A stretch of 64,000 bases of DNA. Origin: Natrialba sp. SSL1 (GTDB taxonomy: Archaea; Halobacteriota; Halobacteria; Halobacteriales; Natrialbaceae). Positions 1 to 64,000 of this stretch are shown here, one piece after another. A program made the position numbers and the translations under genes. The DNA lies in contig NZ_MASN01000052.1 in NCBI RefSeq assembly GCF_001861355.1, positions 62,001 to 126,000 on the forward strand, read 5' to 3'. Each line of letters starts with the position of its first letter. Positions within the stretch are counted from its first letter, which is position 1. Below the pieces are notes generated by a model. It searched no databases, was not told where the DNA came from, and worked only from the letters and a program-made list of their open reading frames with translations.

Positions 1-381
1 CGTGCCGCCGAGCATCGTCGTCTTCCCCGGATAGTAGGGGTAGACCGGCTCCGTGAGTATGATTTCGCTTCCACGATCGCGTTCCAGGGCGCGCGCCATC
101 GCGAGATAGTTCGCCTCGCCCGCGCCGTTGGTGATGACGACCTGCTCGGTGGCGACGCCGCGTCGCTCCGCGATTTCCTCGCGTAACTCGAGTAGCCCCT
201 CGCTCGGTGGGTACTGGAACTGGTCGGGCTCGCTGTCGGCGTACTCGTGGAGACCTTCGCGAAGCGCTGTTGGCGGCTCCCAGTCGGGGTTGCCGCTGAC
301 CATGTCGATCACGTCGGTGTCCGCGTTGCCGGCGTACTCCATGACGTGGAAGAAAAGCGGCGTCTCGTACTCCGTGTCCAT
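1..381 (-). CDS. PLP-dependent class I/II aminotransferase, N-terminal part (cut by window edge)
   Basis: The first 127 codons read without a stop from an ATG at 381 to the window edge. The protein has the opening of a fold-type I aminotransferase: a substrate-lid segment with SGNPDWEPP, a YPPSEGLLELR segment, the cofactor-binding stretch ITNGAGEANYLAMA, and EPVYPYYPG. This order matches aspartate/histidinol-phosphate-type aminotransferases. The PLP-binding lysine would lie beyond the edge, so the substrate cannot be judged. It is divergent from the CinA gene, with 112 bp between them for both promoters. Confidence 0.8.
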   Translation of the reverse strand, partial: MDTEYETPLFFHVMEYAGNADTDVIDMVSGNPDWEPPTALREGLHEYADSEPDQFQYPPSEGLLELREEIAERRGVATEQVVITNGAGEANYLAMARALERDRGSEIILTEPVYPYYPGKTTMLGGT

Positions 382-493
382 AGGTGAGTGTGTGCACGCT
401 GGGACCGTCGTTCTTTCCGTTCGCCGCTCGCGCGACGTGAGCATGACGGGTGAAGACCGCGCCTTGACAAAGCTGGCGCTCCTCTGGAGAGCC

Positions 494-1039
494 ATGAACG
501 ACGACATCGACCGCACCCTCCCGATGGATGTCGCGGATGCCCTGCGAGAGACCGAGGAAACCCTCGCAGTCGCCGAATCGTGTACTGGCGGGCTGATCGG
601 CGCGGCGATCACGGCCGTCCCAGGCGCGAGCGACTACTTCGATTCGGGGCTGACGACCTATGCCTACGACGCGAAGCGCCGTCATCTCGGCGTGAGCCGC
701 GAGATACTCGACGAGCACGGTGCAGTCTCGGAACCGGTCGCACGCGAGATGGCCCGCGGCGTCCGCGACGTGACGGACGTGACCTGGGGAATCGCGACGA
801 CCGGCGTTGCGGGACCGACCGGCGGTACCGAGGACGAACCGGTCGGGACGGTCTATATCGCCATTTCCTACGCCGGCCCCTGGGGGAGCGAATCCTCCTA
901 CGCGACTGTCTCACGCTACCAGTTCGACGGCGACCGGGCGGATGTGCGGGCCAAAACCGTTGACCAGGCGCTGCTGGACCTCCTCACCGCAGTCGAGCGC
1001 CAGCATCCCGAGGCGGTCGACCCCGAGTCGACGGACTGA
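494..1039 (+). CDS. CinA-family nicotinamide-nucleotide amidohydrolase
   Basis: This 181-residue protein is a stand-alone CinA C-terminal domain, which deamidates nicotinamide mononucleotide in pyridine-nucleotide salvage. The family signature AVAESCTGGLIGAAIT lies near residues 30-45, and ATTGVAGPTGGTEDEPVGTV near 110-130. I chose the ATG at 494. The frame stays open upstream to about 128, but that part is the antisense of the neighbouring aminotransferase and does not look like protein. No N-terminal molybdopterin-binding CinA domain is present, as is common in archaea. Confidence 0.85.
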   Translation: MNDDIDRTLPMDVADALRETEETLAVAESCTGGLIGAAITAVPGASDYFDSGLTTYAYDAKRRHLGVSREILDEHGAVSEPVAREMARGVRDVTDVTWGIATTGVAGPTGGTEDEPVGTVYIAISYAGPWGSESSYATVSRYQFDGDRADVRAKTVDQALLDLLTAVERQHPEAVDPESTD

Positions 1040-1139
1040 GTGCGGGAACTGGTTCTGGGAAAAGACACGGTGAACTGACACGGCGAACTGAGAGTCACGA
1101 CAGAAAGCTATTCGGCGGTCGGGTCGCCAGTTGCGGGTG

Positions 1140-1625
1140 ATGAACAAGAAGGGGCACGTTCTCAACGCCGTCTTGCTGAGTATCGGGCTGGGATATCTCC
1201 TCGAGCCGTCCGGGAGCATGGAGACGTTCGAGATGATCATCGCCATCGGCGTCCCGATCACGCTCGGAGCGATGGTTCCCGACATCGACACCGCGTTCGG
1301 GAAACACCGAAAGACGCTGCACAATCTTCCACTGCTCGCCGGATTCATGGCGTTTCCGTACTTCTTCGGCAATCTGGAGTGGGTCTGGGTCGGCATCCTG
1401 ACCCACTACGTGCTCGACATCGCAGGGAGCAAACGCGGCATCGCGCTCTTCTACCCGCTCCTGAAGAAGGAGTACGGGCTGCCGGTCGGTGTCGCGGTCA
1501 GTAGCAAGCGCGCCGACTTCGTGACGGTGCTCGTCACCGCAGGAGAGCTCATCATCGCAGCCGTCATCATCTTCGAACTGCCACAGGAAGGGTTCGAGTT
1601 GGCGCGCCAGTCGATCGGCGTCTAA
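1140..1625 (+). CDS. Membrane-bound metal-dependent hydrolase (YdjM/DUF457-like)
   Basis: The protein has 161 residues and several hydrophobic helices. Near residue 40 it has PDIDTAFGKHRKTLHN, the Asp/His cluster of the LexA-regulated YdjM/DUF457 membrane hydrolase family, followed by LTHYVLDIAGS with the later His/Asp pair. The substrate is unknown in the family. The ATG at 1140 is preferred over an upstream TTG at 1131. It is probably a single-gene unit, convergent with the next gene. Confidence 0.7.
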   Translation: MNKKGHVLNAVLLSIGLGYLLEPSGSMETFEMIIAIGVPITLGAMVPDIDTAFGKHRKTLHNLPLLAGFMAFPYFFGNLEWVWVGILTHYVLDIAGSKRGIALFYPLLKKEYGLPVGVAVSSKRADFVTVLVTAGELIIAAVIIFELPQEGFELARQSIGV

Positions 1626-1671
1626 GTCGGAGAACAGTTCTCGCCGATTTGGCGTCTAAGCCACAACACAG

Positions 1672-2727
1672 TTATCGCCGATTCGGCGTCCACTCCTCAC
1701 ACGCATCCATATCGTCCATCGCCTGCTCGTGACGACCACAGTACGGCACCATACCCGACGACGAGCGCACGTACTCGAAGTGCCGACAGTTACCACAGTA
1801 CCGATCCGTCGGCGCAGTCGTCGACTCGTCAGCGTCCGAGGCATCCGTCACGATCTCGGCATCCCGGCCATCGCCGATCGGCTGGGACTCGAGTGGCGAG
1901 GAGATATCCTGGGTGGTCGAGCCGCCGTCGCTGGTGACGGCTGCGCGGCCGCCGAGTCCGGAGCGGGAGGCGTTCGACTGTGATTTCGACTGCGTGCGGC
2001 TCGTGGTCGACTGTGACTCGCTGTAGGAGAACGTCGAGTCGCCAGTGGCTGCGTCAGTTTGTCTGCCGGATGCGGTCGTGCGCTCGTCGTTGCCACCGTC
2101 CTCGTTCGAGGCGTTCGTCTGCGTCTCAACGTCACCGTCGGGCGTGCCACCGAGGAAGCCGATACCGCCGAAGCCGCCGGTGTCGGTCGACTCATCGACC
2201 TCGACGACAGTCTGGTTGTGGCGCGTCACGTTCATCTCGAGCATGCCGCCGGGATCGTTCCGGGTCTTGAAGTTGACGACGGCGACGAACAGACACCAGA
2301 GGGCGATGAAGAGCCCGAGCAGGTAAATCGCAGAGACGTGAAGCGTGAGGTCCTCGCCGTAGCCACGCCAGTGGTGGGGGTATGCGTACCAGAAGAGAAC
2401 GACGCCGAGGAGACAGAGACTCGCGCTGATTGCAGCAGCGGCCCGAACGCGGGGGCTGGCAGGGAGGACGGTGAACACGCCGACGAGCGCCGCCGGCACA
2501 CCGGTCCCTGCGAGAACGCCGGCGATTGCCACGATGGCGAACTGGTCGCCCATTCCCCAATCAGTGAGTCCAAGCACGAACTCGGCGAAGACATCCGTCG
2601 TCGCGACGAGCACAGCGATCACTGCAAGCGTCGCACCGAGCAGGACGAGGGCGGTTCCCGCGTACAGCCGCCGGAGGCTCGTCACCTCCCGTGCGTTTCC
2701 CTGATACGCCTCCGTCAGGCTTGTCAT
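1672..2727 (-). CDS. Four-helix membrane protein with C-terminal Cys4 motif (DUF7139-like)
   Basis: The protein has 351 residues. Four transmembrane helices fill roughly residues 20-165. A long hydrophilic Ser/Thr/Asp-rich linker follows (about 185-310), and a short C-terminal motif CGNCRHFEYV..YCGRHE..CEEW could bind zinc. The membrane part, with AGTGVPAALVG and YAYPHHWRGYGEDLTLHV, resembles that of the 978-residue protein at 46117-49053, so the two are paralogues in that domain. The start MTSLTEAYQGN at 2727 is preferred over a GTG/TTG-type start at 2754. The function is unknown; the cytosolic end may act as a sensor, which is inference. Confidence 0.7.
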   Translation of the reverse strand: MTSLTEAYQGNAREVTSLRRLYAGTALVLLGATLAVIAVLVATTDVFAEFVLGLTDWGMGDQFAIVAIAGVLAGTGVPAALVGVFTVLPASPRVRAAAAISASLCLLGVVLFWYAYPHHWRGYGEDLTLHVSAIYLLGLFIALWCLFVAVVNFKTRNDPGGMLEMNVTRHNQTVVEVDESTDTGGFGGIGFLGGTPDGDVETQTNASNEDGGNDERTTASGRQTDAATGDSTFSYSESQSTTSRTQSKSQSNASRSGLGGRAAVTSDGGSTTQDISSPLESQPIGDGRDAEIVTDASDADESTTAPTDRYCGNCRHFEYVRSSSGMVPYCGRHEQAMDDMDACEEWTPNRR

Positions 2728-2834
2728 GCTGGGTCGTTCGTGGTCCCAGCACAAAACGATACGTCAGACATATGTCAGCGGCAGAAGAGTATCGCTGCCG
2801 CCGACCAGTCACCGCCCCGTCGGCCAGACACCAG

Positions 2835-4535
2835 TCACTCGTCGGTCACTGGCACATCTACGACTGCAGGTCCCGCCGTCGTCAGTGCCTCATCGAGTAC
2901 CGACTCGAGTTCCCCCGGCTCCTCGACAGTCACTCCCGTCGCACCGTGGGCGGCGGCGCTCGCTGCGATATCGACGGGCGGCTCAAAGTCAAAGCCGTCG
3001 TATTCGTACTCGTCGGGGTCGCCGCCGAGCAGGTTCGCCGTGTTCTCCTTGAGGATCCGGTAGTTGCGGTTGTCGGGGACGACGACTGTGAGGTCGAGCT
3101 CGTTTCGAACCGCCGTATACAGCGCCTGTGGGTAGTACAGGTACGAACCGTCGCCGACGTAGCCGAGCACCGAGCGGTCGCCGCCGGCTTCCCGCTCTGC
3201 GACCGCAGCGCCTACGCTGGCCGGCAGTCCGTAACCGAGGCCGCCGCCTTTCGTGCCCAGGAGCTGGTTGGCCTCAAACTCGAACTCGTCGAACAGCGGG
3301 GGCGACGCGGTGATGGCCTCGCTGACCACGAGTGCGTCCGGTGCGACGCTGTCGAACGCCCGGGCGAGCCCCGCTTTCGTCAGCGTGCCGTTGATCGTTT
3401 CGGGGACAGGATCAGTGTCGTGCGCGCTCGCCCAGTCACGGACGGACTCGAGTCGACGCTCGCGTTCGCCGTCGTCGACGATGTCGCTGACACGAGCGGC
3501 GAGATCCGAGAGAACGGCGGTGGGGTCGCCGATCACCGCGGTCTCTGCAGGTGCGTGCTTGCCGAGTTCCCACGCGTCGGGCGAGATGTGGACGCGCGTC
3601 GCCTCATCGGGGACGAGTTGAGTCGTCGGCCGCGTTACCGTCGTGTTCGTCGAACAGCCGACGAAAACGAGCGTGTCGGTGTCCATCGCGGCCGCCGAGC
3701 CGGGTGCTTTCGTCGAGAGAGCGCCCTGCCACTGGTCGTGATCCGTCGGGAAGTTCGCCTCGTAAGCGAGGATTTCGTTGTGGACGCGCGCCCCTGTTGC
3801 TTCGGCGAGGGCGACCGCAGCGTCGACCGCTGCCGGGCCGCTGCGACCGATTTCGTCCCCGAGGACGAAGACCGGTTCGTCAGCGTCGGCGAGGGCTGTG
3901 GCTGCCTCCTGAATCGCCGCCTCGTCACCGCGACCCGCCGTCGGAATGCGACCGAGCGGCTCCGGTGTGACTGTCGTCTCCTCCGTCTGCACATCGACCG
4001 GAATCGAAAGGAAGACCGGCCCCGTCGGCGGCGTCAACGCGGTTCGGACGGCCCGACGGACCATCGTCGGCAGCGCGTCGACGTGCTTCACCTCGGCGCT
4101 CCACTTCGTGAACGGCTCGGCCATCTCGACGAGGTCGCCGCTGAGGATCGGTTCCTCCTGCTGGTAGTCCCGGCTGTGGGTTCCCGACGTGACCAGCAGC
4201 GGCGCGCCCGAGACGTCCGCGTTGTAGAGGTTTCCCAGCCCGTGTGCCAGTCCGCCGGCGAGGTGAAGGTTCGCGACGCCGAGCGGGAGCACGTCGTCAG
4301 CATCGCGATCATCAGTACCAGTTGCCGATTCGTTCGCGTGATGTCGCCGTCGCATCGCATACCCCGCCGCCGCCCCCACCGCTACGTCCTCGTGCAACCC
4401 GAGTACGTACTCCAGTTCACTCTCGACGAGCGACTGCATGAGCGGGAGTTCGGTCGTGCCGGGATTGCCGAACAGGGTCGTCACACCGTACGATTCCAGA
4501 CTGTCGATGAAGAGATCAGCACCCGTCGCTGCCAT
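2835..4535 (-). CDS. Thiamine-diphosphate enzyme (acetolactate synthase / benzoylformate decarboxylase-like)
   Basis: The 566-residue protein has the three-domain layout of the TPP enzyme superfamily. FGNPGTTELP is near residue 22, the cofactor-activating Glu is in GLHEDVAVGAAAGYA (E49), a central domain has VFVGCST, and the C-terminal TPP motif GDGSYLYYPQ starts near 461 and ends in the DNRNY region. The sequence LGTKGGGLGYGLPASVGAA precedes it. Overall it looks closer to benzoylformate decarboxylase than to the anabolic acetolactate synthase. No regulatory subunit gene is adjacent. The substrate cannot be fixed from sequence. Confidence 0.8.
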   Translation of the reverse strand: MAATGADLFIDSLESYGVTTLFGNPGTTELPLMQSLVESELEYVLGLHEDVAVGAAAGYAMRRRHHANESATGTDDRDADDVLPLGVANLHLAGGLAHGLGNLYNADVSGAPLLVTSGTHSRDYQQEEPILSGDLVEMAEPFTKWSAEVKHVDALPTMVRRAVRTALTPPTGPVFLSIPVDVQTEETTVTPEPLGRIPTAGRGDEAAIQEAATALADADEPVFVLGDEIGRSGPAAVDAAVALAEATGARVHNEILAYEANFPTDHDQWQGALSTKAPGSAAAMDTDTLVFVGCSTNTTVTRPTTQLVPDEATRVHISPDAWELGKHAPAETAVIGDPTAVLSDLAARVSDIVDDGERERRLESVRDWASAHDTDPVPETINGTLTKAGLARAFDSVAPDALVVSEAITASPPLFDEFEFEANQLLGTKGGGLGYGLPASVGAAVAEREAGGDRSVLGYVGDGSYLYYPQALYTAVRNELDLTVVVPDNRNYRILKENTANLLGGDPDEYEYDGFDFEPPVDIAASAAAHGATGVTVEEPGELESVLDEALTTAGPAVVDVPVTDE

Positions 4536-4671
4536 AGCGCTATCTCTCGATGGAGGTCTCTTATATCATAATCACGGATGGATTGACGTGTCTCTGCAAG
4601 GTCACGAGTGTCACCCACGAGCGGCGCGTGGAAGCGAAACCTTGAATCGACGCGCTTGCAAACCTCCGGCC

Positions 4672-4956
4672 ATGAGTGACGAGGACGATTCCGAGCCGGC
4701 CGTCGAACTCGGCGAGCACGTACCCGTCGAGGGCGCACCCCTCGCTCGCGTGAGTTCGCGACTGACCTGGCCGAAAGAGCGCAGCGAGGTCGACCGCATG
4801 GAGGGCGACAGCGTCATCCGCACGCCCGAGGGCCCGGTCGAACTCTCGACGGTACTCGAGTCGGTCGACGAGACGTACTTCCAGCGTCGCCAGGAGTTCG
4901 AGTCTCACGTGCGCGACGTGATCGGAACCGGCCCGGTCCCGACCGCGGACGAGTAA
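4672..4956 (+). CDS. Small acidic haloarchaeal protein (DUF5789-like)
   Basis: The protein has 94 residues and is hydrophilic. It contains LARVSSRLTWPKERSEVDRMEG, then IRTPEGPVELSTVLESVDETYFQRRQEF. This pattern is found in a short conserved haloarchaeal family of unknown function (I believe DUF5789). The start is the ATG at 4672. Only 6 bp separate its stop from the GTG start of the CPBP protein, so the two are probably cotranscribed. Confidence 0.65.
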   Translation: MSDEDDSEPAVELGEHVPVEGAPLARVSSRLTWPKERSEVDRMEGDSVIRTPEGPVELSTVLESVDETYFQRRQEFESHVRDVIGTGPVPTADE

Positions 4957-4962
4957 CGACCC

Positions 4963-5670
4963 GTGGCGACCGAGGACGACCGGCGTCTCGCCGGCCTGCT
5001 CGGCTGGGTTCGCGACCAGACGGATCGCCTTTCCTGGTTTCAGAAGTCGTTACTGACCGGCGCGGTGCTCACGCTGCTGTGGATGCACTACGTCCCCGGC
5101 GAGCTCGACCGTCGCGTCGTCGTCGACAGTATCCTGTTGATCGGCGGCCCGCTCACGCTCGGCCTGACACACGGTCGCCACATCGGCTGGAACATCAACC
5201 GGGTCGCCGTCCGCAACGCGGTCTTGCTCTCGATGTTCGTCCTTCCCTTCTACCTCGTCGGCTCGACGCTGCCGACGATCCGCGAGTTCTACCCGATGTG
5301 GGAGACCTCGACAGCCCCCGGCGAGTTCGTCCCGCACGCGTTTCAGCTGTTCATGCTCGCGCTCGCCGCCGAAACCTACTACCGCGGGTTGCTCTGTGTC
5401 GGCGTCAAGGATATCGGCTTCAAGGCGGTGTTCATCAGCCCCATCGTCTACATGATCCACCACGCCTCGAAGCCGCCGATCGAGTTCCTGCTCTCGGGGC
5501 CGACGGACGTCCTCTTCGGCGCAGTGGACTACAAATCGAACTCGATTCTCCCCTCCGTTATCGCCCACGGCGTCGGCCTCGTCCTCCTCGACTGGCTCGT
5601 CCTCCACGACCCGCTGTTCGACCCGGGACTGTTCCTCGGGGTACTCGAGTGGACTCCGATCCCGCTGTAG
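4963..5670 (+). CDS. CPBP-type intramembrane protease homologue with degenerate motifs
   Basis: The 235-residue polytopic protein starts with GTG. It carries the outline of the CAAX-protease/bacteriocin-processing (Abi) fold: ETYYRG at 137-142, YMIHH near 163-167 and AHGVGLVLLD at 201-210. The first Glu of the usual EExxxR motif is Ala136, and the Asn/Asp expected four residues after His202 is Leu, so peptidase activity is doubtful. It follows the small DUF5789-like gene after 6 bp. Confidence 0.65.
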   Translation: MATEDDRRLAGLLGWVRDQTDRLSWFQKSLLTGAVLTLLWMHYVPGELDRRVVVDSILLIGGPLTLGLTHGRHIGWNINRVAVRNAVLLSMFVLPFYLVGSTLPTIREFYPMWETSTAPGEFVPHAFQLFMLALAAETYYRGLLCVGVKDIGFKAVFISPIVYMIHHASKPPIEFLLSGPTDVLFGAVDYKSNSILPSVIAHGVGLVLLDWLVLHDPLFDPGLFLGVLEWTPIPL

Positions 5671-5736
5671 CGCGGGCTGCGTCCAAGATCCTTGGCGGAC
5701 CCAACTGCTTTTCATCGCCGAGTGCGAATCGCCTGT

Positions 5737-6201
5737 ATGTCACTTCCCTTCGATCCCGCCGCGATCGACCCGGAGGCCTACGGCGAAAAACAGGCCGTAC
5801 TCGAGATGGACCACGAGGAAGCAGTCGAGTTCGTCCGCGAGGTCTGTACCGACTGCGGCTTCGGGATTCCGGTCGAGTTCTCGCCCTCCGAGTTGCTGAA
5901 CGAGAAGGTCGGTGCCGACCGCGATCCGTACTACGTGCTCGGGGCCTGCAACCCCGAAATCGCGAATAAGGCACTCGACGAGACCAAGCAGATCGGCGGC
6001 CTGTTCCCCTGCAACGTAATCGTCTGGGAGGAGGAACCGGGTCGGCAGCGCGTCTACCACGTTTCGATCATGAAGATTGCCCGCCTGCTCGGCACCGCGC
6101 CGGACAACGAGGCCTGGGACGAGATTCTCGACGAAACCGGCGAGCTTACCGACACGCTGTTCGAGGAACTCGAGTCCGCTGACGCCGCCGTCTCGCCGTA
6201 A
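5737..6201 (+). CDS. DUF302 family protein
   Basis: The protein has 154 residues with no signal peptide or membrane helix. It contains HEEAVEFVREVCTDCGFGIPVEF, then LGACNPEIANKALDETKQIGGLFPCNVIVWEE, the classic DUF302 core (LGACNP and PCN motifs). Members bind small ligands or metals, but the function is not settled. I chose the ATG at 5737; the frame runs further upstream without protein-like sequence. Confidence 0.8.
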   Translation: MSLPFDPAAIDPEAYGEKQAVLEMDHEEAVEFVREVCTDCGFGIPVEFSPSELLNEKVGADRDPYYVLGACNPEIANKALDETKQIGGLFPCNVIVWEEEPGRQRVYHVSIMKIARLLGTAPDNEAWDEILDETGELTDTLFEELESADAAVSP

Positions 6202-6286
6202 TTCGGTCTGTCACGCTGCGTTTTCATCGGTTGCTCACCCGCTACAAGATACCAAGACTTACGTGTCAGACGGCTCACGTAGCGCC

Positions 6287-7423
6287 ATGGACGTTCGAAC
6301 CGCCGCCTTCGCCCTCCTCCTCCTCGTCCTCGCCGCAATTGCTGCCCTGATGGTCGCACCGCTGCTCCAGTACGTGATGGGTGCTGCGCTCCTCGCGTTC
6401 ATTCTCTATCCGGCCTATGAGCGACTCGAACCCAAACTCGGCACACGACTCAGTGCGCTCCTGTTGACTGTTGTCGCCATCGTCGGCGCGATTGTCCCGC
6501 TCTTGCTCGTATCCCTGATCGTGCTCGATACCGTCGTCTCGTTCCTGGTTAGCTTCGACGCCGCTGGCTCTATCGAAGACCTCCGAACGATCGCAGAGGA
6601 CGACCTCGGTATCGACACCGAACAGATTCAGTCGCTCGAAACTGCCGTCGTCGAGGAACTCGAAGACTCCGTCGCGGGTGCACTCGAGCTCGCCCTGTTC
6701 GAACTCGTCGGTCTCCTCAACCGCGGAATCGAGATGGGGATCGGGCTGCTCGTGTTCATTTTCCTGCTGTACTACCTGCTCGCCGACGGCGACACCTTCG
6801 TCGCCTGGCTGCGCGATGTCGTCCCGCTCAAAGACCACATTCGCGAGGAGCTATTCACCGAGATCAACGTCGTGACCTGGGCGGTGATCAAGAGCCACGT
6901 CCTCGTCGCGGTGATCGAGGGACTGCTCGGTGGACTCGGCTTCTACCTGCTCGGCGTGCCGAACGTCGCCTTCTGGACGGTGATCATGATCATCGTCTCC
7001 TTCCTGCCGGCGATCGGCGTCTGGCTCGTCTGGGGGCCCGCGGTGGGGTATCTGCTGATGACCGCGAGTCCAGTGAGTGCGGTCGCGCTGTTGCTCTATG
7101 GAATTACGGTTCTCTCGCTGGTCGACAACTACCTTCGGGCGTACGTGGTCGACCGCGGCTCCGGGCTCCACCCTGCAGTGGTTATCGTCGGTGTCATCGG
7201 CGGAATCTACCTGCTCGGCATCATGGGCTTGTTCCTCGGTCCGGTCCTGCTCGCTGTGTTCAAAGCGGGACTGAACGTCTTCAACAAGACGTCATTGTCC
7301 GCCAGCCAGCCCGAAAGCGGGTCGGTACAGCCGCCAGAGCCACCCGACTCTCCCGAGCCAACCGGACCGACTGGACGGGGACCAGCAGACGCAGGTCCGA
7401 ATACGCCGGGGGCGAACGACTGA
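6287..7423 (+). CDS. AI-2E family transporter (UPF0118)
   Basis: The 378-residue membrane protein has about eight predicted helices. The soluble loop between helices 3 and 4 and the ending LVDNYLRAYVVDRGSGLHPAVVIVGVIGGIYLLGIMGLFLGP are family hallmarks. Members export small molecules or act as Na+/H+ exchangers, so the substrate is open. The tail (about 345-378) is Pro/Gly-rich. The ATG at 6287 places the first helix at residue 5; earlier starts would add unrelated sequence. Confidence 0.85.
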   Translation: MDVRTAAFALLLLVLAAIAALMVAPLLQYVMGAALLAFILYPAYERLEPKLGTRLSALLLTVVAIVGAIVPLLLVSLIVLDTVVSFLVSFDAAGSIEDLRTIAEDDLGIDTEQIQSLETAVVEELEDSVAGALELALFELVGLLNRGIEMGIGLLVFIFLLYYLLADGDTFVAWLRDVVPLKDHIREELFTEINVVTWAVIKSHVLVAVIEGLLGGLGFYLLGVPNVAFWTVIMIIVSFLPAIGVWLVWGPAVGYLLMTASPVSAVALLLYGITVLSLVDNYLRAYVVDRGSGLHPAVVIVGVIGGIYLLGIMGLFLGPVLLAVFKAGLNVFNKTSLSASQPESGSVQPPEPPDSPEPTGPTGRGPADAGPNTPGAND

Positions 7424-7554
7424 CTCTGCAACCAACGGGGCGACAAAACGGCGGGATTCTCTCCTCGTAGAAAAATAGACCCGATCATCGACCACTGCCT
7501 CACGGCACAGCCGCGACACGACCTGCAACACCTCCTGACCGAGCTATACGCACC

Positions 7555-8991
7555 TCAGTCCGCACTCTGAACCCGCTCTGCGCGGTGCGTCGTCGGCACA
7601 TCCCACCCCATCGCAACCATTGCGAACAACACCAGCGGCGAGAGGAACCCGAACAGGTAGAACGGCGCGTACTCGAGTGTCGCCACGCCAGTCGCCGAGG
7701 CCATGAAGACACCGCCGGCGTGCCACGGGATGAGCGCGCCGGTTGGCGTCCCGGCAGCCTCGACAGCTCGCGAGAGTTCGTCGCTATCCAGCGAGAAGTC
7801 CTCGTAGAGGTTCCGGAGCGTCATGCCCGGGAGGACGATGCTCATGTACTGTTGGGCGGTGAGGACGTTGATCGCCATCGCCGAGACGCCGGTGCCGGCG
7901 ATGAGCGAGCCGGAACTGCGGACACCCTGCGAGAGGTGGTGAGCGAGGACGGCGAGCACGCCGGTCTTCTCGAGAAGGCCGCCCAGGACGAGAGCGGCGA
8001 CGACAACAGTAATCGTCCAGGCCGATCCAGTGAGTCCGTCGGTTGCGAGCAACTCGTTCACGAGCGAGGAGGTTGTCTCCGGATCGGTCCCCTCGATGAA
8101 GACCTCCCACGCCGGGACGAAGCCGGTTCCCTGGACGAGAATTGACGTGATGACGCCGGCGAACGCGCCGACGACGAGCGTCGGGAGGGCGGGATACCCG
8201 CGCAGTGCGAGTCCGAAGGTGACGGCCAGCGGAGCGAAGACGAGTAGGGAAAGTGAGTACGCTCCTGCCACTGCGGTCTGTATCTCGTCAATCTGGCCGG
8301 ATGGAACGGTGCCGCTGGCCTGTAGACCGAGAGCGGCGAACGCGAGGACGGCGATGCCGAACGCGATGGCGGTTCCGGTTCGCATGCGGTAAATGTGCTC
8401 GTACAGCGGCGTGTTCGTCACGCCGGCGGCGAGGTTCGTGGTGTCCGAGAGCGGCGACTGCTTGTCGCCCGCGTAGGCACCGGAGATGACCGCACCGACG
8501 GTCATTGGTGCGGGCACGCCCAGCCCGGAGCCAATGCCGACGAAGGCGACACCGAGCGTTCCCACCGTCGTCCACGAGGAACCGATAGCGAACGCGACGA
8601 CTGCCGCGAGGACTGCTGCGACAGGCAGGAATATCTGCGGTGAGAGGAGTTCGAGACCGTAGTACATCATCGCAGGAATCGTCCCGGCGTCGACCCAGGT
8701 GGCAATGAGTGCGTAGATGGTGAAGATAATCAAGATCGCTTGCATCCCCATGAGGAGTGCGTCCGCGGCACCCTCGTAGAGGTCGTCCCAGCTGTAGCCG
8801 AGATAGTGGCCGAACGCGCCGGTAACGACGATACTCCACAGCAGCGGCACGTGCGGATCCAGCCCAAGGAGTGCCGAGCCGATGCCGAGGAAGACGACGA
8901 CAGAAATCACGGGGACGAGTGCGAGCCGAAACGTGGGTCGTCGCTCCGGATCGAGTTCGTCAAAGGTAGTTGGTGTAAAGTCGAGTGCCAT
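7555..8991 (-). CDS. nhaC: NhaC family Na+/H+ antiporter
   Basis: The 478-residue, 11-12-helix protein has the NhaC core GAYAGDKQSPLSDTTNLA (near residue 195), SSWTTVGTLGVAFVGIG and a second half with GTPTGALIPWHAGG. NhaC proteins exchange sodium for protons, or in some lineages transport amino acids, and suit a halophile expelling Na+. An AT-rich box CTTTTATTC on the coding strand (9013-9021) sits 22-30 nt before the ATG, so the mRNA is probably leaderless. A short inverted repeat lies just upstream of it. Confidence 0.88.
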   Translation of the reverse strand: MALDFTPTTFDELDPERRPTFRLALVPVISVVVFLGIGSALLGLDPHVPLLWSIVVTGAFGHYLGYSWDDLYEGAADALLMGMQAILIIFTIYALIATWVDAGTIPAMMYYGLELLSPQIFLPVAAVLAAVVAFAIGSSWTTVGTLGVAFVGIGSGLGVPAPMTVGAVISGAYAGDKQSPLSDTTNLAAGVTNTPLYEHIYRMRTGTAIAFGIAVLAFAALGLQASGTVPSGQIDEIQTAVAGAYSLSLLVFAPLAVTFGLALRGYPALPTLVVGAFAGVITSILVQGTGFVPAWEVFIEGTDPETTSSLVNELLATDGLTGSAWTITVVVAALVLGGLLEKTGVLAVLAHHLSQGVRSSGSLIAGTGVSAMAINVLTAQQYMSIVLPGMTLRNLYEDFSLDSDELSRAVEAAGTPTGALIPWHAGGVFMASATGVATLEYAPFYLFGFLSPLVLFAMVAMGWDVPTTHRAERVQSAD

Positions 8992-9012
8992 CGACCAGTT
9001 TATGCAGGTGAA

Positions 9013-9021
9013 GAATAAAAG
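9013..9021 (-). promoter_or_regulatory. TATA-like box of nhaC
   Basis: CTTTTATTC on the minus strand is centred about 26 nt before the nhaC ATG, which fits a leaderless haloarchaeal promoter. Confidence 0.5.
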
Positions 9022-9034
9022 CGCCGCGGTTAAT

Positions 9035-9046
9035 TACTCTGGAGTA
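9035..9046. promoter_or_regulatory. Inverted repeat upstream of the nhaC TATA box
   Basis: The arms TACTC and GAGTA are separated by TG, about 14 bp upstream of the TATA-like box. The position suits a regulator site, but the arms are only 5 bp, so chance is possible. Confidence 0.3.
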
Positions 9047-9244
9047 TGGTTCATGGTGCCGAGAACCACGTACACGCGAGACACAGATCAGAAGTCATGA
9101 ACGAATCACTGAAACCGGCGACACCGATAACAGAGATCGAACGACGCAGTCACTCCCGGATGGAGCCAGCTGAAACGACCAGTGCTGTCTCCCAGTTCTG
9201 ATGTTCGCCCTGATTCACAGCGTCACCCGAGCCGACTGACCGAC

Positions 9245-9550
9245 TCACTCACGATCCGCTTCGTGATCCGTCTCCGTCTCGGTCGAACGGTTCGGATCTG
9301 CTGACTGTGCTGTTTGCGTGCCATTGTGGGCACCCTCTCCCTCCACTACCTCCCCGTTCTCGAGTTCCTCGAGTTCGTCGAGATACTGCTCGGCGTCGTA
9401 CCTGACGTACCCCGTATAGAGAAAGATGAGCCCAAAGAGGATCATCGGGACGCCAATGAGCATGAACAGCACTGCCAGAATCGTCCCGAGATCAGACGGG
9501 AGCGAAGCAGGAACCGGCGTGAACGCAACCGGAGCCGTAATCGAATTCAT
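9245..9550 (-). CDS. Small single-pass membrane protein
   Basis: The 101-residue protein has one or two hydrophobic segments (about residues 15-45, LGTILAVLFMLIGVPMILFGLIFLYTGY in part). An acidic, hydrophilic tail with ELEELENGE follows and ends in a Thr/Asp-rich stretch. I do not recognise a family. The start MNSITAPV at 9550 avoids nine residues of Arg-rich upstream sequence. It lies 40 bp downstream of nreA on the same strand and may be cotranscribed. Confidence 0.55.
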   Translation of the reverse strand: MNSITAPVAFTPVPASLPSDLGTILAVLFMLIGVPMILFGLIFLYTGYVRYDAEQYLDELEELENGEVVEGEGAHNGTQTAQSADPNRSTETETDHEADRE

Positions 9551-9590
9551 ACTGGGGTTGAGTCGCCGTCCGACCAAAGGCGTTCCCCTG

Positions 9591-10886
9591 TCACTGCGAA
9601 AACGCGTTCAGATTCGTCTGCAACCCCGCCGCAAGCTCGGACTTGCGCTGTAAGCGCGCGTGAGACACCGGCAACTGCGTCGCAATCTCCGCGATTGCCC
9701 CGTGGAACGTCTCCGCCTCACCGTACTGGCCGTCGAAGGCGTTTCGCACGCTCTCCCGAACCTGCCAGACACCAACGGGTGCCCAGTAGTCGTCCGACAC
9801 CTCACGGAGGACCAGACACTTCGCCTGGCGGCCGATCGATTCGAGGTACTCGAGTACACCCAGTCTCGCCGCGTAGTACGCGCCGGCGGTTTCCTCGACG
9901 TAGCTGGTGCGGCCCTCGTAGCCCTCGCTGGCGCTCTGGAGCCAGATGTCGCCGTCGCTGTTTGGATTCCAGATGCTGCCGGGGGCCTTCATCTCGACGA
10001 GTTCGAACTCCCAGGTGCCGGGCGCGAGGACGACCCAGTAGCGGTTGCCCATGTACTCGTTGGCCCAGACCTGGACCTCGTCGATGCTCTGTTCGGTTCG
10101 GATACGGCCGCGGAGGAACTGGCTGACGGTGTCGTCGACTGCGGTGATCGACCAGCGGGTTGGGACGAGACGACGCTGCTTGGTTTCGCCGAGTGCGCCG
10201 GCCGAGAGAATCGAGTTGATCTCGTAGACGTCGAAGCCGCGCCGGTAGAGGTAGGTCATCGCGCCCTGGGCCTGCCAGTCGTCGTCCTCTAGGGTTTTCT
10301 TGACCGGCTTCGGGACGTAGGGGTTCTCTCGAAGCTCTGCGTTCCGGGCGTTGGCGCGCGGGCCGCGCGGCGTTGCGACGTCCGTCCCGGCATCGAGCCC
10401 GAGGTCGGGCGTGTCGTCGAGGCCGATTTCGAGGTCGACCGGGTTGCCGGCGATGGCGACCTCGCGCTGGACGCCGACGAAGCCGTCCCAGGTGTCGTGA
10501 ACGGAGGGCGTGAGGCGACTCGCGATAGATGGTGAGTCGACGTTCGCCCGCTTGTTGGAGTTCAGCAGGCCGGTTCGGCGCTGGAGTACGTCGTCGATGG
10601 CGTACCCCTGATTGTACCAGTTGCCGTCGGTGACGTACTCCTGAGCGTCGTCCTCGTCGCCGACAGGCGAGAGCACGCCGATCGGAATGTCGGGGTAGTT
10701 CGATCGGCCGACGAAGATAGATGGGGCAGTCGAACCGACGAGGGTGTCGCCACTCAGCGCGTCGTCGAAGCGGCGTTCGAACTCCTCGAGGTGGTCCGTG
10801 ATCGCGTAGGACTTCTCCTTTGCGAGGCGCCGTCGCTCGGCTTCCTCGTCGGGTTCGAGTTCCTCGATGTAGTCGTCGAGGCGCAT
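9591..10886 (-). CDS. nreA: DNA repair protein NreA
   Basis: The 431-residue protein matches archaeal NreA (DUF650/DUF651), a DNA-damage-tolerance factor reported to interact with PCNA. Typical stretches are VGSTAPSIFVGRSNYPDI near residue 50, QREVAIAGNPVDLEI near 142, and NRYWVVLAPGTWEFELVEMK in the second half. The last residues QTNLNAFSQ resemble a PCNA-interacting (QxxLxxF) box at the extreme C terminus. No N-terminal zinc-finger cysteines are visible. The ATG at 10886 is the only sensible start. Confidence 0.85.
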   Translation of the reverse strand: MRLDDYIEELEPDEEAERRRLAKEKSYAITDHLEEFERRFDDALSGDTLVGSTAPSIFVGRSNYPDIPIGVLSPVGDEDDAQEYVTDGNWYNQGYAIDDVLQRRTGLLNSNKRANVDSPSIASRLTPSVHDTWDGFVGVQREVAIAGNPVDLEIGLDDTPDLGLDAGTDVATPRGPRANARNAELRENPYVPKPVKKTLEDDDWQAQGAMTYLYRRGFDVYEINSILSAGALGETKQRRLVPTRWSITAVDDTVSQFLRGRIRTEQSIDEVQVWANEYMGNRYWVVLAPGTWEFELVEMKAPGSIWNPNSDGDIWLQSASEGYEGRTSYVEETAGAYYAARLGVLEYLESIGRQAKCLVLREVSDDYWAPVGVWQVRESVRNAFDGQYGEAETFHGAIAEIATQLPVSHARLQRKSELAAGLQTNLNAFSQ

Positions 10887-11202
10887 TCACTCACTGTAAG
10901 GATGGCTGGGGTTTGAATGTTGAGTTGCACAGCGCTCCGCGGGCTGGCAGTGTGCGTCCCCAGCGAAATGTCAGAGGCACGGCCAGGCATTCCACCACCC
11001 ATCGGGCACGCCGAAACCGGTGTTGGATCGGTGTCGGCAGAGTGTGGCACCAGGCCGCACCCGATGATTCGGCGTGGGGTATAAAATATACGGCTGGGTG
11101 TTTTCTGGGTGAGAAACTACGGCACGCAGCGGTGGCCCGGCTGGCGGAGCCGAATTCAGGACGGCACAGGCAGTTATTGTGGTTGCACACGAACAGGACT
11201 GC
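10887..11202. other. Intergenic region between nreA and the phosphoesterase gene
   Basis: This 316-bp gap separates two divergent genes. It holds a strong TATA-like box (11080-11090) directed at the phosphoesterase gene, with a leader of roughly 85-90 nt, and a second AT-rich stretch (TTATTG near 11174) that could give a leaderless start at 11203. I see no tRNA or convincing small gene; a CGGCT/AGCCG hairpin near 11140 is too short to call. Confidence 0.4.
11080..11090 (+). promoter_or_regulatory. TATA-like box upstream of the phosphoesterase gene
   Basis: TATAAAATATA is one of the most AT-rich 11-mers in the window. It sits about 120 bp before the ATG, so transcription from it would give a long 5-prime leader. 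Confidence 0.5.
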
Positions 11203-12651
11203 ATGGAAGCTGACGGCGAAGCGCCGGTGTACTACGTCATCAGTGACCTCCACATCGGCGGCGACGAACAGTTGGGCGACGTTGCGTTCCTTCCGGAGCT
11301 ACTCACCTTCCTTCGACGACTCGAAACGACGGCCGAACCCGCTGAACTCGTGATCAACGGCGACCTGTTTGGGCTCTGGGAGTTCACGGAATCCCAGGGC
11401 GTCGCAAAGTTCGACACACTGGTCGAACGCTATCCCGACCTGTTCGAACAGCTCCGTGCGACGGGTGCTGAAATTCCAATTACGCTGCTTCCGGGCAATC
11501 ACGACACCGAACTCGCCGCGTACGAGGAGTACGAACGCCTGCTGGCAGCGTACAACGTCACGCTCGTTCGAGCCGAGTCGCTCACCCGACCGCTCGGCGA
11601 CCGGACGATTCACTTCGAACACGGTCATCGGCAGGATCCCAACAATCGATTCGAGGATTTCGGCAATCCCTACGAGAAACCGCTCGGCTACTACTACAAT
11701 ACGCTGGTGACGAGTCGAGCGGGACGACTCTCGGACCGCGGCCGGTACAACTGGCTCAAGGACGTTCAGGCGGTGACGCCGACCGAACGCGTGCCCCGCT
11801 GGCTCCTCTCGAAGTACTTCTACCGTGAGATGAGGCCGACGCTTCGGTACGCCTTGCTGCCGGTCCTCCTGCTATTCAACGTCAGCATCGTCATCACCGT
11901 GCTGGCAGCCCTCGATGTCGCAGGCATCTGGACCATGCCGGTCACCGTAACGGACGACGTACTCGCACAGTTGGGACTCGTCGGCGAAGCGGTCCACTTC
12001 CTGCTCGTCGCTAACGTCGTTATCGTCGGTATTCTGCTGCTTGCGAGCATTCCAGTCTACCTCGTTCTCCGCGACCTCAGCGCAACCATCGACCGGTTCG
12101 GTATCCGCGAAACCGATCTCACCGTCGACCCGGACGAACCGTACAGAGAGGCCGCACGAGAGGTCTTCGACGAACGGCCGGACACCGCCGTCTTCTGCTA
12201 CGGGCATACCCACCGACCGATGATGTCCGTCGTCGACAATCGGTTGCTCGTCAACACCGGTACCTGGCTGAAGCGACTCCACCGCCGGGATGTCGTCGCC
12301 GGCCTGCTCCCACCCGTCTACTACCCGTCGTACCACCTGAGTATCGTGCGTATATCGGCCGCCAACGACGCCGACGGGAACGGTAACGGCGGCGACAGCG
12401 ATCGGGACGGCTACGAGAGCGCCAACAGCGACAACAGGAACAGCAGTGACAGCAACGGTAACAGGAACAGCAGCAACAGCAGCAAGAACGGCATCATCGT
12501 CGAATACACCCCCGCAGACAAACCAAGCCCCGCCGCAAACGAGATGACCCTCCTCGAGCGACTGCTGACACTGGGCCGCGCGCCGGCACTCGAGTACCCC
12601 GACCGGGCGTACGTGACGGAGTCGGGGACGACGATCGATCCGGACGACTGA
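11203..12651 (+). CDS. Calcineurin-like metallophosphoesterase with inserted transmembrane hairpin
   Basis: The 482-residue protein has all dinuclear-metal motifs: DLH at 15-17, NGD at 52-54, GNHD at 98-101, GH at 141-142 and GHTH at 334-337. It recalls LpxH/UDP-diacylglucosamine-type enzymes. Between the GH and GHTH motifs an insert of about 150 residues carries two hydrophobic helices (about 217-238 and 264-290), which would anchor the enzyme to the membrane. Residues 386-433 form an Asn/Ser/Asp/Gly linker encoded by repetitive DNA. The ATG at 11203 places the first motif at its normal distance. The substrate is unknown. Confidence 0.75.
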   Translation: MEADGEAPVYYVISDLHIGGDEQLGDVAFLPELLTFLRRLETTAEPAELVINGDLFGLWEFTESQGVAKFDTLVERYPDLFEQLRATGAEIPITLLPGNHDTELAAYEEYERLLAAYNVTLVRAESLTRPLGDRTIHFEHGHRQDPNNRFEDFGNPYEKPLGYYYNTLVTSRAGRLSDRGRYNWLKDVQAVTPTERVPRWLLSKYFYREMRPTLRYALLPVLLLFNVSIVITVLAALDVAGIWTMPVTVTDDVLAQLGLVGEAVHFLLVANVVIVGILLLASIPVYLVLRDLSATIDRFGIRETDLTVDPDEPYREAAREVFDERPDTAVFCYGHTHRPMMSVVDNRLLVNTGTWLKRLHRRDVVAGLLPPVYYPSYHLSIVRISAANDADGNGNGGDSDRDGYESANSDNRNSSDSNGNRNSSNSSKNGIIVEYTPADKPSPAANEMTLLERLLTLGRAPALEYPDRAYVTESGTTIDPDD

Positions 12652-12801
12652 CGGGGGTGGCGATGTCCACGCTGGGAGTGGCGATGGGGAGAGACGTGCA
12701 AGGACGAGCAAAGACGAGCGGTGACGAACGGCGGCCTGTCGTACACGGCGTAGACATCGTACGTGTCGTGGACACACACAAGGAACGCGCAAAAGACAAC
12801 C

Positions 12802-12810
12802 GTTAAAAAC
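12802..12810 (+). promoter_or_regulatory. TATA-like box of the zinc-finger/EF-1beta operon
   Basis: GTTAAAAAC is centred about 26 nt before the ATG at 12832, which suggests a leaderless transcript. Confidence 0.5.
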
Positions 12811-12831
12811 GGCGGGCGGAAAGGAAGGGGT

Positions 12832-13011
12832 ATGAGTACGACGGACGATCAGCAGACACGATCCTGTGTCTCCTGCGGGATCAACATCGCCGGCACGAAC
12901 GCTGCGGCGTTCAAGTGCCCAGAGTGTGGCAAGCAGATTTACCGCTGTGCCAAGTGCCGCAAGCAGAGCAACCTCTATGAGTGCACCGAGTGCGGATTCA
13001 CCGGACCCTGA
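12832..13011 (+). CDS. Small zinc-finger protein, HVO_2753 type
   Basis: The protein has 59 residues and four CxxC motifs (CVSC, CPEC, CAKC, CTEC). The spacing and length match the HVO_2753 zinc-finger micro-proteins of Haloferax, whose loss is reported to affect biofilm formation and swarming. The C terminus CTECGFTGP is typical of the family. The start codon lies about 26 nt after a TATA-like box. Only 5 bp separate its stop from the EF-1beta start, so both are probably made from one mRNA. Confidence 0.85.
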
Positions 13012-13016
13012 TCTCC

Positions 13017-13283
13017 ATGGGAAAAGTCGCTGCCAAAATCAAGGTCATGCCGGACAGCCCAGAAATCGACCTGGACGCACTCCAGGAGCGTCTCGAGAGC
13101 GCACTCCCTGAGGGTGCGAAGATCAACGGCGTCGAGCGCGAGGAAGTCGCGTTCGGCCTCGTTGCACTCTACCCGACCGTAATCGTCCCTGACGGCTCCG
13201 GCGGCACGGAAACCGTCGAAGAAAACTTCGATGACGTCGAAGGCGTCGAGAGTGTCGGCGTCGAGAACGTCGGCCGTATCTAA
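13017..13283 (+). CDS. ef1b: Translation elongation factor 1-beta (aEF1B)
   Basis: The 88-residue protein is full length for archaeal EF-1beta, the GDP/GTP exchange factor of aEF1A. It begins [19 protein letters not shown] and ends with [18 protein letters not shown], both typical. It is the second gene of the zinc-finger operon, and that coupling is recurrent in haloarchaea. Confidence 0.93.
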
Positions 13284-13568
13284 CTCGGATTCGAATCGAT
13301 TTTCGATCCGTGTTCGCTGTTATTGGTCGTGAGCGACTGCGTTGACCGCTTGGCTACGTTGGTGTCGCTGGTCGCGTCGTGTAGCTGGCCACATTTGGGA
13401 GCACACCGTCGTGGCTCCCAAACCTGCTCGTACTGCTGGCATACCACCACCCACCGCTAGTGCAGACAGTGGACTCGGAAACTCGGAAGAACTCGAAGTA
13501 GCTCGGAACGTACTCGAGTACCATCGATCCAGCGCGGGCCGATTCGAAGATACTGAAAAAGTGACTCG

Positions 13569-15077
13569 TCAGGCGGATTCCCGGTACGCGTCGAATCGGC
13601 CCTTCAGGAACGGCCCGAACAGAATCGCGACGATTGCGACCACGAGCAACGGCGAGAGCCAGCCGTACTCGATCGGGTTGAGGAAGATCATGTACGAGCC
13701 ATCAGAGATCTGCAGCGAGGTGTAGAGGTTCTCCTCAGCAATGCTGCCGAGGACCACTCCGAGAACGAACGCGATCACGGAGTAGTTGTACCGCACCATG
13801 TAGAAGCCGATCACGCCGAAGACGATGATCGTCACGACGTCGATCGGGTTCGAATCGAGGGCGTACGTCCCGAGGAACGAGAGGACGACGACCATCGGGA
13901 TGAGGTAGTTCGTGTCGATTCGGGTCAGGACGCCGAGCCGGGTGACCAGCGTGAGCCCGACGAGGAGGATGATGATGTTTCCGACCAGCAACGCGAGCAA
14001 CATCGTGTAGGTCAACGCGAGTTCGCCGCTCGGATCGAACATACTCTGGCCGGGTCGCAGGTTGTGCATGAGCAGGCCGGCGATGAGGACGGCCGTCGAC
14101 GAACTCCCGGGGATACCGAAGGAGATCGCAGGAATGAGCGAGCCCGCGACGGTGCCGTTGTTCGACGCCTCCGAGGCGACGACACCGGTCTCGTTACCGG
14201 AGCCGAACGAATCAGGGTCGTCCGAACTGCGGACGGCCTCGGAGTAGGCGACGAAGTTCGAGACCGTCGAGCCGGCACCCGGAATGGAGCCGACGATCAT
14301 CCCGATCATGCTCGATTTGAACACCGTGAGCGGACGCCTGACCGTCTCGACTGCACCGTCGATAATGCCGCCGCCGATGTCGACCGCCTGATCGGCGATA
14401 CCGCCCGTCTGCCCGGCGAGTTTCATCATCTCCGCGATCGCGAACAATCCGATGAGGACGGCGACGAAGTCGATCCCATCGTACAGCAGCATCGAGTCCG
14501 TGTATCGGTTGTCGAGACTCATCGGGGCCGACCCGACTGTCGTCACGAGCAGGCCGGCGACACCGGCGAGCAGTCCTTTCGCCATCGAGCCGCGGGTGAC
14601 GACGGTGATCATCGCCAGGCCGAGGACGGCGACGAGGAACCGCTCCGGCGAACCGACGGCCAGCACGATCTCGACGAGGAACGGCGAGAACAGGATCAGC
14701 GCCGTAATCGTGAACAGCCCGGCGATCGTCGACGCTGTCGCCGAAATCGACAGCGCCGTGGCTGCTTTCCCCTGTTTCGACATGGGGTAGCCGTCGAACA
14801 TCGTTGCCGCCGAGGACGACACCCCGGGCGTATTGATGAGGATCGCCGCGATCGACCCGCCGTACATCGAGCCGCTGTAGATCCCGATCAAGAGGATAAT
14901 CGCGTTCTCCGGCGACAGCGGCGCCGTCATCGGCAGGATAATCGCCATCCCGAGCGGCGGTCCGAGTCCCGGCAGCGCGCCGACGATGATCCCCAGCAGA
15001 ACGCCGATGATCACCCAGATCATCGTCTCGAACGTGAGCAGCGTCTCGAGTGCCCCGAACAGTGACTCGACTGTCAT
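13569..15077 (-). CDS. tctA: Tripartite tricarboxylate transporter large permease, TctA
   Basis: The 502-residue, 11-12-helix protein has the TctA hallmarks GALPGLGPPLGMAIILPMT near residue 33, LLIGIYSGSMYGGSIAAILINTPG near 62-85 and GSIPGAGSTVSNFVAYSEA near 265. TctA works with TctB and the binding protein TctC to import di- and tricarboxylates by secondary transport. Its start overlaps the TctB stop by 4 bp (ATGA), so translation is coupled. The substrate is not deducible. Confidence 0.92.
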   Translation of the reverse strand: MTVESLFGALETLLTFETMIWVIIGVLLGIIVGALPGLGPPLGMAIILPMTAPLSPENAIILLIGIYSGSMYGGSIAAILINTPGVSSSAATMFDGYPMSKQGKAATALSISATASTIAGLFTITALILFSPFLVEIVLAVGSPERFLVAVLGLAMITVVTRGSMAKGLLAGVAGLLVTTVGSAPMSLDNRYTDSMLLYDGIDFVAVLIGLFAIAEMMKLAGQTGGIADQAVDIGGGIIDGAVETVRRPLTVFKSSMIGMIVGSIPGAGSTVSNFVAYSEAVRSSDDPDSFGSGNETGVVASEASNNGTVAGSLIPAISFGIPGSSSTAVLIAGLLMHNLRPGQSMFDPSGELALTYTMLLALLVGNIIILLVGLTLVTRLGVLTRIDTNYLIPMVVVLSFLGTYALDSNPIDVVTIIVFGVIGFYMVRYNYSVIAFVLGVVLGSIAEENLYTSLQISDGSYMIFLNPIEYGWLSPLLVVAIVAILFGPFLKGRFDAYRESA

Positions 15078-15898
15078 TGGTTCTGGTTCACCCCGTGCTT
15101 GCGGCGAGTGGTTCCCTCTCGGTCAGCGGTAGTGCCGTGTGAACGGGCCGTTTCGCGCGTTGTCCGACCGCCACCGACGCCAGAGAGTACGGTGAGTGTT
15201 GCCAATGCACTGGTGTCACCCCCACCGATGAACAGCGGTGCCGGTGGTTCCCAGCCGGTGTACCAGCCGACCGCGATTTCCGGCGCGATGACGAGGTAGA
15301 ACACGAGCGCGGTGAGAAAGCCGACGCCGACGAGTGCGATGGACCGCCGTCGGTCGATTCCCGCCCACCATGCAAAGAGGGCGACGAAAATCGGCGTCGC
15401 GTACAGCATCCCGATCGTGAACGTCAGGCCGAGATACAGTACACACAGTCCCGCGGTGACGGCGGGACCCCACGGGTCGTCGATGTCGTACGTGTAGGCA
15501 CCTGCAGTCGGCTCCTCGGCTGACTGGTCGTCAGTGTCAGTGTCAGCGTCAGTGTCGCCGTCGCCGTCGTCCTCGTCAGCGCCGAGTAACTGTGCCGGCT
15601 CGGCGACGAATCGCCGGAGCGGACCCGGCAGATAGTTTCGCCCGAGGAGCAAGAGCGAGAGCACGATCGTCGCCCCCGCCGTTAGCCGGGGAAACGTCGC
15701 CGCACTCGCGGTAAACTCGCTGGCTCCCCAGAACATGTAGCTCGCAGCGACGAGGAAACAGAGCAACAACACGTGCTCCATCGTCCCTCGTTCGCGGAAC
15801 ACGACTTCGCCCGCGTCACTGAGTCGGGTCGTGACCGTTTCGAACCCCTCTCGGGCTGTGCGTGAAACGGTCTCGCCAACGGTGTCTGTGTCGTCCAT
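15074..15898 (-). CDS. tctB: Tripartite tricarboxylate transporter small subunit, TctB
   Basis: The 274-residue protein has four hydrophobic helices in two pairs. The first (residues 37-95) and second (145-210) are joined by an acidic linker of Asp/Thr repeats near 106-127, longer than in bacterial TctB. A Gly/Thr/Arg-rich tail follows the last helix. The start is MDDTDT at 15898; upstream codons encode a Thr/Ser-rich stretch over repetitive DNA and are unlikely to be protein. The stop overlaps tctA by 4 bp. Confidence 0.78.
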   Translation of the reverse strand: MDDTDTVGETVSRTAREGFETVTTRLSDAGEVVFRERGTMEHVLLLCFLVAASYMFWGASEFTASAATFPRLTAGATIVLSLLLLGRNYLPGPLRRFVAEPAQLLGADEDDGDGDTDADTDTDDQSAEEPTAGAYTYDIDDPWGPAVTAGLCVLYLGLTFTIGMLYATPIFVALFAWWAGIDRRRSIALVGVGFLTALVFYLVIAPEIAVGWYTGWEPPAPLFIGGGDTSALATLTVLSGVGGGRTTRETARSHGTTADREGTTRRKHGVNQNQ

Positions 15899-15997
15899 CG
15901 ATTGTGTTTTTCTGGGTTGTCGGTTGGTGTTGGTGCTGGTACTGGGACTGGTACTGGCGGTATCCCACCCCACCCACGCTATTCACGTACGGACACT

Positions 15998-16059
15998 CCA
16001 CACGCTACTTCCGCCACACTGGTTCTGTCCACACGCTACATCCACCACACTAGTTCTGT
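15998..16059. repeat. Two tandem copies of a 31-bp repeat between tctC and tctB
   Basis: Copy 1 (15998-16028) and copy 2 (16029-16059) differ at 3 of 31 positions. Both begin CCACACGCTAC and end GTTCTGT. The half-unit ACGGACACT followed by CACGCTAC flanks the pair on both sides (from 15989 and from 16069), so the tract is a decayed tandem array covering about 15989-16090. It lies between the binding-protein gene and the permease genes. Confidence 0.7.
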
Positions 16060-16140
16060 CACTCAACTACGGACACTACACACGCTACTCACACCCGCAG
16101 ACACCGCACCAGACCAGCGACTGTGAGCGGCCACGTCAGG

Positions 16141-17124
16141 TTATGCGTCTTCGTCGATCCGCTCCTCGAACGCCTCGAAGTCGACGTTCGCCTCGAGTTC
16201 GTCGAGTGCGCCATCGAGGTCGTCGGCCGCCGCATTCATGTCGCCGTACTCGAGTACGTTGCCGGTTTCTTCGGCCCACTCCTGGGCCTCGTCGTGGGTT
16301 GCGGCGTACTCGATGGCGTCGGCGAGGTCCTGGCGGACGTCTTCCGGGGTGCCAGGTGGCGCGATCTGGGTCTGTCTGAATTCGGAGATGTACGCGAGGC
16401 TGTCGCCGTAGTTGGTGATCTGGTCGATCTCCGGGAAGGCGTCGATATCGGTGTCCATCAGGTTGACGATGGCGCTGACGTCGCCGGAGTCGGCGGCGTC
16501 GGCGGCGGAGGTGTTCGTTGCGATACCGACCGGCGTTTCGCCGGAGATGACGGCTTCGTTGACTTCGCCACCGCCGTCGTAGGCGACGGCGTTCTCCCAC
16601 TCGAGATCGTACTCGTCGCGAAGCAGGTAGGAGATGACGTGGCTGTCGTGGCCGGTTCCCTGATGAGCGAAGTTGTCGACCTCGCCGTCGGCGTAGGCGT
16701 CCTGCAGTTCGCTGAAGTCGCTGACGCCGAGTTCGTCGTTGACGATGATCGTGTAGCCGAAGACGCCGGAGTACGCGATCGGTTCGAAGTCAGACGGCTG
16801 CCAGTCGTCGATGCCTTCGAGCCGCCAGCCGAACTGCCAGCTTGGCGTGTTCGCGGTGCCGAAGACGGTGCCGTCGTCCTCCTGGTCGTGGAGCCACTCG
16901 ATACCGCGAAGGCTTCCTGCACCGGGCTGGTTGTCGATGACGACGGAGCCGTCGAGTTCTTCTTCCATGAGTGGGCCGAGCTGGCGGGCGTAGGTGTCCG
17001 TGCCACCGCCCTCGGACCACGGAATCATCCAGGTCAGTTCTTCGTTGTCGAGACAGCCGGCAAGGCCAGCAAGCGAGACAGTAGATGCTGCACCAATTCC
17101 TTTCAGCAGACGTCGTCGATTCAC
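16141..17124 (-). CDS. tctC: Tripartite tricarboxylate transporter substrate-binding lipoprotein, TctC
   Basis: The protein has 327 residues from a GTG start. It opens with a twin-arginine signal RRRLLKGIGAAS and a lipobox LAGC, so it is Tat-exported and lipid-anchored. TctC features include PWSEGGGTDTYARQLGPLMEEEL, where the GGGTD region binds carboxylate, then NQPGAGSLRGIEWL. It captures the ligand outside the cell for TctAB. The GTG at 17124 puts the two Arg at residues 3-4; a TTG at 17172 is also open. The permease genes follow after a 242-bp gap containing tandem repeats. Confidence 0.85.
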   Translation of the reverse strand: MNRRRLLKGIGAASTVSLAGLAGCLDNEELTWMIPWSEGGGTDTYARQLGPLMEEELDGSVVIDNQPGAGSLRGIEWLHDQEDDGTVFGTANTPSWQFGWRLEGIDDWQPSDFEPIAYSGVFGYTIIVNDELGVSDFSELQDAYADGEVDNFAHQGTGHDSHVISYLLRDEYDLEWENAVAYDGGGEVNEAVISGETPVGIATNTSAADAADSGDVSAIVNLMDTDIDAFPEIDQITNYGDSLAYISEFRQTQIAPPGTPEDVRQDLADAIEYAATHDEAQEWAEETGNVLEYGDMNAAADDLDGALDELEANVDFEAFEERIDEDA

Positions 17125-17387
17125 AGTCCACCGTATCCGCTGAAACGGTGATAAGGATGGCCACCTATGCAAGAGTTACAGGTATCTCGAACACAGATGA
17201 AAGATAATTTGGTATAGATGCGGACACTCCTCTTCTTTCCCACCCAATAATCATACGATTGTGTTATGGTGGCATACCACTCACGATCTACGATACCAAG
17301 GACCGAATCGGACCGTCCCATCTGGGGCGGTGTCATCGAGACGACTGCACTGCCGCCAGCGCAACGTTTACTGGACGCTACCTGTGA

Positions 17388-18710
17388 GTGAGTGTAGACG
17401 TGAACCTGCTCTCGGATCCGACGAACCGTCGCTGGCTTGCGTGGGGTGCGCTCGCAACAGTGTTCCTTCTCGTCAATCTACACCGACTTTCGACCGGCGT
17501 TCTCTCCGAACAGTTGACTGTCGACTTCGAGACGACGGCCGCACAACTGGGCACCCTCCACGCCTCGTTCTTCCTCATTTACGCAGTAATCCAGATTCCG
17601 ACCGGCGTCCTCGCCGATCGTGTTGGGCCGCGATACGTCGGAACGGCTGGCGGTGTCGTCCTCAGCGTCGGTGCGATCGGATTCGCGCTCAGTAGCAGCT
17701 ACCTCACGGCGTTTCTCTCACGTGCCCTGATCGGACTCGGCAGCGGCGTTATCTTCGTCTCGATTCTTCGATTCTGTGCGAACTGGTATCGCGCGGACGA
17801 GTTCGCCACGATGACCGGCTTGACGGCAAGTGTTGCCGGCCTCGGCGCAATCCTCGCGACGACGCCGCTCGCCGTCGCCGTCGGCACGGTCGGATGGCGG
17901 TCAACTATCCTCGGCCTTGCTGCAGTCGGACTGGGGGCTGCCGGGGCGGTGTACATCCTCGCGCGGAGTTCGCCCGCCGACGCCGGACTCGAACCGATCG
18001 ACGGCGTCCCCGAGCAGCCATCGATTTCGCTCACAGAAACCTGGCAAAACCTTCGACTGCTCGCGAAAGACCGGGTCCAGTGGCTGCTCTCGATCGTCTT
18101 CTTTGCGGGCAACGGTGCGCTCCTCACCCTGCTCGGACTCTGGGGAATCCCGTATCTGGTCGTCGTCTACGGCGTCGATACGACGACGGCTTCCTACTAC
18201 ACGCTGCTTGGCTCCGTCGGAATGCTGGTCGGCCCGCCAGTCATCGGCTGGGTTTCGGACCGCATCGCACGACGGCGACTCCCGATGGCGATCGGACTCG
18301 GCTGCTTCGCCATCGCACTGAGCGTAATTCCAGTGTTCGGACAGCCACCACTCTATCTCGTCGCCGTCTCGTACTTCTGTTGTGGACTGCTGGCCGGGGC
18401 GGCCATGCTCTCGCTTTCGATCGTCAAAGAGCGCTACCCTGCTAGCGCGAGCGGCGTCGCGACGGCAACCGTCAACACCGCCGGCTTCGTCGGCGCAACC
18501 GTGCTTCCCGCCGTGATGGGGCTCGCGCTCGACCAGTACCAGACCGGCGAAACCATCGACGGCACGGTCGCCTATACGGAGTTCGGCTACCGCATCGCGT
18601 TCGGAATCCTTGCCGGTGCCGTCGCCATCGCGTTCCTGTGTTCGCTGTGGCTCCTGTTCGCGGAGCAACGGACGGATACGCCCACCGTGGCGACCGCAGA
18701 TGCCGAGTAG
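17388..18710 (+). CDS. Major facilitator superfamily transporter
   Basis: The 440-residue protein has 12 predicted helices. The MFS signature GVLADRVGPRYVGTAGG follows helix 2 (near residue 72) and a related GWVSDRIARRRLPMAIG follows helix 8. The layout resembles the anion/nitrate-type or OxlT-like subfamily, but the substrate is not clear. The start is probably the GTG at 17388 (a second GTG at 17400 is possible). It is divergent from tctC across an AT-rich 263-bp region, so a shared regulator is possible. Confidence 0.82.
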   Translation: MSVDVNLLSDPTNRRWLAWGALATVFLLVNLHRLSTGVLSEQLTVDFETTAAQLGTLHASFFLIYAVIQIPTGVLADRVGPRYVGTAGGVVLSVGAIGFALSSSYLTAFLSRALIGLGSGVIFVSILRFCANWYRADEFATMTGLTASVAGLGAILATTPLAVAVGTVGWRSTILGLAAVGLGAAGAVYILARSSPADAGLEPIDGVPEQPSISLTETWQNLRLLAKDRVQWLLSIVFFAGNGALLTLLGLWGIPYLVVVYGVDTTTASYYTLLGSVGMLVGPPVIGWVSDRIARRRLPMAIGLGCFAIALSVIPVFGQPPLYLVAVSYFCCGLLAGAAMLSLSIVKERYPASASGVATATVNTAGFVGATVLPAVMGLALDQYQTGETIDGTVAYTEFGYRIAFGILAGAVAIAFLCSLWLLFAEQRTDTPTVATADAE

Positions 18711-18759
18711 TGACGTTGCCGTTGGATAGTGGGTCGCGAATATCGGATAACAAACGAAC

Positions 18760-19440
18760 TCAGTCGATCGTCCGCCGCGTCTCCGGATCCACCGCCGTCA
18801 AATACTGCTCCAGGAGCGTCGGGAACTCCCGACCCCGGATGAACCGGAGGCCGAAATCCTCCGTCCAGTCGATGATCCCTCTATCCTCGGTGACCACGCC
18901 GGCATCGAGTTCGCGGGCAAGAATCAAGAGATCGAAGTCCTCGCGCGAGTCCAGCACCCCCGTCCGCATCGCGGTACGATACTTCTCGCGCAGATCCGAG
19001 ACGATGGCGTCGATCTCCGTCTTGTACTCGTGGTCCTCGAGTGGCTCGTCGACTGCGTCCTCCGCCTGCCGGACCGCCTTCTCCGATACCCGGAGTCCCC
19101 GGTCGACGCGGCCGCTCATCTCGTCGACGAAACTGTAGACGACGTTCGCGGGGATCGTCACGGCGTAGCGGTCGGGATGCTTGCGGATCACCCAGGTGTG
19201 CAGTCGGGAATACACCTCGTCGTTCACGTCGCGGGCCGCGAGCATCGTCGTGAACTCGTCGTGGATCGTCGGCGGCATGTAACACGAGATGCCCAGATTG
19301 AGCCGCGCGTTGGCGATCAACTCGAGGAGGCGCAAGATGGCGTCCTCGAGTGACTCGTCGTCGCGGCGGATCTCCTCGGTGAGGAAGAGGGAGGTGTCGA
19401 GGACGAACCGTTGCTTGAAGGCCTCGCTGGAGGTGGCCAT
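18760..19440 (-). CDS. HARP: PIN-domain RNase P-like protein (RNA ligase partner)
   Basis: The 226-residue protein is a single PIN-like nuclease domain of the family first called RNA ligase partner and now HARP (homologue of Aquifex RNase P), able to mature tRNA 5-prime ends without [12 protein letters not shown] near residue 12 gives the first acidic residue; [29 protein letters not shown] near 180-205 gives the acidic cluster. In archaea it coexists with RNA-based RNase P, and its cellular role is unsettled. An RNA ligase gene lies 0.7 kb away beyond one unknown gene. Confidence 0.88.
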
Positions 19441-19507
19441 GGGGTGTGTAGGGGGCGAAGGAGGAAATAACTACGTCGAGAGAGGAGCCAGGAAGTGTCG
19501 GCCAGTC

Positions 19508-19600
19508 GCGTCAGGTGTCAGGCCTCAGGCGTCAGGCGTTGGGTGTCAGGTATTAGGTGTCAGATGTTGGGCGTCAGGTATCAGGTGCCAGGCGTCAGAT
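19508..19600. repeat. Short-unit imperfect tandem repeat (GTCAGG-type)
   Basis: About nine decayed copies of a 9-10-bp unit (GTCAGGYRT, with variants such as TTAGGTGTCAG and TTGGGCGTCAG) run between the HARP gene and the next gene's stop codon, which overlaps the last copy. The tract is non-coding and of minisatellite type. Confidence 0.75.
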
Positions 19601-20070
19601 CACGGCCCTGGCGATGGACCCGGCCCCTGGCCCTGTCCGTCTCCCTGTGGCCCCTTGGCACCAAGATCCGCCTGCGAGACGATCTGTGCACCGCGCTCGG
19701 AGAGGTCGACGGTTACGTCCTCGTGGACGGCCTTGCTGATCTCGTCGATGTTCCCCGCGAGCACCGTCAGGATGTCGCTCGGGTTCGCGTACAGCAGCAT
19801 GTTCCCGTCCTGGCCCTCCGCGACGAGCTGGGTGTCGTTGAGAACGATCTGATTGTTCTGGATGGTCGCCGCGACGACCGGCAGCGCCTCGGGCTTGCCC
19901 GGTTCGTCGTCCCGAACGCGGCGAATGTGGACCGCATCGAGGTCGAGGACGTGTTTGTGCTCTTTGATCTTCTCGGCGCAGGCCACCATGTCCTGCAACA
20001 GCTTCGACTTCTCCTCGGTCGCGTGATCGCCGTCGAGACAGTGCTGGCAAACGCGGAGTTCGATTCGCAT
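19600..20070 (-). CDS. Conserved haloarchaeal protein of unknown function between HARP and RNA ligase
   Basis: The protein has 156 residues. It starts MRIELRVCQHCLDGDH, a possible metal-binding CxxC/H cluster, continues with an alpha/beta-looking core (KLLQDMVACAEKIKEHKHVLDLDAVHI, then NDTQLVAEGQDGNMLLYANP) and ends in a Gly/Pro/Gln tail (GQGQGPGPSPGP). I do not recognise a named family. It lies 159 bp upstream of HARP on the same strand and is divergent from the ligase gene. ATG 20070 is preferred over one two codons earlier. Confidence 0.6.
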   Translation of the reverse strand: MRIELRVCQHCLDGDHATEEKSKLLQDMVACAEKIKEHKHVLDLDAVHIRRVRDDEPGKPEALPVVAATIQNNQIVLNDTQLVAEGQDGNMLLYANPSDILTVLAGNIDEISKAVHEDVTVDLSERGAQIVSQADLGAKGPQGDGQGQGPGPSPGP

Positions 20071-20181
20071 TACCACCCGTTTGGGACGCCAGCCCGATGA
20101 GAATTCCGTTTCGGCGACCGCGAGTGATGGGAGACAGCGAGCGGGTCGGGGTTCATTCCGCTGCTCGTCGTACGTTCACCG

Positions 20182-21366
20182 ATGGGCACACCAGACGACA
20201 CTCCCGACACGGACGCCGAGACAGAATCCAGCAACGACAGGGGTGACGACGCCAGCTATCACCGCCAACTCGGCATCGGCGATGCCGCCTTCGACGGCCT
20301 TCAACCTCATCTTCAACAGCGAAACTACGAGGGACTCGAGTACCGTCACGTCCCGGACTACCGCCGCGGAGTCGAGCGCGGGACCGTCCTGATCGACGGC
20401 GAGGTGGTCCGGGGCTTTCCGAAGGTACCTCGAACGCTGGTACTCGAGACGGGAATTCCGACGCAGTTCGAGGAGCACGAGCGGATCGCTGTCGAAGAGA
20501 AGCTGAACGGTTACAACGTTCGCATCGCCCGGCTCGACGGCGAACAGCTCGCGTTCTCCAGAAGCGGGATGGTCTGTCCGTTCACGACGCGCGTGCTCCC
20601 GCGGTTAGTCGACCTCTCTGAACTGTTCGAGAAACACCCCAACGCACTGGTTTGCGGCGAGATGATCGGTCCCGAAAACCCCTATACTGCACACGAGTAC
20701 CCCGGCGTCGACTCGATCGCGTTCCGGGCGTTCGACTGGCGTGACCGGGAGTCTGGCGAGCCACTGCCAGTTCAGGAGCGCCGCGAGCGCTACGAGGCGT
20801 TCGGCGTCCCGCAGACGCCGCTGTTCGAAATCGTCGACGTCGACGACGCGGCCGCGAGCGTACAGGAGATTATCCGCGAACTCGACGCCGAAGACCGCGA
20901 GGGTGTCATACTGAAATCGCTCGACGGGAACACGCTGCTCAAGTACACGACCTCGGCGTCGACGAACTCGGACCTCGCGTACGCGTTCTCGCTCCCGTTC
21001 GACTACGGCCAGGCGTTCATGTTCCGCCGACTACTCAGAGTGGGGTTCCAGACCGTCGAGTGGGACGAAGACGACGAGGTCGCTCGCGAGCGCGCACACG
21101 AAGTCGGTGAATCGATCCTTTGCTCGATGCGAGAGGCGATCCAGACGGTCGAGGACGGCGACACCCTCGGCGAGCGCCACACCGTTCGCGCGAGCGACGA
21201 GACGATCGACGTACTCTTCGAACACCTCCGCGGCCAGGGACTCGACATCGACATCGAAGCCGACTATCACGAAGACGGCGACCGCGTCGTGACGTTCTGC
21301 AAGCGGACGCCCTCCTCCAACGACACGATTCGGAACTATCTCGACGGTCACATCGTCCGCGAGTAG
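20182..21366 (+). CDS. ATP-dependent RNA ligase, archaeal Rnl3 type
   Basis: The 394-residue protein belongs to the Pab1020/MTH1221 RNA ligase family, which joins or circularises RNA through ligase-AMP and RNA-adenylate intermediates. The nucleotidyl lysine is K107 in motif I (EKLNGYNVR). Other nucleotidyl-transferase motifs are VCGEMIGPENPY, DREGVILKS and LKYTTS. The C-terminal third is the family's dimerisation domain. The first 27 residues are acidic and probably disordered. In archaea this gene often neighbours HARP, as here. Confidence 0.88.
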   Translation: MGTPDDTPDTDAETESSNDRGDDASYHRQLGIGDAAFDGLQPHLQQRNYEGLEYRHVPDYRRGVERGTVLIDGEVVRGFPKVPRTLVLETGIPTQFEEHERIAVEEKLNGYNVRIARLDGEQLAFSRSGMVCPFTTRVLPRLVDLSELFEKHPNALVCGEMIGPENPYTAHEYPGVDSIAFRAFDWRDRESGEPLPVQERRERYEAFGVPQTPLFEIVDVDDAAASVQEIIRELDAEDREGVILKSLDGNTLLKYTTSASTNSDLAYAFSLPFDYGQAFMFRRLLRVGFQTVEWDEDDEVARERAHEVGESILCSMREAIQTVEDGDTLGERHTVRASDETIDVLFEHLRGQGLDIDIEADYHEDGDRVVTFCKRTPSSNDTIRNYLDGHIVRE

Positions 21367-21378
21367 CGGTGTTTGCTG

Positions 21379-22077
21379 TCAGTGTTGGTCCGTTTCTGCG
21401 ATCTCGCGAATCCGATCCGCTCCTGCCGGAACGTAACCGCCGTGATAGCAGAGCGTGTGCTCGATATCGAGCTCGGCGAGCGTCGCGACGGACTCGAGTG
21501 CCCGCTCCATCTCTGGCGTAAACTCCGGCTTCGGTCCGGCAAGTTGGTCGGGACCGTCGCCCGGACCGTCTGCAACCAGCGCGTCGCCGGCGACCAACAG
21601 CCCGCCGTCGGGGAAGTACAGTGAGATGTGGCCTGGCGCGTGCCCCGGCGTCTCGACGACCTCGAACGGGCCCGCGAGCGTCGGAACGCGAACGCCGCCA
21701 GCGAGTTCGATATCGACCGATACTGGCGGATACCTGTCGTCTCCACTGCCCTTGATCGGATCGCGCTCGCCCGTCACGTACGGCGTCTCGTCGCGGTGGG
21801 CCGCGACCACCGCGTCGGTGCGTTCGAGCAACGTCGCAAGCGCGCCCGCGTGATCACCGTCGTGGTGCGTGAGCACGACCAGCCAGATGTCTGTGAGGTC
21901 GTACTCGAGTGCCCGTAGGTGCGTTTCGATGGCGTCGACCGCGCCGGAGTCGGCGGGGCCGATGTCGAACAGGACGAGGCCGCGCTCGGTTTCGACGACC
22001 GCGGGCGCGATCGCGAGGTCCTGTCCGCCGTAGTCGACTGTGATCGGCAGTGCGTGCAAACCGGCATCAGTGTCCAT
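21379..22077 (-). CDS. MBL-fold metallo-hydrolase (HxDxDH variant)
   Basis: The 232-residue protein has a metallo-beta-lactamase fold. The metal motif reads LTHHDGDHAG near residue 70, an HxDxDH form in place of HxHxDH, followed by VVETPGHAPGH, LVAGDALV and a final His in CYHGGYVP. Similar enzymes are glyoxalase-II-like or lactonase-like hydrolases, so the substrate is unclear. Its stop lies 13 bp beyond the convergent ligase gene's stop. ATG 22077 is divergent from the terpene-synthase-like gene. Confidence 0.8.
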   Translation of the reverse strand: MDTDAGLHALPITVDYGGQDLAIAPAVVETERGLVLFDIGPADSGAVDAIETHLRALEYDLTDIWLVVLTHHDGDHAGALATLLERTDAVVAAHRDETPYVTGERDPIKGSGDDRYPPVSVDIELAGGVRVPTLAGPFEVVETPGHAPGHISLYFPDGGLLVAGDALVADGPGDGPDQLAGPKPEFTPEMERALESVATLAELDIEHTLCYHGGYVPAGADRIREIAETDQH

Positions 22078-22175
22078 GTGTGGCGGCTATGGGTCGCCGC
22101 CCCGATAGCTCTGCGGGGTTCTCTCACTACACGACAGCGATGCAACTAATACAGTCAGTTTCCATTGGAAATACG

Positions 22176-23309
22176 ATGGAGAACGAGTCTACCATCGGAC
22201 ACCGCTCTTCGCTCGTCCCACGAGTCCCCGCGCTCGACAGCGAAACCGATCCGATTACGGACCGAAAACAGGACCCACTCCCCGAATCGATCACCGGCAC
22301 CGACCTTCTCGCACGCTACGAGGAGATCCTCGGGGACCGGGGGTACTCGAGTTGGCGCTGGCTCTACAGCGCGTTCCCCGAGTTTCGACTCTCGTGTGTT
22401 GCCACCGACTGTGAAGAGAGAGTCCGGACGGCGAAACTGCTCTCGACACTGTTCGTCACGATCGCGGACGATGTTGCAGAACTGCACGGCGACCGGGCCA
22501 CGTTCGCACAACTGGCGAACGTCCCGTTCGACAGCCAGCGCGCCGACCCCGACCGCGCGGGCGTCGACGGTCCGGTGGTCGACCTCGCGACCGACGTCTG
22601 GAGCCGTTTTCGGGAACTGTACGACGCGAGCCCGCGTGCGGGCGAATTTGCCGACATCCTCGCGTTCGACCTGCGGCAGGTGTTCGACGCCATCGAGTAC
22701 TCGCTGCTCGCGAATCGCGACCCGAATCTCGTCTCGGAGCAGGAGCTGTGGACCTACGACTCGTACAACATGATGGTGTTCGTCCACGCCCTCACCGATC
22801 TGGCGAACGCGCCGACGTTCGACCGAGGAGAACTCGCGTCGCTCCGGCAGGTGCTCGACAGAACCCAGCGCATGGCCCGGATCGGAAACTGGCTCGCGAC
22901 CTGGCGGCGCGAACTCGTCGAGGGCGACTACAGTTCGGGCGTCGTCGTCCGGGCGGTCGAAACGGGCGTGATCGAACGCGACGCGTTAGATGGAGATGGG
23001 TTGTACTCGAGTCCAGCTGGTGACGAAAGGACGAATCAAGACACGGAGGCGCAGACAGACACGGGCACAAAGACAGCCGCGGGTCGAGACACGGGAGCAG
23101 AAACAGACCCAACGAGAGACGTCGACACGCTCATTCAGGCGATCGAAGACTCTTCCGTCGAGGCCTACTTCCTCGACCGCTGGCACGTCGAGTGCGCCGA
23201 CGCGGCGCGCTTCGACGACGCGCTCGCAAGCGTGGATCTCGGAGCCTACCTCGATGGACTCCAGACCGTTCTGTGTTCCCACATCGGGAAGCGCAACGCG
23301 CCGCGCTAG
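22176..23309 (+). CDS. Terpene-synthase-like all-alpha protein (putative class I terpene cyclase)
   Basis: The 377-residue, mostly helical protein has a DDxxE motif at 98-102 (TIADDVAELH) and an N-x3-T-x3-E motif at 238-246 (IGNWLATWRRE), 140 residues apart. These two metal-diphosphate motifs and their spacing are those of bacterial class I terpene synthases. A hydrophilic Thr/Asp/Glu linker at about 280-315 precedes a last helical segment with RW at 335-336 in place of the usual RY. The ATG at 22176 follows an AT-rich box (CTAATA near 22147) by about 26 nt; an earlier ATG at 22140 is possible. A degenerate or unrelated helical protein remains possible. Confidence 0.55.
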   Translation: MENESTIGHRSSLVPRVPALDSETDPITDRKQDPLPESITGTDLLARYEEILGDRGYSSWRWLYSAFPEFRLSCVATDCEERVRTAKLLSTLFVTIADDVAELHGDRATFAQLANVPFDSQRADPDRAGVDGPVVDLATDVWSRFRELYDASPRAGEFADILAFDLRQVFDAIEYSLLANRDPNLVSEQELWTYDSYNMMVFVHALTDLANAPTFDRGELASLRQVLDRTQRMARIGNWLATWRRELVEGDYSSGVVVRAVETGVIERDALDGDGLYSSPAGDERTNQDTEAQTDTGTKTAAGRDTGAETDPTRDVDTLIQAIEDSSVEAYFLDRWHVECADAARFDDALASVDLGAYLDGLQTVLCSHIGKRNAPR

Positions 23310-23396
23310 TTGGGACGGTGGGTAGCATTTGGGGCGTCAAGACTCGAGTCGAGTACGCCCGCAGTCAGCTGACCGCAGTTCGCAGGTCGCAGCAGT

Positions 23397-24581
23397 TCAG
23401 GACTCGAGTGCGCCGTCGATCGCCTGCTCGAGGTCGCCGATCAGGTCGTCGACGTGTTCGATGCCGACCGAGACGCGGACGAGGCCATCCGTGAGTCCCG
23501 CTTCGATGCGCTCCTCGCGCGGAATCGCGGCGTGGGTCATCGGCGCGGGCTGTTCGATCAGGCTCTCGACGCCGCCGAGACTCTCAGCGAGCGTGAACAC
23601 CTCGGTGTTCGAGACGACCTCGCTGGCCTCCTCCAGGCTGGCATCGAGTTCAAAGCTCAGCATGCCGCCGAAGTCGGTCATCTGTTCGCTGGCGATCTCG
23701 TGGCCGGGGTGAGAGTCGAGTCCGGGGTAGTAGACGCGGTCGACATCGGGGTGGTCGTCGAGCCACTCTGCGATGGCGCGGGCGTTCTCGCAGTGGCGGT
23801 CCATCCGGACGGGCAGGGTCTTGGTGCCCCGGAGGACGAGGAAGCTCTCGAAGGGGCCGGGCGTCGCGCCGACGGCGTTCTGATAGAAGCCGAAGCGTTC
23901 GTCCAGTTCTTCGTCGTTCGTGAGGAGTGCGCCACCGACCACGTCGGAGTGGCCGCCGAGGTACTTGGTCAACGAGTGCGAGACGATGTCTGCACCGAGG
24001 TCGAGCGGTTGCTGGAGGTACGGCGTCGCGAAGGTGTTGTCGATCGCACAGAGTGCGTCGTGGTCGTGGGCGATGTCCGCTGCGCCCGCGATATCGACGA
24101 TCGACATGAGCGGGTTCGTCGGCGTCTCGAGCCAGAGCAGTTCCGTGTTCTCCTGGAACGCCGCGTCGATGGCGTCGAGGTCGGTCATATCGACGAACGA
24201 GAACTCGATGTCGTAGTCCTCGTACACCTGCGTGAAGATGCGGTGGGTGCCGCCGTAGACGTCGTTGCCCGTGACGACGTGGTCGCCGGAGTCGAGCAGG
24301 TTGAGCACGGTGTTGATCGAGGCCATCCCGCTCGCGAACGCGCGGCCGTACTCGGCGTTCTCGAGGCTGGCAAGGTTGGCCTCGAGATCAGATCTGGTCG
24401 GGTTGCCGGTTCGCGAGTACTCGTAGCCGCGGTGTTCTCCCGGCGCGTCCTGCTCGTACGTTGAGTTCGCGTGGATCGGTGTCATCAGCGCGCCGGTCTC
24501 CTCGTCGGGTTCCTGACCGGCGTGAATCGAGCGCGTTTCGATCCGGAACTGATCTGCGTCGGCGTCAGCATCGTCGTCCAT
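23397..24581 (-). CDS. Cystathionine gamma-synthase/lyase-type PLP enzyme
   Basis: The 394-residue protein belongs to the Cys/Met-metabolism PLP family. It has [20 protein letters not shown] near residue 33, [41 protein letters not shown] and the PLP-lysine motif [16 protein letters not shown] near 205. The C-terminal [20 protein letters not shown] matches cystathionine gamma-synthase and gamma-lyase, which sequence alone does not separate. The start [12 protein letters not shown] at 24581 excludes a hydrophobic upstream extension. Confidence 0.87.
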
Positions 24582-24740
24582 ACAGAGGGACGCGTTGCGC
24601 GGTCGGATTATTGTTACTGTTACGATGACGGCGACTGTTGCGAGCGGGGGGTGGTGTTCGGCGTCTGAACGAGCGGATATCTGCAATAGTATGGGAACTG
24701 TCGACACAGACAGCGGCCGAGCGGGAGCGAAAGACGTGCG

Positions 24741-24750
24741 TTTTATAACC
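24741..24750 (+). promoter_or_regulatory. TATA box of the rpl21e operon
   Basis: TTTTATAACC ends 27 nt before the ATG at 24778, giving a very short leader. It is among the clearest promoters in the window. Confidence 0.65.
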
Positions 24751-24777
24751 ATCACCGGTCAAGACGGGCGTACGACT

Positions 24778-25086
24778 ATGCCGAAATCTAATGGCCCTCG
24801 TCAGGGAACCCGGAACAAGCTATCCAACAGTCCACGAGACCGCGGATCCTCGCCACCACAGCGTGCGATTCAGCAGTACGAGGTCGGTGAGAAGGTCCAC
24901 CTGAAGATCGACCCAAGCGTTCACAAGGGTCGCTTCCACCCACGCTTCGACGGTCACACGGGCGAAGTCATCGGCACGCAGGGCGACGCCTTCAAGGTTG
25001 AGATCAACGACGGTGGCAAAGACAAGACGCTCATCGTCACCGCAGCACACCTGCGCGCCCAGGATCGCTCGGAAGAGCGTGTCTGA
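24778..25086 (+). CDS. rpl21e: Large ribosomal subunit protein eL21 (L21e)
   Basis: The 102-residue protein is close to the usual haloarchaeal length. It begins [20 protein letters not shown] and contains [20 protein letters not shown] and [14 protein letters not shown], all typical of eL21. It is the first gene of the archaeal cluster rpl21e, rpo4, DUF655, rsmA, with 33 bp before rpo4. Confidence 0.95.
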
Positions 25087-25119
25087 GACCGCACAGCGCC
25101 CTCGAACACAGATACCACT

Positions 25120-25476
25120 ATGACGATCTTCAAAGAGATCGTCGACGAGGAGTTCCTGACGGTCTCGGAGACGAAGGGGCTGCTCGCCGACATCGAAGCC
25201 GACCGCGCACTGGACGAGGAGCGGGAACTGCCGTACGAACTCGCGCGAGCGATCGACCACGTCAACCAGTTCACCGTCCTCGAACCCGACGACGCACAGG
25301 ACCTCGTCACCGATCTGCAGGAGATCGAGAAAGTCGACGAACCGACGGCGTACAAGATCGCCAATCTCCTGCCACGTAACCGAAGCGAACTGCGCTCGGT
25401 CTACGCACAGCAGCGCTACTCGCTCTCCGGCGAGGAGCTCGACGACATTCTCAACGTCGTCGCGAAGTACGCCTGA
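25120..25476 (+). CDS. rpo4: DNA-directed RNA polymerase subunit Rpo4 (RpoF)
   Basis: The 118-residue protein matches archaeal Rpo4, which pairs with Rpo7 to form the RNA polymerase stalk. It contains VSETKGLLADIEADR, then a C-terminal HRDC-like half, DEPTAYKIANLLPRNRSELRSVYAQQR. It lies directly after rpl21e, an arrangement conserved through Euryarchaeota. Confidence 0.92.
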   Translation: MTIFKEIVDEEFLTVSETKGLLADIEADRALDEERELPYELARAIDHVNQFTVLEPDDAQDLVTDLQEIEKVDEPTAYKIANLLPRNRSELRSVYAQQRYSLSGEELDDILNVVAKYA

Positions 25477-25553
25477 GCGATCACCACCCGATCGAACGAT
25501 CGAACGACGGGGGACCGACACACTGCTGCAGCGCTCGCTGCAAGCGGGCCGAC

Positions 25554-25563
25554 TCTTTAAGTA
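25554..25563 (+). promoter_or_regulatory. TATA-like box of the DUF655 gene
   Basis: CTTTAAGTAC is centred about 28 nt before the ATG at 25587, pointing to a separate leaderless promoter inside the cluster. Confidence 0.5.
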
Positions 25564-25586
25564 CGCCGTGCCCGTATCGCCTGACA

Positions 25587-26183
25587 ATGAGCGAAGTCGA
25601 TAGCGATGGGACGGACGTTCGGCGCGCGGTCGTGTTGGACTACCTCGCACATGGCCTCTCCGACGACGGCCGACCGCAGTACGCGAAGTCACCCGCGGGC
25701 TACGCCCTCGGCACGACGGACTTCCAGCTCTACGAAGTCGCCTTCGACGAGGACGAACGCCTCACCATCGGCAGCGAGGTCGTCGTCGAACCCGCGTCCG
25801 AACGCGACATCGTCACCGAGAGCAACCGCGTCGAGTACGAGGATCTCTCCTCCGGTGCCCAGTCGGAACTCGAGTACGTCGTCGCTGACCTCGTCGAGGA
25901 AGACGAACAGCGCTTCGTCGACTTCTATAACGACGCCCAGCCGATCACGCTGCGACTCCACCAGCTCAATCTGCTTCCGGGGATCGGGAAGAAACTCCGC
26001 AACGGGATCCTCGACGAGCGAAAGCGAAAGCCGTTCGAGAGCTTCGAGGAGCTCTCTGAGCGCGTCTCCGGCCTCCACGATCCGGACGAGATCATCGTCG
26101 AGCGTATTATTCAGGAGTTGCGCGACGAGGATCTGAAGTACCAGACGTTCGTCGGACGACGCGAGCAAGAACAGAACCAGTAG
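25587..26183 (+). CDS. DUF655 family protein (OB fold plus helix-hairpin-helix)
   Basis: The 198-residue protein has an N-terminal beta-rich, OB-like part and a C-terminal helix-hairpin-helix LNLLPGIGKKLRNGILDERK near residue 130, a typical nucleic-acid-binding element. The family is archaeal and almost always sits between rpo4 and rsmA, so a role in translation or rRNA maturation is likely; that part is inference. The charged C terminus ends RREQEQNQ. Confidence 0.85.
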   Translation: MSEVDSDGTDVRRAVVLDYLAHGLSDDGRPQYAKSPAGYALGTTDFQLYEVAFDEDERLTIGSEVVVEPASERDIVTESNRVEYEDLSSGAQSELEYVVADLVEEDEQRFVDFYNDAQPITLRLHQLNLLPGIGKKLRNGILDERKRKPFESFEELSERVSGLHDPDEIIVERIIQELRDEDLKYQTFVGRREQEQNQ

Positions 26184-26211
26184 CCGCGACGGCGAGGCGT
26201 TTCGACAGTCC

Positions 26212-26232
26212 GATCAGTGATCAGTGATCAGC
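26212..26232. repeat. Three tandem copies of GATCAGY
   Basis: GATCAGT, GATCAGT and GATCAGC follow one another 28 bp after the DUF655 stop. The tract is short and non-coding. Confidence 0.6.
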
Positions 26233-26309
26233 GACCACACGCCAAAGCCACAAACCACAACGACGCCACAGTCTCGGAGTACGGTTGGACGACCCGACGA
26301 GGGGCACAG

Positions 26310-26828
26310 TCACCGGCCAGACCGTTGTTCCTGCGTTGCAGACGGCTCTTCCACTACACCAGAGCGCTCGTCTCGGTCGGCGGATTGGTCGTCCGGTGAC
26401 TGCTGGACGATCGTGAGCCAGAACTCCTCGACCGACTGGACGAACTCGAGAAACTCGTCCGCCGAGACCGGCTTCTGGAGATAGTAATCCGCCTCGATGT
26501 CGTGTGACTTGACGATCTTTTCGCCCGTACTCGAACTGGTCAGGACGACGACGGGGATCTCACACAGCGCCGGTTCGCCCTTCAACTCCGCGAGTACGTC
26601 GAAGCCAGTCGTTCTGGGGAGTTGCGGTTCGAGGAGGATCAGGTCGGGCGTCGGCTCGTCCGCGTAGGGCTCGCGCTGGTGGACGTAGTCGAGCGCAGAC
26701 TCGCCGTCCGTGACCGTGTGGATCGTGTTGGTCAAACTGGCGTCCTGGAACGACTCGGTGAAGAGACGGGAGTCACCGGAATTCGGCTCGATGAGCAAGA
26801 TATCGATCGGACTGTCTGCGGCCGTCAT
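26310..26828 (-). CDS. Receiver-domain protein with Glu at the phosphoacceptor site
   Basis: The 172-residue protein is a stand-alone CheY-like receiver with a short acidic tail and no output domain. The conserved Thr (VVVLTSSST) and Lys (YYLQKPVS) are present, but the phosphoacceptor position in DLILLEPQLP is Glu67, not Asp. It resembles Rcp1-type response regulators apart from that change. The start MTAADSPIDILLIEP at 26828 fits the first strand. It is inserted antisense within the otherwise plus-strand rpl21e-rsmA cluster. Confidence 0.8.
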   Translation of the reverse strand: MTAADSPIDILLIEPNSGDSRLFTESFQDASLTNTIHTVTDGESALDYVHQREPYADEPTPDLILLEPQLPRTTGFDVLAELKGEPALCEIPVVVLTSSSTGEKIVKSHDIEADYYLQKPVSADEFLEFVQSVEEFWLTIVQQSPDDQSADRDERSGVVEEPSATQEQRSGR

Positions 26829-27018
26829 TACAGTCCGTTCCCACCGAGAGAATAAAACAACGTGGGTCACAGCTGTCAACTGTACACCACTAGTGTCAGT
26901 CCCCAGTCTCCAGCCCCCAGTCACCACTGCACTCAGGACAACTCGTCACTGCGACCGACAGCCGTTCCAGAAATCACGAGACGGTGCGTTTACACCGCTG
27001 CCACCCATACCGCCGGCA

Positions 27019-27873
27019 ATGAGAGACCCAGACGGACTGATCGCCCGCGCGGGCGTCCGGGGCGATCCGAACCGCGATCAACACTTTCTCGTCGACGATC
27101 GCGTCCTCGATCGCCTGCCAACCTATCTAACCGACATCGATGCCGACACGAGCCACGTCCTCGAGATCGGCGGCGGCACCGGCGTGCTGACCGACCGCCT
27201 ACTCGAGACGATCGGCGCGGACGATCACCTCACTGTCGTCGAGCGAGACCCACCGCTCGCCGAGTTCCTGCAGGAGGAGTTCAACGATGCGATCGATGCG
27301 GGCCGCCTGACCGTGATCGAGGGTGATGCACTCGAGGTCGACCTCCCGGAGTTCACGTCGTCGGTGTCGAATCTGCCCTACGGCGTCTCGAGTGAGATCA
27401 CGTTCCGACTGCTGCCCGAGCAGCGTCCGCTCGTGTTGATGTTCCAGCAGGAGTTCGCAGAGCGGATGGTTGCCGAGCCCGATACGTCGGAGTATGGCCG
27501 GCTGTCAGTGTCGACCCAGCACTACGCCGACGCCGAACTCGTCGAGTCGATCCCGAAGGAGGCGTTCTCGCCGCCGCCGGCGGTCCAGAGTGCGGTTGTT
27601 CGATTGATTCCGCGGGAGCCGGAGTACGACGTAGAGAACGAGGCGTTCTTCCTTCGGTTCGTCAAGGCACTGTTCACGCAGCGTCGCAAGACGATCCGCA
27701 ACGGGATTCGGAATACAGCCCACATTTCGGGACTTCAGGACCCCGAGGCGGTCGTCGACGCGGCAGACGAGGACGTGCTCCAGAAGCGCGCCGGCGCAAT
27801 GGCACCGGCCGAGTTCGCCGCGCTCGCGGAACTCGCGAGCGAGGTCGGTGAGCTAGAGGCGGAGTCAGAATGA
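27019..27873 (+). CDS. rsmA: 16S rRNA dimethyladenosine transferase RsmA (KsgA/Dim1)
   Basis: The 284-residue protein methylates two adjacent adenines near the 3-prime end of 16S rRNA. It has DQHFLVDDRVLDRL near residue 20, the SAM motif VLEIGGGTGVLTDRLL near 48-63, the catalytic SNLPYGVSSEI near 118 and a helical C-terminal domain with RRKTIRNGIR. The ATG at 27019 fits the family's N terminus. It continues the rpl21e-rpo4-DUF655 cluster. Confidence 0.93.
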   Translation: MRDPDGLIARAGVRGDPNRDQHFLVDDRVLDRLPTYLTDIDADTSHVLEIGGGTGVLTDRLLETIGADDHLTVVERDPPLAEFLQEEFNDAIDAGRLTVIEGDALEVDLPEFTSSVSNLPYGVSSEITFRLLPEQRPLVLMFQQEFAERMVAEPDTSEYGRLSVSTQHYADAELVESIPKEAFSPPPAVQSAVVRLIPREPEYDVENEAFFLRFVKALFTQRRKTIRNGIRNTAHISGLQDPEAVVDAADEDVLQKRAGAMAPAEFAALAELASEVGELEAESE

Positions 27874-28016
27874 GAGTCGGCGTCAGAATCCTGATGGAGT
27901 AATATGGGTTCTACTGCCCAAGCACCCCAAGCTGTCTGTCCGACGACGCGACCAGCGCCTGACCGACGGATACTCAAAGCTGTACGAACGAGAGAGTCGA
28001 GAGACCGACGATAGCT

Positions 28017-29186
28017 ATGGATGCCGGATTATCGGGCTTCGACTGGCTCGCAGAGACGTTCCAGGCGACCGAACTCAGAGTCGCCATCACCGTCGCAGCC
28101 GCTTGCCTCCTGATTGCGGTATTGCTTTTTTACCGACGGTTGCAAGCCTGGATTAGCAATCGGAGCCGACCGCTGTACGGCGATATCGCCTCGACGGTCG
28201 TGCTGATCGGAACCTGTCTCTTCTCGCTCGTGATCGTCCTCGGCGTCTGGGGACAGACCGACGAGATCTACGAACTCTCGGACCGGCTCGATCTGAGCGG
28301 CGCGGTCGTCGCACAGGCGATCGTCTCGTTCATCCTGATCGTCGGTTCGTTCATCGTCATGCGGTTCGTCAAGCGCGTGCTGGACGAGGTGCTCGGCTCC
28401 GCGTCGGCCGTGACGGACCACCAGCGCGAGGTCACCCATCGCGTCTCGCAGGTCATCATCTGGTCGGTCGCGCTCGTGATGATCCTCGGCGTCTGGATCG
28501 ACGACCTCGGCGGCCTCCTCGTCGGTGCCGGCTTCCTCGGCATCGTCGTCGGGATGGCCGCCCAGCAGGTCCTCGGAACCGTCCTCGCCGGCTTCGTCCT
28601 GATGTTCGCCCGCCCGTTCGAAATCGGCGACTGGATCGAAGTCGAGGACAACCAGGGGATCGTCACCGACATCTCGATCGTCAACACGCGCATCCGATCC
28701 TTCGACGGCGAGTACATCATGATCCCCAACGATGTCATCTCCTCGAGTATGGTGACGAACCGATCGAAGCGCGGTCGCCTCCGTGTCGAAATCGACGTCG
28801 GCGTGGACTACGACGCCGACATCGAACGCGCCGCGGAACTCGCCGAGGAGACTATCGACGATCTCGAGCGCCCGCTCTCCGCACCGGGGCCGCAAGTAAT
28901 CACCAAACAGCTCGGTGATTCCTCGGTCGTGCTCGGCGTCCGCTTCTGGATCGACAAGCCGAGTGCCAGACGGTACATGCAGACCCAGACCGCCGCGATC
29001 AACGCAATCAAGGAGACCTTCGACGAGGAAGGGATCGGCATCCCGTACCCACAGCGAGAGCTCTCGAGTCGCCCCGATACTGACGTTCCCCTCGCGGGCG
29101 TCGGCGCGACACCGGATGGCACCTCGTCGGCGGACGAGGAGAACGGCGGCACGGAGTACCAGATGACCGAACCGGAGGACCGCTGA
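28017..29186 (+). CDS. MscS-family mechanosensitive ion channel
   Basis: The 389-residue protein has four hydrophobic helices (about 20-40, 60-85, 95-120 and 140-165), then the pore-lining helix VGMAAQQVLGTVLAGFVLMF and the MscS beta-domain ARPFEIGDWIEVEDNQGIVTDI. It is expected to open on hypo-osmotic shock, an apt safety valve for a halophile. The C-terminal 40 residues are Asp/Glu-rich. Only 1 bp separates its stop from the methyltransferase start. Confidence 0.88.
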   Translation: MDAGLSGFDWLAETFQATELRVAITVAAACLLIAVLLFYRRLQAWISNRSRPLYGDIASTVVLIGTCLFSLVIVLGVWGQTDEIYELSDRLDLSGAVVAQAIVSFILIVGSFIVMRFVKRVLDEVLGSASAVTDHQREVTHRVSQVIIWSVALVMILGVWIDDLGGLLVGAGFLGIVVGMAAQQVLGTVLAGFVLMFARPFEIGDWIEVEDNQGIVTDISIVNTRIRSFDGEYIMIPNDVISSSMVTNRSKRGRLRVEIDVGVDYDADIERAAELAEETIDDLERPLSAPGPQVITKQLGDSSVVLGVRFWIDKPSARRYMQTQTAAINAIKETFDEEGIGIPYPQRELSSRPDTDVPLAGVGATPDGTSSADEENGGTEYQMTEPEDR

Positions 29187-29187
29187 G

Positions 29188-29808
29188 ATGGACCTACGAG
29201 ACCAACGCGGCATCGAAACGGAGGTGTATCAGCCCGCAGAGGATTCGGAACTCCTCGCCGAGGCGGCGTGTGGCTACCTCGACAAACACGACCGTGACGG
29301 CCCCGGGGCGACGATTCTCGAGGTCGGCACCGGCTCGGGCTACGTCGCCAACCGCGTCGCCGACGAGACGGCCGCCCGCGTTATCGCGTCGGATCTGAAC
29401 CCCCACGCCGTCCGGCAGGCGCGGAGCGACGGCAGCGAGGAGGAGACGGGCAGAGGCGGAGCCGTCGAGACCGTGCGCGCCGACCTCGTCTCACCGTTCG
29501 CCGACGACAGCTTCGACGCCGTGCTGTTCAACCCGCCGTACCTGCCGACCGAACCCGAAAACGAGTGGGACGACTGGATGGAACACGCCCTGTCTGGCGG
29601 CGAAGACGGCCGCGCCGTCATCGACCCGTTCCTCGCCTCCGTCGGGCGCGTGCTCGCCCCCGGCGGCGTCGTCTACCTGCTCGTCAGTAGCCTCACCGGC
29701 GTCGACGAAGTGGTCGAACGCGCCGGCGAGGAAGGCTTCAGCGCCGTCGCTATCGCCGACGAGTCGTTCCCCTTCGAGACGCTGACGGTACTCGAGTTAC
29801 ACTGTTGA
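29188..29808 (+). CDS. HemK2/MTQ2-like protein N5-glutamine methyltransferase
   Basis: The 206-residue class I SAM methyltransferase begins VYQPAEDSELLAEAA near residue 12, then ILEVGTGSGYVANRVA and the catalytic NPPYLPTEPENEWDDW near 112. This matches the archaeal and eukaryotic HemK2 group, which modifies the GGQ glutamine of release factor 1. It is translationally coupled to the mscS-like gene and belongs to the rsmA neighbourhood. Confidence 0.85.
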   Translation: MDLRDQRGIETEVYQPAEDSELLAEAACGYLDKHDRDGPGATILEVGTGSGYVANRVADETAARVIASDLNPHAVRQARSDGSEEETGRGGAVETVRADLVSPFADDSFDAVLFNPPYLPTEPENEWDDWMEHALSGGEDGRAVIDPFLASVGRVLAPGGVVYLLVSSLTGVDEVVERAGEEGFSAVAIADESFPFETLTVLELHC

Positions 29809-29862
29809 GTCCCGTGCCCTGAATCCGAAACTACTTTTCAAGCGGCTGAACACTCTCGATTA

Positions 29863-31071
29863 ATGCCCTCTACACGTCGCTCCCTGCTGGCGAGTACACT
29901 CGTCGGTAGTGCCGCCCTCGCCGGCTGCCTGTCGCGTGTCCGGTCACCGTCGCCCAGCGAGCCGCCGGCCGCTGGCGTCGACGAACTCCCCGATCCCGAA
30001 AGTCACATTCTCGGTGCGAACGGCTCGTGGTCGAGCGTTGGCTGCAATGCGGCTAACACTCGCGAAGTGGCTGACGGCGAGGCGCCGGTCGAGGGCGTGA
30101 CCGAACGCTGGCGTGTCGAAACCACACAGCTGACCTACCACGAACCAATCGTCGCCGACGGGACCCTCTATCTGTTCGAGTCCCAACAGCGGCTTCGCGC
30201 GCTGGACACAGCCGATGGCGACGAACTCTGGACGTTCGACGACGCCAGAGCGCCACCGCTGGTCCGCGACGGTGTCGCGTACGTCCCGACATCGGGTGCG
30301 ATGTACGCGCTCGACGCGACCACCGGCGAACAGGTGTGGGATCAGTCGTTCGACGAGTCAGGACACGTGACGGCACCGGCGACCGACGCTAGGGGCGAAC
30401 TGCGCTTCGGTGCAGGCGAGACGCTCGTCGCACTCGAGTCCGACACCGGCGAGGCACTGTGGCGACGCGAGTTGTTCGGGCAGATTCACGACCACGCTGC
30501 GTTCTACCGAGGGTATGGAACCGTCGTCGCGACAGATGCGGGAATGCTCTACGTCGTTGGCGACGACAGCACTGGATTCCGCCGGTGGCAACTCCCCGCA
30601 GCGCCGATGGCACCCCCGAGCGTCGACTCGGGCACCATTTACGTCAGTTGCCGGGACGGGATGACCTACGCGCTGACCGACGAGGCCGGTCGCGCGGACG
30701 ACATTTACTGGTCGGCAGACACCGGCTGGACGGAACGCGGCATCGCCGTCGCAGACGGCTCCGTCTTCCTCACAGGGAGGGGTAGACTCCACGCACTCGA
30801 GACCGACACCGGCTCGGCCCACTGGGAGTACGACATCGGCGACTGGCGACACACCGCGCCCGCGTACGGCCGCGAGACGGTGTTCGTCGGCGGTGACGCG
30901 CTGTACGCGCTCGATCCGACACCTGGCGAAATTCTTTCGGACGGTCCCGCGGTCCGATTTCGACGAGAGTTCGACGGCCGTGTCGGCCCCGGCCCCGTCC
31001 TCGACGACGGCGTGCTCTACGTCGTCGCCGAAGTCGATGTTGAGGAGTTTGCACTGCTTGCACTCGAGTAG
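29863..31071 (+). CDS. PQQ-binding-like beta-propeller lipoprotein
   Basis: The 402-residue protein has a Tat-like signal (TRRSLLAS) and a lipobox LAGC at about residue 21, so it is probably anchored outside the membrane. The rest is a propeller with repeated motifs such as LYALDxxTGExxW (MYALDATTGEQVWD, LVALESDTGEALWR, LHALETDTGSAHWE, LYALDPTPGE). Such proteins act as scaffolds or binding modules; there is no evidence for a quinoprotein dehydrogenase. It stands alone, 55 bp after the HemK2-like gene. Confidence 0.82.
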   Translation: MPSTRRSLLASTLVGSAALAGCLSRVRSPSPSEPPAAGVDELPDPESHILGANGSWSSVGCNAANTREVADGEAPVEGVTERWRVETTQLTYHEPIVADGTLYLFESQQRLRALDTADGDELWTFDDARAPPLVRDGVAYVPTSGAMYALDATTGEQVWDQSFDESGHVTAPATDARGELRFGAGETLVALESDTGEALWRRELFGQIHDHAAFYRGYGTVVATDAGMLYVVGDDSTGFRRWQLPAAPMAPPSVDSGTIYVSCRDGMTYALTDEAGRADDIYWSADTGWTERGIAVADGSVFLTGRGRLHALETDTGSAHWEYDIGDWRHTAPAYGRETVFVGGDALYALDPTPGEILSDGPAVRFRREFDGRVGPGPVLDDGVLYVVAEVDVEEFALLALE

Positions 31072-31218
31072 CACCAGCCACGGCTGAGAGTAGTGCAGCT
31101 GGAAAAACGCCTCCCTTCTGAAATTTCCGTGTTGCTATTTCCCGCTGTCGGGCTTCCTCCTGCCGTTCACTGTCTGTACGTGAGAAGAACACACCCCACC
31201 GAAGCCCCGATAAGATTA

Positions 31219-31234
31219 CTGTAATGCATTACAG
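31219..31234. promoter_or_regulatory. Perfect 16-bp palindrome, probable operator of the metE operon
   Basis: CTGTAATGCATTACAG is a perfect 8-bp inverted repeat. It ends 7 bp before the AT-rich TATA-like stretch of the methionine synthase operon, where a regulator would act. Its AT content is high for this genome, so chance is unlikely. Confidence 0.6.
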
Positions 31235-31241
31235 AGGATGG

Positions 31242-31250
31242 AAAATATTA
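31242..31250 (+). promoter_or_regulatory. TATA-like box of the metE operon
   Basis: AAAATATTA is centred about 34 nt before the ATG at 31280, which predicts a leader of only a few nucleotides. Confidence 0.55.
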
Positions 31251-31279
31251 AGCACCGGTATAGCCTAGCCAGCAATACG

Positions 31280-32284
31280 ATGACCGAGTACGTTTCGACC
31301 ACACCGGGACTCTTTCCGCTCCCGGACTGGGCGAAAGACAACCTCTCCGACCTGAAAGGCCACCAGAAACACGACCTCATCAGCGGTGACGAGGGCGGCG
31401 AGATCGCCGCCGCCTACGAGGACGCACGCGAGGAAGTGATCGGGATTCAGCAGGACGCCGGCCTCGACCGCATCGCCGAGGGCCAACTGCGCTGGGACGA
31501 CATGCTCGCCCACCCGCTGGCCGTCAACGACGCCGTCGAGACACGCGGGATCGTCCGCTACTACGACAACAACAACTTCTACCGAGAGCCCGTCGTCAGC
31601 GGCGACCTCGAGGCCTCCGGCGACGTGGCGGCCGAACTCGAGACGGCCGCCGAACTCGCAGGCGACGATTCCCTGCAGGCCGTCCTCCCCGGTCCGTACT
31701 CGCTCGCCGATCTGGCGACCGACGAACACTACGGCGACGAGGCCGCGTTCCTCGGCGCGATCGCCGACTTCCTCGAGGGCGAAGCAGCAGCCTTCCCCGA
31801 GGTCGAGACGCTGTTCCTGCTCGAGCCATCCCTCGTCGAGAACGCGCCCGAAGACGGCGTCGACGAACGCGCAAGCGAAGCGATCGACCAGGTCGCCGGC
31901 GCGGTCGACGCCGACGTGGTCGTCCAGCCGTACTGGGGGGCACTCGAGGAGAAGGTGTACGCACACCTGCTCGATGCCGACATCGACGCGGTTGGCTTCG
32001 ACTTCGTCGCGAACCAGGAGGACAACCTCTACAACATTCAGGAGTACGGTGCGACGGACGACATCTCTCTCGGCCTCGCTGACGGGCAGAACACGCTCGT
32101 CGAAGAGCCAGAAGCGATCCGCGACCGCGTGGACTGGGTGTACGACCAGATCCCCGTCTCCGAGTTCGAGACGGTGTACCTGACGACGAACACCGAGACG
32201 TTCTACCTGCCGTACGCGAAGTTCGAGGAGAAACTCGCCGCCCTTGCTGCGGCCGCAGAACTCGCGGAGGTGAAAGCCGCATGA
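31280..32284 (+). CDS. MetE N-terminal-like protein (cobalamin-independent methionine synthase half)
   Basis: The 334-residue TIM-barrel protein resembles the N-terminal half of MetE, with RYYDNNNFYREPV near residue 93, VLPGPYSLADLA and TTNTETFYLPYAKFEEKLAAL at the end. It contains no cysteine at all, so the catalytic zinc site of MetE is absent. It probably partners the second gene, whose ATG overlaps its stop by 4 bp. It may bind folate or shape the complex; that role is inference. Confidence 0.8.
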   Translation: MTEYVSTTPGLFPLPDWAKDNLSDLKGHQKHDLISGDEGGEIAAAYEDAREEVIGIQQDAGLDRIAEGQLRWDDMLAHPLAVNDAVETRGIVRYYDNNNFYREPVVSGDLEASGDVAAELETAAELAGDDSLQAVLPGPYSLADLATDEHYGDEAAFLGAIADFLEGEAAAFPEVETLFLLEPSLVENAPEDGVDERASEAIDQVAGAVDADVVVQPYWGALEEKVYAHLLDADIDAVGFDFVANQEDNLYNIQEYGATDDISLGLADGQNTLVEEPEAIRDRVDWVYDQIPVSEFETVYLTTNTETFYLPYAKFEEKLAALAAAAELAEVKAA

Positions 32285-33381
32285 GCGCAAACGAGGACAC
32301 ACCAGTGACCGTCAACGAGAACAAAGACCAGTTCCGACCCGAGGACCACGAGCACGACCACTTCCTGCTGACGACCGTCGTCGGCAGCTATCCGAAGCCA
32401 AAGTGGCTGAACCGCGCAAAAGAGCTCTATCAGGACCCGGACCACGAGTTCGACGAGGACGACTGGCAGGAGGCAAAAGACGACGCCTCCCGCCTCATCA
32501 CGGCCGAGCACGAACGCGCGGGTCTCGACGCTGTCGTCGACGGTGAGATGCGCCGGAACGAGATGGTGGAGTTCTTCGCCCACCGGATCGACGGCTACGA
32601 GTTCAACGGCCCGGTCAAGGTCTGGGGCCACAACTACTTCGACAAGCCCTCCGTCGTGAGCGAAGTCGAGTACGACGAGAGTTGGCTGGTCGACGAGTAC
32701 GAGTTCACCGCGGCTGCCAGCGATCGACCCGTCAAGGTGCCGATTACGGGTCCCTACACGCTCGCGAACTGGTCGTTCAACGAGGCCTACGAGGACGACG
32801 AGGCACTCACCTACGACCTCGCGGATCTCGTCAACGAGGAGATCGAGAAGCTCGTCGAGGCCGGCGCGCGCTACATCCAGATCGACGAGCCGGCGCTCGC
32901 GACGACGCCGGACGATCACGCCATCGTCGGCGAGGCCTTAGAACGCATCGTCGCCGACATCCCCGAGGAGGTCCGCATCGGCCTCCACGTCTGTTACGGT
33001 GACTACTCGCGCATCTACCCCGAAATTCTGGAGTTCCCCGTCGACGAGTTCGACCTCGAACTCGCAAACGGCGACTACGAGCAGCTCGACGTCTTCAAAG
33101 ACCCCGAGTTCTCGAAGGATCTCGCACTCGGCGTTACGGACGCCCACGTCGCCGAGGTCGAGTCCGTCGAGCAGATCGAGGAGAACATTTTGAAGGGACT
33201 GGAGGTTGTCCCACCGGAACAGCTCGTCGTCTCGCCAGACTGCGGCGTGAAGCTGCTCCCCCGTGAGGTCGCTTACGGCAAGATGGCGAACATGGTCGAA
33301 GCCGCCCGGAACGTCGAGGCTGATCTCGACGCGGGGAACATCGACATCGAACGCGGCGCGCCCGCACCGGCCGACGACTAA
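32281..33381 (+). CDS. metE: Methionine synthase, cobalamin-independent, catalytic part
   Basis: The 366-residue protein is the catalytic MetE barrel, which transfers a methyl group to homocysteine. It begins TTVVGSYPKPKWL near residue 31, has VPITGPYTLANWSF, QIDEPALA, the zinc ligands in LHVCYGDYS and PDCGVKLL, and the acidic residue in DLELANGDYE. It is a stand-alone archaeal core MetE that lacks the bacterial N-terminal barrel, here replaced by the upstream gene. The two genes are coupled by an ATGA overlap. Confidence 0.87.
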   Translation: MSANEDTPVTVNENKDQFRPEDHEHDHFLLTTVVGSYPKPKWLNRAKELYQDPDHEFDEDDWQEAKDDASRLITAEHERAGLDAVVDGEMRRNEMVEFFAHRIDGYEFNGPVKVWGHNYFDKPSVVSEVEYDESWLVDEYEFTAAASDRPVKVPITGPYTLANWSFNEAYEDDEALTYDLADLVNEEIEKLVEAGARYIQIDEPALATTPDDHAIVGEALERIVADIPEEVRIGLHVCYGDYSRIYPEILEFPVDEFDLELANGDYEQLDVFKDPEFSKDLALGVTDAHVAEVESVEQIEENILKGLEVVPPEQLVVSPDCGVKLLPREVAYGKMANMVEAARNVEADLDAGNIDIERGAPAPADD

Positions 33382-33483
33382 CGACCCGGAACTGGTAACT
33401 GAAGACTAGCAACTGGGGGCTGACGGTGTCGTTCCCGGAGACCAACTGAAAGCTGGCCACTGCGGTCCGGCCGAACCGCGGAT

Positions 33484-34530
33484 CTACACGAGTTCGTTCG
33501 TGTTCGCCGTCCACTGAACCCACTCACCGTACGACTCGAACTGTGCGAGCTGCGTCTCTGTCGCCTCACCGTCTGAGAAGGTTACCAGCCGGTACGTCGG
33601 GGTTCCGAGACCTTCGTTAGGATCGATCGAGAGCCACCGCACTCGCCGTTCTGAACTGTGATCCGAGAGCAGTGCGCGGAGCGCTGCGATCGTTTCATCG
33701 TCGAGTTGATACAGCACGTGCGTACTGAAGACGACGAGTTCCGCGTCGGTCGGCGCGTCCGAAAGCTGGCGCGGGAGTTCGTCGAGGACGTCGCCTTCTT
33801 TGAGTGGCGGCTGATTCTCCCGTGCGATGTCGAGGGCCGTCTCGAGTCGTTCGTGGCGCCGATCTTGAGCGGGCGGAATCAGCGCGCGGAGCCATCGTGC
33901 ATCCGCCTCGTCAGTTACGTCGAGCGTATTCAGGTCGATGCCACACCGATGTGCAACGCTCGGAAGCTCCTGTGCAAGCGGTGGCCGTCTGTCTCCGCGG
34001 ACCATCGTCGAAATCGTGACGGGTGAGTCCGAGTTTCCGAATCGCCCCGCATCACCCATGTCGTACTGATACCGGTCCCAGTTGAGATTCAGTCCGGCAC
34101 TCGCCCCGATTTCGACCTGGGCCAGCGACCGCTGTTCGGCGGTTCTGGCGACGTGTTCGAACGCCGGTGCGAGCATCGCAGATCGGCCAATGGCGTTCGT
34201 TTGACAGCGACGGGTCGCAATCAGCGACCGTAATCGGTCCTCGTTTTCCAGACAGAAGTCACGAAAGACGGGAACCGGGTCCACCGCTGGATCTGGATAG
34301 TCACCGTCACACGACCGGTACAGGTTGGCCAGTGGATGGTCTTCATCGTCGAGCAGGAGCGAGTGTACCGCCGCGAGCAACAGTTCCGGTTCGGGTTGTT
34401 CCGCTCGGGCTTCTGCAGCGATCGCGAGAAGTCGGCTGTCGTCTGCGACTGCGGCCGTGATAGTCGCATACAACGGCGATATCTCGCTCACCCACGCTGC
34501 ATAGCGCTCGAACGCCGTGGGAGTATCCAT
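33484..34530 (-). CDS. DUF2332 family protein
   Basis: The 348-residue soluble protein contains LANLYRSCDGDYPDPAVDPVPVFRDFC near residue 95, TRRCQTNAIGRSAMLAPAF, then LAQVEIGASAGLNLNWDRY near 165, which resembles a SAM-binding methyltransferase motif, and VVFSTHVLYQL near 290. These are DUF2332 hallmarks. A methyltransferase-like activity is plausible but unproven. The start MDTPTAFERYAAW at 34530 fits family N termini. Confidence 0.75.
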   Translation of the reverse strand: MDTPTAFERYAAWVSEISPLYATITAAVADDSRLLAIAAEARAEQPEPELLLAAVHSLLLDDEDHPLANLYRSCDGDYPDPAVDPVPVFRDFCLENEDRLRSLIATRRCQTNAIGRSAMLAPAFEHVARTAEQRSLAQVEIGASAGLNLNWDRYQYDMGDAGRFGNSDSPVTISTMVRGDRRPPLAQELPSVAHRCGIDLNTLDVTDEADARWLRALIPPAQDRRHERLETALDIARENQPPLKEGDVLDELPRQLSDAPTDAELVVFSTHVLYQLDDETIAALRALLSDHSSERRVRWLSIDPNEGLGTPTYRLVTFSDGEATETQLAQFESYGEWVQWTANTNELV

Positions 34531-34705
34531 ACCACGGATTGTCGAGAGTGTTACAAGATACTGGTGAAAGCGGGACAGAGCGTGCTGCCAGTTGTTCGTT
34601 GTGAAGGATTCGAGCAACCTCGTATTGATAGTCAGTACATTGGAATGAGATCACATTCGGGAACTGTGAACACGAGTCGGCGACGTGACTGTTACCAGGT
34701 TACCC

Positions 34706-34725
34706 GTATGTCAGGAAACACATAC
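34706..34725. promoter_or_regulatory. Inverted repeat at the nitroreductase promoter
   Basis: GTATGT and ACATAC flank an 8-nt spacer and run into the AT-rich box CATACATAGG, about 26 nt before the ATG. A repressor bound here would block TATA recognition. The arms are short, so confidence is limited. Confidence 0.35.
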
Positions 34726-34751
34726 ATAGGATCAGTTCCAAGAAACGGCCG

Positions 34752-35369
34752 ATGCAACAATCCGTTTCGAAGCCCCGCGAACTCGACGAGGAAGTCGCCG
34801 ACCACCGCGACACAGCGTACGATATCGACCCCCTGTTCGTCAACCGCTGGTCGCCGCGCGCGATGACCGGCGAACCGCTCGACGAAGAAGAGTACCTGCC
34901 GCTGTTCGAAGCCGCCCGCTGGGCGCCCTCTGCGTACAACAACCAGCACTGGCGGTTCATCTACGCGAGCCGCGAGGACGAGGAGTGGGACACGTTCGCC
35001 GACCTCCTGCTCGGCGGAAACGAGGAGTGGGCGACCGACGCCGCTGTTCTCGCTGTCATTGTCTCGAAGACGACGTTTGACCACAACGGCGAACCCGCCC
35101 CAGTCCACTCCTTCGACACCGGTGCCGCCTGGCAGAACCTCGCACTCGAGGGAGCGCGCCGCGGGCTGGCCGTCCACGGGATGGCCGGCTTCGACTACGA
35201 GCGCGCCGCCGAGGAACTCGACGTGCCCGAGGAGTTCGAGGTCGAGGCGATGTTCGCCGTCGGCGAACGTGCACCCGCTGAGTCGCTCCCCGAAGAACTG
35301 CAGGAGCGCGAACAGCCGAGCGACCGCAAGCCGGTCGACGAAATCGTGTACCACGGCAGTTTCGAGTAA
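34752..35369 (+). CDS. Nitroreductase family flavoprotein
   Basis: The 205-residue protein has the FMN-binding N terminus of the family: NRWSPRAMTGEPLDEE near residue 31, then FEAARWAPSAYNNQHWRFIYA near 52. WQNLALEGARRGLAVHGMAGFD near 130 marks the second half. It is likely an NAD(P)H-dependent oxidoreductase of quinones or nitro compounds; the physiological substrate is unknown. The start at 34752 follows an AT-rich promoter. Confidence 0.85.
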   Translation: MQQSVSKPRELDEEVADHRDTAYDIDPLFVNRWSPRAMTGEPLDEEEYLPLFEAARWAPSAYNNQHWRFIYASREDEEWDTFADLLLGGNEEWATDAAVLAVIVSKTTFDHNGEPAPVHSFDTGAAWQNLALEGARRGLAVHGMAGFDYERAAEELDVPEEFEVEAMFAVGERAPAESLPEELQEREQPSDRKPVDEIVYHGSFE

Positions 35370-35518
35370 CGACCACTTGACTCTTCGCTGGCTCTCCTGG
35401 TGCCACTTCTCTGGGACTTTTGAAGCCATTCCTGGGCATCTCGTTGCGTCTCCGCCGGTCGCGTAGCCCTGTACTCGCGACGGAAACGGCTAACTGCGCG
35501 ACGGCTGAAGAGACAGCC

Positions 35519-36664
35519 ATGACCCTCGACGTCGGCGTTCTCGGCTACCGATTCATGGGAAAAGCACACGCAAACGCGATGGCGCGCCTGCCAATGTTCT
35601 TCCCGGACGCGCCCGAGATCGAACGCTCCGTCCTGGTCGGCCGCGACGAGGAAAGTCTCCGCGAAGCCGCCGATCAACTCGGCTTCGACTCCGTTTCGAC
35701 GGATTGGAAAGCCGTCGTCGACGACGTCGACGTCTTCTACAACCTCGGCCCGAACCACGTCCACCCCGAACCATCGATCGCCGCACTCGAGTCCGGGACG
35801 CCAGTGTTCTGCGAGAAGCCACTCGCACCGACGCTCGAAGACGCAGAGCGGATGGCCGAGGCGGCGGCCGACGCCGGCGAGAGCGTCCCCGCCGGCACTG
35901 CGTTCAACTACCGGTTCGTGCCGGCCATCCAGTACGCGAAGGGGCTACTCGAGTCGGGCGAGCTCGGCGAGATTCGGCACGTCCGCGGGAGCTATCTGCA
36001 GGACTGGCTCGTCGACCCCGAGGCGGCCTGGTCATGGCGCAACGACGCGGAGATGGCGGGTGCGGGCGCGCTCGGCGACCTGGGATCGCATACGGTTGAC
36101 CTGGTGCGGTTCCTCGTCGGCGACGACGGTCTCGCGGGGGATATCGAGCGGGTTAGCGGGTATCTCGAGACGTTCGTCGACGAGCGGCCGGTTGCGGGTG
36201 ACGGTGATGGGGACGACGACGGCAACGAAACCCGACCCGTCACCGTCGACGACGCCTACGCCGCCCATCTCGAGTTCGAAAACGGTGCGATGGGGACACT
36301 CGAGGCGACCCGCTACGCAACAGGGCACAAGAACGATCACACGATCGAGATCCACGGCTCGAAGGGGAGCCTGCGCTTCTCGCTCGAACGGCTGAACGAA
36401 CTCGAGGTCTTACGCGAGGGCGACCGCGGCTACGAGACGATTCTCGTCACGGACGAGGACGACCCGTACGTCGACCACTGGTGGCCGCCGGGGCACGTCC
36501 TCGGCTGGGAACACACGTTCGTCCACGAGAACTACGAGTTCCTGAGTGCCGTCGCGGAGGGCCGCGAATGTAGTCCGAGCTTCGCCGACGGGCTGGCCGC
36601 CCAGCGCGTGCTGACGGCGATTCAGGAGAGCGACGAGCGCGGCGAGTGGGTGTCGGTCGACTAA
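35519..36664 (+). CDS. Gfo/Idh/MocA family oxidoreductase
   Basis: The 381-residue protein has an N-terminal Rossmann domain (VGVLGYRFMGKAHANAMARL), the family motif VFCEKPLAPTLEDAERM near residue 98 and GTAFNYRFVPAI near 125. GDLGSHTVDLVRFLVG near 178 carries the catalytic His/Asp region. An acidic Gly/Asp insert near 220-230 is a halophilic extra. It probably oxidises a sugar or inositol derivative; the substrate is not clear. No sugar-transport genes are nearby. Confidence 0.85.
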   Translation: MTLDVGVLGYRFMGKAHANAMARLPMFFPDAPEIERSVLVGRDEESLREAADQLGFDSVSTDWKAVVDDVDVFYNLGPNHVHPEPSIAALESGTPVFCEKPLAPTLEDAERMAEAAADAGESVPAGTAFNYRFVPAIQYAKGLLESGELGEIRHVRGSYLQDWLVDPEAAWSWRNDAEMAGAGALGDLGSHTVDLVRFLVGDDGLAGDIERVSGYLETFVDERPVAGDGDGDDDGNETRPVTVDDAYAAHLEFENGAMGTLEATRYATGHKNDHTIEIHGSKGSLRFSLERLNELEVLREGDRGYETILVTDEDDPYVDHWWPPGHVLGWEHTFVHENYEFLSAVAEGRECSPSFADGLAAQRVLTAIQESDERGEWVSVD

Positions 36665-36699
36665 CGCTCCGGATCGGGAACCGCTGAAACGTTTTCTAC

Positions 36700-36930
36700 T
36701 CACTCCAGAACGATACACGTCCGCGTGTGGCCAACGTTTTCGACGGATTGGATCTCTTCCGTGATCACCGATAGCAGTTCCTGGTTCGACGCCGCCTCGA
36801 CCTCGGCGATGACATCGAACTCGCCGGCAATGACGCGTGCACGGCTGACTTCGTCCCGTTCATTGATCGTCTCGGCGACTGTACGGGCGGTTCCGGCGGC
36901 AGCCGTAATCATTACGTATGCCTCAACCAT
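36700..36930 (-). CDS. Stand-alone Lrp/AsnC ligand-binding (RAM) domain protein
   Basis: The 76-residue protein is just the RAM/ACT-like effector domain of Lrp/AsnC regulators: AYVMITAAAGTARTVAETI, then RARVIAGEFDVIAEVEA and VENVGHTRTCIVLE. There is no helix-turn-helix. Such proteins oligomerise and bind amino acids, and may modulate full-length Lrp proteins. It is followed upstream, 44 bp away on the same strand, by a second small gene. Confidence 0.85.
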   Translation of the reverse strand: MVEAYVMITAAAGTARTVAETINERDEVSRARVIAGEFDVIAEVEAASNQELLSVITEEIQSVENVGHTRTCIVLE

Positions 36931-36974
36931 GGGTGGCTGCTCCTGCTGAAACGGCGTCTGGACGGCGCCACATC

Positions 36975-37235
36975 TCAGCGCCCACCGGTGTCGGCGTCGA
37001 CTCTCGTCACGATACGCATCTCATCGTACCGGGGACTGCCCTCGTCGGGAGATTTGCCGTCGAGTTCGAGATAGCCGGGTTCAACTCCCGTCACTTCGCC
37101 GGTTATCTCGACATCGTCGCCACCAGTGCGGTCACCTTCGCGGATTTCGACGTAGTCGCCAACCTCGACGTGTTCCTTGACGAGTGCGGAGGCTTCCTGC
37201 GTATCGGCGTCTCGCGGAATCGTGAGCTCAGTCAT
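36975..37235 (-). CDS. Small acidic beta-rich protein of unknown function
   Basis: The 86-residue protein reads VKEHVEVGDYVEIREGDRTGG, then VEITGEVTGVEPGYLELDG, which looks like a small beta-barrel (SH3/OB-like). I do not recognise a family. The start MTELTIPRD at 37235 is followed by a short acidic segment. It may share an mRNA with the RAM-domain gene, 44 bp downstream. Confidence 0.55.
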   Translation of the reverse strand: MTELTIPRDADTQEASALVKEHVEVGDYVEIREGDRTGGDDVEITGEVTGVEPGYLELDGKSPDEGSPRYDEMRIVTRVDADTGGR

Positions 37236-37404
37236 TGAACCGGATTCAACGACGGCGAGGCGGGTAAAAGCGCACACGTCAGGTGACGGCCGCTTTTGTG
37301 CCAGTGTCGGTTCTGTCACACTGGCTCAGTTCGCCTGTGAGGAGCACAACACACCAACACCGGCGAGAACGGTTATGTACCCTCACGCGAGTCACTACTA
37401 CGAA

Positions 37405-37677
37405 ATGTCGGATCGACGAGCCACGCAGGAGACGGGCCGAATCGACCTCGAGAGCGGCTTTACGATGCACGACTACCGAACGAAGCTCAAACTCCTGAAG
37501 GACTCGGGAACGACACGGACACTCGAGAACCGCGAGGGACTGTTGTGTCCGGCCTGTGGCCGTGAGTTCGATCGGCTATTCGTCACCGAAGAGGAGACGA
37601 CGACGTTCGAGACGCCGGCGGAGCGACCGTTCTGCCTTGCGAGAACCGCCGAGAAGTTGCTGTTGTGTACACACTGA
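37405..37677 (+). CDS. Small CxxC protein of unknown function (DUF7385-like)
   Basis: The 90-residue protein contains ESGFTMHDYRTKLKLLKDSG, then LLCPACGREFDRLF and two further cysteines in FCLARTAEKLLLCTH, so it may bind one zinc. Similar short haloarchaeal proteins are sometimes labelled flagella cluster protein; I cannot confirm that here. The ATG at 37405 lies about 27 nt after TTATGTAC, fitting a leaderless start; ATG 37375 is less likely. Confidence 0.6.
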   Translation: MSDRRATQETGRIDLESGFTMHDYRTKLKLLKDSGTTRTLENREGLLCPACGREFDRLFVTEEETTTFETPAERPFCLARTAEKLLLCTH

Positions 37678-37780
37678 ACGAAGGGCTGCCGGACTGATCA
37701 CGCCACTACTCAACAGATTCGTCCACCGCGTTCTCGTGCGTTCACGACAGTTTTTCTACGATAGCGCCACAACGGCGGGT

Positions 37781-39013
37781 ATGAAGATCATCAAGGACAG
37801 CGTCCACGACCACATCTCCGTGGACGGCGTCGCCCGAGATCTCGTCGACACCCCCGCAGTCCAGCGACTCCGGCGGATCGCCCAACTGGGTACCGTCTCG
37901 CTCGTCTACCCCTCCGCGAACCACACCCGTTTCGAACACAGCCTCGGCGTCTACCACATCGCCTGCGAGGCCCTCGACCACCTCGGCGTCGAAGGGAAAC
38001 AGGCAGACCGCGTCCAGGCCGCAGCCATGCTGCACGATGTCGGTCACGGTCCGTTCAGTCACAACCTCGAGTCACTTACCTATCGTCGGACCGGCCGCTA
38101 CCACGACGACGTTCACGATCTCCTCACGAACGGCGAAGTCGGCGACGTTCTGCGCGATCACGACATCGACCCCGACGCCGTCGCCGACCTCGTCGCCGGC
38201 GACGGCCGCTTCGGCCAACTCGTCTCCGGCGAACTCGACGTCGACCGCATGGACTACCTCGTGCGCGACGCCCACCACACCGGCGTCCCTTACGGCACCA
38301 TCGACCACGGCCGGCTGATCCGTGAACTCGTCTTCGTCGACGACGAACTCGTCCTCGACGAGGGCAACGTCCAGGCCGCCGAGAGCCTGCTCGTCGCCCG
38401 CGCGCTCATGAACCCGACCGTCTACAGCCACAGCGTCGCCCGCATCAGCAAGGCGATGCTCCGGCGGGCCAGCGAGCGGCTACTCGAGTCCCCTGATACC
38501 GACGTCGACGCAGCAACGTTGCAGCGGATGGACGACTACGACCTGCTCGTCGCGCTGCGTTCGTGTGAGTCAACGCAGGCGTTCTCCCGGCGCTACGACC
38601 AGCGGGACCTGTTCAAGCGGGCCGTCTGGGCCGAAATCGACGACGTGCCGGGTGGCGTCATCGAGGCCGAACACGAGGCCATCCGCGAGTTCGAGCAGGA
38701 TATCGCTGCACGAGCGGACGTTGATCCGTCGAGTGTCATCCTCGATGTGCCGAGTCGGCCGTCGATGACCGAGTCGTCCTCGCGCGTGATGGTGAACGGG
38801 GACATTCGCCGACTCGAGCAGCAGTCCCCGCTGGTCGAGGCGCTGCGGGCGGCACAGTACTCCCAGTGGCGGCTGGGCGTCTACTCGCCGCCGGAGTTAC
38901 AGGAGCAGGTCGGCCACGCCGCGGTCGACGTGCTGGGCCTCGATATCGACGGCGCGCTGGTCAGTGAAGTTCGAGATGGGCTGGATACGACGCTGGATCA
39001 GTTCACGGAGTGA
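37781..39013 (+). CDS. HD-domain phosphohydrolase (SAMHD1/dGTPase-like)
   Basis: The 410-residue protein opens KIIKDSVHDHISVDG, then LRRIAQLGTVSLVYPSANHTRFEHSLGVYHI, with the metal-binding HD pair in LHDVGHGPFSH near residue 85 and VDRMDYLVRDAHHTGVPYGT near 155. This is the family of archaeal HD proteins related to dNTP triphosphohydrolases. The N terminus matches homologues, which supports the ATG at 37781. No allosteric nucleotide site can be judged. Confidence 0.85.
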   Translation: MKIIKDSVHDHISVDGVARDLVDTPAVQRLRRIAQLGTVSLVYPSANHTRFEHSLGVYHIACEALDHLGVEGKQADRVQAAAMLHDVGHGPFSHNLESLTYRRTGRYHDDVHDLLTNGEVGDVLRDHDIDPDAVADLVAGDGRFGQLVSGELDVDRMDYLVRDAHHTGVPYGTIDHGRLIRELVFVDDELVLDEGNVQAAESLLVARALMNPTVYSHSVARISKAMLRRASERLLESPDTDVDAATLQRMDDYDLLVALRSCESTQAFSRRYDQRDLFKRAVWAEIDDVPGGVIEAEHEAIREFEQDIAARADVDPSSVILDVPSRPSMTESSSRVMVNGDIRRLEQQSPLVEALRAAQYSQWRLGVYSPPELQEQVGHAAVDVLGLDIDGALVSEVRDGLDTTLDQFTE

Positions 39014-39094
39014 ACTAAACCCGACCCAGCACTGCTTCCCTGCCAGTCCGGAATCGAACGAACCGTTCATGGAACTGCCCACGAACACACGCGT

Positions 39095-40132
39095 ATGGAA
39101 CGAACGGGCACGATTCTTTGCGGCCGCGAGTTCACTCCCGTCGAGGGACGGATCGTTATCGACGACGAGGGGCGAATCGAGGCCATCGAAGAGGAATCCG
39201 TCGACGCAACCGATATCATCCTCCCGGCGTTCGTCAACGCCCACACCCACATCGGCGACTCCATCGCCAAGGAGGCCGGCGGCGGCCTCTCGCTCGAGGA
39301 ACTCGTCGCCCCACCCGACGGCCTGAAACACCGCCTGCTCCGGGCCGCCTCGCGCGAGGAACTCGTCGCCGCGATGACCACTTCACTCGAGTTCATGCAC
39401 CAGAGCGGGACGGCGGCCTGTCTCGAGTTTCGCGAGGGCGACGTAGCGGGTGTCGAGATGCTTCGAGAGGCGGTCACCGCCGCAGATGGTGCCGTCGAGG
39501 CGCTCGCGTTCGCCCGCGGCTCTATCGACGCAATGCACGCCGGGGACGGCTTCGGCGCGAGCGGGGCCAACGACGCCGAGTTCGGCGAGGAGCGGACGGC
39601 GACTCGCGAGGCGAACAAGCCGTTCGGCATCCACGCCGGCGAGGTCGACGCGAGCGACATCGATCCAGCGCTCGATCTCGAACCCGATTTCCTCGTTCAC
39701 ATGGTGCACCTCGAACCGGACCATCTTGAGCGAGTCGACGAGCAGGACGTACCGATCGTCGTCTGTCCACGCTCGAATCTGGTTACCGGCGTCGGGCTCT
39801 CTCCGTACACCGAACTCGCCGAGCGAACGACGCTCGCGCTCGGCACCGACAACGTCATGTTGAACTCGCCGTCGATGTTCCGCGAGATGGCGTTCCTCGC
39901 CAAACTCTCCGAGCTCTCCGCGATCGAAATTTTGCGGATGGCGACGATCAACGGGGCCGAAATCGCCGGCCTCGACTACGGCGTGATCGAACCCGGTCGA
40001 GAGGCACGCCTGCAGGTTCTGGACGGAAATTCGTCGAATCTTCGGGGTGCACAGGACCTCGTCCGCGCCGTCGTGCGCCGGGCGGGCGTCGACGACGTGC
40101 GCGAGGTCCAGACGGAACCGGCGGCAGAATGA
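39095..40132 (+). CDS. Amidohydrolase (cytosine/guanine-deaminase-like)
   Basis: The 345-residue metal-dependent hydrolase has the first metal motif in PAFVNAHTHIGDS near residue 46-58, a second His in FGIHAGE near 175, HMVHLEPDH near 195 and the Asp in LGTDNVMLNSPS near 245. The N-terminal beta segment and C-terminal PGREARLQVLDG complete the composite domain seen in aminohydrolases. It probably deaminates a purine-like or related compound; the substrate is unassigned. Confidence 0.82.
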   Translation: MERTGTILCGREFTPVEGRIVIDDEGRIEAIEEESVDATDIILPAFVNAHTHIGDSIAKEAGGGLSLEELVAPPDGLKHRLLRAASREELVAAMTTSLEFMHQSGTAACLEFREGDVAGVEMLREAVTAADGAVEALAFARGSIDAMHAGDGFGASGANDAEFGEERTATREANKPFGIHAGEVDASDIDPALDLEPDFLVHMVHLEPDHLERVDEQDVPIVVCPRSNLVTGVGLSPYTELAERTTLALGTDNVMLNSPSMFREMAFLAKLSELSAIEILRMATINGAEIAGLDYGVIEPGREARLQVLDGNSSNLRGAQDLVRAVVRRAGVDDVREVQTEPAAE

Positions 40133-40180
40133 TCAATCCGGACTTCAGACGGATTGAGGGTCACGATTTTCACGGAAACG

Positions 40181-40190
40181 TTCTTAAGAT
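40181..40190 (+). promoter_or_regulatory. TATA-like box of the universal stress protein gene
   Basis: TTCTTAAGAT is centred about 32 nt before the ATG at 40217, so the leader would be very short. Confidence 0.5.
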
Positions 40191-40216
40191 CCTATGCCAT
40201 ATACTACCATAGCACA

Positions 40217-40693
40217 ATGTACGACTGTATCCTCGTTCCGACGGACGGCTCCGCCGAGGGCGAGCGCGCACTCGAGTACGCGTTCGACCTGGCCCGCGCC
40301 CACGATGCGACGATCAGGGCGCTGTACGTCGTGAACGTCAGCGGGTACGGGGGGCTGCCGATGGAGACTGCCTGGGATGGGATTAGCACCGCGTTGCGCG
40401 ACGAGGGTGAGGCGGCGGTCGAGCGGGTCAGGGAGCTCGCGCCGGACGATATCGAGGTCGAGACAGCGGTGCTCGAGGGCTCGCCGAGCCGGGTGATCGT
40501 CGAGGAGGCGAGACCGTCGACGTGTGATCTGGTCGTGATGGGGACCCACGGGCGAGGTGGGATCGACCGGCTGCTTCTCGGGAGTGTAACCGAGCGTGTG
40601 GTTCGACAGGCACCGGTGCCGGTGCTGACGGTGCAGGTCGATCCGCCGGATGTGTCAGAGCAGCCGGGAGAGTCGCAGGTCGCGGTAGAGTGA
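40217..40693 (+). CDS. Universal stress protein (UspA family)
   Basis: The 158-residue protein has the Usp fold: ILVPTDGSAEGERALEYAFDLA at the start and the nucleotide-binding motif VMGTHGRGGIDRLLLGSVTERVV near 112-134, whose GxxGxxxxxxxGS pattern predicts ATP binding. The C-terminal 15 residues are acidic. It is a monocistronic gene with its own promoter. Confidence 0.92.
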   Translation: MYDCILVPTDGSAEGERALEYAFDLARAHDATIRALYVVNVSGYGGLPMETAWDGISTALRDEGEAAVERVRELAPDDIEVETAVLEGSPSRVIVEEARPSTCDLVVMGTHGRGGIDRLLLGSVTERVVRQAPVPVLTVQVDPPDVSEQPGESQVAVE

Positions 40694-40739
40694 GTCACAG
40701 CGCGAGAGACAGTCGCGAGAGACGAACGGAGTCGTTCTC

Positions 40740-40799
40740 AAACCGGTCGCAGATGCTCGCAATCGGGCTCAAACCGGTCGTAAATGCTCGCAGTCGCCA
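40740..40799. repeat. Near-identical 29-bp direct repeats at the 3-prime end of birA
   Basis: The segments at 40740-40768 and 40771-40799 match at 25 of 29 positions; both begin CAAACCGGTCG. The second encodes the last residues of BirA (DCEHLRPV). The first is a copy just past the stop that would encode the same residues in another frame. This looks like a small tandem duplication of the gene's tail. Confidence 0.7.
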
Positions 40800-41716
40800 G
40801 CAGCGATCGGTTCTCGTTCTCCCGACTCGTCGGATTCGACGACGAGCGCGCCAGCGTTGGTAATGTCGACCGCCTCACCGACGAGTTCGCCCGACGATCG
40901 GTCGACACGGACGCGCTGACCGAGCGTAAGCGCGAGGTCACGCCAGGCTGGGACGACGCCGTCGAGGTCGGCCCGCGCAGCGTCGAATTCCTCGAGGAGC
41001 CGCTGGACGAACACGCGCCGGTCGATGTCCTCGCCGGCTTCGTCGCGGATCGTCGTGGCACCCTCGGGCAAGCCGTCTGCATCGAGGTTCGCGTTGACGC
41101 CGATACCGACGGTGAGCCACTCGACACGATCAGTTTCGCCCTCCATCTCGGTGAGGATCCCTGCGAGCTTTCGGTACGCGCCGTCCTCGTCGACGGGAAC
41201 GACCACGTCGTTAGGCCACTTGATACGGGCGTCGACGCCAGCTTCCCGCGCCGCACGGGTCGTTGCGACGGCGGCGGCGAGGGTGTAGAGCGGCGCGCGT
41301 GCCGGCGTGATCGCCGGGCGCGTCACGATACTCAGCCAGACGCCACCCGCGGGCGAGGACCACTCGCGCTCGAGTCGGCCGCGACCGCCGGTTTGTTCGT
41401 CTGCGAGGACGACCACGTCGGTTGCGCCGTCGGTCGCGCGCTCACGCGCTACTGCGTTCGTACTCCCGACTGCGTCGTGGTACTCGACAGCGAAGGGGGC
41501 CTCGAGGCCGAACTCGACTGCGGGACCGCTGTAGGCGTCCGCCGAGACGAGTTCGTACCCCGACGAATTGCTCTCGATCTCGAAGCCGGCCTCACGGAGC
41601 GCGTCGACGTGTTTCCAGACAGCGGCCCGCGAGACGGACAGCGAGTCCGCAAGCTCAGGACCGGAGACGGGGCCGTCAGCAATCGCGTCGAGAATTGCGC
41701 GTCGCGTCTCGTTCAT
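40769..41716 (-). CDS. birA: Biotin--[acetyl-CoA carboxylase] ligase / biotin repressor BirA
   Basis: The 315-residue protein has an N-terminal winged helix (SGPELADSLSVSRAAVWKHVDALREAGFEI) and a biotin ligase core with GSTNAVARERA, GGRGRLEREWSSPAGGVWLS and KWPNDVVV, followed by the C-terminal SH3-like domain. It attaches biotin to carboxylase subunits, and the DNA-binding domain suggests it also represses biotin genes. The start MNETRRAIL at 41716 fits the winged helix. A duplicated 3-prime end lies beyond the stop. Confidence 0.9.
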   Translation of the reverse strand: MNETRRAILDAIADGPVSGPELADSLSVSRAAVWKHVDALREAGFEIESNSSGYELVSADAYSGPAVEFGLEAPFAVEYHDAVGSTNAVARERATDGATDVVVLADEQTGGRGRLEREWSSPAGGVWLSIVTRPAITPARAPLYTLAAAVATTRAAREAGVDARIKWPNDVVVPVDEDGAYRKLAGILTEMEGETDRVEWLTVGIGVNANLDADGLPEGATTIRDEAGEDIDRRVFVQRLLEEFDAARADLDGVVPAWRDLALTLGQRVRVDRSSGELVGEAVDITNAGALVVESDESGEREPIAAGDCEHLRPV

Positions 41717-41938
41717 GCGCGAACGCGGGTCGCGCTCGCACTTCAATCAGCGGGATTAGGATTCGAATTGGAACGAGGGAGAGAGCAGGGCGAGCCTGTC
41801 GCTTCGTTCGTCGCCGTTCATACTGCCGACAGAACTATTCGAAGATCAGTCACACTACTGCAGCCGTCACCTTCGGGGACGGCCACGACTTCGCGACCGA
41901 CTTCTCGCTGACTTCTCGCTGACTTCTGTCCGGCAGTA

Positions 41939-42919
41939 TCAGGACCGAATCTCGCGCAACTTCTCGCGACCCGGCGCGATGAGTTCGTCGAGGTACGTCG
42001 CGAGCGTTCCCTTCGCGTCGGCTGGATGGAGGTCGCCGGACTCGAGATCGGCCGCCAGCGTCTCGTAGTCGTCGTAGGTCAGGTCGCCGCCGTACTCCTC
42101 GGGGCGCTCGACGACGATTTCGTCGAAGCGCGGGAAGACGTGGTACTCGAACAGTTCGAGCACGGGATTCTCGAGGTCGCCCTCGGGATCGCGCGTCGGT
42201 GGACAGAACGCCGAGTTGACCTTCTCCTCGAGTTCCTCGGTGGAGTCTTCCATCGAGATGGTGACGCCCTCGCTGGAGGACATCTTCCCCTCGCCGCTGG
42301 TGAGGTCGGCCACGATGGGCGTGTGCAGCGCCGGGCGCACGTCGTAGCCCAGCTCTGGGAGTTCCTCGCGAGCGAGCATGTGGACCTTTCGCTGGTCGAG
42401 TCCGCCGACTGCGAGGTCGAGATCGAGGTACTCGATGTCGAGCGTCTGCATCAGCGGGTAGACGACGTGGCTCACCTTCGCGGTCTCGCCTCCCTGAATC
42501 TCGGCCATCGCGCGCTGGGCGCGGTTGAGCGTCGTCGCCAACTCGAGTTCGTGCAGGTCGAGAGTGTAGTCCTCGTCGAGCTGGAACTCGGAGCCGTAGA
42601 CGAATTCGGTGTTGTCCTCGTCGAGCCCGTAGGCGATGAACTGGGCTTTCATCTGTTCTGCGGTCTCGCGGATCTCCTCGAAGGTGCCCTTCCCGTTCAG
42701 GTAGGCGTGGACGTCCGCGAGGAGGACGACGACCTCCATGCCGGCGTCCTGGAGGTCGATGAGTTTGTTCGCGGTCAGCAGGTGCCCGAGGTGGAGCACG
42801 CCCGAGGGCTCGTAGCCGACGTAGGCGCGCGTTCCGTCCGGCTCGTCGGCGAGCTCGCGCACCTCCTCGTCGGTCACGACTTCCTCGGCGTTTCGCGTGA
42901 TCAGATCGTACGTCTCCAT
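41939..42919 (-). CDS. tyrS: Tyrosyl-tRNA synthetase
   Basis: The 326-residue class I synthetase has HLGH at 43-46 (HIGH), AYVGYEPSG at 32-40 and KMSSS near residue 212. It has the length of archaeal TyrRS and lacks the bacterial S4-like domain. The start METYDLITRN at 42919 is preferred over an ATG seven codons upstream. The 3-prime flank contains CTTCTCGCTGA twice. Confidence 0.93.
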   Translation of the reverse strand: METYDLITRNAEEVVTDEEVRELADEPDGTRAYVGYEPSGVLHLGHLLTANKLIDLQDAGMEVVVLLADVHAYLNGKGTFEEIRETAEQMKAQFIAYGLDEDNTEFVYGSEFQLDEDYTLDLHELELATTLNRAQRAMAEIQGGETAKVSHVVYPLMQTLDIEYLDLDLAVGGLDQRKVHMLAREELPELGYDVRPALHTPIVADLTSGEGKMSSSEGVTISMEDSTEELEEKVNSAFCPPTRDPEGDLENPVLELFEYHVFPRFDEIVVERPEEYGGDLTYDDYETLAADLESGDLHPADAKGTLATYLDELIAPGREKLREIRS

Positions 42920-43027
42920 AGCTTGTCTCACCTGAATCAACGAACGGGCTTATGCGTTCTTGAACGATGTTCGCATAGCGGACGGTCGCGAGCCGGGAGG
43001 TTCGAGAGTCAACGGCGACCGATCCGA

Positions 43028-44275
43028 TCACGACGCGGACTCGAACTCGAGTTCCTGTACTTTCTGGTCAATTCGGTCGAGGTACGATCTCAGCAACTGG
43101 TCGGTGGCCGGTCCGTCGCCGACCAGCGCCGTTTCCGCATAGCGGTGGTCGTCTCGCTGCTCGCCGAGCGTTCCGAACAGAAGTGAGTCGCGGTCGGCGA
43201 GCAAGAGGCGGCCGATAGGCTCTCCCTGTACGGAGAGTGACAGCCACTCGTCAGTCGGTTCCCAGAGCGTAATTTCCGGTACGTTCTCTTGGATGAGGTC
43301 ATGCACAACCGGGTCAGTCGTCCCGAGATAGACATCGACCCCTCGCTGGACGGCGTCTATAACGCGTGTGAAGCAGCCGGACTCGAGTAGCCGCGGCGAA
43401 GTAAAGACCGAGAACAGTTCCTCCTCGGCTCGCTCGAGGAGCGATTGACTATAGGCGACGATACCGTCACGGCCGTCGATTGCGCGTACGGTGGCTGATG
43501 GTGGCTGGTCGATGGTGAGTGGCCAGTCCGCGGCTGACGCATCGGTCGACAGGTGGGTTCGAAGGTCCTGATTGAGTACCGAGTGCAGCCAGGAGACACA
43601 GAGGTTCGGATGGCCGTTGTAGGCGGCTGTCCCCGATTCGGGGTCGAAATCGATCAGTTCGGCCGCCGAAAGAGACGGAACGTGAGTGTGGCGAAGGTGT
43701 TTGAGAACGGTGTCGGTGTCGGCGTCTGTCTGTGCCTGTGCCTCTGCTTCTGCCTCTGCGTCGACCAACTCTTTCGTCGCGACGTCGCGTGCGAGCGTTT
43801 CGAGATGGATCGCCTGGAACGAGTGGTTGAGACACGCGAGAGTGCGGCGCCGTCGAGGGTCACTGAGTGCATCGAACAGCGCATCGAGCGAGGAGTCCCG
43901 CGCCGTCTCCGGCGATTCGATCACGTCGATGAGCGCAGCGTCGCGATATGCGCGGTGGGACGTAAGTGAAATGTCGTTGTCGGCGTCAGCATCAGCGATA
44001 TCGTACTCGATCAGGCCGGCATCCGCCAGAACCGGGAGATGTACGTGATGAAGCGAAACCAGCGTTCGCTGTACCGCGTCTTCCGAGACGGTCGGCCGTG
44101 ATACCCCTGCTTCCCTGGATGCGATCCGCGTTGCACATGCAGTAAGAGAGAGTGACGCTGCATTGTGTTCGTACAGCACACCGAGAAGGTGTCGGCGAGG
44201 TTCGCGAGCGAGCGCGGAGAAGAGCGCAGCTAACGGGTCGTCATCGTCGCTTGCTGTTCCGTGACCATAGTCCAT
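43028..44275 (-). CDS. Transcription regulator with two DUF7344-type winged helices and a C-terminal sensor domain
   Basis: The 415-residue protein has two tandem domains that look like one another. The first (about 10-105) contains LFSALAREPRRHLLGVLYEH and LHHVHLPVLADAGLIEYD; the second (about 130-225) contains LFDALSDPRRRRTLACLNHS and LRHTHVPSLSAAELIDFD. Both match the haloarchaeal DUF7344 winged-helix pattern. The rest (about 245-415) resembles the effector region seen in some TrmB-like or DICT-containing regulators. The target genes are unknown. Confidence 0.7.
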   Translation of the reverse strand: MDYGHGTASDDDDPLAALFSALAREPRRHLLGVLYEHNAASLSLTACATRIASREAGVSRPTVSEDAVQRTLVSLHHVHLPVLADAGLIEYDIADADADNDISLTSHRAYRDAALIDVIESPETARDSSLDALFDALSDPRRRRTLACLNHSFQAIHLETLARDVATKELVDAEAEAEAQAQTDADTDTVLKHLRHTHVPSLSAAELIDFDPESGTAAYNGHPNLCVSWLHSVLNQDLRTHLSTDASAADWPLTIDQPPSATVRAIDGRDGIVAYSQSLLERAEEELFSVFTSPRLLESGCFTRVIDAVQRGVDVYLGTTDPVVHDLIQENVPEITLWEPTDEWLSLSVQGEPIGRLLLADRDSLLFGTLGEQRDDHRYAETALVGDGPATDQLLRSYLDRIDQKVQELEFESAS

Positions 44276-44392
44276 CGACAGTTGGTCTGTCCGCAACGGC
44301 AAAAAATCCTCGAGCCGGTGGCAACGGTTCCCTGCTGACGACGGGTGCCTGCCGAACACTCATCCCCCTCGAACGCGTGACTTTGCACCCAT

Positions 44393-45043
44393 ATGGGGTA
44401 CACAGAGGACTTCGTCAACGCCGTTCGCCGCAGTTTCGTCCCACAGATACACTACCTGCTGCAGGGAAGCTTCGACGGCTACGCCGTCAGCCACACCTCC
44501 GCCGACGAGTACGCGCTCACTGCCCACTGTTCCGAGGAGACCATCGAGGAAATCCTCTCCTCGCTCGGCTTCTCGCGCAATCCAATCGCGGCACTGAAGG
44601 TACGCGCTGACGGCAACACCTCGGAGGGATCGTGGGTTTGGCGACCCTCGCCGCTCTCGTCGTACCAGGTCCACGTCGTCCTCCACGAACTCGAGAACGA
44701 GGCCGGCGTCGACGTCTACGCCCATTGGGAGTGCTCGTGGATCCGCCACCCCTACAAACACTACGTCACGCGCGGCTACAACGCCGAGAAGGGCGTCACG
44801 CTCACCCGCCGCTGGCTCACGAACTACGAAGGCGAGGAACTCGAGGGCCGCGGCATCGAGTTCGAGATCGACGACTCGCCGGCCCGGCAGGCGAGCGAGT
44901 ATTTCTCGCTGTCGTACTACCAACTCGAGGAGGCGGTGGCTGGCGTCAGATCGCGGTTGCCGCTCGTCGACGGTGACGGATCGCTGACGATCGACCGGGA
45001 CGAGGAACGTGACGGCGTCTCGCCACGGATAGTCGATCAGTAG
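44393..45043 (+). CDS. Conserved haloarchaeal protein of unknown function
   Basis: The 216-residue protein has no obvious membrane helix or signal. It reads FVNAVRRSFVPQIHYLLQGSFDGYAVSHTSADEYALTA, then VVLHELENEAGVDVYAHWECSWIRHPYKHYVTRGYNAEKG. The second half is rich in His and Trp (AHWECSWIRHPYKHY) but no known catalytic motif is visible. The start is the ATG at 44393. It lies 117 bp from the divergent winged-helix regulator, which could control it; that link is only positional. Confidence 0.55.
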   Translation: MGYTEDFVNAVRRSFVPQIHYLLQGSFDGYAVSHTSADEYALTAHCSEETIEEILSSLGFSRNPIAALKVRADGNTSEGSWVWRPSPLSSYQVHVVLHELENEAGVDVYAHWECSWIRHPYKHYVTRGYNAEKGVTLTRRWLTNYEGEELEGRGIEFEIDDSPARQASEYFSLSYYQLEEAVAGVRSRLPLVDGDGSLTIDRDEERDGVSPRIVDQ

Positions 45044-45249
45044 CGTGTTCTGTTGTCTCCCCGACGGGGTGGCGGTGAGCAGCCTGCTCTGACTCGTCCT
45101 CCTGCGTTGCTTCGGGATGGCACTCGAGACGATCCGGCGGGATCGGCCGTCTCGGTGGCGTCACCTTCGCTGAGGGCGAATAAACGACGGGGCTGCGATA
45201 GCTCGAAAACGAGAACAGGAGAAGTGACAGACGAGGTTCGACCTCTTGC

Positions 45250-46026
45250 CTAGACACCGTTTCGGATCCGTTCCTCGGCCGCCGCCAGCGCGTGCTCGCG
45301 GTCGAACTCCTCGATAATCGTCCGCAGTTCCGCCTCGCTCGCCGTCGCAAGCTCCTCGGCGTGTGCCGTCATGTTCGGCACCGCCCGGATGATGTTGTCG
45401 ACGATCGGAATCTCGGCAACCTGCGGCGAGCGCGAGAGCGGGTTCAGGTCGATCACGATCTCGGTCTTCTCCATCTCCTGCAGGGCCTCCGCTCGGTCGC
45501 CATCTTCGAGGGGAACGACCACCACGTCCGCCGCGTAGATGCCGTCGGCGTCGACCTTCGCCCGCTGGTGGTCGAGATTCGGGATGCGAGCATCCGCAGT
45601 CAGCCCCTTCACGTCCTCGGCACCGTGCTCTCGCAGATGGTCGGCGATCGCTTCGATTCGCTCCGGCGTCCGGTTGAAGAGGTTCACCTCGAGATCGGCG
45701 TCCACCGCGTCGGCCAGCTCGACCATCTCGCCGGGCACCAGCGCGGCGACGTTTCCATTGATCGATAATACTGGCTTCTCGGCGAGCAGCAGGTGGGCCG
45801 CCGCCGCCCGCTCTGCCGCGTCGGCGCTCGGAATCGTCTCCTCACCCAGCAGGTAATCGAACGCGCTGCCACGTCCCTCCGCGTGCATCCCCTGCAAGTG
45901 CGTAATCCCCTTCTCGACACCGTTCTCGATCCGGTGGCGGGTAATCAGATCCTGATATCTGGGATGGTCCTCCGGTATCTCCTCCTCGTGTTGGACATCT
46001 GCCGAGACGGTGTCGTACTCGCTCAC
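45250..46026 (-). CDS. 4-phosphopantoate--beta-alanine ligase (archaeal phosphopantothenate synthetase)
   Basis: The 258-residue protein belongs to the archaeal enzyme family (formerly DUF137) that joins 4-phosphopantoate and beta-alanine, replacing bacterial PanC/PanK order in CoA synthesis. It has IPEDHPRYQDLITRHRIENGVEKGIT near residue 16, AEGRGSAFDYLLGEET, NGNVAALVPGEMVELA, and DLNPLSRSPQVAEIPIVDN near 200. I chose the GTG at 46026 because a TATA-like box sits about 26 nt before it. Pantoate kinase, the preceding step, lies 3.4 kb away. Confidence 0.88.
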   Translation of the reverse strand: MSEYDTVSADVQHEEEIPEDHPRYQDLITRHRIENGVEKGITHLQGMHAEGRGSAFDYLLGEETIPSADAAERAAAAHLLLAEKPVLSINGNVAALVPGEMVELADAVDADLEVNLFNRTPERIEAIADHLREHGAEDVKGLTADARIPNLDHQRAKVDADGIYAADVVVVPLEDGDRAEALQEMEKTEIVIDLNPLSRSPQVAEIPIVDNIIRAVPNMTAHAEELATASEAELRTIIEEFDREHALAAAEERIRNGV

Positions 46027-46047
46027 GATCGAGTACTCGAGTGCGTC

Positions 46048-46056
46048 GATAAAAAG
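46048..46056 (-). promoter_or_regulatory. TATA-like box of the phosphopantothenate synthetase gene
   Basis: TTTTTATCG on the coding strand is centred about 26 nt before the GTG at 46026. This decides the start over an ATG at 46071, which would lie upstream of the promoter. Confidence 0.55.
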
Positions 46057-46116
46057 GAGACCGATCTGCAAAAAACAGCGTCGGAATCAGTCGGCCGACG
46101 CCGTGCTACAGCGCGA

Positions 46117-49053
46117 TTACTCCGTGAACGTGATCCACCCTTCTGGTGCTTCGGCTTTCACGTTGTTCATCGCCTCGCGGGCGTTCGTCCGGGACTCGTA
46201 GACCTGCGTGCTCTGGGCCATCGTCGAGCCGTACTCGTCGACCAGCCGCCAGACCCAGCCGTCTTCGTCCTCCGCGGTGTGGAGTTCGAAGGAGACGCTG
46301 TCGATCTCGAGGATGCTCGCTGCGTCGATCAGTTCGCGGACGTTCTCGAGTGCCTCGCGAGCGGCCTCGCTCGATTCGTGCGATTCGGAGCCGGTGGCGA
46401 CCGTGCGGCCGTCCTCGTCGATGAGCCGCCACTGCCAGCGGTCGTCCTCGTCGGCGACGAGTTCGAACGAGGCGACGTCGAAGTCGACGCGGCCGGCCAT
46501 CGGTGCGAGCTGGCGAACGGTTTCGATCTCCTCGTGGAGTTCCTCGCGGCTCGCTGCGGTGTCGACGGCGCTTGCGAGGACGGTGCGCTCGCGGTCGACG
46601 AGGTCCCAGCTCCAGCCTTCCTCGTCATCGGTGACGCGGATCGCGGCGTCCTCGATCGTGAAGATCGGTGCATCGTCGGCGTGTGCCTTGAGATCCTCGA
46701 CGATCTCGAGTGCGGCGTCGCGTTCTGCGTAGGTGTCGGTCGCGTCGGCGATCTCCTCGCGATCGCGGTCGAGGAGTCGGAAGCTCCAGTCGCCGCTGCG
46801 GTAGAGTTGGATCGTGACGGTGCCGATCGTGTAGTCCTGTGCGGATTCGGCTGCGTCGCGAACGGCAGGAATGGCGTCGACGAGTTCGTCGCGTGTCGCG
46901 TAGGTGTCGCCGGCGGTAGCGACCGTTTCGCCGGTCGGCAGGACGAACCGCCAGTGCCAGTCGTCCGCTGCGTACGGCTGGAAGATCGCATCTTCCATGG
47001 TTCGCACGTCAGAGTCGAGGTACTCGAGGAGCCGGTTCATCGCCTTGCGCGCGGCACCGCGGGTTGGGTGCGTCGACGGATCTTCGGCGACGAGCTGACC
47101 GGCTTCGTCGATCAGTCGCCAGCCCCACTCGTCGTCCTCGTTGACGAAGAGTTCGAAGGCTGCCGTTTCGATTTCGAGCAGTTCAGCGTCCGGTGCCTGC
47201 TCTTTGAGCGTCATCATCGCTTCTGCGGCCTCGCCGCGGGAGGTGTGTTCTGCGCCGCTGTCTGCGAGGACGTTGCCGTCCTCGTCGATGAGCCGCCAGC
47301 GCCACTCGCCGTCGTCGGCCTCGTAGACCTGGAAGGCGGCCTCCTCGAACTCGATGAGTTCGGCTTCGCTCGCCTGCTCGCGAACGCGCTGAATCGCCTC
47401 GGTCGCCGTCTCGGCGTCGTAGTGTGGTTCGGTGCTTCCGGCGATCACGTCGCGGTCTTCGGTGACGAGCCGCCAGTGCCAGGAGCGACCGTCGTCTGCG
47501 CCGCCCTCGCCGCCGTCGCTGTTTGCAGTCGCCGTCCCGCCGTCAGTCGAAACCATCTGCTGCTCGTCGGACGTCGCAGGCAGCGCGTCGTCCTCGTCGT
47601 ACGTCAGCTCCTCGCTGTCGGTCGGGTAGACCTCGTACTCTGCGTCCTCGATCTCGACGACATCGGCGTCGCGAGCGTGCTCCCCGAACGTATCGGTCTC
47701 GTGGGCCGCGTCAGCCTCCGTTTCGACATCGCTCGGACTCTGCGCGACGACGTGTTCGGACTCGTCGACGAGCCGCCAGCGCCACTGCTCGCCAGTCTGG
47801 TAGCGTTCGTAGGTTGGTTCGCCGGCCACCGTCACCGACGCGGTGCCGAGTTCCGAAAGTAGCGCGTCCGCAGCTTCCTCTGCGTCCCGCCGGGCGTCGT
47901 ACGCCTCGGTTGCGGCGGCGAGCGGCGAATCCTGATCGTCGACGAAGCGCCACGACCAGCCGTTTGCACCGTTGTCGCCCGTTCGCTCGTAGAGTTCGGC
48001 ACCAACGTGTTCGAGGTCGAGTACGCGCGCCTGATCGAATCGTTCGGCGAACGTTCGTGCGGCCGTCTCGGCGTTCTCCTGCGTGCCGTGACCGTTCGCA
48101 CCCGAGGCCAGCGGCAGCCGCTCGTCGTCGACCAGTTGCCAGTGCCACTGGTCGCGTTCTTCGGCGTACGTGAACGCTGCACCGTCGATTTCGATCACGT
48201 CGGCCGTCGGCCCGCGGTCCTTGAGGAAGCTCACGGACTCTTCAGCCCCATCGCGCTCGCTGAACTCGCCAGCACAGGTGCCGACGACGCTGCCGTCGTC
48301 CCGTGCGAGTGTCCACTGCCAGCTTCCGTCTCTGTCCTCGTAGAGCCGGAACGCGGAGGTCGTGAGTTCCATCAGCCCGGCCGAACTGATCTGGGACTGC
48401 ACGCGTTCGATTCCCTCGGTTGCTTTCGGCCGGGTCACGGCGCTCTCGTTGCTCGTCGCCAGCGCTTCGAGGTGGAGTACGTTCCACTTCCAGTCGCCGT
48501 TGTCGTCGCGGAAGACGGCGAACTGGGCACCCTCCAGCGCGTCGCCGGTGAGAATCGGTGGGTCCTCCGTGTCGCCTTCCTCCTCGACGAACATGCCCTT
48601 CCGCCCGGTCAGGACGGGGACCAACGCGGTGACACCCGCGATGATCCCGACGCCGATCGTGTAGACGAGGATAACGTGAACGCTGTAGTCCGTGCCGAGC
48701 TCTCGCCAGTTGTACGGATACGCCCACGCGAAGAACGCAACACCACCAAACGAAATCAGCAGTCCCAGCAGGCTCGCTTGAATCCCTCGTTTTCGAACTG
48801 GAAGCATGAGCACGATCCCGAACAGACAGAGTGCAAGTCCTGTCCCGGCGATGACGCCGGACATCCTGATCAGTCCGTACGTGTCTGCGTCACCCGCATA
48901 GCCGACGACGAACGTAAACACGGCCGCTGCGGCGATGACGTAGCCAACGATGAACAGCCAGTAGCCGTAAACGTCCTTCGTCGAGTCGGGTTCCCCGACG
49001 TAGCGTTCGTACAGCCGGTACAGTTTGTGGTGAACGTCACTTGGTGAAGACAT
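46117..49053 (-). CDS. Large membrane protein: four-helix DUF7139-like domain plus about 13 DUF1508/YegP-like repeats
   Basis: The 978-residue protein begins with four transmembrane helices (about residues 30-165; FFAWAYPYNWRELGTDYSVH near 125). The rest, from about 190 to the last residue, is a run of about 13 units of 57-62 residues, each of the form FxxYxxxDGxWxWRLVDEDGxxLAxS, then a helix ending in a hydrophobic acidic start of the next unit. This matches the YegP/DUF1508 repeat also present in haloarchaeal HVO_2922-type proteins. Unit 6 holds an insert of about 45 residues of Ser/Asp/Gly. Start MSSPSDVHHKLY at 49053 follows the TATA-like box at 49083-49092. The function is unknown. Confidence 0.75.
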   Translation of the reverse strand: MSSPSDVHHKLYRLYERYVGEPDSTKDVYGYWLFIVGYVIAAAAVFTFVVGYAGDADTYGLIRMSGVIAGTGLALCLFGIVLMLPVRKRGIQASLLGLLISFGGVAFFAWAYPYNWRELGTDYSVHVILVYTIGVGIIAGVTALVPVLTGRKGMFVEEEGDTEDPPILTGDALEGAQFAVFRDDNGDWKWNVLHLEALATSNESAVTRPKATEGIERVQSQISSAGLMELTTSAFRLYEDRDGSWQWTLARDDGSVVGTCAGEFSERDGAEESVSFLKDRGPTADVIEIDGAAFTYAEERDQWHWQLVDDERLPLASGANGHGTQENAETAARTFAERFDQARVLDLEHVGAELYERTGDNGANGWSWRFVDDQDSPLAAATEAYDARRDAEEAADALLSELGTASVTVAGEPTYERYQTGEQWRWRLVDESEHVVAQSPSDVETEADAAHETDTFGEHARDADVVEIEDAEYEVYPTDSEELTYDEDDALPATSDEQQMVSTDGGTATANSDGGEGGADDGRSWHWRLVTEDRDVIAGSTEPHYDAETATEAIQRVREQASEAELIEFEEAAFQVYEADDGEWRWRLIDEDGNVLADSGAEHTSRGEAAEAMMTLKEQAPDAELLEIETAAFELFVNEDDEWGWRLIDEAGQLVAEDPSTHPTRGAARKAMNRLLEYLDSDVRTMEDAIFQPYAADDWHWRFVLPTGETVATAGDTYATRDELVDAIPAVRDAAESAQDYTIGTVTIQLYRSGDWSFRLLDRDREEIADATDTYAERDAALEIVEDLKAHADDAPIFTIEDAAIRVTDDEEGWSWDLVDRERTVLASAVDTAASREELHEEIETVRQLAPMAGRVDFDVASFELVADEDDRWQWRLIDEDGRTVATGSESHESSEAAREALENVRELIDAASILEIDSVSFELHTAEDEDGWVWRLVDEYGSTMAQSTQVYESRTNAREAMNNVKAEAPEGWITFTE

Positions 49054-49082
49054 TCGAAATGTGAGCGGAGAACTGCAACCCA

Positions 49083-49092
49083 CCATAATAAA
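49083..49092 (-). promoter_or_regulatory. TATA-like box of the large repeat membrane protein
   Basis: TTTATTATGG on the coding strand is centred about 35 nt before the ATG at 49053, predicting a leader of roughly 8-10 nt. Confidence 0.5.
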
Positions 49093-49107
49093 CCTCCGGC
49101 CACCTGG

Positions 49108-49278
49108 CAACAAACAGATATGTAAGAATTAGTTTGGAAGGGCGACAACGGTTTCAACTTTGATTTTTAGATCCGATGTGGTGATCGGCCGGGAGTGGCG
49201 GCTAAACGGGCGTCTGTGAAACGAATGGACTGCTTGAAGCGATACCAGCCACCCTTGTCATTAAACATATCTGTGTTG
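49108..49278. repeat. Possible 171-bp element bounded by inverted repeats
   Basis: The left arm CAACAAACAGATATGT (49108-49123) and the reverse complement of the right arm (49265-49278), CAACACAGATATGT, agree except for a 2-nt gap. The enclosed 141 bp is AT-rich and non-coding. This would suit a small non-autonomous element or a regulatory loop; no transposase or clear target duplication is seen. Confidence 0.35.
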
Positions 49279-49402
49279 TGACTGTCTTGGTACCCAAAAA
49301 TAAGCCAGCAAACTGGTCTGGGAGCCGAGAAGTGTGCTCGAATAAATGAGCAGTCGAGACGACGGGCGATGCGAGCAGGCCAGTATCCAAACTGACGACG
49401 AC

Positions 49403-50242
49403 CTACCGCAACAGCGCACCCGCGGGATGGGTCGCACAGACAGAGGGCTCGTAACCAGCATCCGAGAGCCCGGTTCCGAGGGCGAACACCGTTTCGCCAA
49501 GCATCGCCATCGACGCCTGTCCGTTGACATCTGTTACGTCACCGATCGTATGTGCGACCTCCTCCGTTAGCAGTTCAGCCTCACGCGCGAACAGGCGCGA
49601 GGCGTACATGAACGACAGCAACGTCGGCTCCTCGACGACGCGCGAGAGCGCCTCCTTCCCCGCAGCCGTCAACTGGTCCGTATCGCCCGCGAGCACGTCG
49701 GCCGTCGACAGTTCGCCGAACGAAACGTACTCGACACGGGCACGCGCCGGAATCGCATCGAGTTTGTTCTCCTGTGGCCCACCCGGTTCGAGTCGGATCG
49801 GAATCCCGCCACAGTCCTGGGCGACGACATCGCCGAGTCCCGTTCCAGCCTGTACTTCCGCGCCGTGGGCAATCGTGACGAGTTCGTTCCGGGACAGCTT
49901 ACAGCCAAACACACGGTTCGCGGCGAGCGCTGTCCCGAGCGCCATCGCACCCGAAATACCGAATCCTGCCCCGAGCGGCAGATCCGACTCCGCCTCGACG
50001 CGGGCGACCACGTCGAGCGTCTCGAGGACGATGTCGACCGGTTCGATCTCGATCATTTCCCCGTCGAGGATGACGATCGACTCCGAGGCCTCCTCGGCTA
50101 CCGGTTCGACCGTCACCGTCACGCCGTCGGTCAACGTCAGCCCTGCCCCCCGCGACCCGGCCATCGTCGGATCATCGGCCGGGTGAGCGCTGAAAAAGCC
50201 CGTAATGTGCCCTGGTACGAACGCCGTCGCCTCCTCGCGCAT
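49403..50242 (-). CDS. Archaeal pantoate kinase (GHMP kinase family)
   Basis: The 279-residue protein phosphorylates pantoate for CoA synthesis in archaea. It has AFVPGHITGFFSAH near residue 8, RGAGLTLTDGVTVTV near 31, the GHMP ATP-binding motif DLPLGAGFGISGAMALG near 87-103, and EVQAGTGLGDVVAQDCGG. The ATG at 50242 is preferred because TATA-like GTTATACT lies about 26 nt upstream; the frame stays open much further but passes through that promoter. Confidence 0.88.
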   Translation of the reverse strand: MREEATAFVPGHITGFFSAHPADDPTMAGSRGAGLTLTDGVTVTVEPVAEEASESIVILDGEMIEIEPVDIVLETLDVVARVEAESDLPLGAGFGISGAMALGTALAANRVFGCKLSRNELVTIAHGAEVQAGTGLGDVVAQDCGGIPIRLEPGGPQENKLDAIPARARVEYVSFGELSTADVLAGDTDQLTAAGKEALSRVVEEPTLLSFMYASRLFAREAELLTEEVAHTIGDVTDVNGQASMAMLGETVFALGTGLSDAGYEPSVCATHPAGALLR

Positions 50243-50264
50243 TGGCGACCCTTGCGACTCGGAC

Positions 50265-50272
50265 AGTATAAC
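50265..50272 (-). promoter_or_regulatory. TATA-like box of the pantoate kinase gene
   Basis: GTTATACT on the coding strand is centred about 26 nt before the ATG at 50242 and so supports that start and a leaderless mRNA. Confidence 0.55.
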
Positions 50273-50324
50273 GTTGCGGATTCCAGCCACTACAACCGCC
50301 GCTGCCGGCGTTTTGTCGTTCGTG

Positions 50325-51011
50325 TCACACTTCACCATCGCGACTGGGCACTGTACTCGAGACGGTCGCGCTGACGAGTGCTGATTCGATGCGCCGAAGC
50401 GTCTGGCCGACGGCGCTCGCAGAACAATCCAGTTCCGCTGCGATATCGCTGTAGGTCGCCTCTCGAGGAACCTCGTAGTAGCCACACTCGTACGCCGTGT
50501 GCAGCACCGCTCGCTGGTGGGCAGTGAGTTCGTGACACTGTGAACTCGCTGTCGGGTCGTACCGTGTCACGTTCTCGACCGTCAGGTCCGCGAGTTCACG
50601 GGTTTCATCGACGAGTTGCTGGACATCTGCTATCGGCCCGGCGACCGTCACTCGTAGCGACGAGCGGTCCGGCTCGACGAACCGCATCGGATACTCGACG
50701 ATCACGCCGTAGTTTCGATGCGGTTCGAGAATCGCCCGATTGAACGCCGTCGGCTGGTACCGAAGCTGCACCATCGTCGCCTCCGGTGTGACGATTACTT
50801 CGCTGTCGTGCAGCCGCGGCAACGACTGATCGAAGCTTGCTCGGATCTGCGACGGCGCACCCGACAACTCGAGGAACACCGCAATCGTTCCATCCGCGAG
50901 AACGTCGACATCGTGGATCGCCTCTAGCGTCACCCCGCGGTCTCGCCACCGTGTTTCCGTTGGATCGAAGTATCCTTCCTGAGGAGTGACAACATATGCC
51001 ACTCGCTTCAT
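50325..51011 (-). CDS. Bacterioopsin-activator-type (HTH_10) transcription regulator
   Basis: The 228-residue protein has an N-terminal sensor-like domain (VTLEAIHDVDVLADGTIAVFLELSG, then LQLRYQPT-like strands) and a C-terminal HTH_10 domain: LTAHQRAVLHTAYECGYYEVPREATYSDIAAELDCSASAVGQTLRRIE. This is the Bat family, widespread in haloarchaea. The ATG at 51011 follows a TTTTACC box by about 26 nt; other ATGs at 51026 and a start at 51032 are less likely. It is divergent from the lipase-like gene and may regulate it. Confidence 0.82.
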   Translation of the reverse strand: MKRVAYVVTPQEGYFDPTETRWRDRGVTLEAIHDVDVLADGTIAVFLELSGAPSQIRASFDQSLPRLHDSEVIVTPEATMVQLRYQPTAFNRAILEPHRNYGVIVEYPMRFVEPDRSSLRVTVAGPIADVQQLVDETRELADLTVENVTRYDPTASSQCHELTAHQRAVLHTAYECGYYEVPREATYSDIAAELDCSASAVGQTLRRIESALVSATVSSTVPSRDGEV

Positions 51012-51113
51012 ACAACCTTCGAACATAACCATTGGTAAAAGCGTTCCGAAGAGTCAGTGTCTCGTGACTCCCATCGAACCCAGTCAATCTTCTCCCCCTA
51101 GTATTCCGACCCG

Positions 51114-51122
51114 AATATAAAT
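51114..51122 (+). promoter_or_regulatory. TATA-like box of the exported hydrolase gene
   Basis: AATATAAAT predicts initiation near 51143-51145. This excludes the in-frame ATG at 51121 and supports the ATG at 51181. Confidence 0.55.
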
Positions 51123-51180
51123 GCGTTCGTTCGTGAAGAATTGCAGCTTTGCGCATACCAATCAATGCCAATACTGCGCT

Positions 51181-52122
51181 ATGGCACCACCCAACAGCCA
51201 CAACACGAACGAGAGTGAATCGACCGAACAGGAACCCGTACAGGAACCGGCCAACGACTCGACAACCGAGCCATCGCCGTCGACAACCGCCTCCTCGCCG
51301 TCGACAACCCGCCGATCAATCCTCGCTGCCAGCGGTGCAACCGTCGCCGGCCTGGCAGGCACAGCTGCCGCCTCGACCTCCGACACCGCGCTCTTCAGCG
51401 ACGTCGACACCATCGAAATCGACGACGGCTTCTTCGGCTGGAGCGCCGACGGCAGCCTCCCCATCGCCGACGACGTCTACGTCTTCATCCACGGCTGGTT
51501 CGGTGACTCCACCGCAGAGAGCCAGGCTGAAGACGTCCTCGACACCATCGAAGACGGCGGCTACGAACCCGACGAAGCCGTCGTACTCGAGTGGCCCGCG
51601 AGCACGGTCAACTACTTCGGTGCCGAGTCGGATACCGAGGACGTGGGCGAGGTCGCCGCGGAGCTCGCCGAGGAGTTCTACGACGACGGCGGCGGCAACC
51701 TGCGATTCGTGGGCCACTCACTCGGCGGCCGGTGTGTCCTCTGGACGGCAACGAAACTGAGCTCAGGCTACGAACTCGAGACGGTCGCGCCGCTGGGCGC
51801 TGCGGCCGACGGCTCGGAGGTCTGTGGTGAGCCCTGGAACGACGGACTCGAGAACGCCTGCGAGGTCCGCAACTACCATTCGGAGAACGATTCGACGGTC
51901 GGCGCTGCGTACGGCGGGCTCTTCGATACCGCGCTCGGGAACGAGGGAGCGGACTGCGATCCGGCGCCGAACTACACGGATGTCGACGTGACGGACGACG
52001 TGAGCAGCCATATGGACTTCCTCGGGAACGAGGCGGTCGGTGCGGATATCGCGGATGCGATTCTGGACGGCGACTGCGGTGACGGTGGCGACGATGACGA
52101 TGATGACGGCGGCTGGTGGTGA
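51181..52122 (+). CDS. Tat-exported alpha/beta hydrolase (lipase-like)
   Basis: The 313-residue protein has a Thr/Ser/Pro/Glu-rich N-terminal stretch, a Tat motif RRSILAASGATVAG (about residues 44-57) ending in Ala-rich TAAA, and an alpha/beta hydrolase with YVFIHGWFGDST near 100 (oxyanion region), nucleophile motif VGHSLGGRC near 180 and a candidate catalytic His in SSHMDF. The C terminus is an Asp/Gly run ending GGWW. Unusually, about 40 residues precede the twin arginines. It is likely secreted; the substrate is unknown. Confidence 0.75.
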   Translation: MAPPNSHNTNESESTEQEPVQEPANDSTTEPSPSTTASSPSTTRRSILAASGATVAGLAGTAAASTSDTALFSDVDTIEIDDGFFGWSADGSLPIADDVYVFIHGWFGDSTAESQAEDVLDTIEDGGYEPDEAVVLEWPASTVNYFGAESDTEDVGEVAAELAEEFYDDGGGNLRFVGHSLGGRCVLWTATKLSSGYELETVAPLGAAADGSEVCGEPWNDGLENACEVRNYHSENDSTVGAAYGGLFDTALGNEGADCDPAPNYTDVDVTDDVSSHMDFLGNEAVGADIADAILDGDCGDGGDDDDDDGGWW

Positions 52123-52213
52123 CTACGGCGTCAAACACACACGTCGCTAGCGAGTCGGAACTGCATCGAGAAATGGAGCCACGACCCTCACTACAGGAGG
52201 GTCGTTGTACCGG

Positions 52214-53518
52214 TTACGGGCTCAGCCGCTGGCGGTCTCGCGGGAACAACACAGCCTCTCGGATGTTGTCCAGCCCGAGAATCGTCATGATCAGGCGCTC
52301 GCCACCCAGGCCGAAGCCGGCGTGGGGTGGCATGCCATACTTGAACATCTTCGTGTAGTACTCGAACTGGTCAGGGTCGAGTCCCTGCTGTTCGAAGCCC
52401 TCGATCAGGTGCTCGTGGCGGTGCTCACGCTGGCCACCCGAAACGAGCTCCATCCGCGGGTGCATCAGGTCGAAGCCGGTCGAGAGCTGCTCGTCGTCGT
52501 CGTGGTCTTTGATGTAGAACGGCTTGATCTCGCTCGGCCAATCCGTGATAAAGTAGTGGCCGCCGACATCGTCACCGAGCGCCTTCTCGCCCTCGGTTGG
52601 CAGGTCGTCGCCCCAGACGAGCTGCTCGTCGAGTTCACCAGTCGCGTTGATGCGCTCGATGGCCTCCTCGTAGCTGAGCCGCGGGAAGTCGCCCTCAGGA
52701 ACCTCGAATTCGTCTTCGAGGCCGAGCGCCTCGAGTTCCTCGCTGCAGTTCTCGGTGACTGCCTCGTAGGCTGCCTTCACGATGCCCTCGGCGACATCCA
52801 TGGCGTCGTTCTGGTCGCAGAACGCACCTTCGAAGTCGATCGAGGTCGCCTCGTTCAGGTGGCGGGGCGTGTTGTGCTCCTCGGCGCGGAAGATCGGACC
52901 GATCTCGAAGACGCGCTCGACGTTGGAGCCCGCAATGAGCTGCTTGAACAGCTGTGGGGACTGGTTCATGAACGCCTCCTCGCCGAAGTACGTGATCGGG
53001 AAGAGCTCCGTCCCGCCCTCGGTACCCGTCGCGACGATCTTCGGCGTGTTGATCTCGGTACAGTAGAACTCGCGGAACTGCTCGCGGACCGCGCGCAGGA
53101 TCTCGGCGCGGATCTCGAAGACCGCCTGGACCTCGTCCTTGCGCAGGTCGAGCGTGCGGTTGTCGAGGCGGGTCGAGAGGTCGGCGTCGACCTTGCCCGA
53201 TGGGTCGAGTGGCAGTTCGGGATCGGCGGCGGAGATGACGTCGACCGATTCGGGAGTGACCTCGACGCCCGTCGGGGCGCGCGGCTCCTCCTCGACGGTG
53301 CCGGTGACGCTCACGACGCTCTCGCGGGAGACACCGAGACCGGTGTCGACGAGCTCGTCGTCCATCTCGTCCTTCTCGAATTTGATCTGAATCTTTCCGG
53401 TAGCGTCTCGGAGAATCAGGAAGGCGATCCCGCCGAGGTCACGAATCTCGTGCACCCAACCGGCGACGGTCGCGTCGTCGCCCGGCTCGGCGTCGGCAGT
53501 GTAGGTTCTGTCCTGCAT
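52214..53518 (-). CDS. aspS: Aspartyl-tRNA synthetase (archaeal type, possibly non-discriminating)
   Basis: The 434-residue class IIb synthetase has an N-terminal OB fold ([23 protein letters not shown]), then motif 2 region [14 protein letters not shown] near residue 220 and motif 3 [14 protein letters not shown] near 405. The length and layout match archaeal AspRS, which may also charge tRNA-Asn for transamidation. The start [12 protein letters not shown] at 53518 lies 148 bp from the divergent Sir2 gene. Confidence 0.93.
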
Positions 53519-53666
53519 ACCACCCGATTCCCGTCGCCGCAACTTAAGCGCAATCGTTCTGGTTCGGCAGTTGGTGTCTCGAGTGTGGCTGTGCGACTGG
53601 CAACTCGAAACTCGAGTTACCTGTACAGTCCGACCTGTTTTTGCCGCCGGCGGACTGTGATCGGGT

Positions 53667-54494
53667 ATGACCGACCTCGAACACCTGGCATCCAGCATCG
53701 ACGACGCGGAGACGGCGGTCGCGTTCACCGGTGCCGGAATCTCCGCGCCCTCCGGCATCCCCACCTTCCGCGGCGACGACGGCGTCTGGGATGCGTTCGA
53801 CGAAGGGCAGTTCACCTACGGCCGGTTCCAGCGCGATCCCTCGGGCTTCTGGGCGGACCGCGTCGACCTCTACCGGACGATGTTCGACGAGAAGTACGAG
53901 CCCAACGCGGCACACGACGTGCTCGCCGAGTTTGCTCGCGAGGGAGTACTCGAGTTCGTGCTCACGCAGAACACGGACGGGCTTCACGCGAAGGCAGCGA
54001 CTCGGGCGAGCAGCGGCGGCGAGACTGGCGAAGCCGAAAGAGAAACCGATACCGACGAGTTCGCAACCCACGAGTCGATCCTCGAACTGCACGGCAACGC
54101 GAGGCGCGTTCGTTGCACCGACTGCGGAAATCGAGTGGACAGCGATCCGATCGTCGGGCGAGCCGAGGACGGCGAACTCCCGCCCCGCTGCGAGTGTGGT
54201 GGCATCTACAAACCGGACGTGGTGCTGTTCGGTGAACAACTCCCGAAGACGGTCCTCCAGCGCGCCCGATCACTCGCGCGCGAGAGCGATGTCTTTCTCG
54301 CAATCGGCTCTTCGCTGGTCGTCGAGCCTGCAGCCTCCCTCCCGCGAATCGCCGCCTCGAACGGGGCGACCGTGGGCATCGTCAATCTCGAGTCGACGCC
54401 AGTCGACAGCGTAGCGGACGTCTGTCTGCGCGACGATGTGACGACGGCGCTGCCACGGCTCCAGGAGCTGGTCGATTCGGCAGCGTCGGCGTGA
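53667..54494 (+). CDS. NAD-dependent protein deacetylase, Sir2 family
   Basis: The 275-residue protein has the NAD site [17 protein letters not shown] at 20-36, QNTDGLH at 101-107, the catalytic His142 in ELHGNA and four zinc cysteines (C150, C153, C175, C177; the second pair is CxC). The acidic segment at about 112-136 between QNTD and the catalytic His is an insertion compared with short archaeal Sir2. It presumably removes acyl groups from chromatin or metabolic proteins. Confidence 0.9.
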
Positions 54495-54566
54495 GATTGA
54501 CTCGTCAGAATCAGCGTGACTCGCGGGTGAAACAGACGGCGTGCGGCTACGAAGAACAGTCCAATT

Positions 54567-55274
54567 TCAGGCGTCGTTGGCTGCCTCGACCGTTTCCCGA
54601 ACCGCGTCGACGCCCTCGTCGTGTGCGAGGTCGCCGACGACGATCACGTCCGCGTACTGGGCCATCGAGTACGCCGAATCGTAATCGTGGATGCCGCCGC
54701 CGTAGAACAGCGTTGCGTCGTCGACTGCACCGCTTGCAGCCTCAACGATGTCCTCGTCGCCGAGCATCCCCGAGTACTCGATGTAGACGATTTCCTGGCC
54801 GAACATCCGCTCTGCGACCTCGGCGTAGGCCGCCACGTCGTCGGCGTCCAGATCACAGTCGGCTTCGGTGTACGTCGCCACGTCCGCGTCTGGGTTCATC
54901 ACAATGTAGGCCTCCGTCGCGGTTCGGTCCCAGTCCAGGCCGTTGTCGATGCGGACCCACTCCTTGTGCGCGCCGGTGATCCAGAACGGCGAGCCAGCGT
55001 TGAAGACGGTCGGGATAAGGTACCCCTCTAGTGCCCGGTTGTCGATGACGACATCGGGGCTCGATGGTTCCTGGTAGAGCGGCACGTCGTGTTCGGCACA
55101 GGCCTCGACGACAGCTTCCATGTTCTCCTCGGTGATCCCCATCGTGCCGCCGACTTCGATCGCGTCGGTGCCCGTGGCACAGAGATCGCCGTAGGTGATC
55201 CCGTCAGGTAACTCCTTGTCGGGGTCTATCTTGAGAATATGGTCCCACTCCTCCCAGGGCGTCTCGGCAGTCAT
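54567..55274 (-). CDS. Geranylgeranylglyceryl phosphate synthase
   Basis: The 235-residue TIM-barrel enzyme makes the first ether bond of archaeal membrane lipids. It contains [13 protein letters not shown] near residue 12, [28 protein letters not shown] near 90, [11 protein letters not shown] and the phosphate-binding [10 protein letters not shown] near 190. It matches the haloarchaeal GGGPS group. The start [10 protein letters not shown] at 55274 is well placed. Confidence 0.9.
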
Positions 55275-55420
55275 ACCGCCTCGTTTCCCGAGGGGTGAGA
55301 AAAACGCTACGAAACGAACCATCTTTGATCGCATCGTCGGCACCGATTTGCAGCGCCTCGTGACCGCCAACCGCCAGCCACCAGCCGCCGCTCCTACCAG
55401 CACTCCGTGAACTCCTGCCC

Positions 55421-56167
55421 TTACTCCGCGATCCAGACCATCTCCTGCGTCGCCGTCTCGAGTGGGTCGAACTCGAAGTCACCGAACACGTCCCACGAGG
55501 CAAACGGCGAGAGACGAAAGAGCAACTCGAACTCGGCTTTCGAAACGAGCGACAGTTCGTGGCTGCTGTCGACGACCAGCGACTCGTCTGCGTCGAGAAC
55601 CTCCGTTTGGACGCGAACCCGCTGTTCGACGGCGTCGACGACGGTGGATCTGGTCCGGTGGGTGTAGCGCTCGCCGTCGACTTCGAGTTCCCGTGCTCGC
55701 CACTCACCGTAGTGTTCGGCGACGATCTCCGGATCGGGAACGAACGCGTTGAGCGCCAGTCGGCCGTCGGGGCCGAGCGCGCTGTAGAGGGACTCGAGTG
55801 CCGCCAGCCTGTCATCGACTGTCTCCAGGTAGAGAAACGTCCGGAAGGGGACAATAACGAGGTCGTACTCGCGGCCGGGTTCGGGATCAAACGTGCGCAT
55901 ATCGGCCTGCCGAACATCGACCGCCAGGTCGTCCTGCGCGGCTTTGTCGCGGAGTGCGTCCAGCGAGTCCGCAGAGACGTCGATACCTGTGACATCGACA
56001 CCAGCACGACGGAGTTCGAGATAGATTCGGCCGGTGCCACAGCCGACTTCGAGAACGGGGCCGTCGCACTCGAGTGCGAGATCACGGTAGAACTCGATGT
56101 CGGCCTGCTGTTGGTGTACTGCGTCGTAAAAGGGTGTGATGCTATCGAACGAGTCGGCAGCGGTCAT
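55421..56167 (-). CDS. Class I SAM-dependent methyltransferase
   Basis: The 248-residue protein has motif [29 protein letters not shown] near residue 38, then [30 protein letters not shown] near 85. The layout suits a small-molecule or tRNA/protein methyltransferase of the UbiE/Bin3-like type; no specific substrate motif is seen. ATG 56167 is the natural start. It lies upstream of the GGGP synthase gene on the same strand, 146 bp away. Confidence 0.82.
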
Positions 56168-56349
56168 ACCGGTTCAATGCACACTGTTGACAAGTACGTA
56201 TTTGTGGTGTGGTATCACCCAACAGTAGAATCCAGCGCGGCTCTCGTCATCTCTCGTCACACCCCATTTCGACACCCTTCGGTTCGACGCCGCTCTTTTC
56301 GACACCGCTCAACTGTAGGTCGAAAGCGGAGACGAACAGCGAAACAGCC

Positions 56350-57651
56350 CTATACTCCCTGACTCATCAGGTGACTACGCAACACGTCCGCGTCCTTGTT
56401 CCCCGTTCCCGTATTCAGGATGACGACCGTCTCGTCGCCGTCGAACTCGCCGCGCTCTGCGAGCGCCCACGCACCGCTGGCTGCGGCCGCGCAGGTCGGA
56501 GCCATCTCGATCCCTTCGTGCTGGGCTACCTGGATCGCCGCATCGAGAATCTCCGTATCGTCCGTCGCCACCGCACCACCGTCGCTCTCGCGCAGCGCCT
56601 CGAGTACCCACGGGCTCGCGCCGGGGTCCGGGATCTCGATGCCGCCGCAGATCGTGTCCGGCGTCTCGACTGCCTCGTGGATGTCCTTCCCTTCGTCGAA
56701 GGCGTCGACGATCGGCGCACAGCCCGCCGACTGCGCCGCGTAGAAGCCCGGCAGTTCGTCGGTGAGCCCGAGGTCGACGTACTCCTGAGCGGCCTTGTAC
56801 ATCCCGACTAGCCCGACGCCGCCACCGGTCGGATAACAGATCGCGTCGGGCACCTCCCACTCGAGTTGTTCGACGAGTTCGTAGAACATCGTTTTCTTTC
56901 CCTCGTGGCGGTAGGGCGTGACGAACGTCTGGAGTGGGTACCACTCATCGTGTTCTGCGAGACCCTCCTCGAAGGCTGCGCCGGCGTCGCCGATCCGACC
57001 GCCGACGACGTTCATGTCGCCGCCGTGGACGTTGACCATCGCCTTGTTGGTAAAGCCAGAGCGCGCGGGAAGGTAGACGTTCGACTCCAGGCCAGCGCGG
57101 CCGGCGTAGGCGGCGGCGGACTGCCCGGCGTTGCCAGCGGAGGCGAGGGCGACCTCGCTCGCGCCGTGGCGCACCGCGGCCGTGACGGCGAGCGTCTGTC
57201 CGCGGTCCTTGAAGGTTCCCGTCGGATTTCGGCCCTCGTCCTTGATCAGGACGCGCCCGACGCCCATCTCCGCGGCCAGTTTGGGACAGTCGACGAGCGG
57301 GGTCGCGCCCTCGTCCATCGTGACGGCCGAGTCGCGGGTGAACGGCAGCAACTCCTCGTAGCGCCACATGGAGTCGAATGTCCGCGATTCGAGCGTCTCG
57401 CGGTCGAGTTCCGCACTGATCGCGTCGTAATCGTAGGTGGGATCGAGAATGCCGTCACAGTCGGGACAGCGATGCGTCACCTCGTCGGCATCGAACGTAC
57501 CGCCACAGTCGTAGCACTCGAGTCCGGTGAAGGAGCTGGTGGTTTCGACCGGGGATTCGATCTGTGGTTCCGCCTCCGCGAGTGGCTCCGCATCTGACTC
57601 CGACTCCGATTCCGATTCCGACTCTGGGTCCGGGTCCGCCTCGTGGGTCAT
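56350..57651 (-). CDS. thrC: Threonine synthase
   Basis: The 433-residue fold-type II PLP enzyme makes threonine from phosphohomoserine. It has an N-terminal zinc-ribbon (CYDCGGTFDADEVTHRCPDC, residues 46-65), LPFTRDSAVTMDEGATPLVDCP, the PLP-lysine motif PTGTFKDRGQTL near 145, and SAGNAGQSAAAYAGRAG. The first 35 residues are an Asp/Ser/Glu run partly encoded by a hexanucleotide repeat (57597-57630). ATG 57651 is chosen; an upstream start at 57687 adds non-conserved residues. Confidence 0.9.
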   Translation of the reverse strand: MTHEADPDPESESESESESDAEPLAEAEPQIESPVETTSSFTGLECYDCGGTFDADEVTHRCPDCDGILDPTYDYDAISAELDRETLESRTFDSMWRYEELLPFTRDSAVTMDEGATPLVDCPKLAAEMGVGRVLIKDEGRNPTGTFKDRGQTLAVTAAVRHGASEVALASAGNAGQSAAAYAGRAGLESNVYLPARSGFTNKAMVNVHGGDMNVVGGRIGDAGAAFEEGLAEHDEWYPLQTFVTPYRHEGKKTMFYELVEQLEWEVPDAICYPTGGGVGLVGMYKAAQEYVDLGLTDELPGFYAAQSAGCAPIVDAFDEGKDIHEAVETPDTICGGIEIPDPGASPWVLEALRESDGGAVATDDTEILDAAIQVAQHEGIEMAPTCAAAASGAWALAERGEFDGDETVVILNTGTGNKDADVLRSHLMSQGV

Positions 57652-57826
57652 ACGCGGCCGTTCGCTGTGTAGGCCTATAGAAGCCACTAAACCGGAACGA
57701 GTCGCAAGTCGGTGGACGAGCGTTGGGACTCAGTGTGCAGTACTCACAACCGAACTGGAAACCGAAAACCGGCGCCCGCAATCGTCGAACAGCAAACAGA
57801 TGTCGACAGGATCGTCTGCGGGCCGT

Positions 57827-58003
57827 TCAGTTGTCGCCGGCTTTCGACTGCCACTCGTACTCACGGCGCTTGGCGGACTTGCCAAAGCCGCAGGACGAGC
57901 AGACCTTCTTCTTCGTGTGGTAGGACTTCTCTCCGCAGCGACGACACTTGGTGTGGGTCGTCTTATTCTTCTTTCCTTGGCTCGGGGTTCCTGCACCAGT
58001 CAT
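57827..58003 (-). CDS. rpl37e: Large ribosomal subunit protein eL37 (L37e)
   Basis: This 58-residue protein begins [20 protein letters not shown] and contains the four-cysteine zinc ribbon CRRCGEKSY...VCSSCGFG, then [10 protein letters not shown]. It is full length for archaeal eL37. Its ATG overlaps the stop of the Lsm gene by 4 bp (ATGA), so both are translated from one mRNA, an arrangement conserved in Euryarchaeota. Confidence 0.93.
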
Positions 58004-58254
58004 GGAGTGATCGAAACGACGTTATCGCCGCGTATAATGGTTGTGTCTTCGACCGGCTCCGCTGCTGGCGATTCCGTCTCAGCCTCGTCGTCGCTGTCAG
58101 CGCCGTCGGCGCCGTCCGCGGCAACCTCGAGGACGAGGTTCATGTGCTGGTCGTAGCCAGCGAGTTCGCCGGCGAACTCGTCGCCACTCTTGAGTCGTAC
58201 CATCACGCGTTCGCCAAGCGACGCCTCGAGGACGTCTAGCGGTCGTCCACTCAT
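58000..58254 (-). CDS. Lsm (Sm-like) RNA-binding protein
   Basis: The 84-residue protein has Sm1 ([27 protein letters not shown]) and Sm2 ([11 protein letters not shown]) motifs, which form a heptameric RNA-binding ring. Between them lies an acidic loop of about 25 residues (Ala/Asp/Glu) longer than in non-halophilic archaea. The start [13 protein letters not shown] at 58254 is the conserved N terminus. It is the first gene of the pair with rpl37e. Confidence 0.92.
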
Positions 58255-58449
58255 ACGAAAGACCGCAGTTGACGGACACTTAATCGTACCGGTCCAGCGC
58301 CCGTATGCGTGCGGTCCGCTCACGCTGGTCTCATCACACTGGTTTCGTGCTCTCGTACACCTCCTCTCCCGTCAGCCCGCTCTGCACCACGGATGCGCCT
58401 CATGCACCGCATGCAAACCGATAAGTGCTCACTCGTTGACTCCCGGGCT

Positions 58450-58791
58450 ATGGGTGACGTCAAATTCACAGTCATCGAGTTGTACATCGACGGCGAACAG
58501 GTCGGACCACGATCGATCGGCTCGCTCCTCCCGTTCGGGACCGTCACAGACGAAGAACAGGCCGAACTCGCCGAAGCCGCACAGGAAGAAGAGGGTGTAC
58601 TCGAGTCCGATGCCGACGACGAGATGGACGCCGAAGCCGACGATGACGACTCCGGCTCGAGTCTCGTCGGCGCGCTCATCGCGCTCGCGTTACTCGTCGC
58701 TGCGGGCGTCGCCATGAAGAAGTATCGCGGCGGCGACGAGGACGGGCCGGAGTACGAAGCCGAAACCGAACCCGACGTCGTCGTCGACTGA
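58450..58791 (+). CDS. Small acidic membrane protein with C-terminal transmembrane helix
   Basis: The 113-residue protein begins KFTVIELYIDGEQVGPRSIGSLLPFG and has a long Asp/Glu stretch (about 35-72), then one hydrophobic helix (SLVGALIALALLVAAGVAM) and an acidic tail. I do not recognise a family. It is divergent from the Lsm gene with 195 bp between. Confidence 0.6.
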   Translation: MGDVKFTVIELYIDGEQVGPRSIGSLLPFGTVTDEEQAELAEAAQEEEGVLESDADDEMDAEADDDDSGSSLVGALIALALLVAAGVAMKKYRGGDEDGPEYEAETEPDVVVD

Positions 58792-58884
58792 GCCGGCGGG
58801 CAGTTCGGCGGACTCAACCAGGAGCCAACCGATTCATCCCACCGCAGCCGAACGCTTTTGCGCTTCCCGGTCGTACTCATCGTC

Positions 58885-59847
58885 GTGAACCTCTATCGTA
58901 GCGCCCGGACCGTCGCCGGCGCATCCGGGACCGGTGACGACGCGATCGATTGGCAGTCCGCGGCCGACGCTGCGAAGGCGGCGACCGAGCCCGGCTCACT
59001 CGCACTCGAGTCCGGCGAGCGCGAGGGCTATGCGCGTGACGTTCGCGATGCTCGCGCGGCCGTCCGATCGGTCGCCGATATGGAGTTCGACGTGCCGGAG
59101 ACGATCGAGATCCAGAATCGCCATCACTGGATCGACGCCAACGTCGCCACCTTTGAGCGCGTGATGGGCACGCTCGAGACCCACACCGAGACGTTTCCGG
59201 GAATCGCCCGCACGATCAACACGGGCACCATGACGGTTCTCCTCGCGTTTCTCGGCCGGAACGTGTTGGGACAGTACGATCCGCTCTTGCTCGCCGAGCG
59301 ACCGGCGGACGACCACGCGCTGTACTTCGTCCGACCGAATATCCGCAACGCAGCGGAGGTACTCGAGGTCGATCCAGACCGATTCCGTCGCTGGATCGCG
59401 TTCCACGAGGTGACTCACGCCGCCGAGTTCGGTGCTGCGCCGTGGCTCTCGGACCACCTCGAGGATCGAATGGAGTCGGGCATCGCCGCGCTCTCAGACG
59501 GCTCGTTCGACCGGGATTCGTTCCGCGATCTGGATGCGGCGATGACGGTCGTCGAGGGCTATGCCGAACTGCTGATGGACCACGCCTTCGACGACGAGTA
59601 CGAGGACCTGCGCCGAAAGCTCGATGCGCGTCGACAGGGTCGTGGCCCGCTGCAGAAGCTCTTCCGACAGCTGCTCGGCCTGGGTCTCAAGCAGCGCCAG
59701 TACGAGCGCGGCAAGGAGTTCTTCGAGCACGTCATCGCCAGCCGTGACCTCGAGACGGCGAGTCTGGTCTGGGAGCAGCCTGAGAACCTGCCGACGCACG
59801 ACGAACTCGATTCACCGGGGCTGTGGATTCGGCGGGTCGAGCGCTGA
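58885..59847 (+). CDS. DUF2342-type zinc metalloprotease (coenzyme F420 biosynthesis-associated family)
   Basis: The 320-residue protein starts with GTG and has the zinc motif RWIAFHEVTHAAEFGAAPWL with HEVTH at 174-178, and a later VEGYAELLMDH that can provide the third ligand. This matches the DUF2342/zincin family whose actinobacterial members are linked to F420 genes. No F420 gene is nearby here, so that link is not supported by context. The GTG at 58885 lies about 27 nt after an AT-rich box. Confidence 0.7.
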   Translation: MNLYRSARTVAGASGTGDDAIDWQSAADAAKAATEPGSLALESGEREGYARDVRDARAAVRSVADMEFDVPETIEIQNRHHWIDANVATFERVMGTLETHTETFPGIARTINTGTMTVLLAFLGRNVLGQYDPLLLAERPADDHALYFVRPNIRNAAEVLEVDPDRFRRWIAFHEVTHAAEFGAAPWLSDHLEDRMESGIAALSDGSFDRDSFRDLDAAMTVVEGYAELLMDHAFDDEYEDLRRKLDARRQGRGPLQKLFRQLLGLGLKQRQYERGKEFFEHVIASRDLETASLVWEQPENLPTHDELDSPGLWIRRVER

Positions 59848-59971
59848 GCGCTTCTTCTGGCTTCGCTGTCAGCACGGTCGCACTGTCGTCACTGGCGGCA
59901 CTACCTTCACCATCCTCACTGTCGTCACTGGTTTACACCTTTCACAGCAGATTCGTCGTCTCCAATCTGCG

Positions 59972-60187
59972 CTAGCTCACGATCCACTGCAGATACCAGA
60001 GCAACGCGCCGCCCGCGACCAGAAAGCCGAGCGTCGAGAGGGCGACCATCTGGAGTGATGCCCCACCTTGGAGCGCCATCGTGCCGCCGGAGAGTCCGAC
60101 CAGCAGCACGAAGGCGAGCCCGAGTCGCCGGAGCTGTTGCTTGTTTCCGTGCGCTTCCTGTCGTCGTGGGTCACGTCGCCCGCTCAT
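59972..60187 (-). CDS. Small two-helix membrane protein
   Basis: The 71-residue protein has a basic N terminus (MSGRRDPRRQEAHGNKQQLRR) and two hydrophobic helices (LGLAFVLLVGLSGGTMAL and LSTLGFLVAGGALLWYLQWI). No family is recognised. Its ATG overlaps the stop of the upstream gene by 4 bp (ATGA), so the two are translationally coupled. Confidence 0.6.
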   Translation of the reverse strand: MSGRRDPRRQEAHGNKQQLRRLGLAFVLLVGLSGGTMALQGGASLQMVALSTLGFLVAGGALLWYLQWIVS

Positions 60188-60672
60188 ACCTCGTCGTCGG
60201 TACTCACGTGCATCGACCCAAATACCCATTCACTTTCGTCCGTGGTGTGCTCTGCTTTCGCTTCCCCTTCCGCATCACTTTCACTCTCACCCTCCCGCTT
60301 ACGCTCTCCATCCCCCGCCGAAAGCCGAATCAGCGTCCCACTCCACCGGGTTCGAAACTCGCGGCGCTCGCCGCTACTCGAGTCCGTCCACGCCATCGTC
60401 ACCTCGTCTCCGAACGTCGCACAGTCCCGATCACCGTGTTCGGCGACCGTGAGAGTCGAACTCTCGACGGTCCAGTCTTCGGTCGTCTCGGTCTGTTCCT
60501 GCAGCGCATCCGCGACCGCCTCGTAGCCGAACAGCCGGTCGCTGATACCGAATTTGAGTGTTGACTCGTCCTCCAGAAAGAACGGATCAAGTGGGTCGCC
60601 GTTCCGTAGGGCGTCGTAGTACGCGCGGACGGTCGTCTCGGGGTCGTCGGTCGGTACTGGTGTCGTCGACAT
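60184..60672 (-). CDS. NTF2-like/SnoaL-type protein
   Basis: The 162-residue protein starts PETTVRAYYDALRNGDPLDPFFLEDESTLKFG, typical of NTF2-like proteins, and continues DRLFGYEAVADALQEQTET and TVAEHGDRDCATFGDEVTMAW. A low-complexity Glu/Ser/Lys insert (about 120-140) precedes the last strand. Such folds bind small ligands or act as cyclases/isomerases; there is no catalytic signature. It is coupled to the downstream two-helix protein. Confidence 0.7.
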   Translation of the reverse strand: MSTTPVPTDDPETTVRAYYDALRNGDPLDPFFLEDESTLKFGISDRLFGYEAVADALQEQTETTEDWTVESSTLTVAEHGDRDCATFGDEVTMAWTDSSSGERREFRTRWSGTLIRLSAGDGERKREGESESDAEGEAKAEHTTDESEWVFGSMHVSTDDEV

Positions 60673-60770
60673 AGCTCGTAGTCACTCGCACTCTCTGCCC
60701 GCTGGCTGCAAAGGTGCGCTGGACGCGATTGCAGGGGGTCGAACTCAGAGGTATGAAGGTGGCGAGCGGC

Positions 60771-61322
60771 TCACATAAAGCCCCGATCGACCTCGTCCGT
60801 CTCGATCAGGTCCTCGAGTTCGGCGTGCAACAGCTCGTCGGCCTCCTCGAACCGATCCGCGAGATCGTCGAGCTCCTCGGGCCGGTCGTACTGGTCGTAC
60901 TCCATCGGGCCGAACGCGGGGCTCTCGAGTGCCTCCATCATGTCGTCGAACAAATCCTGCGGCCGGGTCGGCGCGTCGGAGTGCGTCTCGAGGACCGTCT
61001 TGAGACGCTTCGAGACGGTCTCGGCCTGGTCTTCGTCCTCCGGTGGGGACTGGACGGCGAAGCGGCCGCCCGACTCCTGCTGGGGCATGAACGAGCCGAT
61101 CTCGTCGTCGAGCTTGCGCGCGACCTGCGTGCCGACGCCGCGGACCTCGTAGGGGTTCTTCGCGTACGTCTTGAGGAAGAAGACGCCGGCACGAGGGTGT
61201 GCGAGGTACATATCCTCGCCGACGCCGCCGGCCCGGTCGCCGGCGACTGCGCGCCAGTCTTCGGGATCGACAGCTCGGTCGGTGACGTCCTCGAGTATGT
61301 CCTGCCACTCGCGAATCCGCAT
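60771..61322 (-). CDS. Conserved haloarchaeal protein of unknown function
   Basis: The 183-residue soluble, acidic protein begins MRIREWQDILEDVTDRAVDPEDWRAVAG and has AHPRAGVFFLKTYAKNPYEVRGVGTQVARKLDDEIGSF near 41-78. The C-terminal half is helical and Glu/Asp-rich. I do not recognise a family or catalytic motif. The start MRIREWQ at 61322 is supported by the clean acidic N terminus; earlier residues read like promoter-region translation. Confidence 0.55.
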   Translation of the reverse strand: MRIREWQDILEDVTDRAVDPEDWRAVAGDRAGGVGEDMYLAHPRAGVFFLKTYAKNPYEVRGVGTQVARKLDDEIGSFMPQQESGGRFAVQSPPEDEDQAETVSKRLKTVLETHSDAPTRPQDLFDDMMEALESPAFGPMEYDQYDRPEELDDLADRFEEADELLHAELEDLIETDEVDRGFM

Positions 61323-61441
61323 ACTATCGTGTGCTGTTGGGACGGCGGGAGAAAGAACGTATCGGTCCCGGCGAACGTCAGCCGGCAAAATCAAAAGGAA
61401 TACAGCGCCGCCGCAGAAGGACACGTAACGAACGGTTGCGT

Positions 61442-61774
61442 ATGGCAGGAACTCACAAATCTTCGCTCCTCGAACTGTTTCGCGCGACGCCAGTGACGAG
61501 TTCGTTGCTCTCTGTCGCGCCGCTCGCGCTCGCGGTCGGACAGCTCGGAAACAGCTACGTACACGGCGTTTCGCCGATCGTGTCGATCGCGTTTGCGGTC
61601 GGTATGGTCGGCTTTTCGGTTGTCGCGATGGGCCACCACGCCGCCGAGTATCGGCTACGTCAACTCGAGTCGAGTGTGCGATTCGGGAACGCCAACGAGT
61701 CGGAGTCTGGAGGCGATTCGGAACTGAAACTGGAGACGGAATCGGACTCCGAGCCGGAATCCGTTCACCGATAG
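61442..61774 (+). CDS. Small membrane protein of unknown function
   Basis: The 110-residue protein has two hydrophobic segments (about 20-35 and 43-65, VSPIVSIAFAVGMVGFSVVAMG) and a Ser/Glu/Asp-rich tail ending in EPESVHR. I do not recognise a family. It is divergent from the gene at 60771-61322 and convergent with the SPW-repeat gene. Confidence 0.55.
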   Translation: MAGTHKSSLLELFRATPVTSSLLSVAPLALAVGQLGNSYVHGVSPIVSIAFAVGMVGFSVVAMGHHAAEYRLRQLESSVRFGNANESESGGDSELKLETESDSEPESVHR

Positions 61775-61804
61775 GCCGAGCAATCCTGGAGCGAGCGTTG
61801 CGAA

Positions 61805-62644
61805 TTAGGCCCCTGTTTCCTCACCAGTCACCAACTGCGCCTCGCGCGCCTCGTAGGCGTTGTATCCCGAGAGACCGGCGACGAGCAAGCCGGTAGCGAG
61901 CGTGCTCCAGAACAGTCCGCCGAGCATCTCGAACAGTGCCGCGGAGATGATGAGCCAGATGCCAAGCACCGCAGCAAGCGTCGCAACACCAACGCTTAGC
62001 GGCACGTCGGTCGCGAGCCGGTAGTAGTTGTACGCGCCGGCGACGAAGACGACTGCGCCGACGAGCACGTTGTTCCAGAAGGCGGCTTCTGATGCGTCGT
62101 AGATGAGCAGCGAGGCGGCGACCCAGAGCCCGAGGACGGCGATGACGGCGCTAATAAGCGAGGTGTTTCGGCGCCGCTCCTCGCTGACGATCCGTGTGTT
62201 CTGATCCCGCGGGTCGCGGTCATCTGGGTTGTCGCCAACGCCGGTTCCGGAGTCGACCTCGGAGACTGGCTCGGCGTCGGCCTCGACGGCTGTACTCGAG
62301 TCCGTGCTGCTGGTGGTTCTCGAGTCCGTGTTTGTGTTCGTGTCCGCGTCCGTATCCCTGTCCATGTCTGTCTCTGTGCCTGTGCTCGTGTCCGGATCTG
62401 GATCTGGATCTGGGTCTGGGTCTGGATCTGAATCCGAGTTCGCCGTTATCGCTGCATCCGCCGCCGACTCCTGGTCGGACTGGTGGGACTCGCTCTCGTT
62501 CTGGTTCTTGCGCTCACGCTCGTGGTCCGATGCGTGGACGTCGTCTGGACCGGAATCTGCAGGAGGACGTTCTCGATCCGACGACTGGTCCGCGTTCGAC
62601 TCGGACCGGTCGGTGTCGGATGGATCTTGGTCGGGGTCACTCAT
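61805..62644 (-). CDS. SPW-repeat membrane protein with long acidic N-terminal tract
   Basis: The 279-residue protein starts with about 160 residues of Asp/Ser/Pro/Glu/Thr, including a DP repeat and alternating Asp-Thr stretches partly encoded by hexanucleotide repeats (62390-62440). Four hydrophobic helices follow, with GLWVAASLLIYDASEAAFWNNVLVGAVVFVAGAYNYYR and a second related half (GIWLIISAALFEMLGGLFWSTLATGLLVAGLSGYNAY). This two-fold pattern matches the SPW membrane family of unknown function. ATG 62644 is the start. Confidence 0.7.
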   Translation of the reverse strand: MSDPDQDPSDTDRSESNADQSSDRERPPADSGPDDVHASDHERERKNQNESESHQSDQESAADAAITANSDSDPDPDPDPDPDPDTSTGTETDMDRDTDADTNTNTDSRTTSSTDSSTAVEADAEPVSEVDSGTGVGDNPDDRDPRDQNTRIVSEERRRNTSLISAVIAVLGLWVAASLLIYDASEAAFWNNVLVGAVVFVAGAYNYYRLATDVPLSVGVATLAAVLGIWLIISAALFEMLGGLFWSTLATGLLVAGLSGYNAYEAREAQLVTGEETGA

Positions 62645-62902
62645 CGTCACTGTCGACTCGGTCGACGGGCAAAAGCGGTCACGACCGTTTCGATTTTGCA
62701 GGTTCGACTCGTCGCGAGTAAGCTACTCTTACGGTGACGGCGGCCGGATCCGCGTTCGACGAGACACCTAAATTGGGGTAAATTGACGGTCACCCCGTGT
62801 CTTCGGGAGCCGGTAAAAGGGAGTGGTGCGTCGTACGCGGAGCGGACCGACACCGAGTCGCGACCGATAGCGTTTTTGATCGTTCGGTACTGCTAGAGAG
62901 CC

Positions 62903-64000
62903 GTGCACGTACGCGGAACCGTCGCGGGTGAGGTCGAGGTGCGAACGGTATCGACCAGTTACGGCGAAAGTGATCTCGCCGAGGTCCCCGTTCGACTGGC
63001 GACAGCGGCCGACGGACTCGACGATGGGAACGATGAGAACGACAGAGACAGCGGAAGCGACGCGACGACGCCCGAAGAGAATCGCGCGCAGATCACAGAG
63101 CGCAGCGGGCAGGTAACGCTCGGGGAACTCGAGTCCGAGCCTGCGTCTGGCTCCGGCCTCGATTCGAGTTCCGACTCCGATACTGACGCCGATCTCGGTG
63201 CAGCCACGGGCGCAGACGCCGATTCTGACGCCGACGGTGACATCGAGCCAACCACCGTCACGCTCTGGAACAAGTGGACCGAATCCGCGGAGCTACTCGA
63301 GCCCGGGATGGAACTGCTCGTGACGAACGCCGCGGAAGACGAGTACCAGGGCGAGCAGCGATACAAGACGACCGGCGACTCCTACGTCGTCGTCGAGCCG
63401 AGCTTTCACGTCAACGTCACCTCGATCCGCAACTGGGTCGAGTGTCCGCGTCTGTACTTCCTGAACAAGCTCTCCGGCGTGCCGCTGAACTACCCCGTGG
63501 TGAAGGGGACCCTCGTCCACGAGGTGTTCGGCGACCTGCTTCGCGGGCGCGACCTGGAGGAGTCCATCGACGCCCGCGTCGACGAGCGCGGCCTCGAACT
63601 CGGCCTGCTCGGTGAGACAGCTGACGGTGCTGCCGAGGACGTCCGCGAGAACGCGAAGGCGATCGAGGGCTGGCTCGAGCAAGGCCGCCTTACAGACGAG
63701 GATAGGGCGGCGACAGCCGCCGACAACCCGGAGCGGGCGTTCGAGCCCGCGGAGGGGAGCTGGCGTTCCGAGCAGCTGCTCATCAGCGAGACGTTCGGCA
63801 TCCGCGGGCGCGCCGACGCCATCCGCCGCGGCGCGCCGGTCGAACTCAAGACCGGGAAGAACCTCAAGAAAGAACCCCGGTTCAAGGACAAGGTGCAGGC
63901 CGCCTGCTACGCGCTGCTCCTCGAGGAGCACGGCAGCGACGTCGACACCGGCACGCTTCTCTACACCAAGAACTCCGCGCTCGACCGCAACGAGGAAACC
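62903..64000 (+). CDS. Dna2-like OB-fold/Cas4-type nuclease, N-terminal part (cut by window edge)
   Basis: The frame is open for 366 codons from a GTG to the window edge. An OB-like region (HVRGTVAGEVEVRTVSTSYG ... ELLEPGMELLVTNAAEDEYQG) contains a long acidic insert (about 40-110). A RecB/Cas4-type nuclease domain follows: the first Fe-S cysteine in VECPRLYF, His in GTLVHEVFGDLL, Asp in IRGRADAI and the ExK motif in VELKTGK. The order OB, nuclease (helicase expected beyond the edge) is that of archaeal Dna2-type enzymes. An AT-rich box near 62870 lies about 30 nt before the GTG. Confidence 0.75.
   Translation, partial: MHVRGTVAGEVEVRTVSTSYGESDLAEVPVRLATAADGLDDGNDENDRDSGSDATTPEENRAQITERSGQVTLGELESEPASGSGLDSSSDSDTDADLGAATGADADSDADGDIEPTTVTLWNKWTESAELLEPGMELLVTNAAEDEYQGEQRYKTTGDSYVVVEPSFHVNVTSIRNWVECPRLYFLNKLSGVPLNYPVVKGTLVHEVFGDLLRGRDLEESIDARVDERGLELGLLGETADGAAEDVRENAKAIEGWLEQGRLTDEDRAATAADNPERAFEPAEGSWRSEQLLISETFGIRGRADAIRRGAPVELKTGKNLKKEPRFKDKVQAACYALLLEEHGSDVDTGTLLYTKNSALDRNEET

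Follow-up and report, generated by a model that had tools for sequence, protein, structure and literature searches.

A gene in the analysed stretch of Natrialba sp. SSL1 DNA (64,000 nucleotides, hereafter the window) very probably codes for a divergent class I terpene synthase that is catalytically competent, as judged from sequence conservation and from structure models. Terpene cyclisation is hardly recognised in archaea, though archaeal membranes consist of isoprenoids. The gene belongs to a large, unannotated and apparently old family, whose catalytic residues are kept from haloarchaea to methanogens. The first-pass annotation had already read its product as terpene-synthase-like; the terpenoid fold and the conserved motifs support that reading, with catalysis as its predicted part. 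The features of the locus are as follows.

21379–22077, reverse strand: metallo-beta-lactamase-fold hydrolase, divergent neighbour (PF00753, E = 1e-25); functional link putative
22078–22175, no strand: 98-bp region between the divergent genes, presumed site of both promoters
22176–23309, forward strand: class I terpene synthase-like gene, 377 aa (open reading frame, profile and fold model)
22467–22481, forward strand: DDVAE, predicted aspartate-rich Mg2+-binding motif (codons 98–102, at the end of helix 77–103)
22767–22772, forward strand: Asn-Met codons 198–199 at the helix G1/G2 break, proposed linker and effector (conservation, model)
22878–22880, forward strand: Arg codon 235, proposed helix-H pyrophosphate sensor (conservation and alignment to Sat1646/Stt4548)
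22887–22913, forward strand: NWLATWRRE, the NSE triad (codons 238–246, on helix 217–248, helix H)
22992–23108, forward strand: variable hydrophilic linker, about residues 273–311, separating the catalytic part from the C-terminal helices (low pLDDT)

A search of its own genome found the gene as a single copy, and the reverse-strand frame directly opposite 22176–23309 is broken by a stop. The closest named relative is Natrialba hulunbeirensis (89% identity).

Conserved motifs and predicted fold

The first-pass annotation had pointed to a DDxxE at residues 98–102 and an N-x3-T-x3-E at 238–246. Both are present in the 377-residue open reading frame, with the starts of DDVAE and NWLATWRRE 140 residues apart. 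Such a pair, defined as DDxx[DE] and Nxxx[ST]xxxE separated by 130–150 residues, occurs in 101 of 112 family members, in 3 of 473 unrelated haloarchaeal open reading frames of at least 250 aa taken from the retrieved loci, and in 48 of 20,000 shuffled versions of the window protein. The motif pair is well above chance, yet it is no proof by itself; conservation is the stronger evidence.

All six motif positions fall within the 25 of 377 columns whose conservation across 116 homologues reaches at least 95% when D/E and S/T are pooled, and the chance that six pre-chosen columns would all lie among the 25 best conserved is about 5e-8. Among the 116 haloarchaeal members, D99, N238, R245 and E246 are invariant, residue 242 is always Thr or Ser, residue 102 is always Glu or Asp, and D98 is Asp in 112; mean column identity is 38% while the motif residues stay fixed. 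An alignment of 88 sequences has R55, W60, W62, D99, D208, R224, R235, N238, W239, W243, R245, E246 and D251 invariant. In a set of 130 sequences that takes in methanogens at about 20% identity, D99, N238, T/S242 and E246 persist, save in one decayed copy (L140) or at gaps. D98, E102, N238 and E246, whose free variation had been named as a ground against the terpene synthase reading, thus do not vary freely among homologues. Where the bacterial consensus NDxxSxxxE has Asp after the NSE Asn, haloarchaea have an invariant Trp.

The window protein, as modelled by AlphaFold (pLDDT 89.8, pTM 0.88), has helices arranged as in a class I synthase: helix G is broken (188–199 and 201–210), and a long helix H (217–248) carries the NSE residues. 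The fold had been set as the test by which the reading could be refuted: the best 50 PDB matches listed by Foldseek are all terpene synthases for each of two models. For the window model (probability 1.00, best E = 2.2e-4) the TM-scores are modest (0.41–0.54 by query length), in part because of the disordered linker. The second model, of a Methanosarcina-type homologue with about 21% identity and no linker, was chosen to test the family beyond one sequence. It has a pLDDT of 93.6, and its best match is Sat1646 (TM-score 0.66/0.70, RMSD 4.0 Å), followed among the 50 listed by hydropyrene synthase and other terpene synthases. In the fold alignments, identity to characterised synthases is very low (10–18%).

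A profile search was among the checks proposed by the first-pass annotation. PF19086 (Terpene_syn_C_2) scores the window protein at 21.1 bits (E = 3e-4), below its gathering threshold of 23.7 bits; across the family it matches 69 of 88 homologues at E ≤ 1, the best at 8.7e-8. An hhalign comparison of 130 family members with 21 terpene synthases (pentalenene synthase, checked against 1ps1, 18 bacterial plasmid-borne proteins and two haloarchaeal plasmid relatives) gave P = 1.2e-5 over 233 columns and kept both motifs in register, pairing DDVAE with DDLFD and NWLATWRRE with NDIASLEKE of pentalenene synthase. The control against polyprenyl synthetase gave P = 0.14 over 37 columns. We count this homology test as supportive rather than decisive, because against the six bacterial sequences alone it is weaker and variable (P 0.0005–0.11); when the family profile was set against a single pentalenene synthase it was uninformative, so that the 21-synthase alignment was needed. 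A phmmer search of the PDB sequences with the single window protein and an NCBIfam search of that protein returned no match.

The hydrophilic linker described in the first-pass annotation is real: it spans about residues 273–311, is disordered in the AlphaFold model (mean pLDDT about 46–62 across residues 271–310) and is the place where most genome matches break. The claim of an RW in place of the usual RY pair did not hold. Residue 335 is Arg in 45, Glu in 44 and Gln in 16 of 116 homologues, and only W336 is kept (114 of 116); by profile alignment the RY equivalent maps to the extreme C-terminus, where Arg is found in 68 of 116 and the Tyr is unconserved. The annotation as a whole was therefore sound on fold and motifs and mistaken on this pair, and it lacked the relocated sensor arginine, the distribution, the methanogen branch and the neighbouring regulators.

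The pyrophosphate sensor and the proposed reaction

Sat1646 and Stt4548 carry their sensor arginine (Arg220 and Arg236, respectively) on helix H and have Asn182/Tyr183 at the G1/G2 break as linker and effector (PMC9814573). The canonical helix-G arginine is missing from both enzymes, which are nevertheless active (PMC9814573), and it is therefore not obligatory. Our alignment places Arg220 and Arg236 three residues before the NSE Asn, the position of R235 in the window protein, and NWLATWRRE is aligned to NDLASYERD of Sat1646.

R235 is present in all 116 haloarchaeal sequences and in 122 of 130 overall. A search for a helix-G sensor found no column between 185 and 203 with Arg or Lys in more than 38 of the 116 sequences, against 20 of 21 comparison synthases. 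The two arrangements exclude each other: of 130 sequences, 122 have R235 without R/K195, 8 have R/K195 without R235, and none has both or neither. The eight reversed cases are seven Methanosarcina-type sequences and L140, the decayed copy without NSE residues. The Methanosarcina-type sequences have R/K-x-x-S/T at the G break, which is the canonical helix-G arrangement, and in the family this canonical sensor is present only in their branch. Mutually exclusive arginines are the pattern that would be expected if each did the same job. Since the swapped sequences form one clade, the swap was probably a single evolutionary event, and the apparent move of the sensor arginine between helices offers a natural experiment on the effector triad.

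At the G1/G2 break, residue 198 is Asn in 106 and residue 199 is Met in 109 of the 116 sequences. N198 and R235 are 37 residues apart, as compared with 38 between Asn182 and Arg220 in Sat1646. We propose N198 as the linker of the effector triad, a role that relies on this spacing and on the model because the HMMER alignment has a gap there.

From the computed fold, motif conservation, aligned position of the relocated arginine, distribution and neighbourhoods, we infer catalysis, Mg2+ use, substrate and product. D98, D99 and E102, together with N238, T242 and E246, would bind three Mg2+ ions and so hold the diphosphate of a linear prenyl diphosphate. The substrate would come from the archaeal isoprenoid pool. 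GGPP (C20) is the most plausible, being the chief prenyl diphosphate of archaea and given that several diterpene synthases are among the best structural relatives; FPP and geranylfarnesyl diphosphate are alternatives. R235 on helix H would, with N198, sense the diphosphate in place of the helix-G arginine, and the M199 region would be the effector at the G1/G2 break. Ionisation would lead to carbocation cyclisation, or to elimination giving a linear terpene, in an aromatic-rich pocket from which the terpene would be released. The first-pass annotation was right that no polyprenyl diphosphate gene adjoins the synthase gene: the three polyprenyl synthetase genes of the genome are on other contigs, from where they could supply the substrate, and three SQS/PSY-family genes also lie elsewhere in the genome.

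Distribution, gene neighbourhoods and alternative readings

A class-wide search found homologues in 120 of 391 haloarchaeal genomes, representing 40 of 86 genera. A phylum-wide profile search added genomes outside the class (groups f13 and f29, E = 1e-101 to 1e-23), and homologues are found in Methanosarcina- and Methanocella-like genomes; we take genome G696 to be Methanosarcina acetivorans C2A, and group f29 is presumably Methanocella. In all six haloarchaeal plasmid records checked, the homologues are annotated ‘hypothetical protein’, and no paper on the family was found in the literature collection searched. In one Natrialba-like genome (G263), two members of the family lie in tandem (L115:5326–7708). 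Among the Methanosarcina-like loci L141–L147, the copy in L145 is split by a stop, and L148 and L149 are fragments, which points to decay of the gene in some lineages. L140, the lone copy without NSE residues, looks decayed elsewhere too.

The divergent arrangement of the synthase and metallo-beta-lactamase genes is kept in 36 other related loci. A search of the 22078–22175 region for a sigma-70-like site found none, which is expected in an archaeon. Between genes further upstream in the window, at 19510–19598, about 13 imperfect copies of a 7-base unit (GTCAGGT) form a short tandem array.

The neighbourhoods of other lineages are different. With the lineage that has the metallo-beta-lactamase neighbour set aside, 79 loci remain, 51 of which have a sensory regulator within two genes of the synthase gene: a Bat-type PAS/GAF/BAT/HTH_10 protein in 30, a FilR1-like protein (FilR1_middle) in 13 and a PAS/HATPase kinase in 8. 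A HalOD1-like protein is near the synthase in 31 of the 79. Depending on the clade, the regulator gene lies downstream of the synthase gene or upstream of it, in the latter case either divergently or on the same strand. Eight haloarchaeal genomes of 3.2–4.5 Mb have 18–58 HTH_10 matches each, so that at about 3800 genes per genome an HTH_10 gene would be expected within two genes in about 3% of cases by chance; the observed rate is 38% of the 79 loci. The association extends to the methanogens: in all six Methanosarcina-type loci with intact context, a PAS protein is encoded directly upstream on the same strand (a PAS/HisKA_2 kinase by Pfam in all three loci scanned), and in g103 a PAS kinase adjoins the synthase homologue. 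Bat activates the bacterio-opsin and carotenoid genes in Halobacterium, which is a precedent for a Bat-type regulator beside an isoprenoid gene.

Several further arrangements were seen around these loci. In L041, L042, L044, L046 and L050 (approximately 3700–8300), genes for a DUF7344 protein, the terpene synthase, a FilR1-cluster regulator and a HalOD1-like protein follow closely on one another on the same strand, 0 to a few bases apart in L041, L042 and L044. Genes for HalOD1 and for HTH_10 regulators are repeatedly found no more than a few hundred bases from each other in the eight haloarchaeal genomes, suggesting that the two often function in pairs. Some family members also have LeuA-type, cobalamin-pathway and RNA-ligase-like genes nearby, which were set aside as ordinary synteny.

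These neighbourhoods suggest that the haloarchaea and methanogens with the gene make a terpenoid under sensory control, possibly a signal. It is possible, if on the doubtful side, that the synthase and the adjoining Bat-type, FilR1-like or PAS-kinase protein form a cassette in which the terpenoid is sensed or controlled, a reading that adds a role to the synthase and does not compete with it. The excess of HTH_10 neighbours, the variety of arrangements and the Methanosarcina-type loci argue for it. However, its basis is neighbourhood, and the loci within a clade are not independent, with 11 state changes on the tree. Haloarchaea also have many such regulators, and their genomes contain HalOD1-Bat pairs at other sites too. 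No sensory regulator adjoins the gene in the window or in most of its lineage, and a regulated terpenoid with a pigment-like or protective role would give the same picture. The fuller proposal, that archaea of two classes share a synthase-sensor cassette in which the terpenoid of a helix-H-sensor enzyme is the signal, or the sensor-controlled output, of Bat-type, FilR1-type or PAS-kinase regulators, is unlikely on present evidence; if true, it would be terpenoid signalling of a kind hitherto undescribed in archaea. The recurrent siting of the gene by environmental sensors makes a role for a small terpenoid testable in genetically tractable hosts.

The same regulators, the missing RY pair and canonical helix-G sensor, and the invariant Trp residues, which are unusual for bacterial synthases, could instead be taken as signs that the terpenoid fold has been repurposed, either as a prenyl-diphosphate-binding regulator or for a different reaction, for example plain hydrolysis or prenyl transfer. 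We consider this quite improbable: the metal-binding positions are all kept across archaeal classes, the sensor arginine is swapped and not lost, and the one copy without an NSE motif looks decayed elsewhere. A relative of isoprenyl diphosphate synthases or of squalene/phytoene synthases is scarcely credible and was rejected: these share the superfold and one aspartate-rich motif with the family, but the window protein has no second DDxxD or DxxxD motif and no Pfam polyprenyl_synt (PF00348) or SQS_PSY match, none of them is among the best 50 Foldseek matches listed for either model, the hhalign comparison with polyprenyl synthetases was poor, and the genome has three genes of each family elsewhere.

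Comparison with known terpene synthases

The class I terpene synthase reading finds its closest parallel in Sat1646 and Stt4548, bacterial class I diterpene synthases that act on copalyl diphosphate (PDB codes 7e4n and 7e4m; PMC9814573). Among PDB sequences they match the family profile best, and Sat1646 is the best fold match of the Methanosarcina member. The family resembles them in the terpenoid fold, the Asp-rich and NSE motifs, the predicted helix-H sensor arginine and the proposed linker and effector at the G1/G2 break. It differs in being archaeal, in its low identity to them (about 10%), in the Trp that replaces Asp after the NSE Asn and in the extra linker.

With the bacterial synthases of PF19086, such as pentalenene synthase, hydropyrene synthase and VenA, the family shares the fold, both motifs and their spacing, and aligns over most of the length, although the sequence similarity is remote. 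The helix-G arginine (20 of 21 there) and the RY pair (Arg in 20 and Tyr in 18 of 21) are conserved in those enzymes and unconserved in the family. The non-canonical classes IB, IC, ID, IE and IF, which are without known class I motifs (PMC11234867), likewise combine a class I-like fold with little similarity to canonical enzymes. Because the DDxx(D/E) and NSE motifs are kept, unlike in IB–IF, we place the family in class I with a variant sensor.

Terpene-synthase-like proteins are also encoded on plasmids of the haloarchaea Actinarchaeum halophilum and Halocatena marina, but these form a separate lineage. Those synthases, of bacterial type (NZ_CP071308.1, L150:7494–9841; NZ_CP110250.1, L151:7467–9851), are 25–28% identical to pentalenene synthase within a longer protein, and one of them is annotated as SRPBCC family; a polyprenyl synthetase gene directly follows the synthase gene, and FAD-dependent oxidoreductase genes are nearby.

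A preprint by Samusevich et al. (bioRxiv 10.1101/2024.01.29.577750, cited in PMC12797696) announces archaeal terpenoid biosynthesis in its title, so the general idea is not new; by that title, its enzymes share with the present family a part in archaeal terpenoid biosynthesis.
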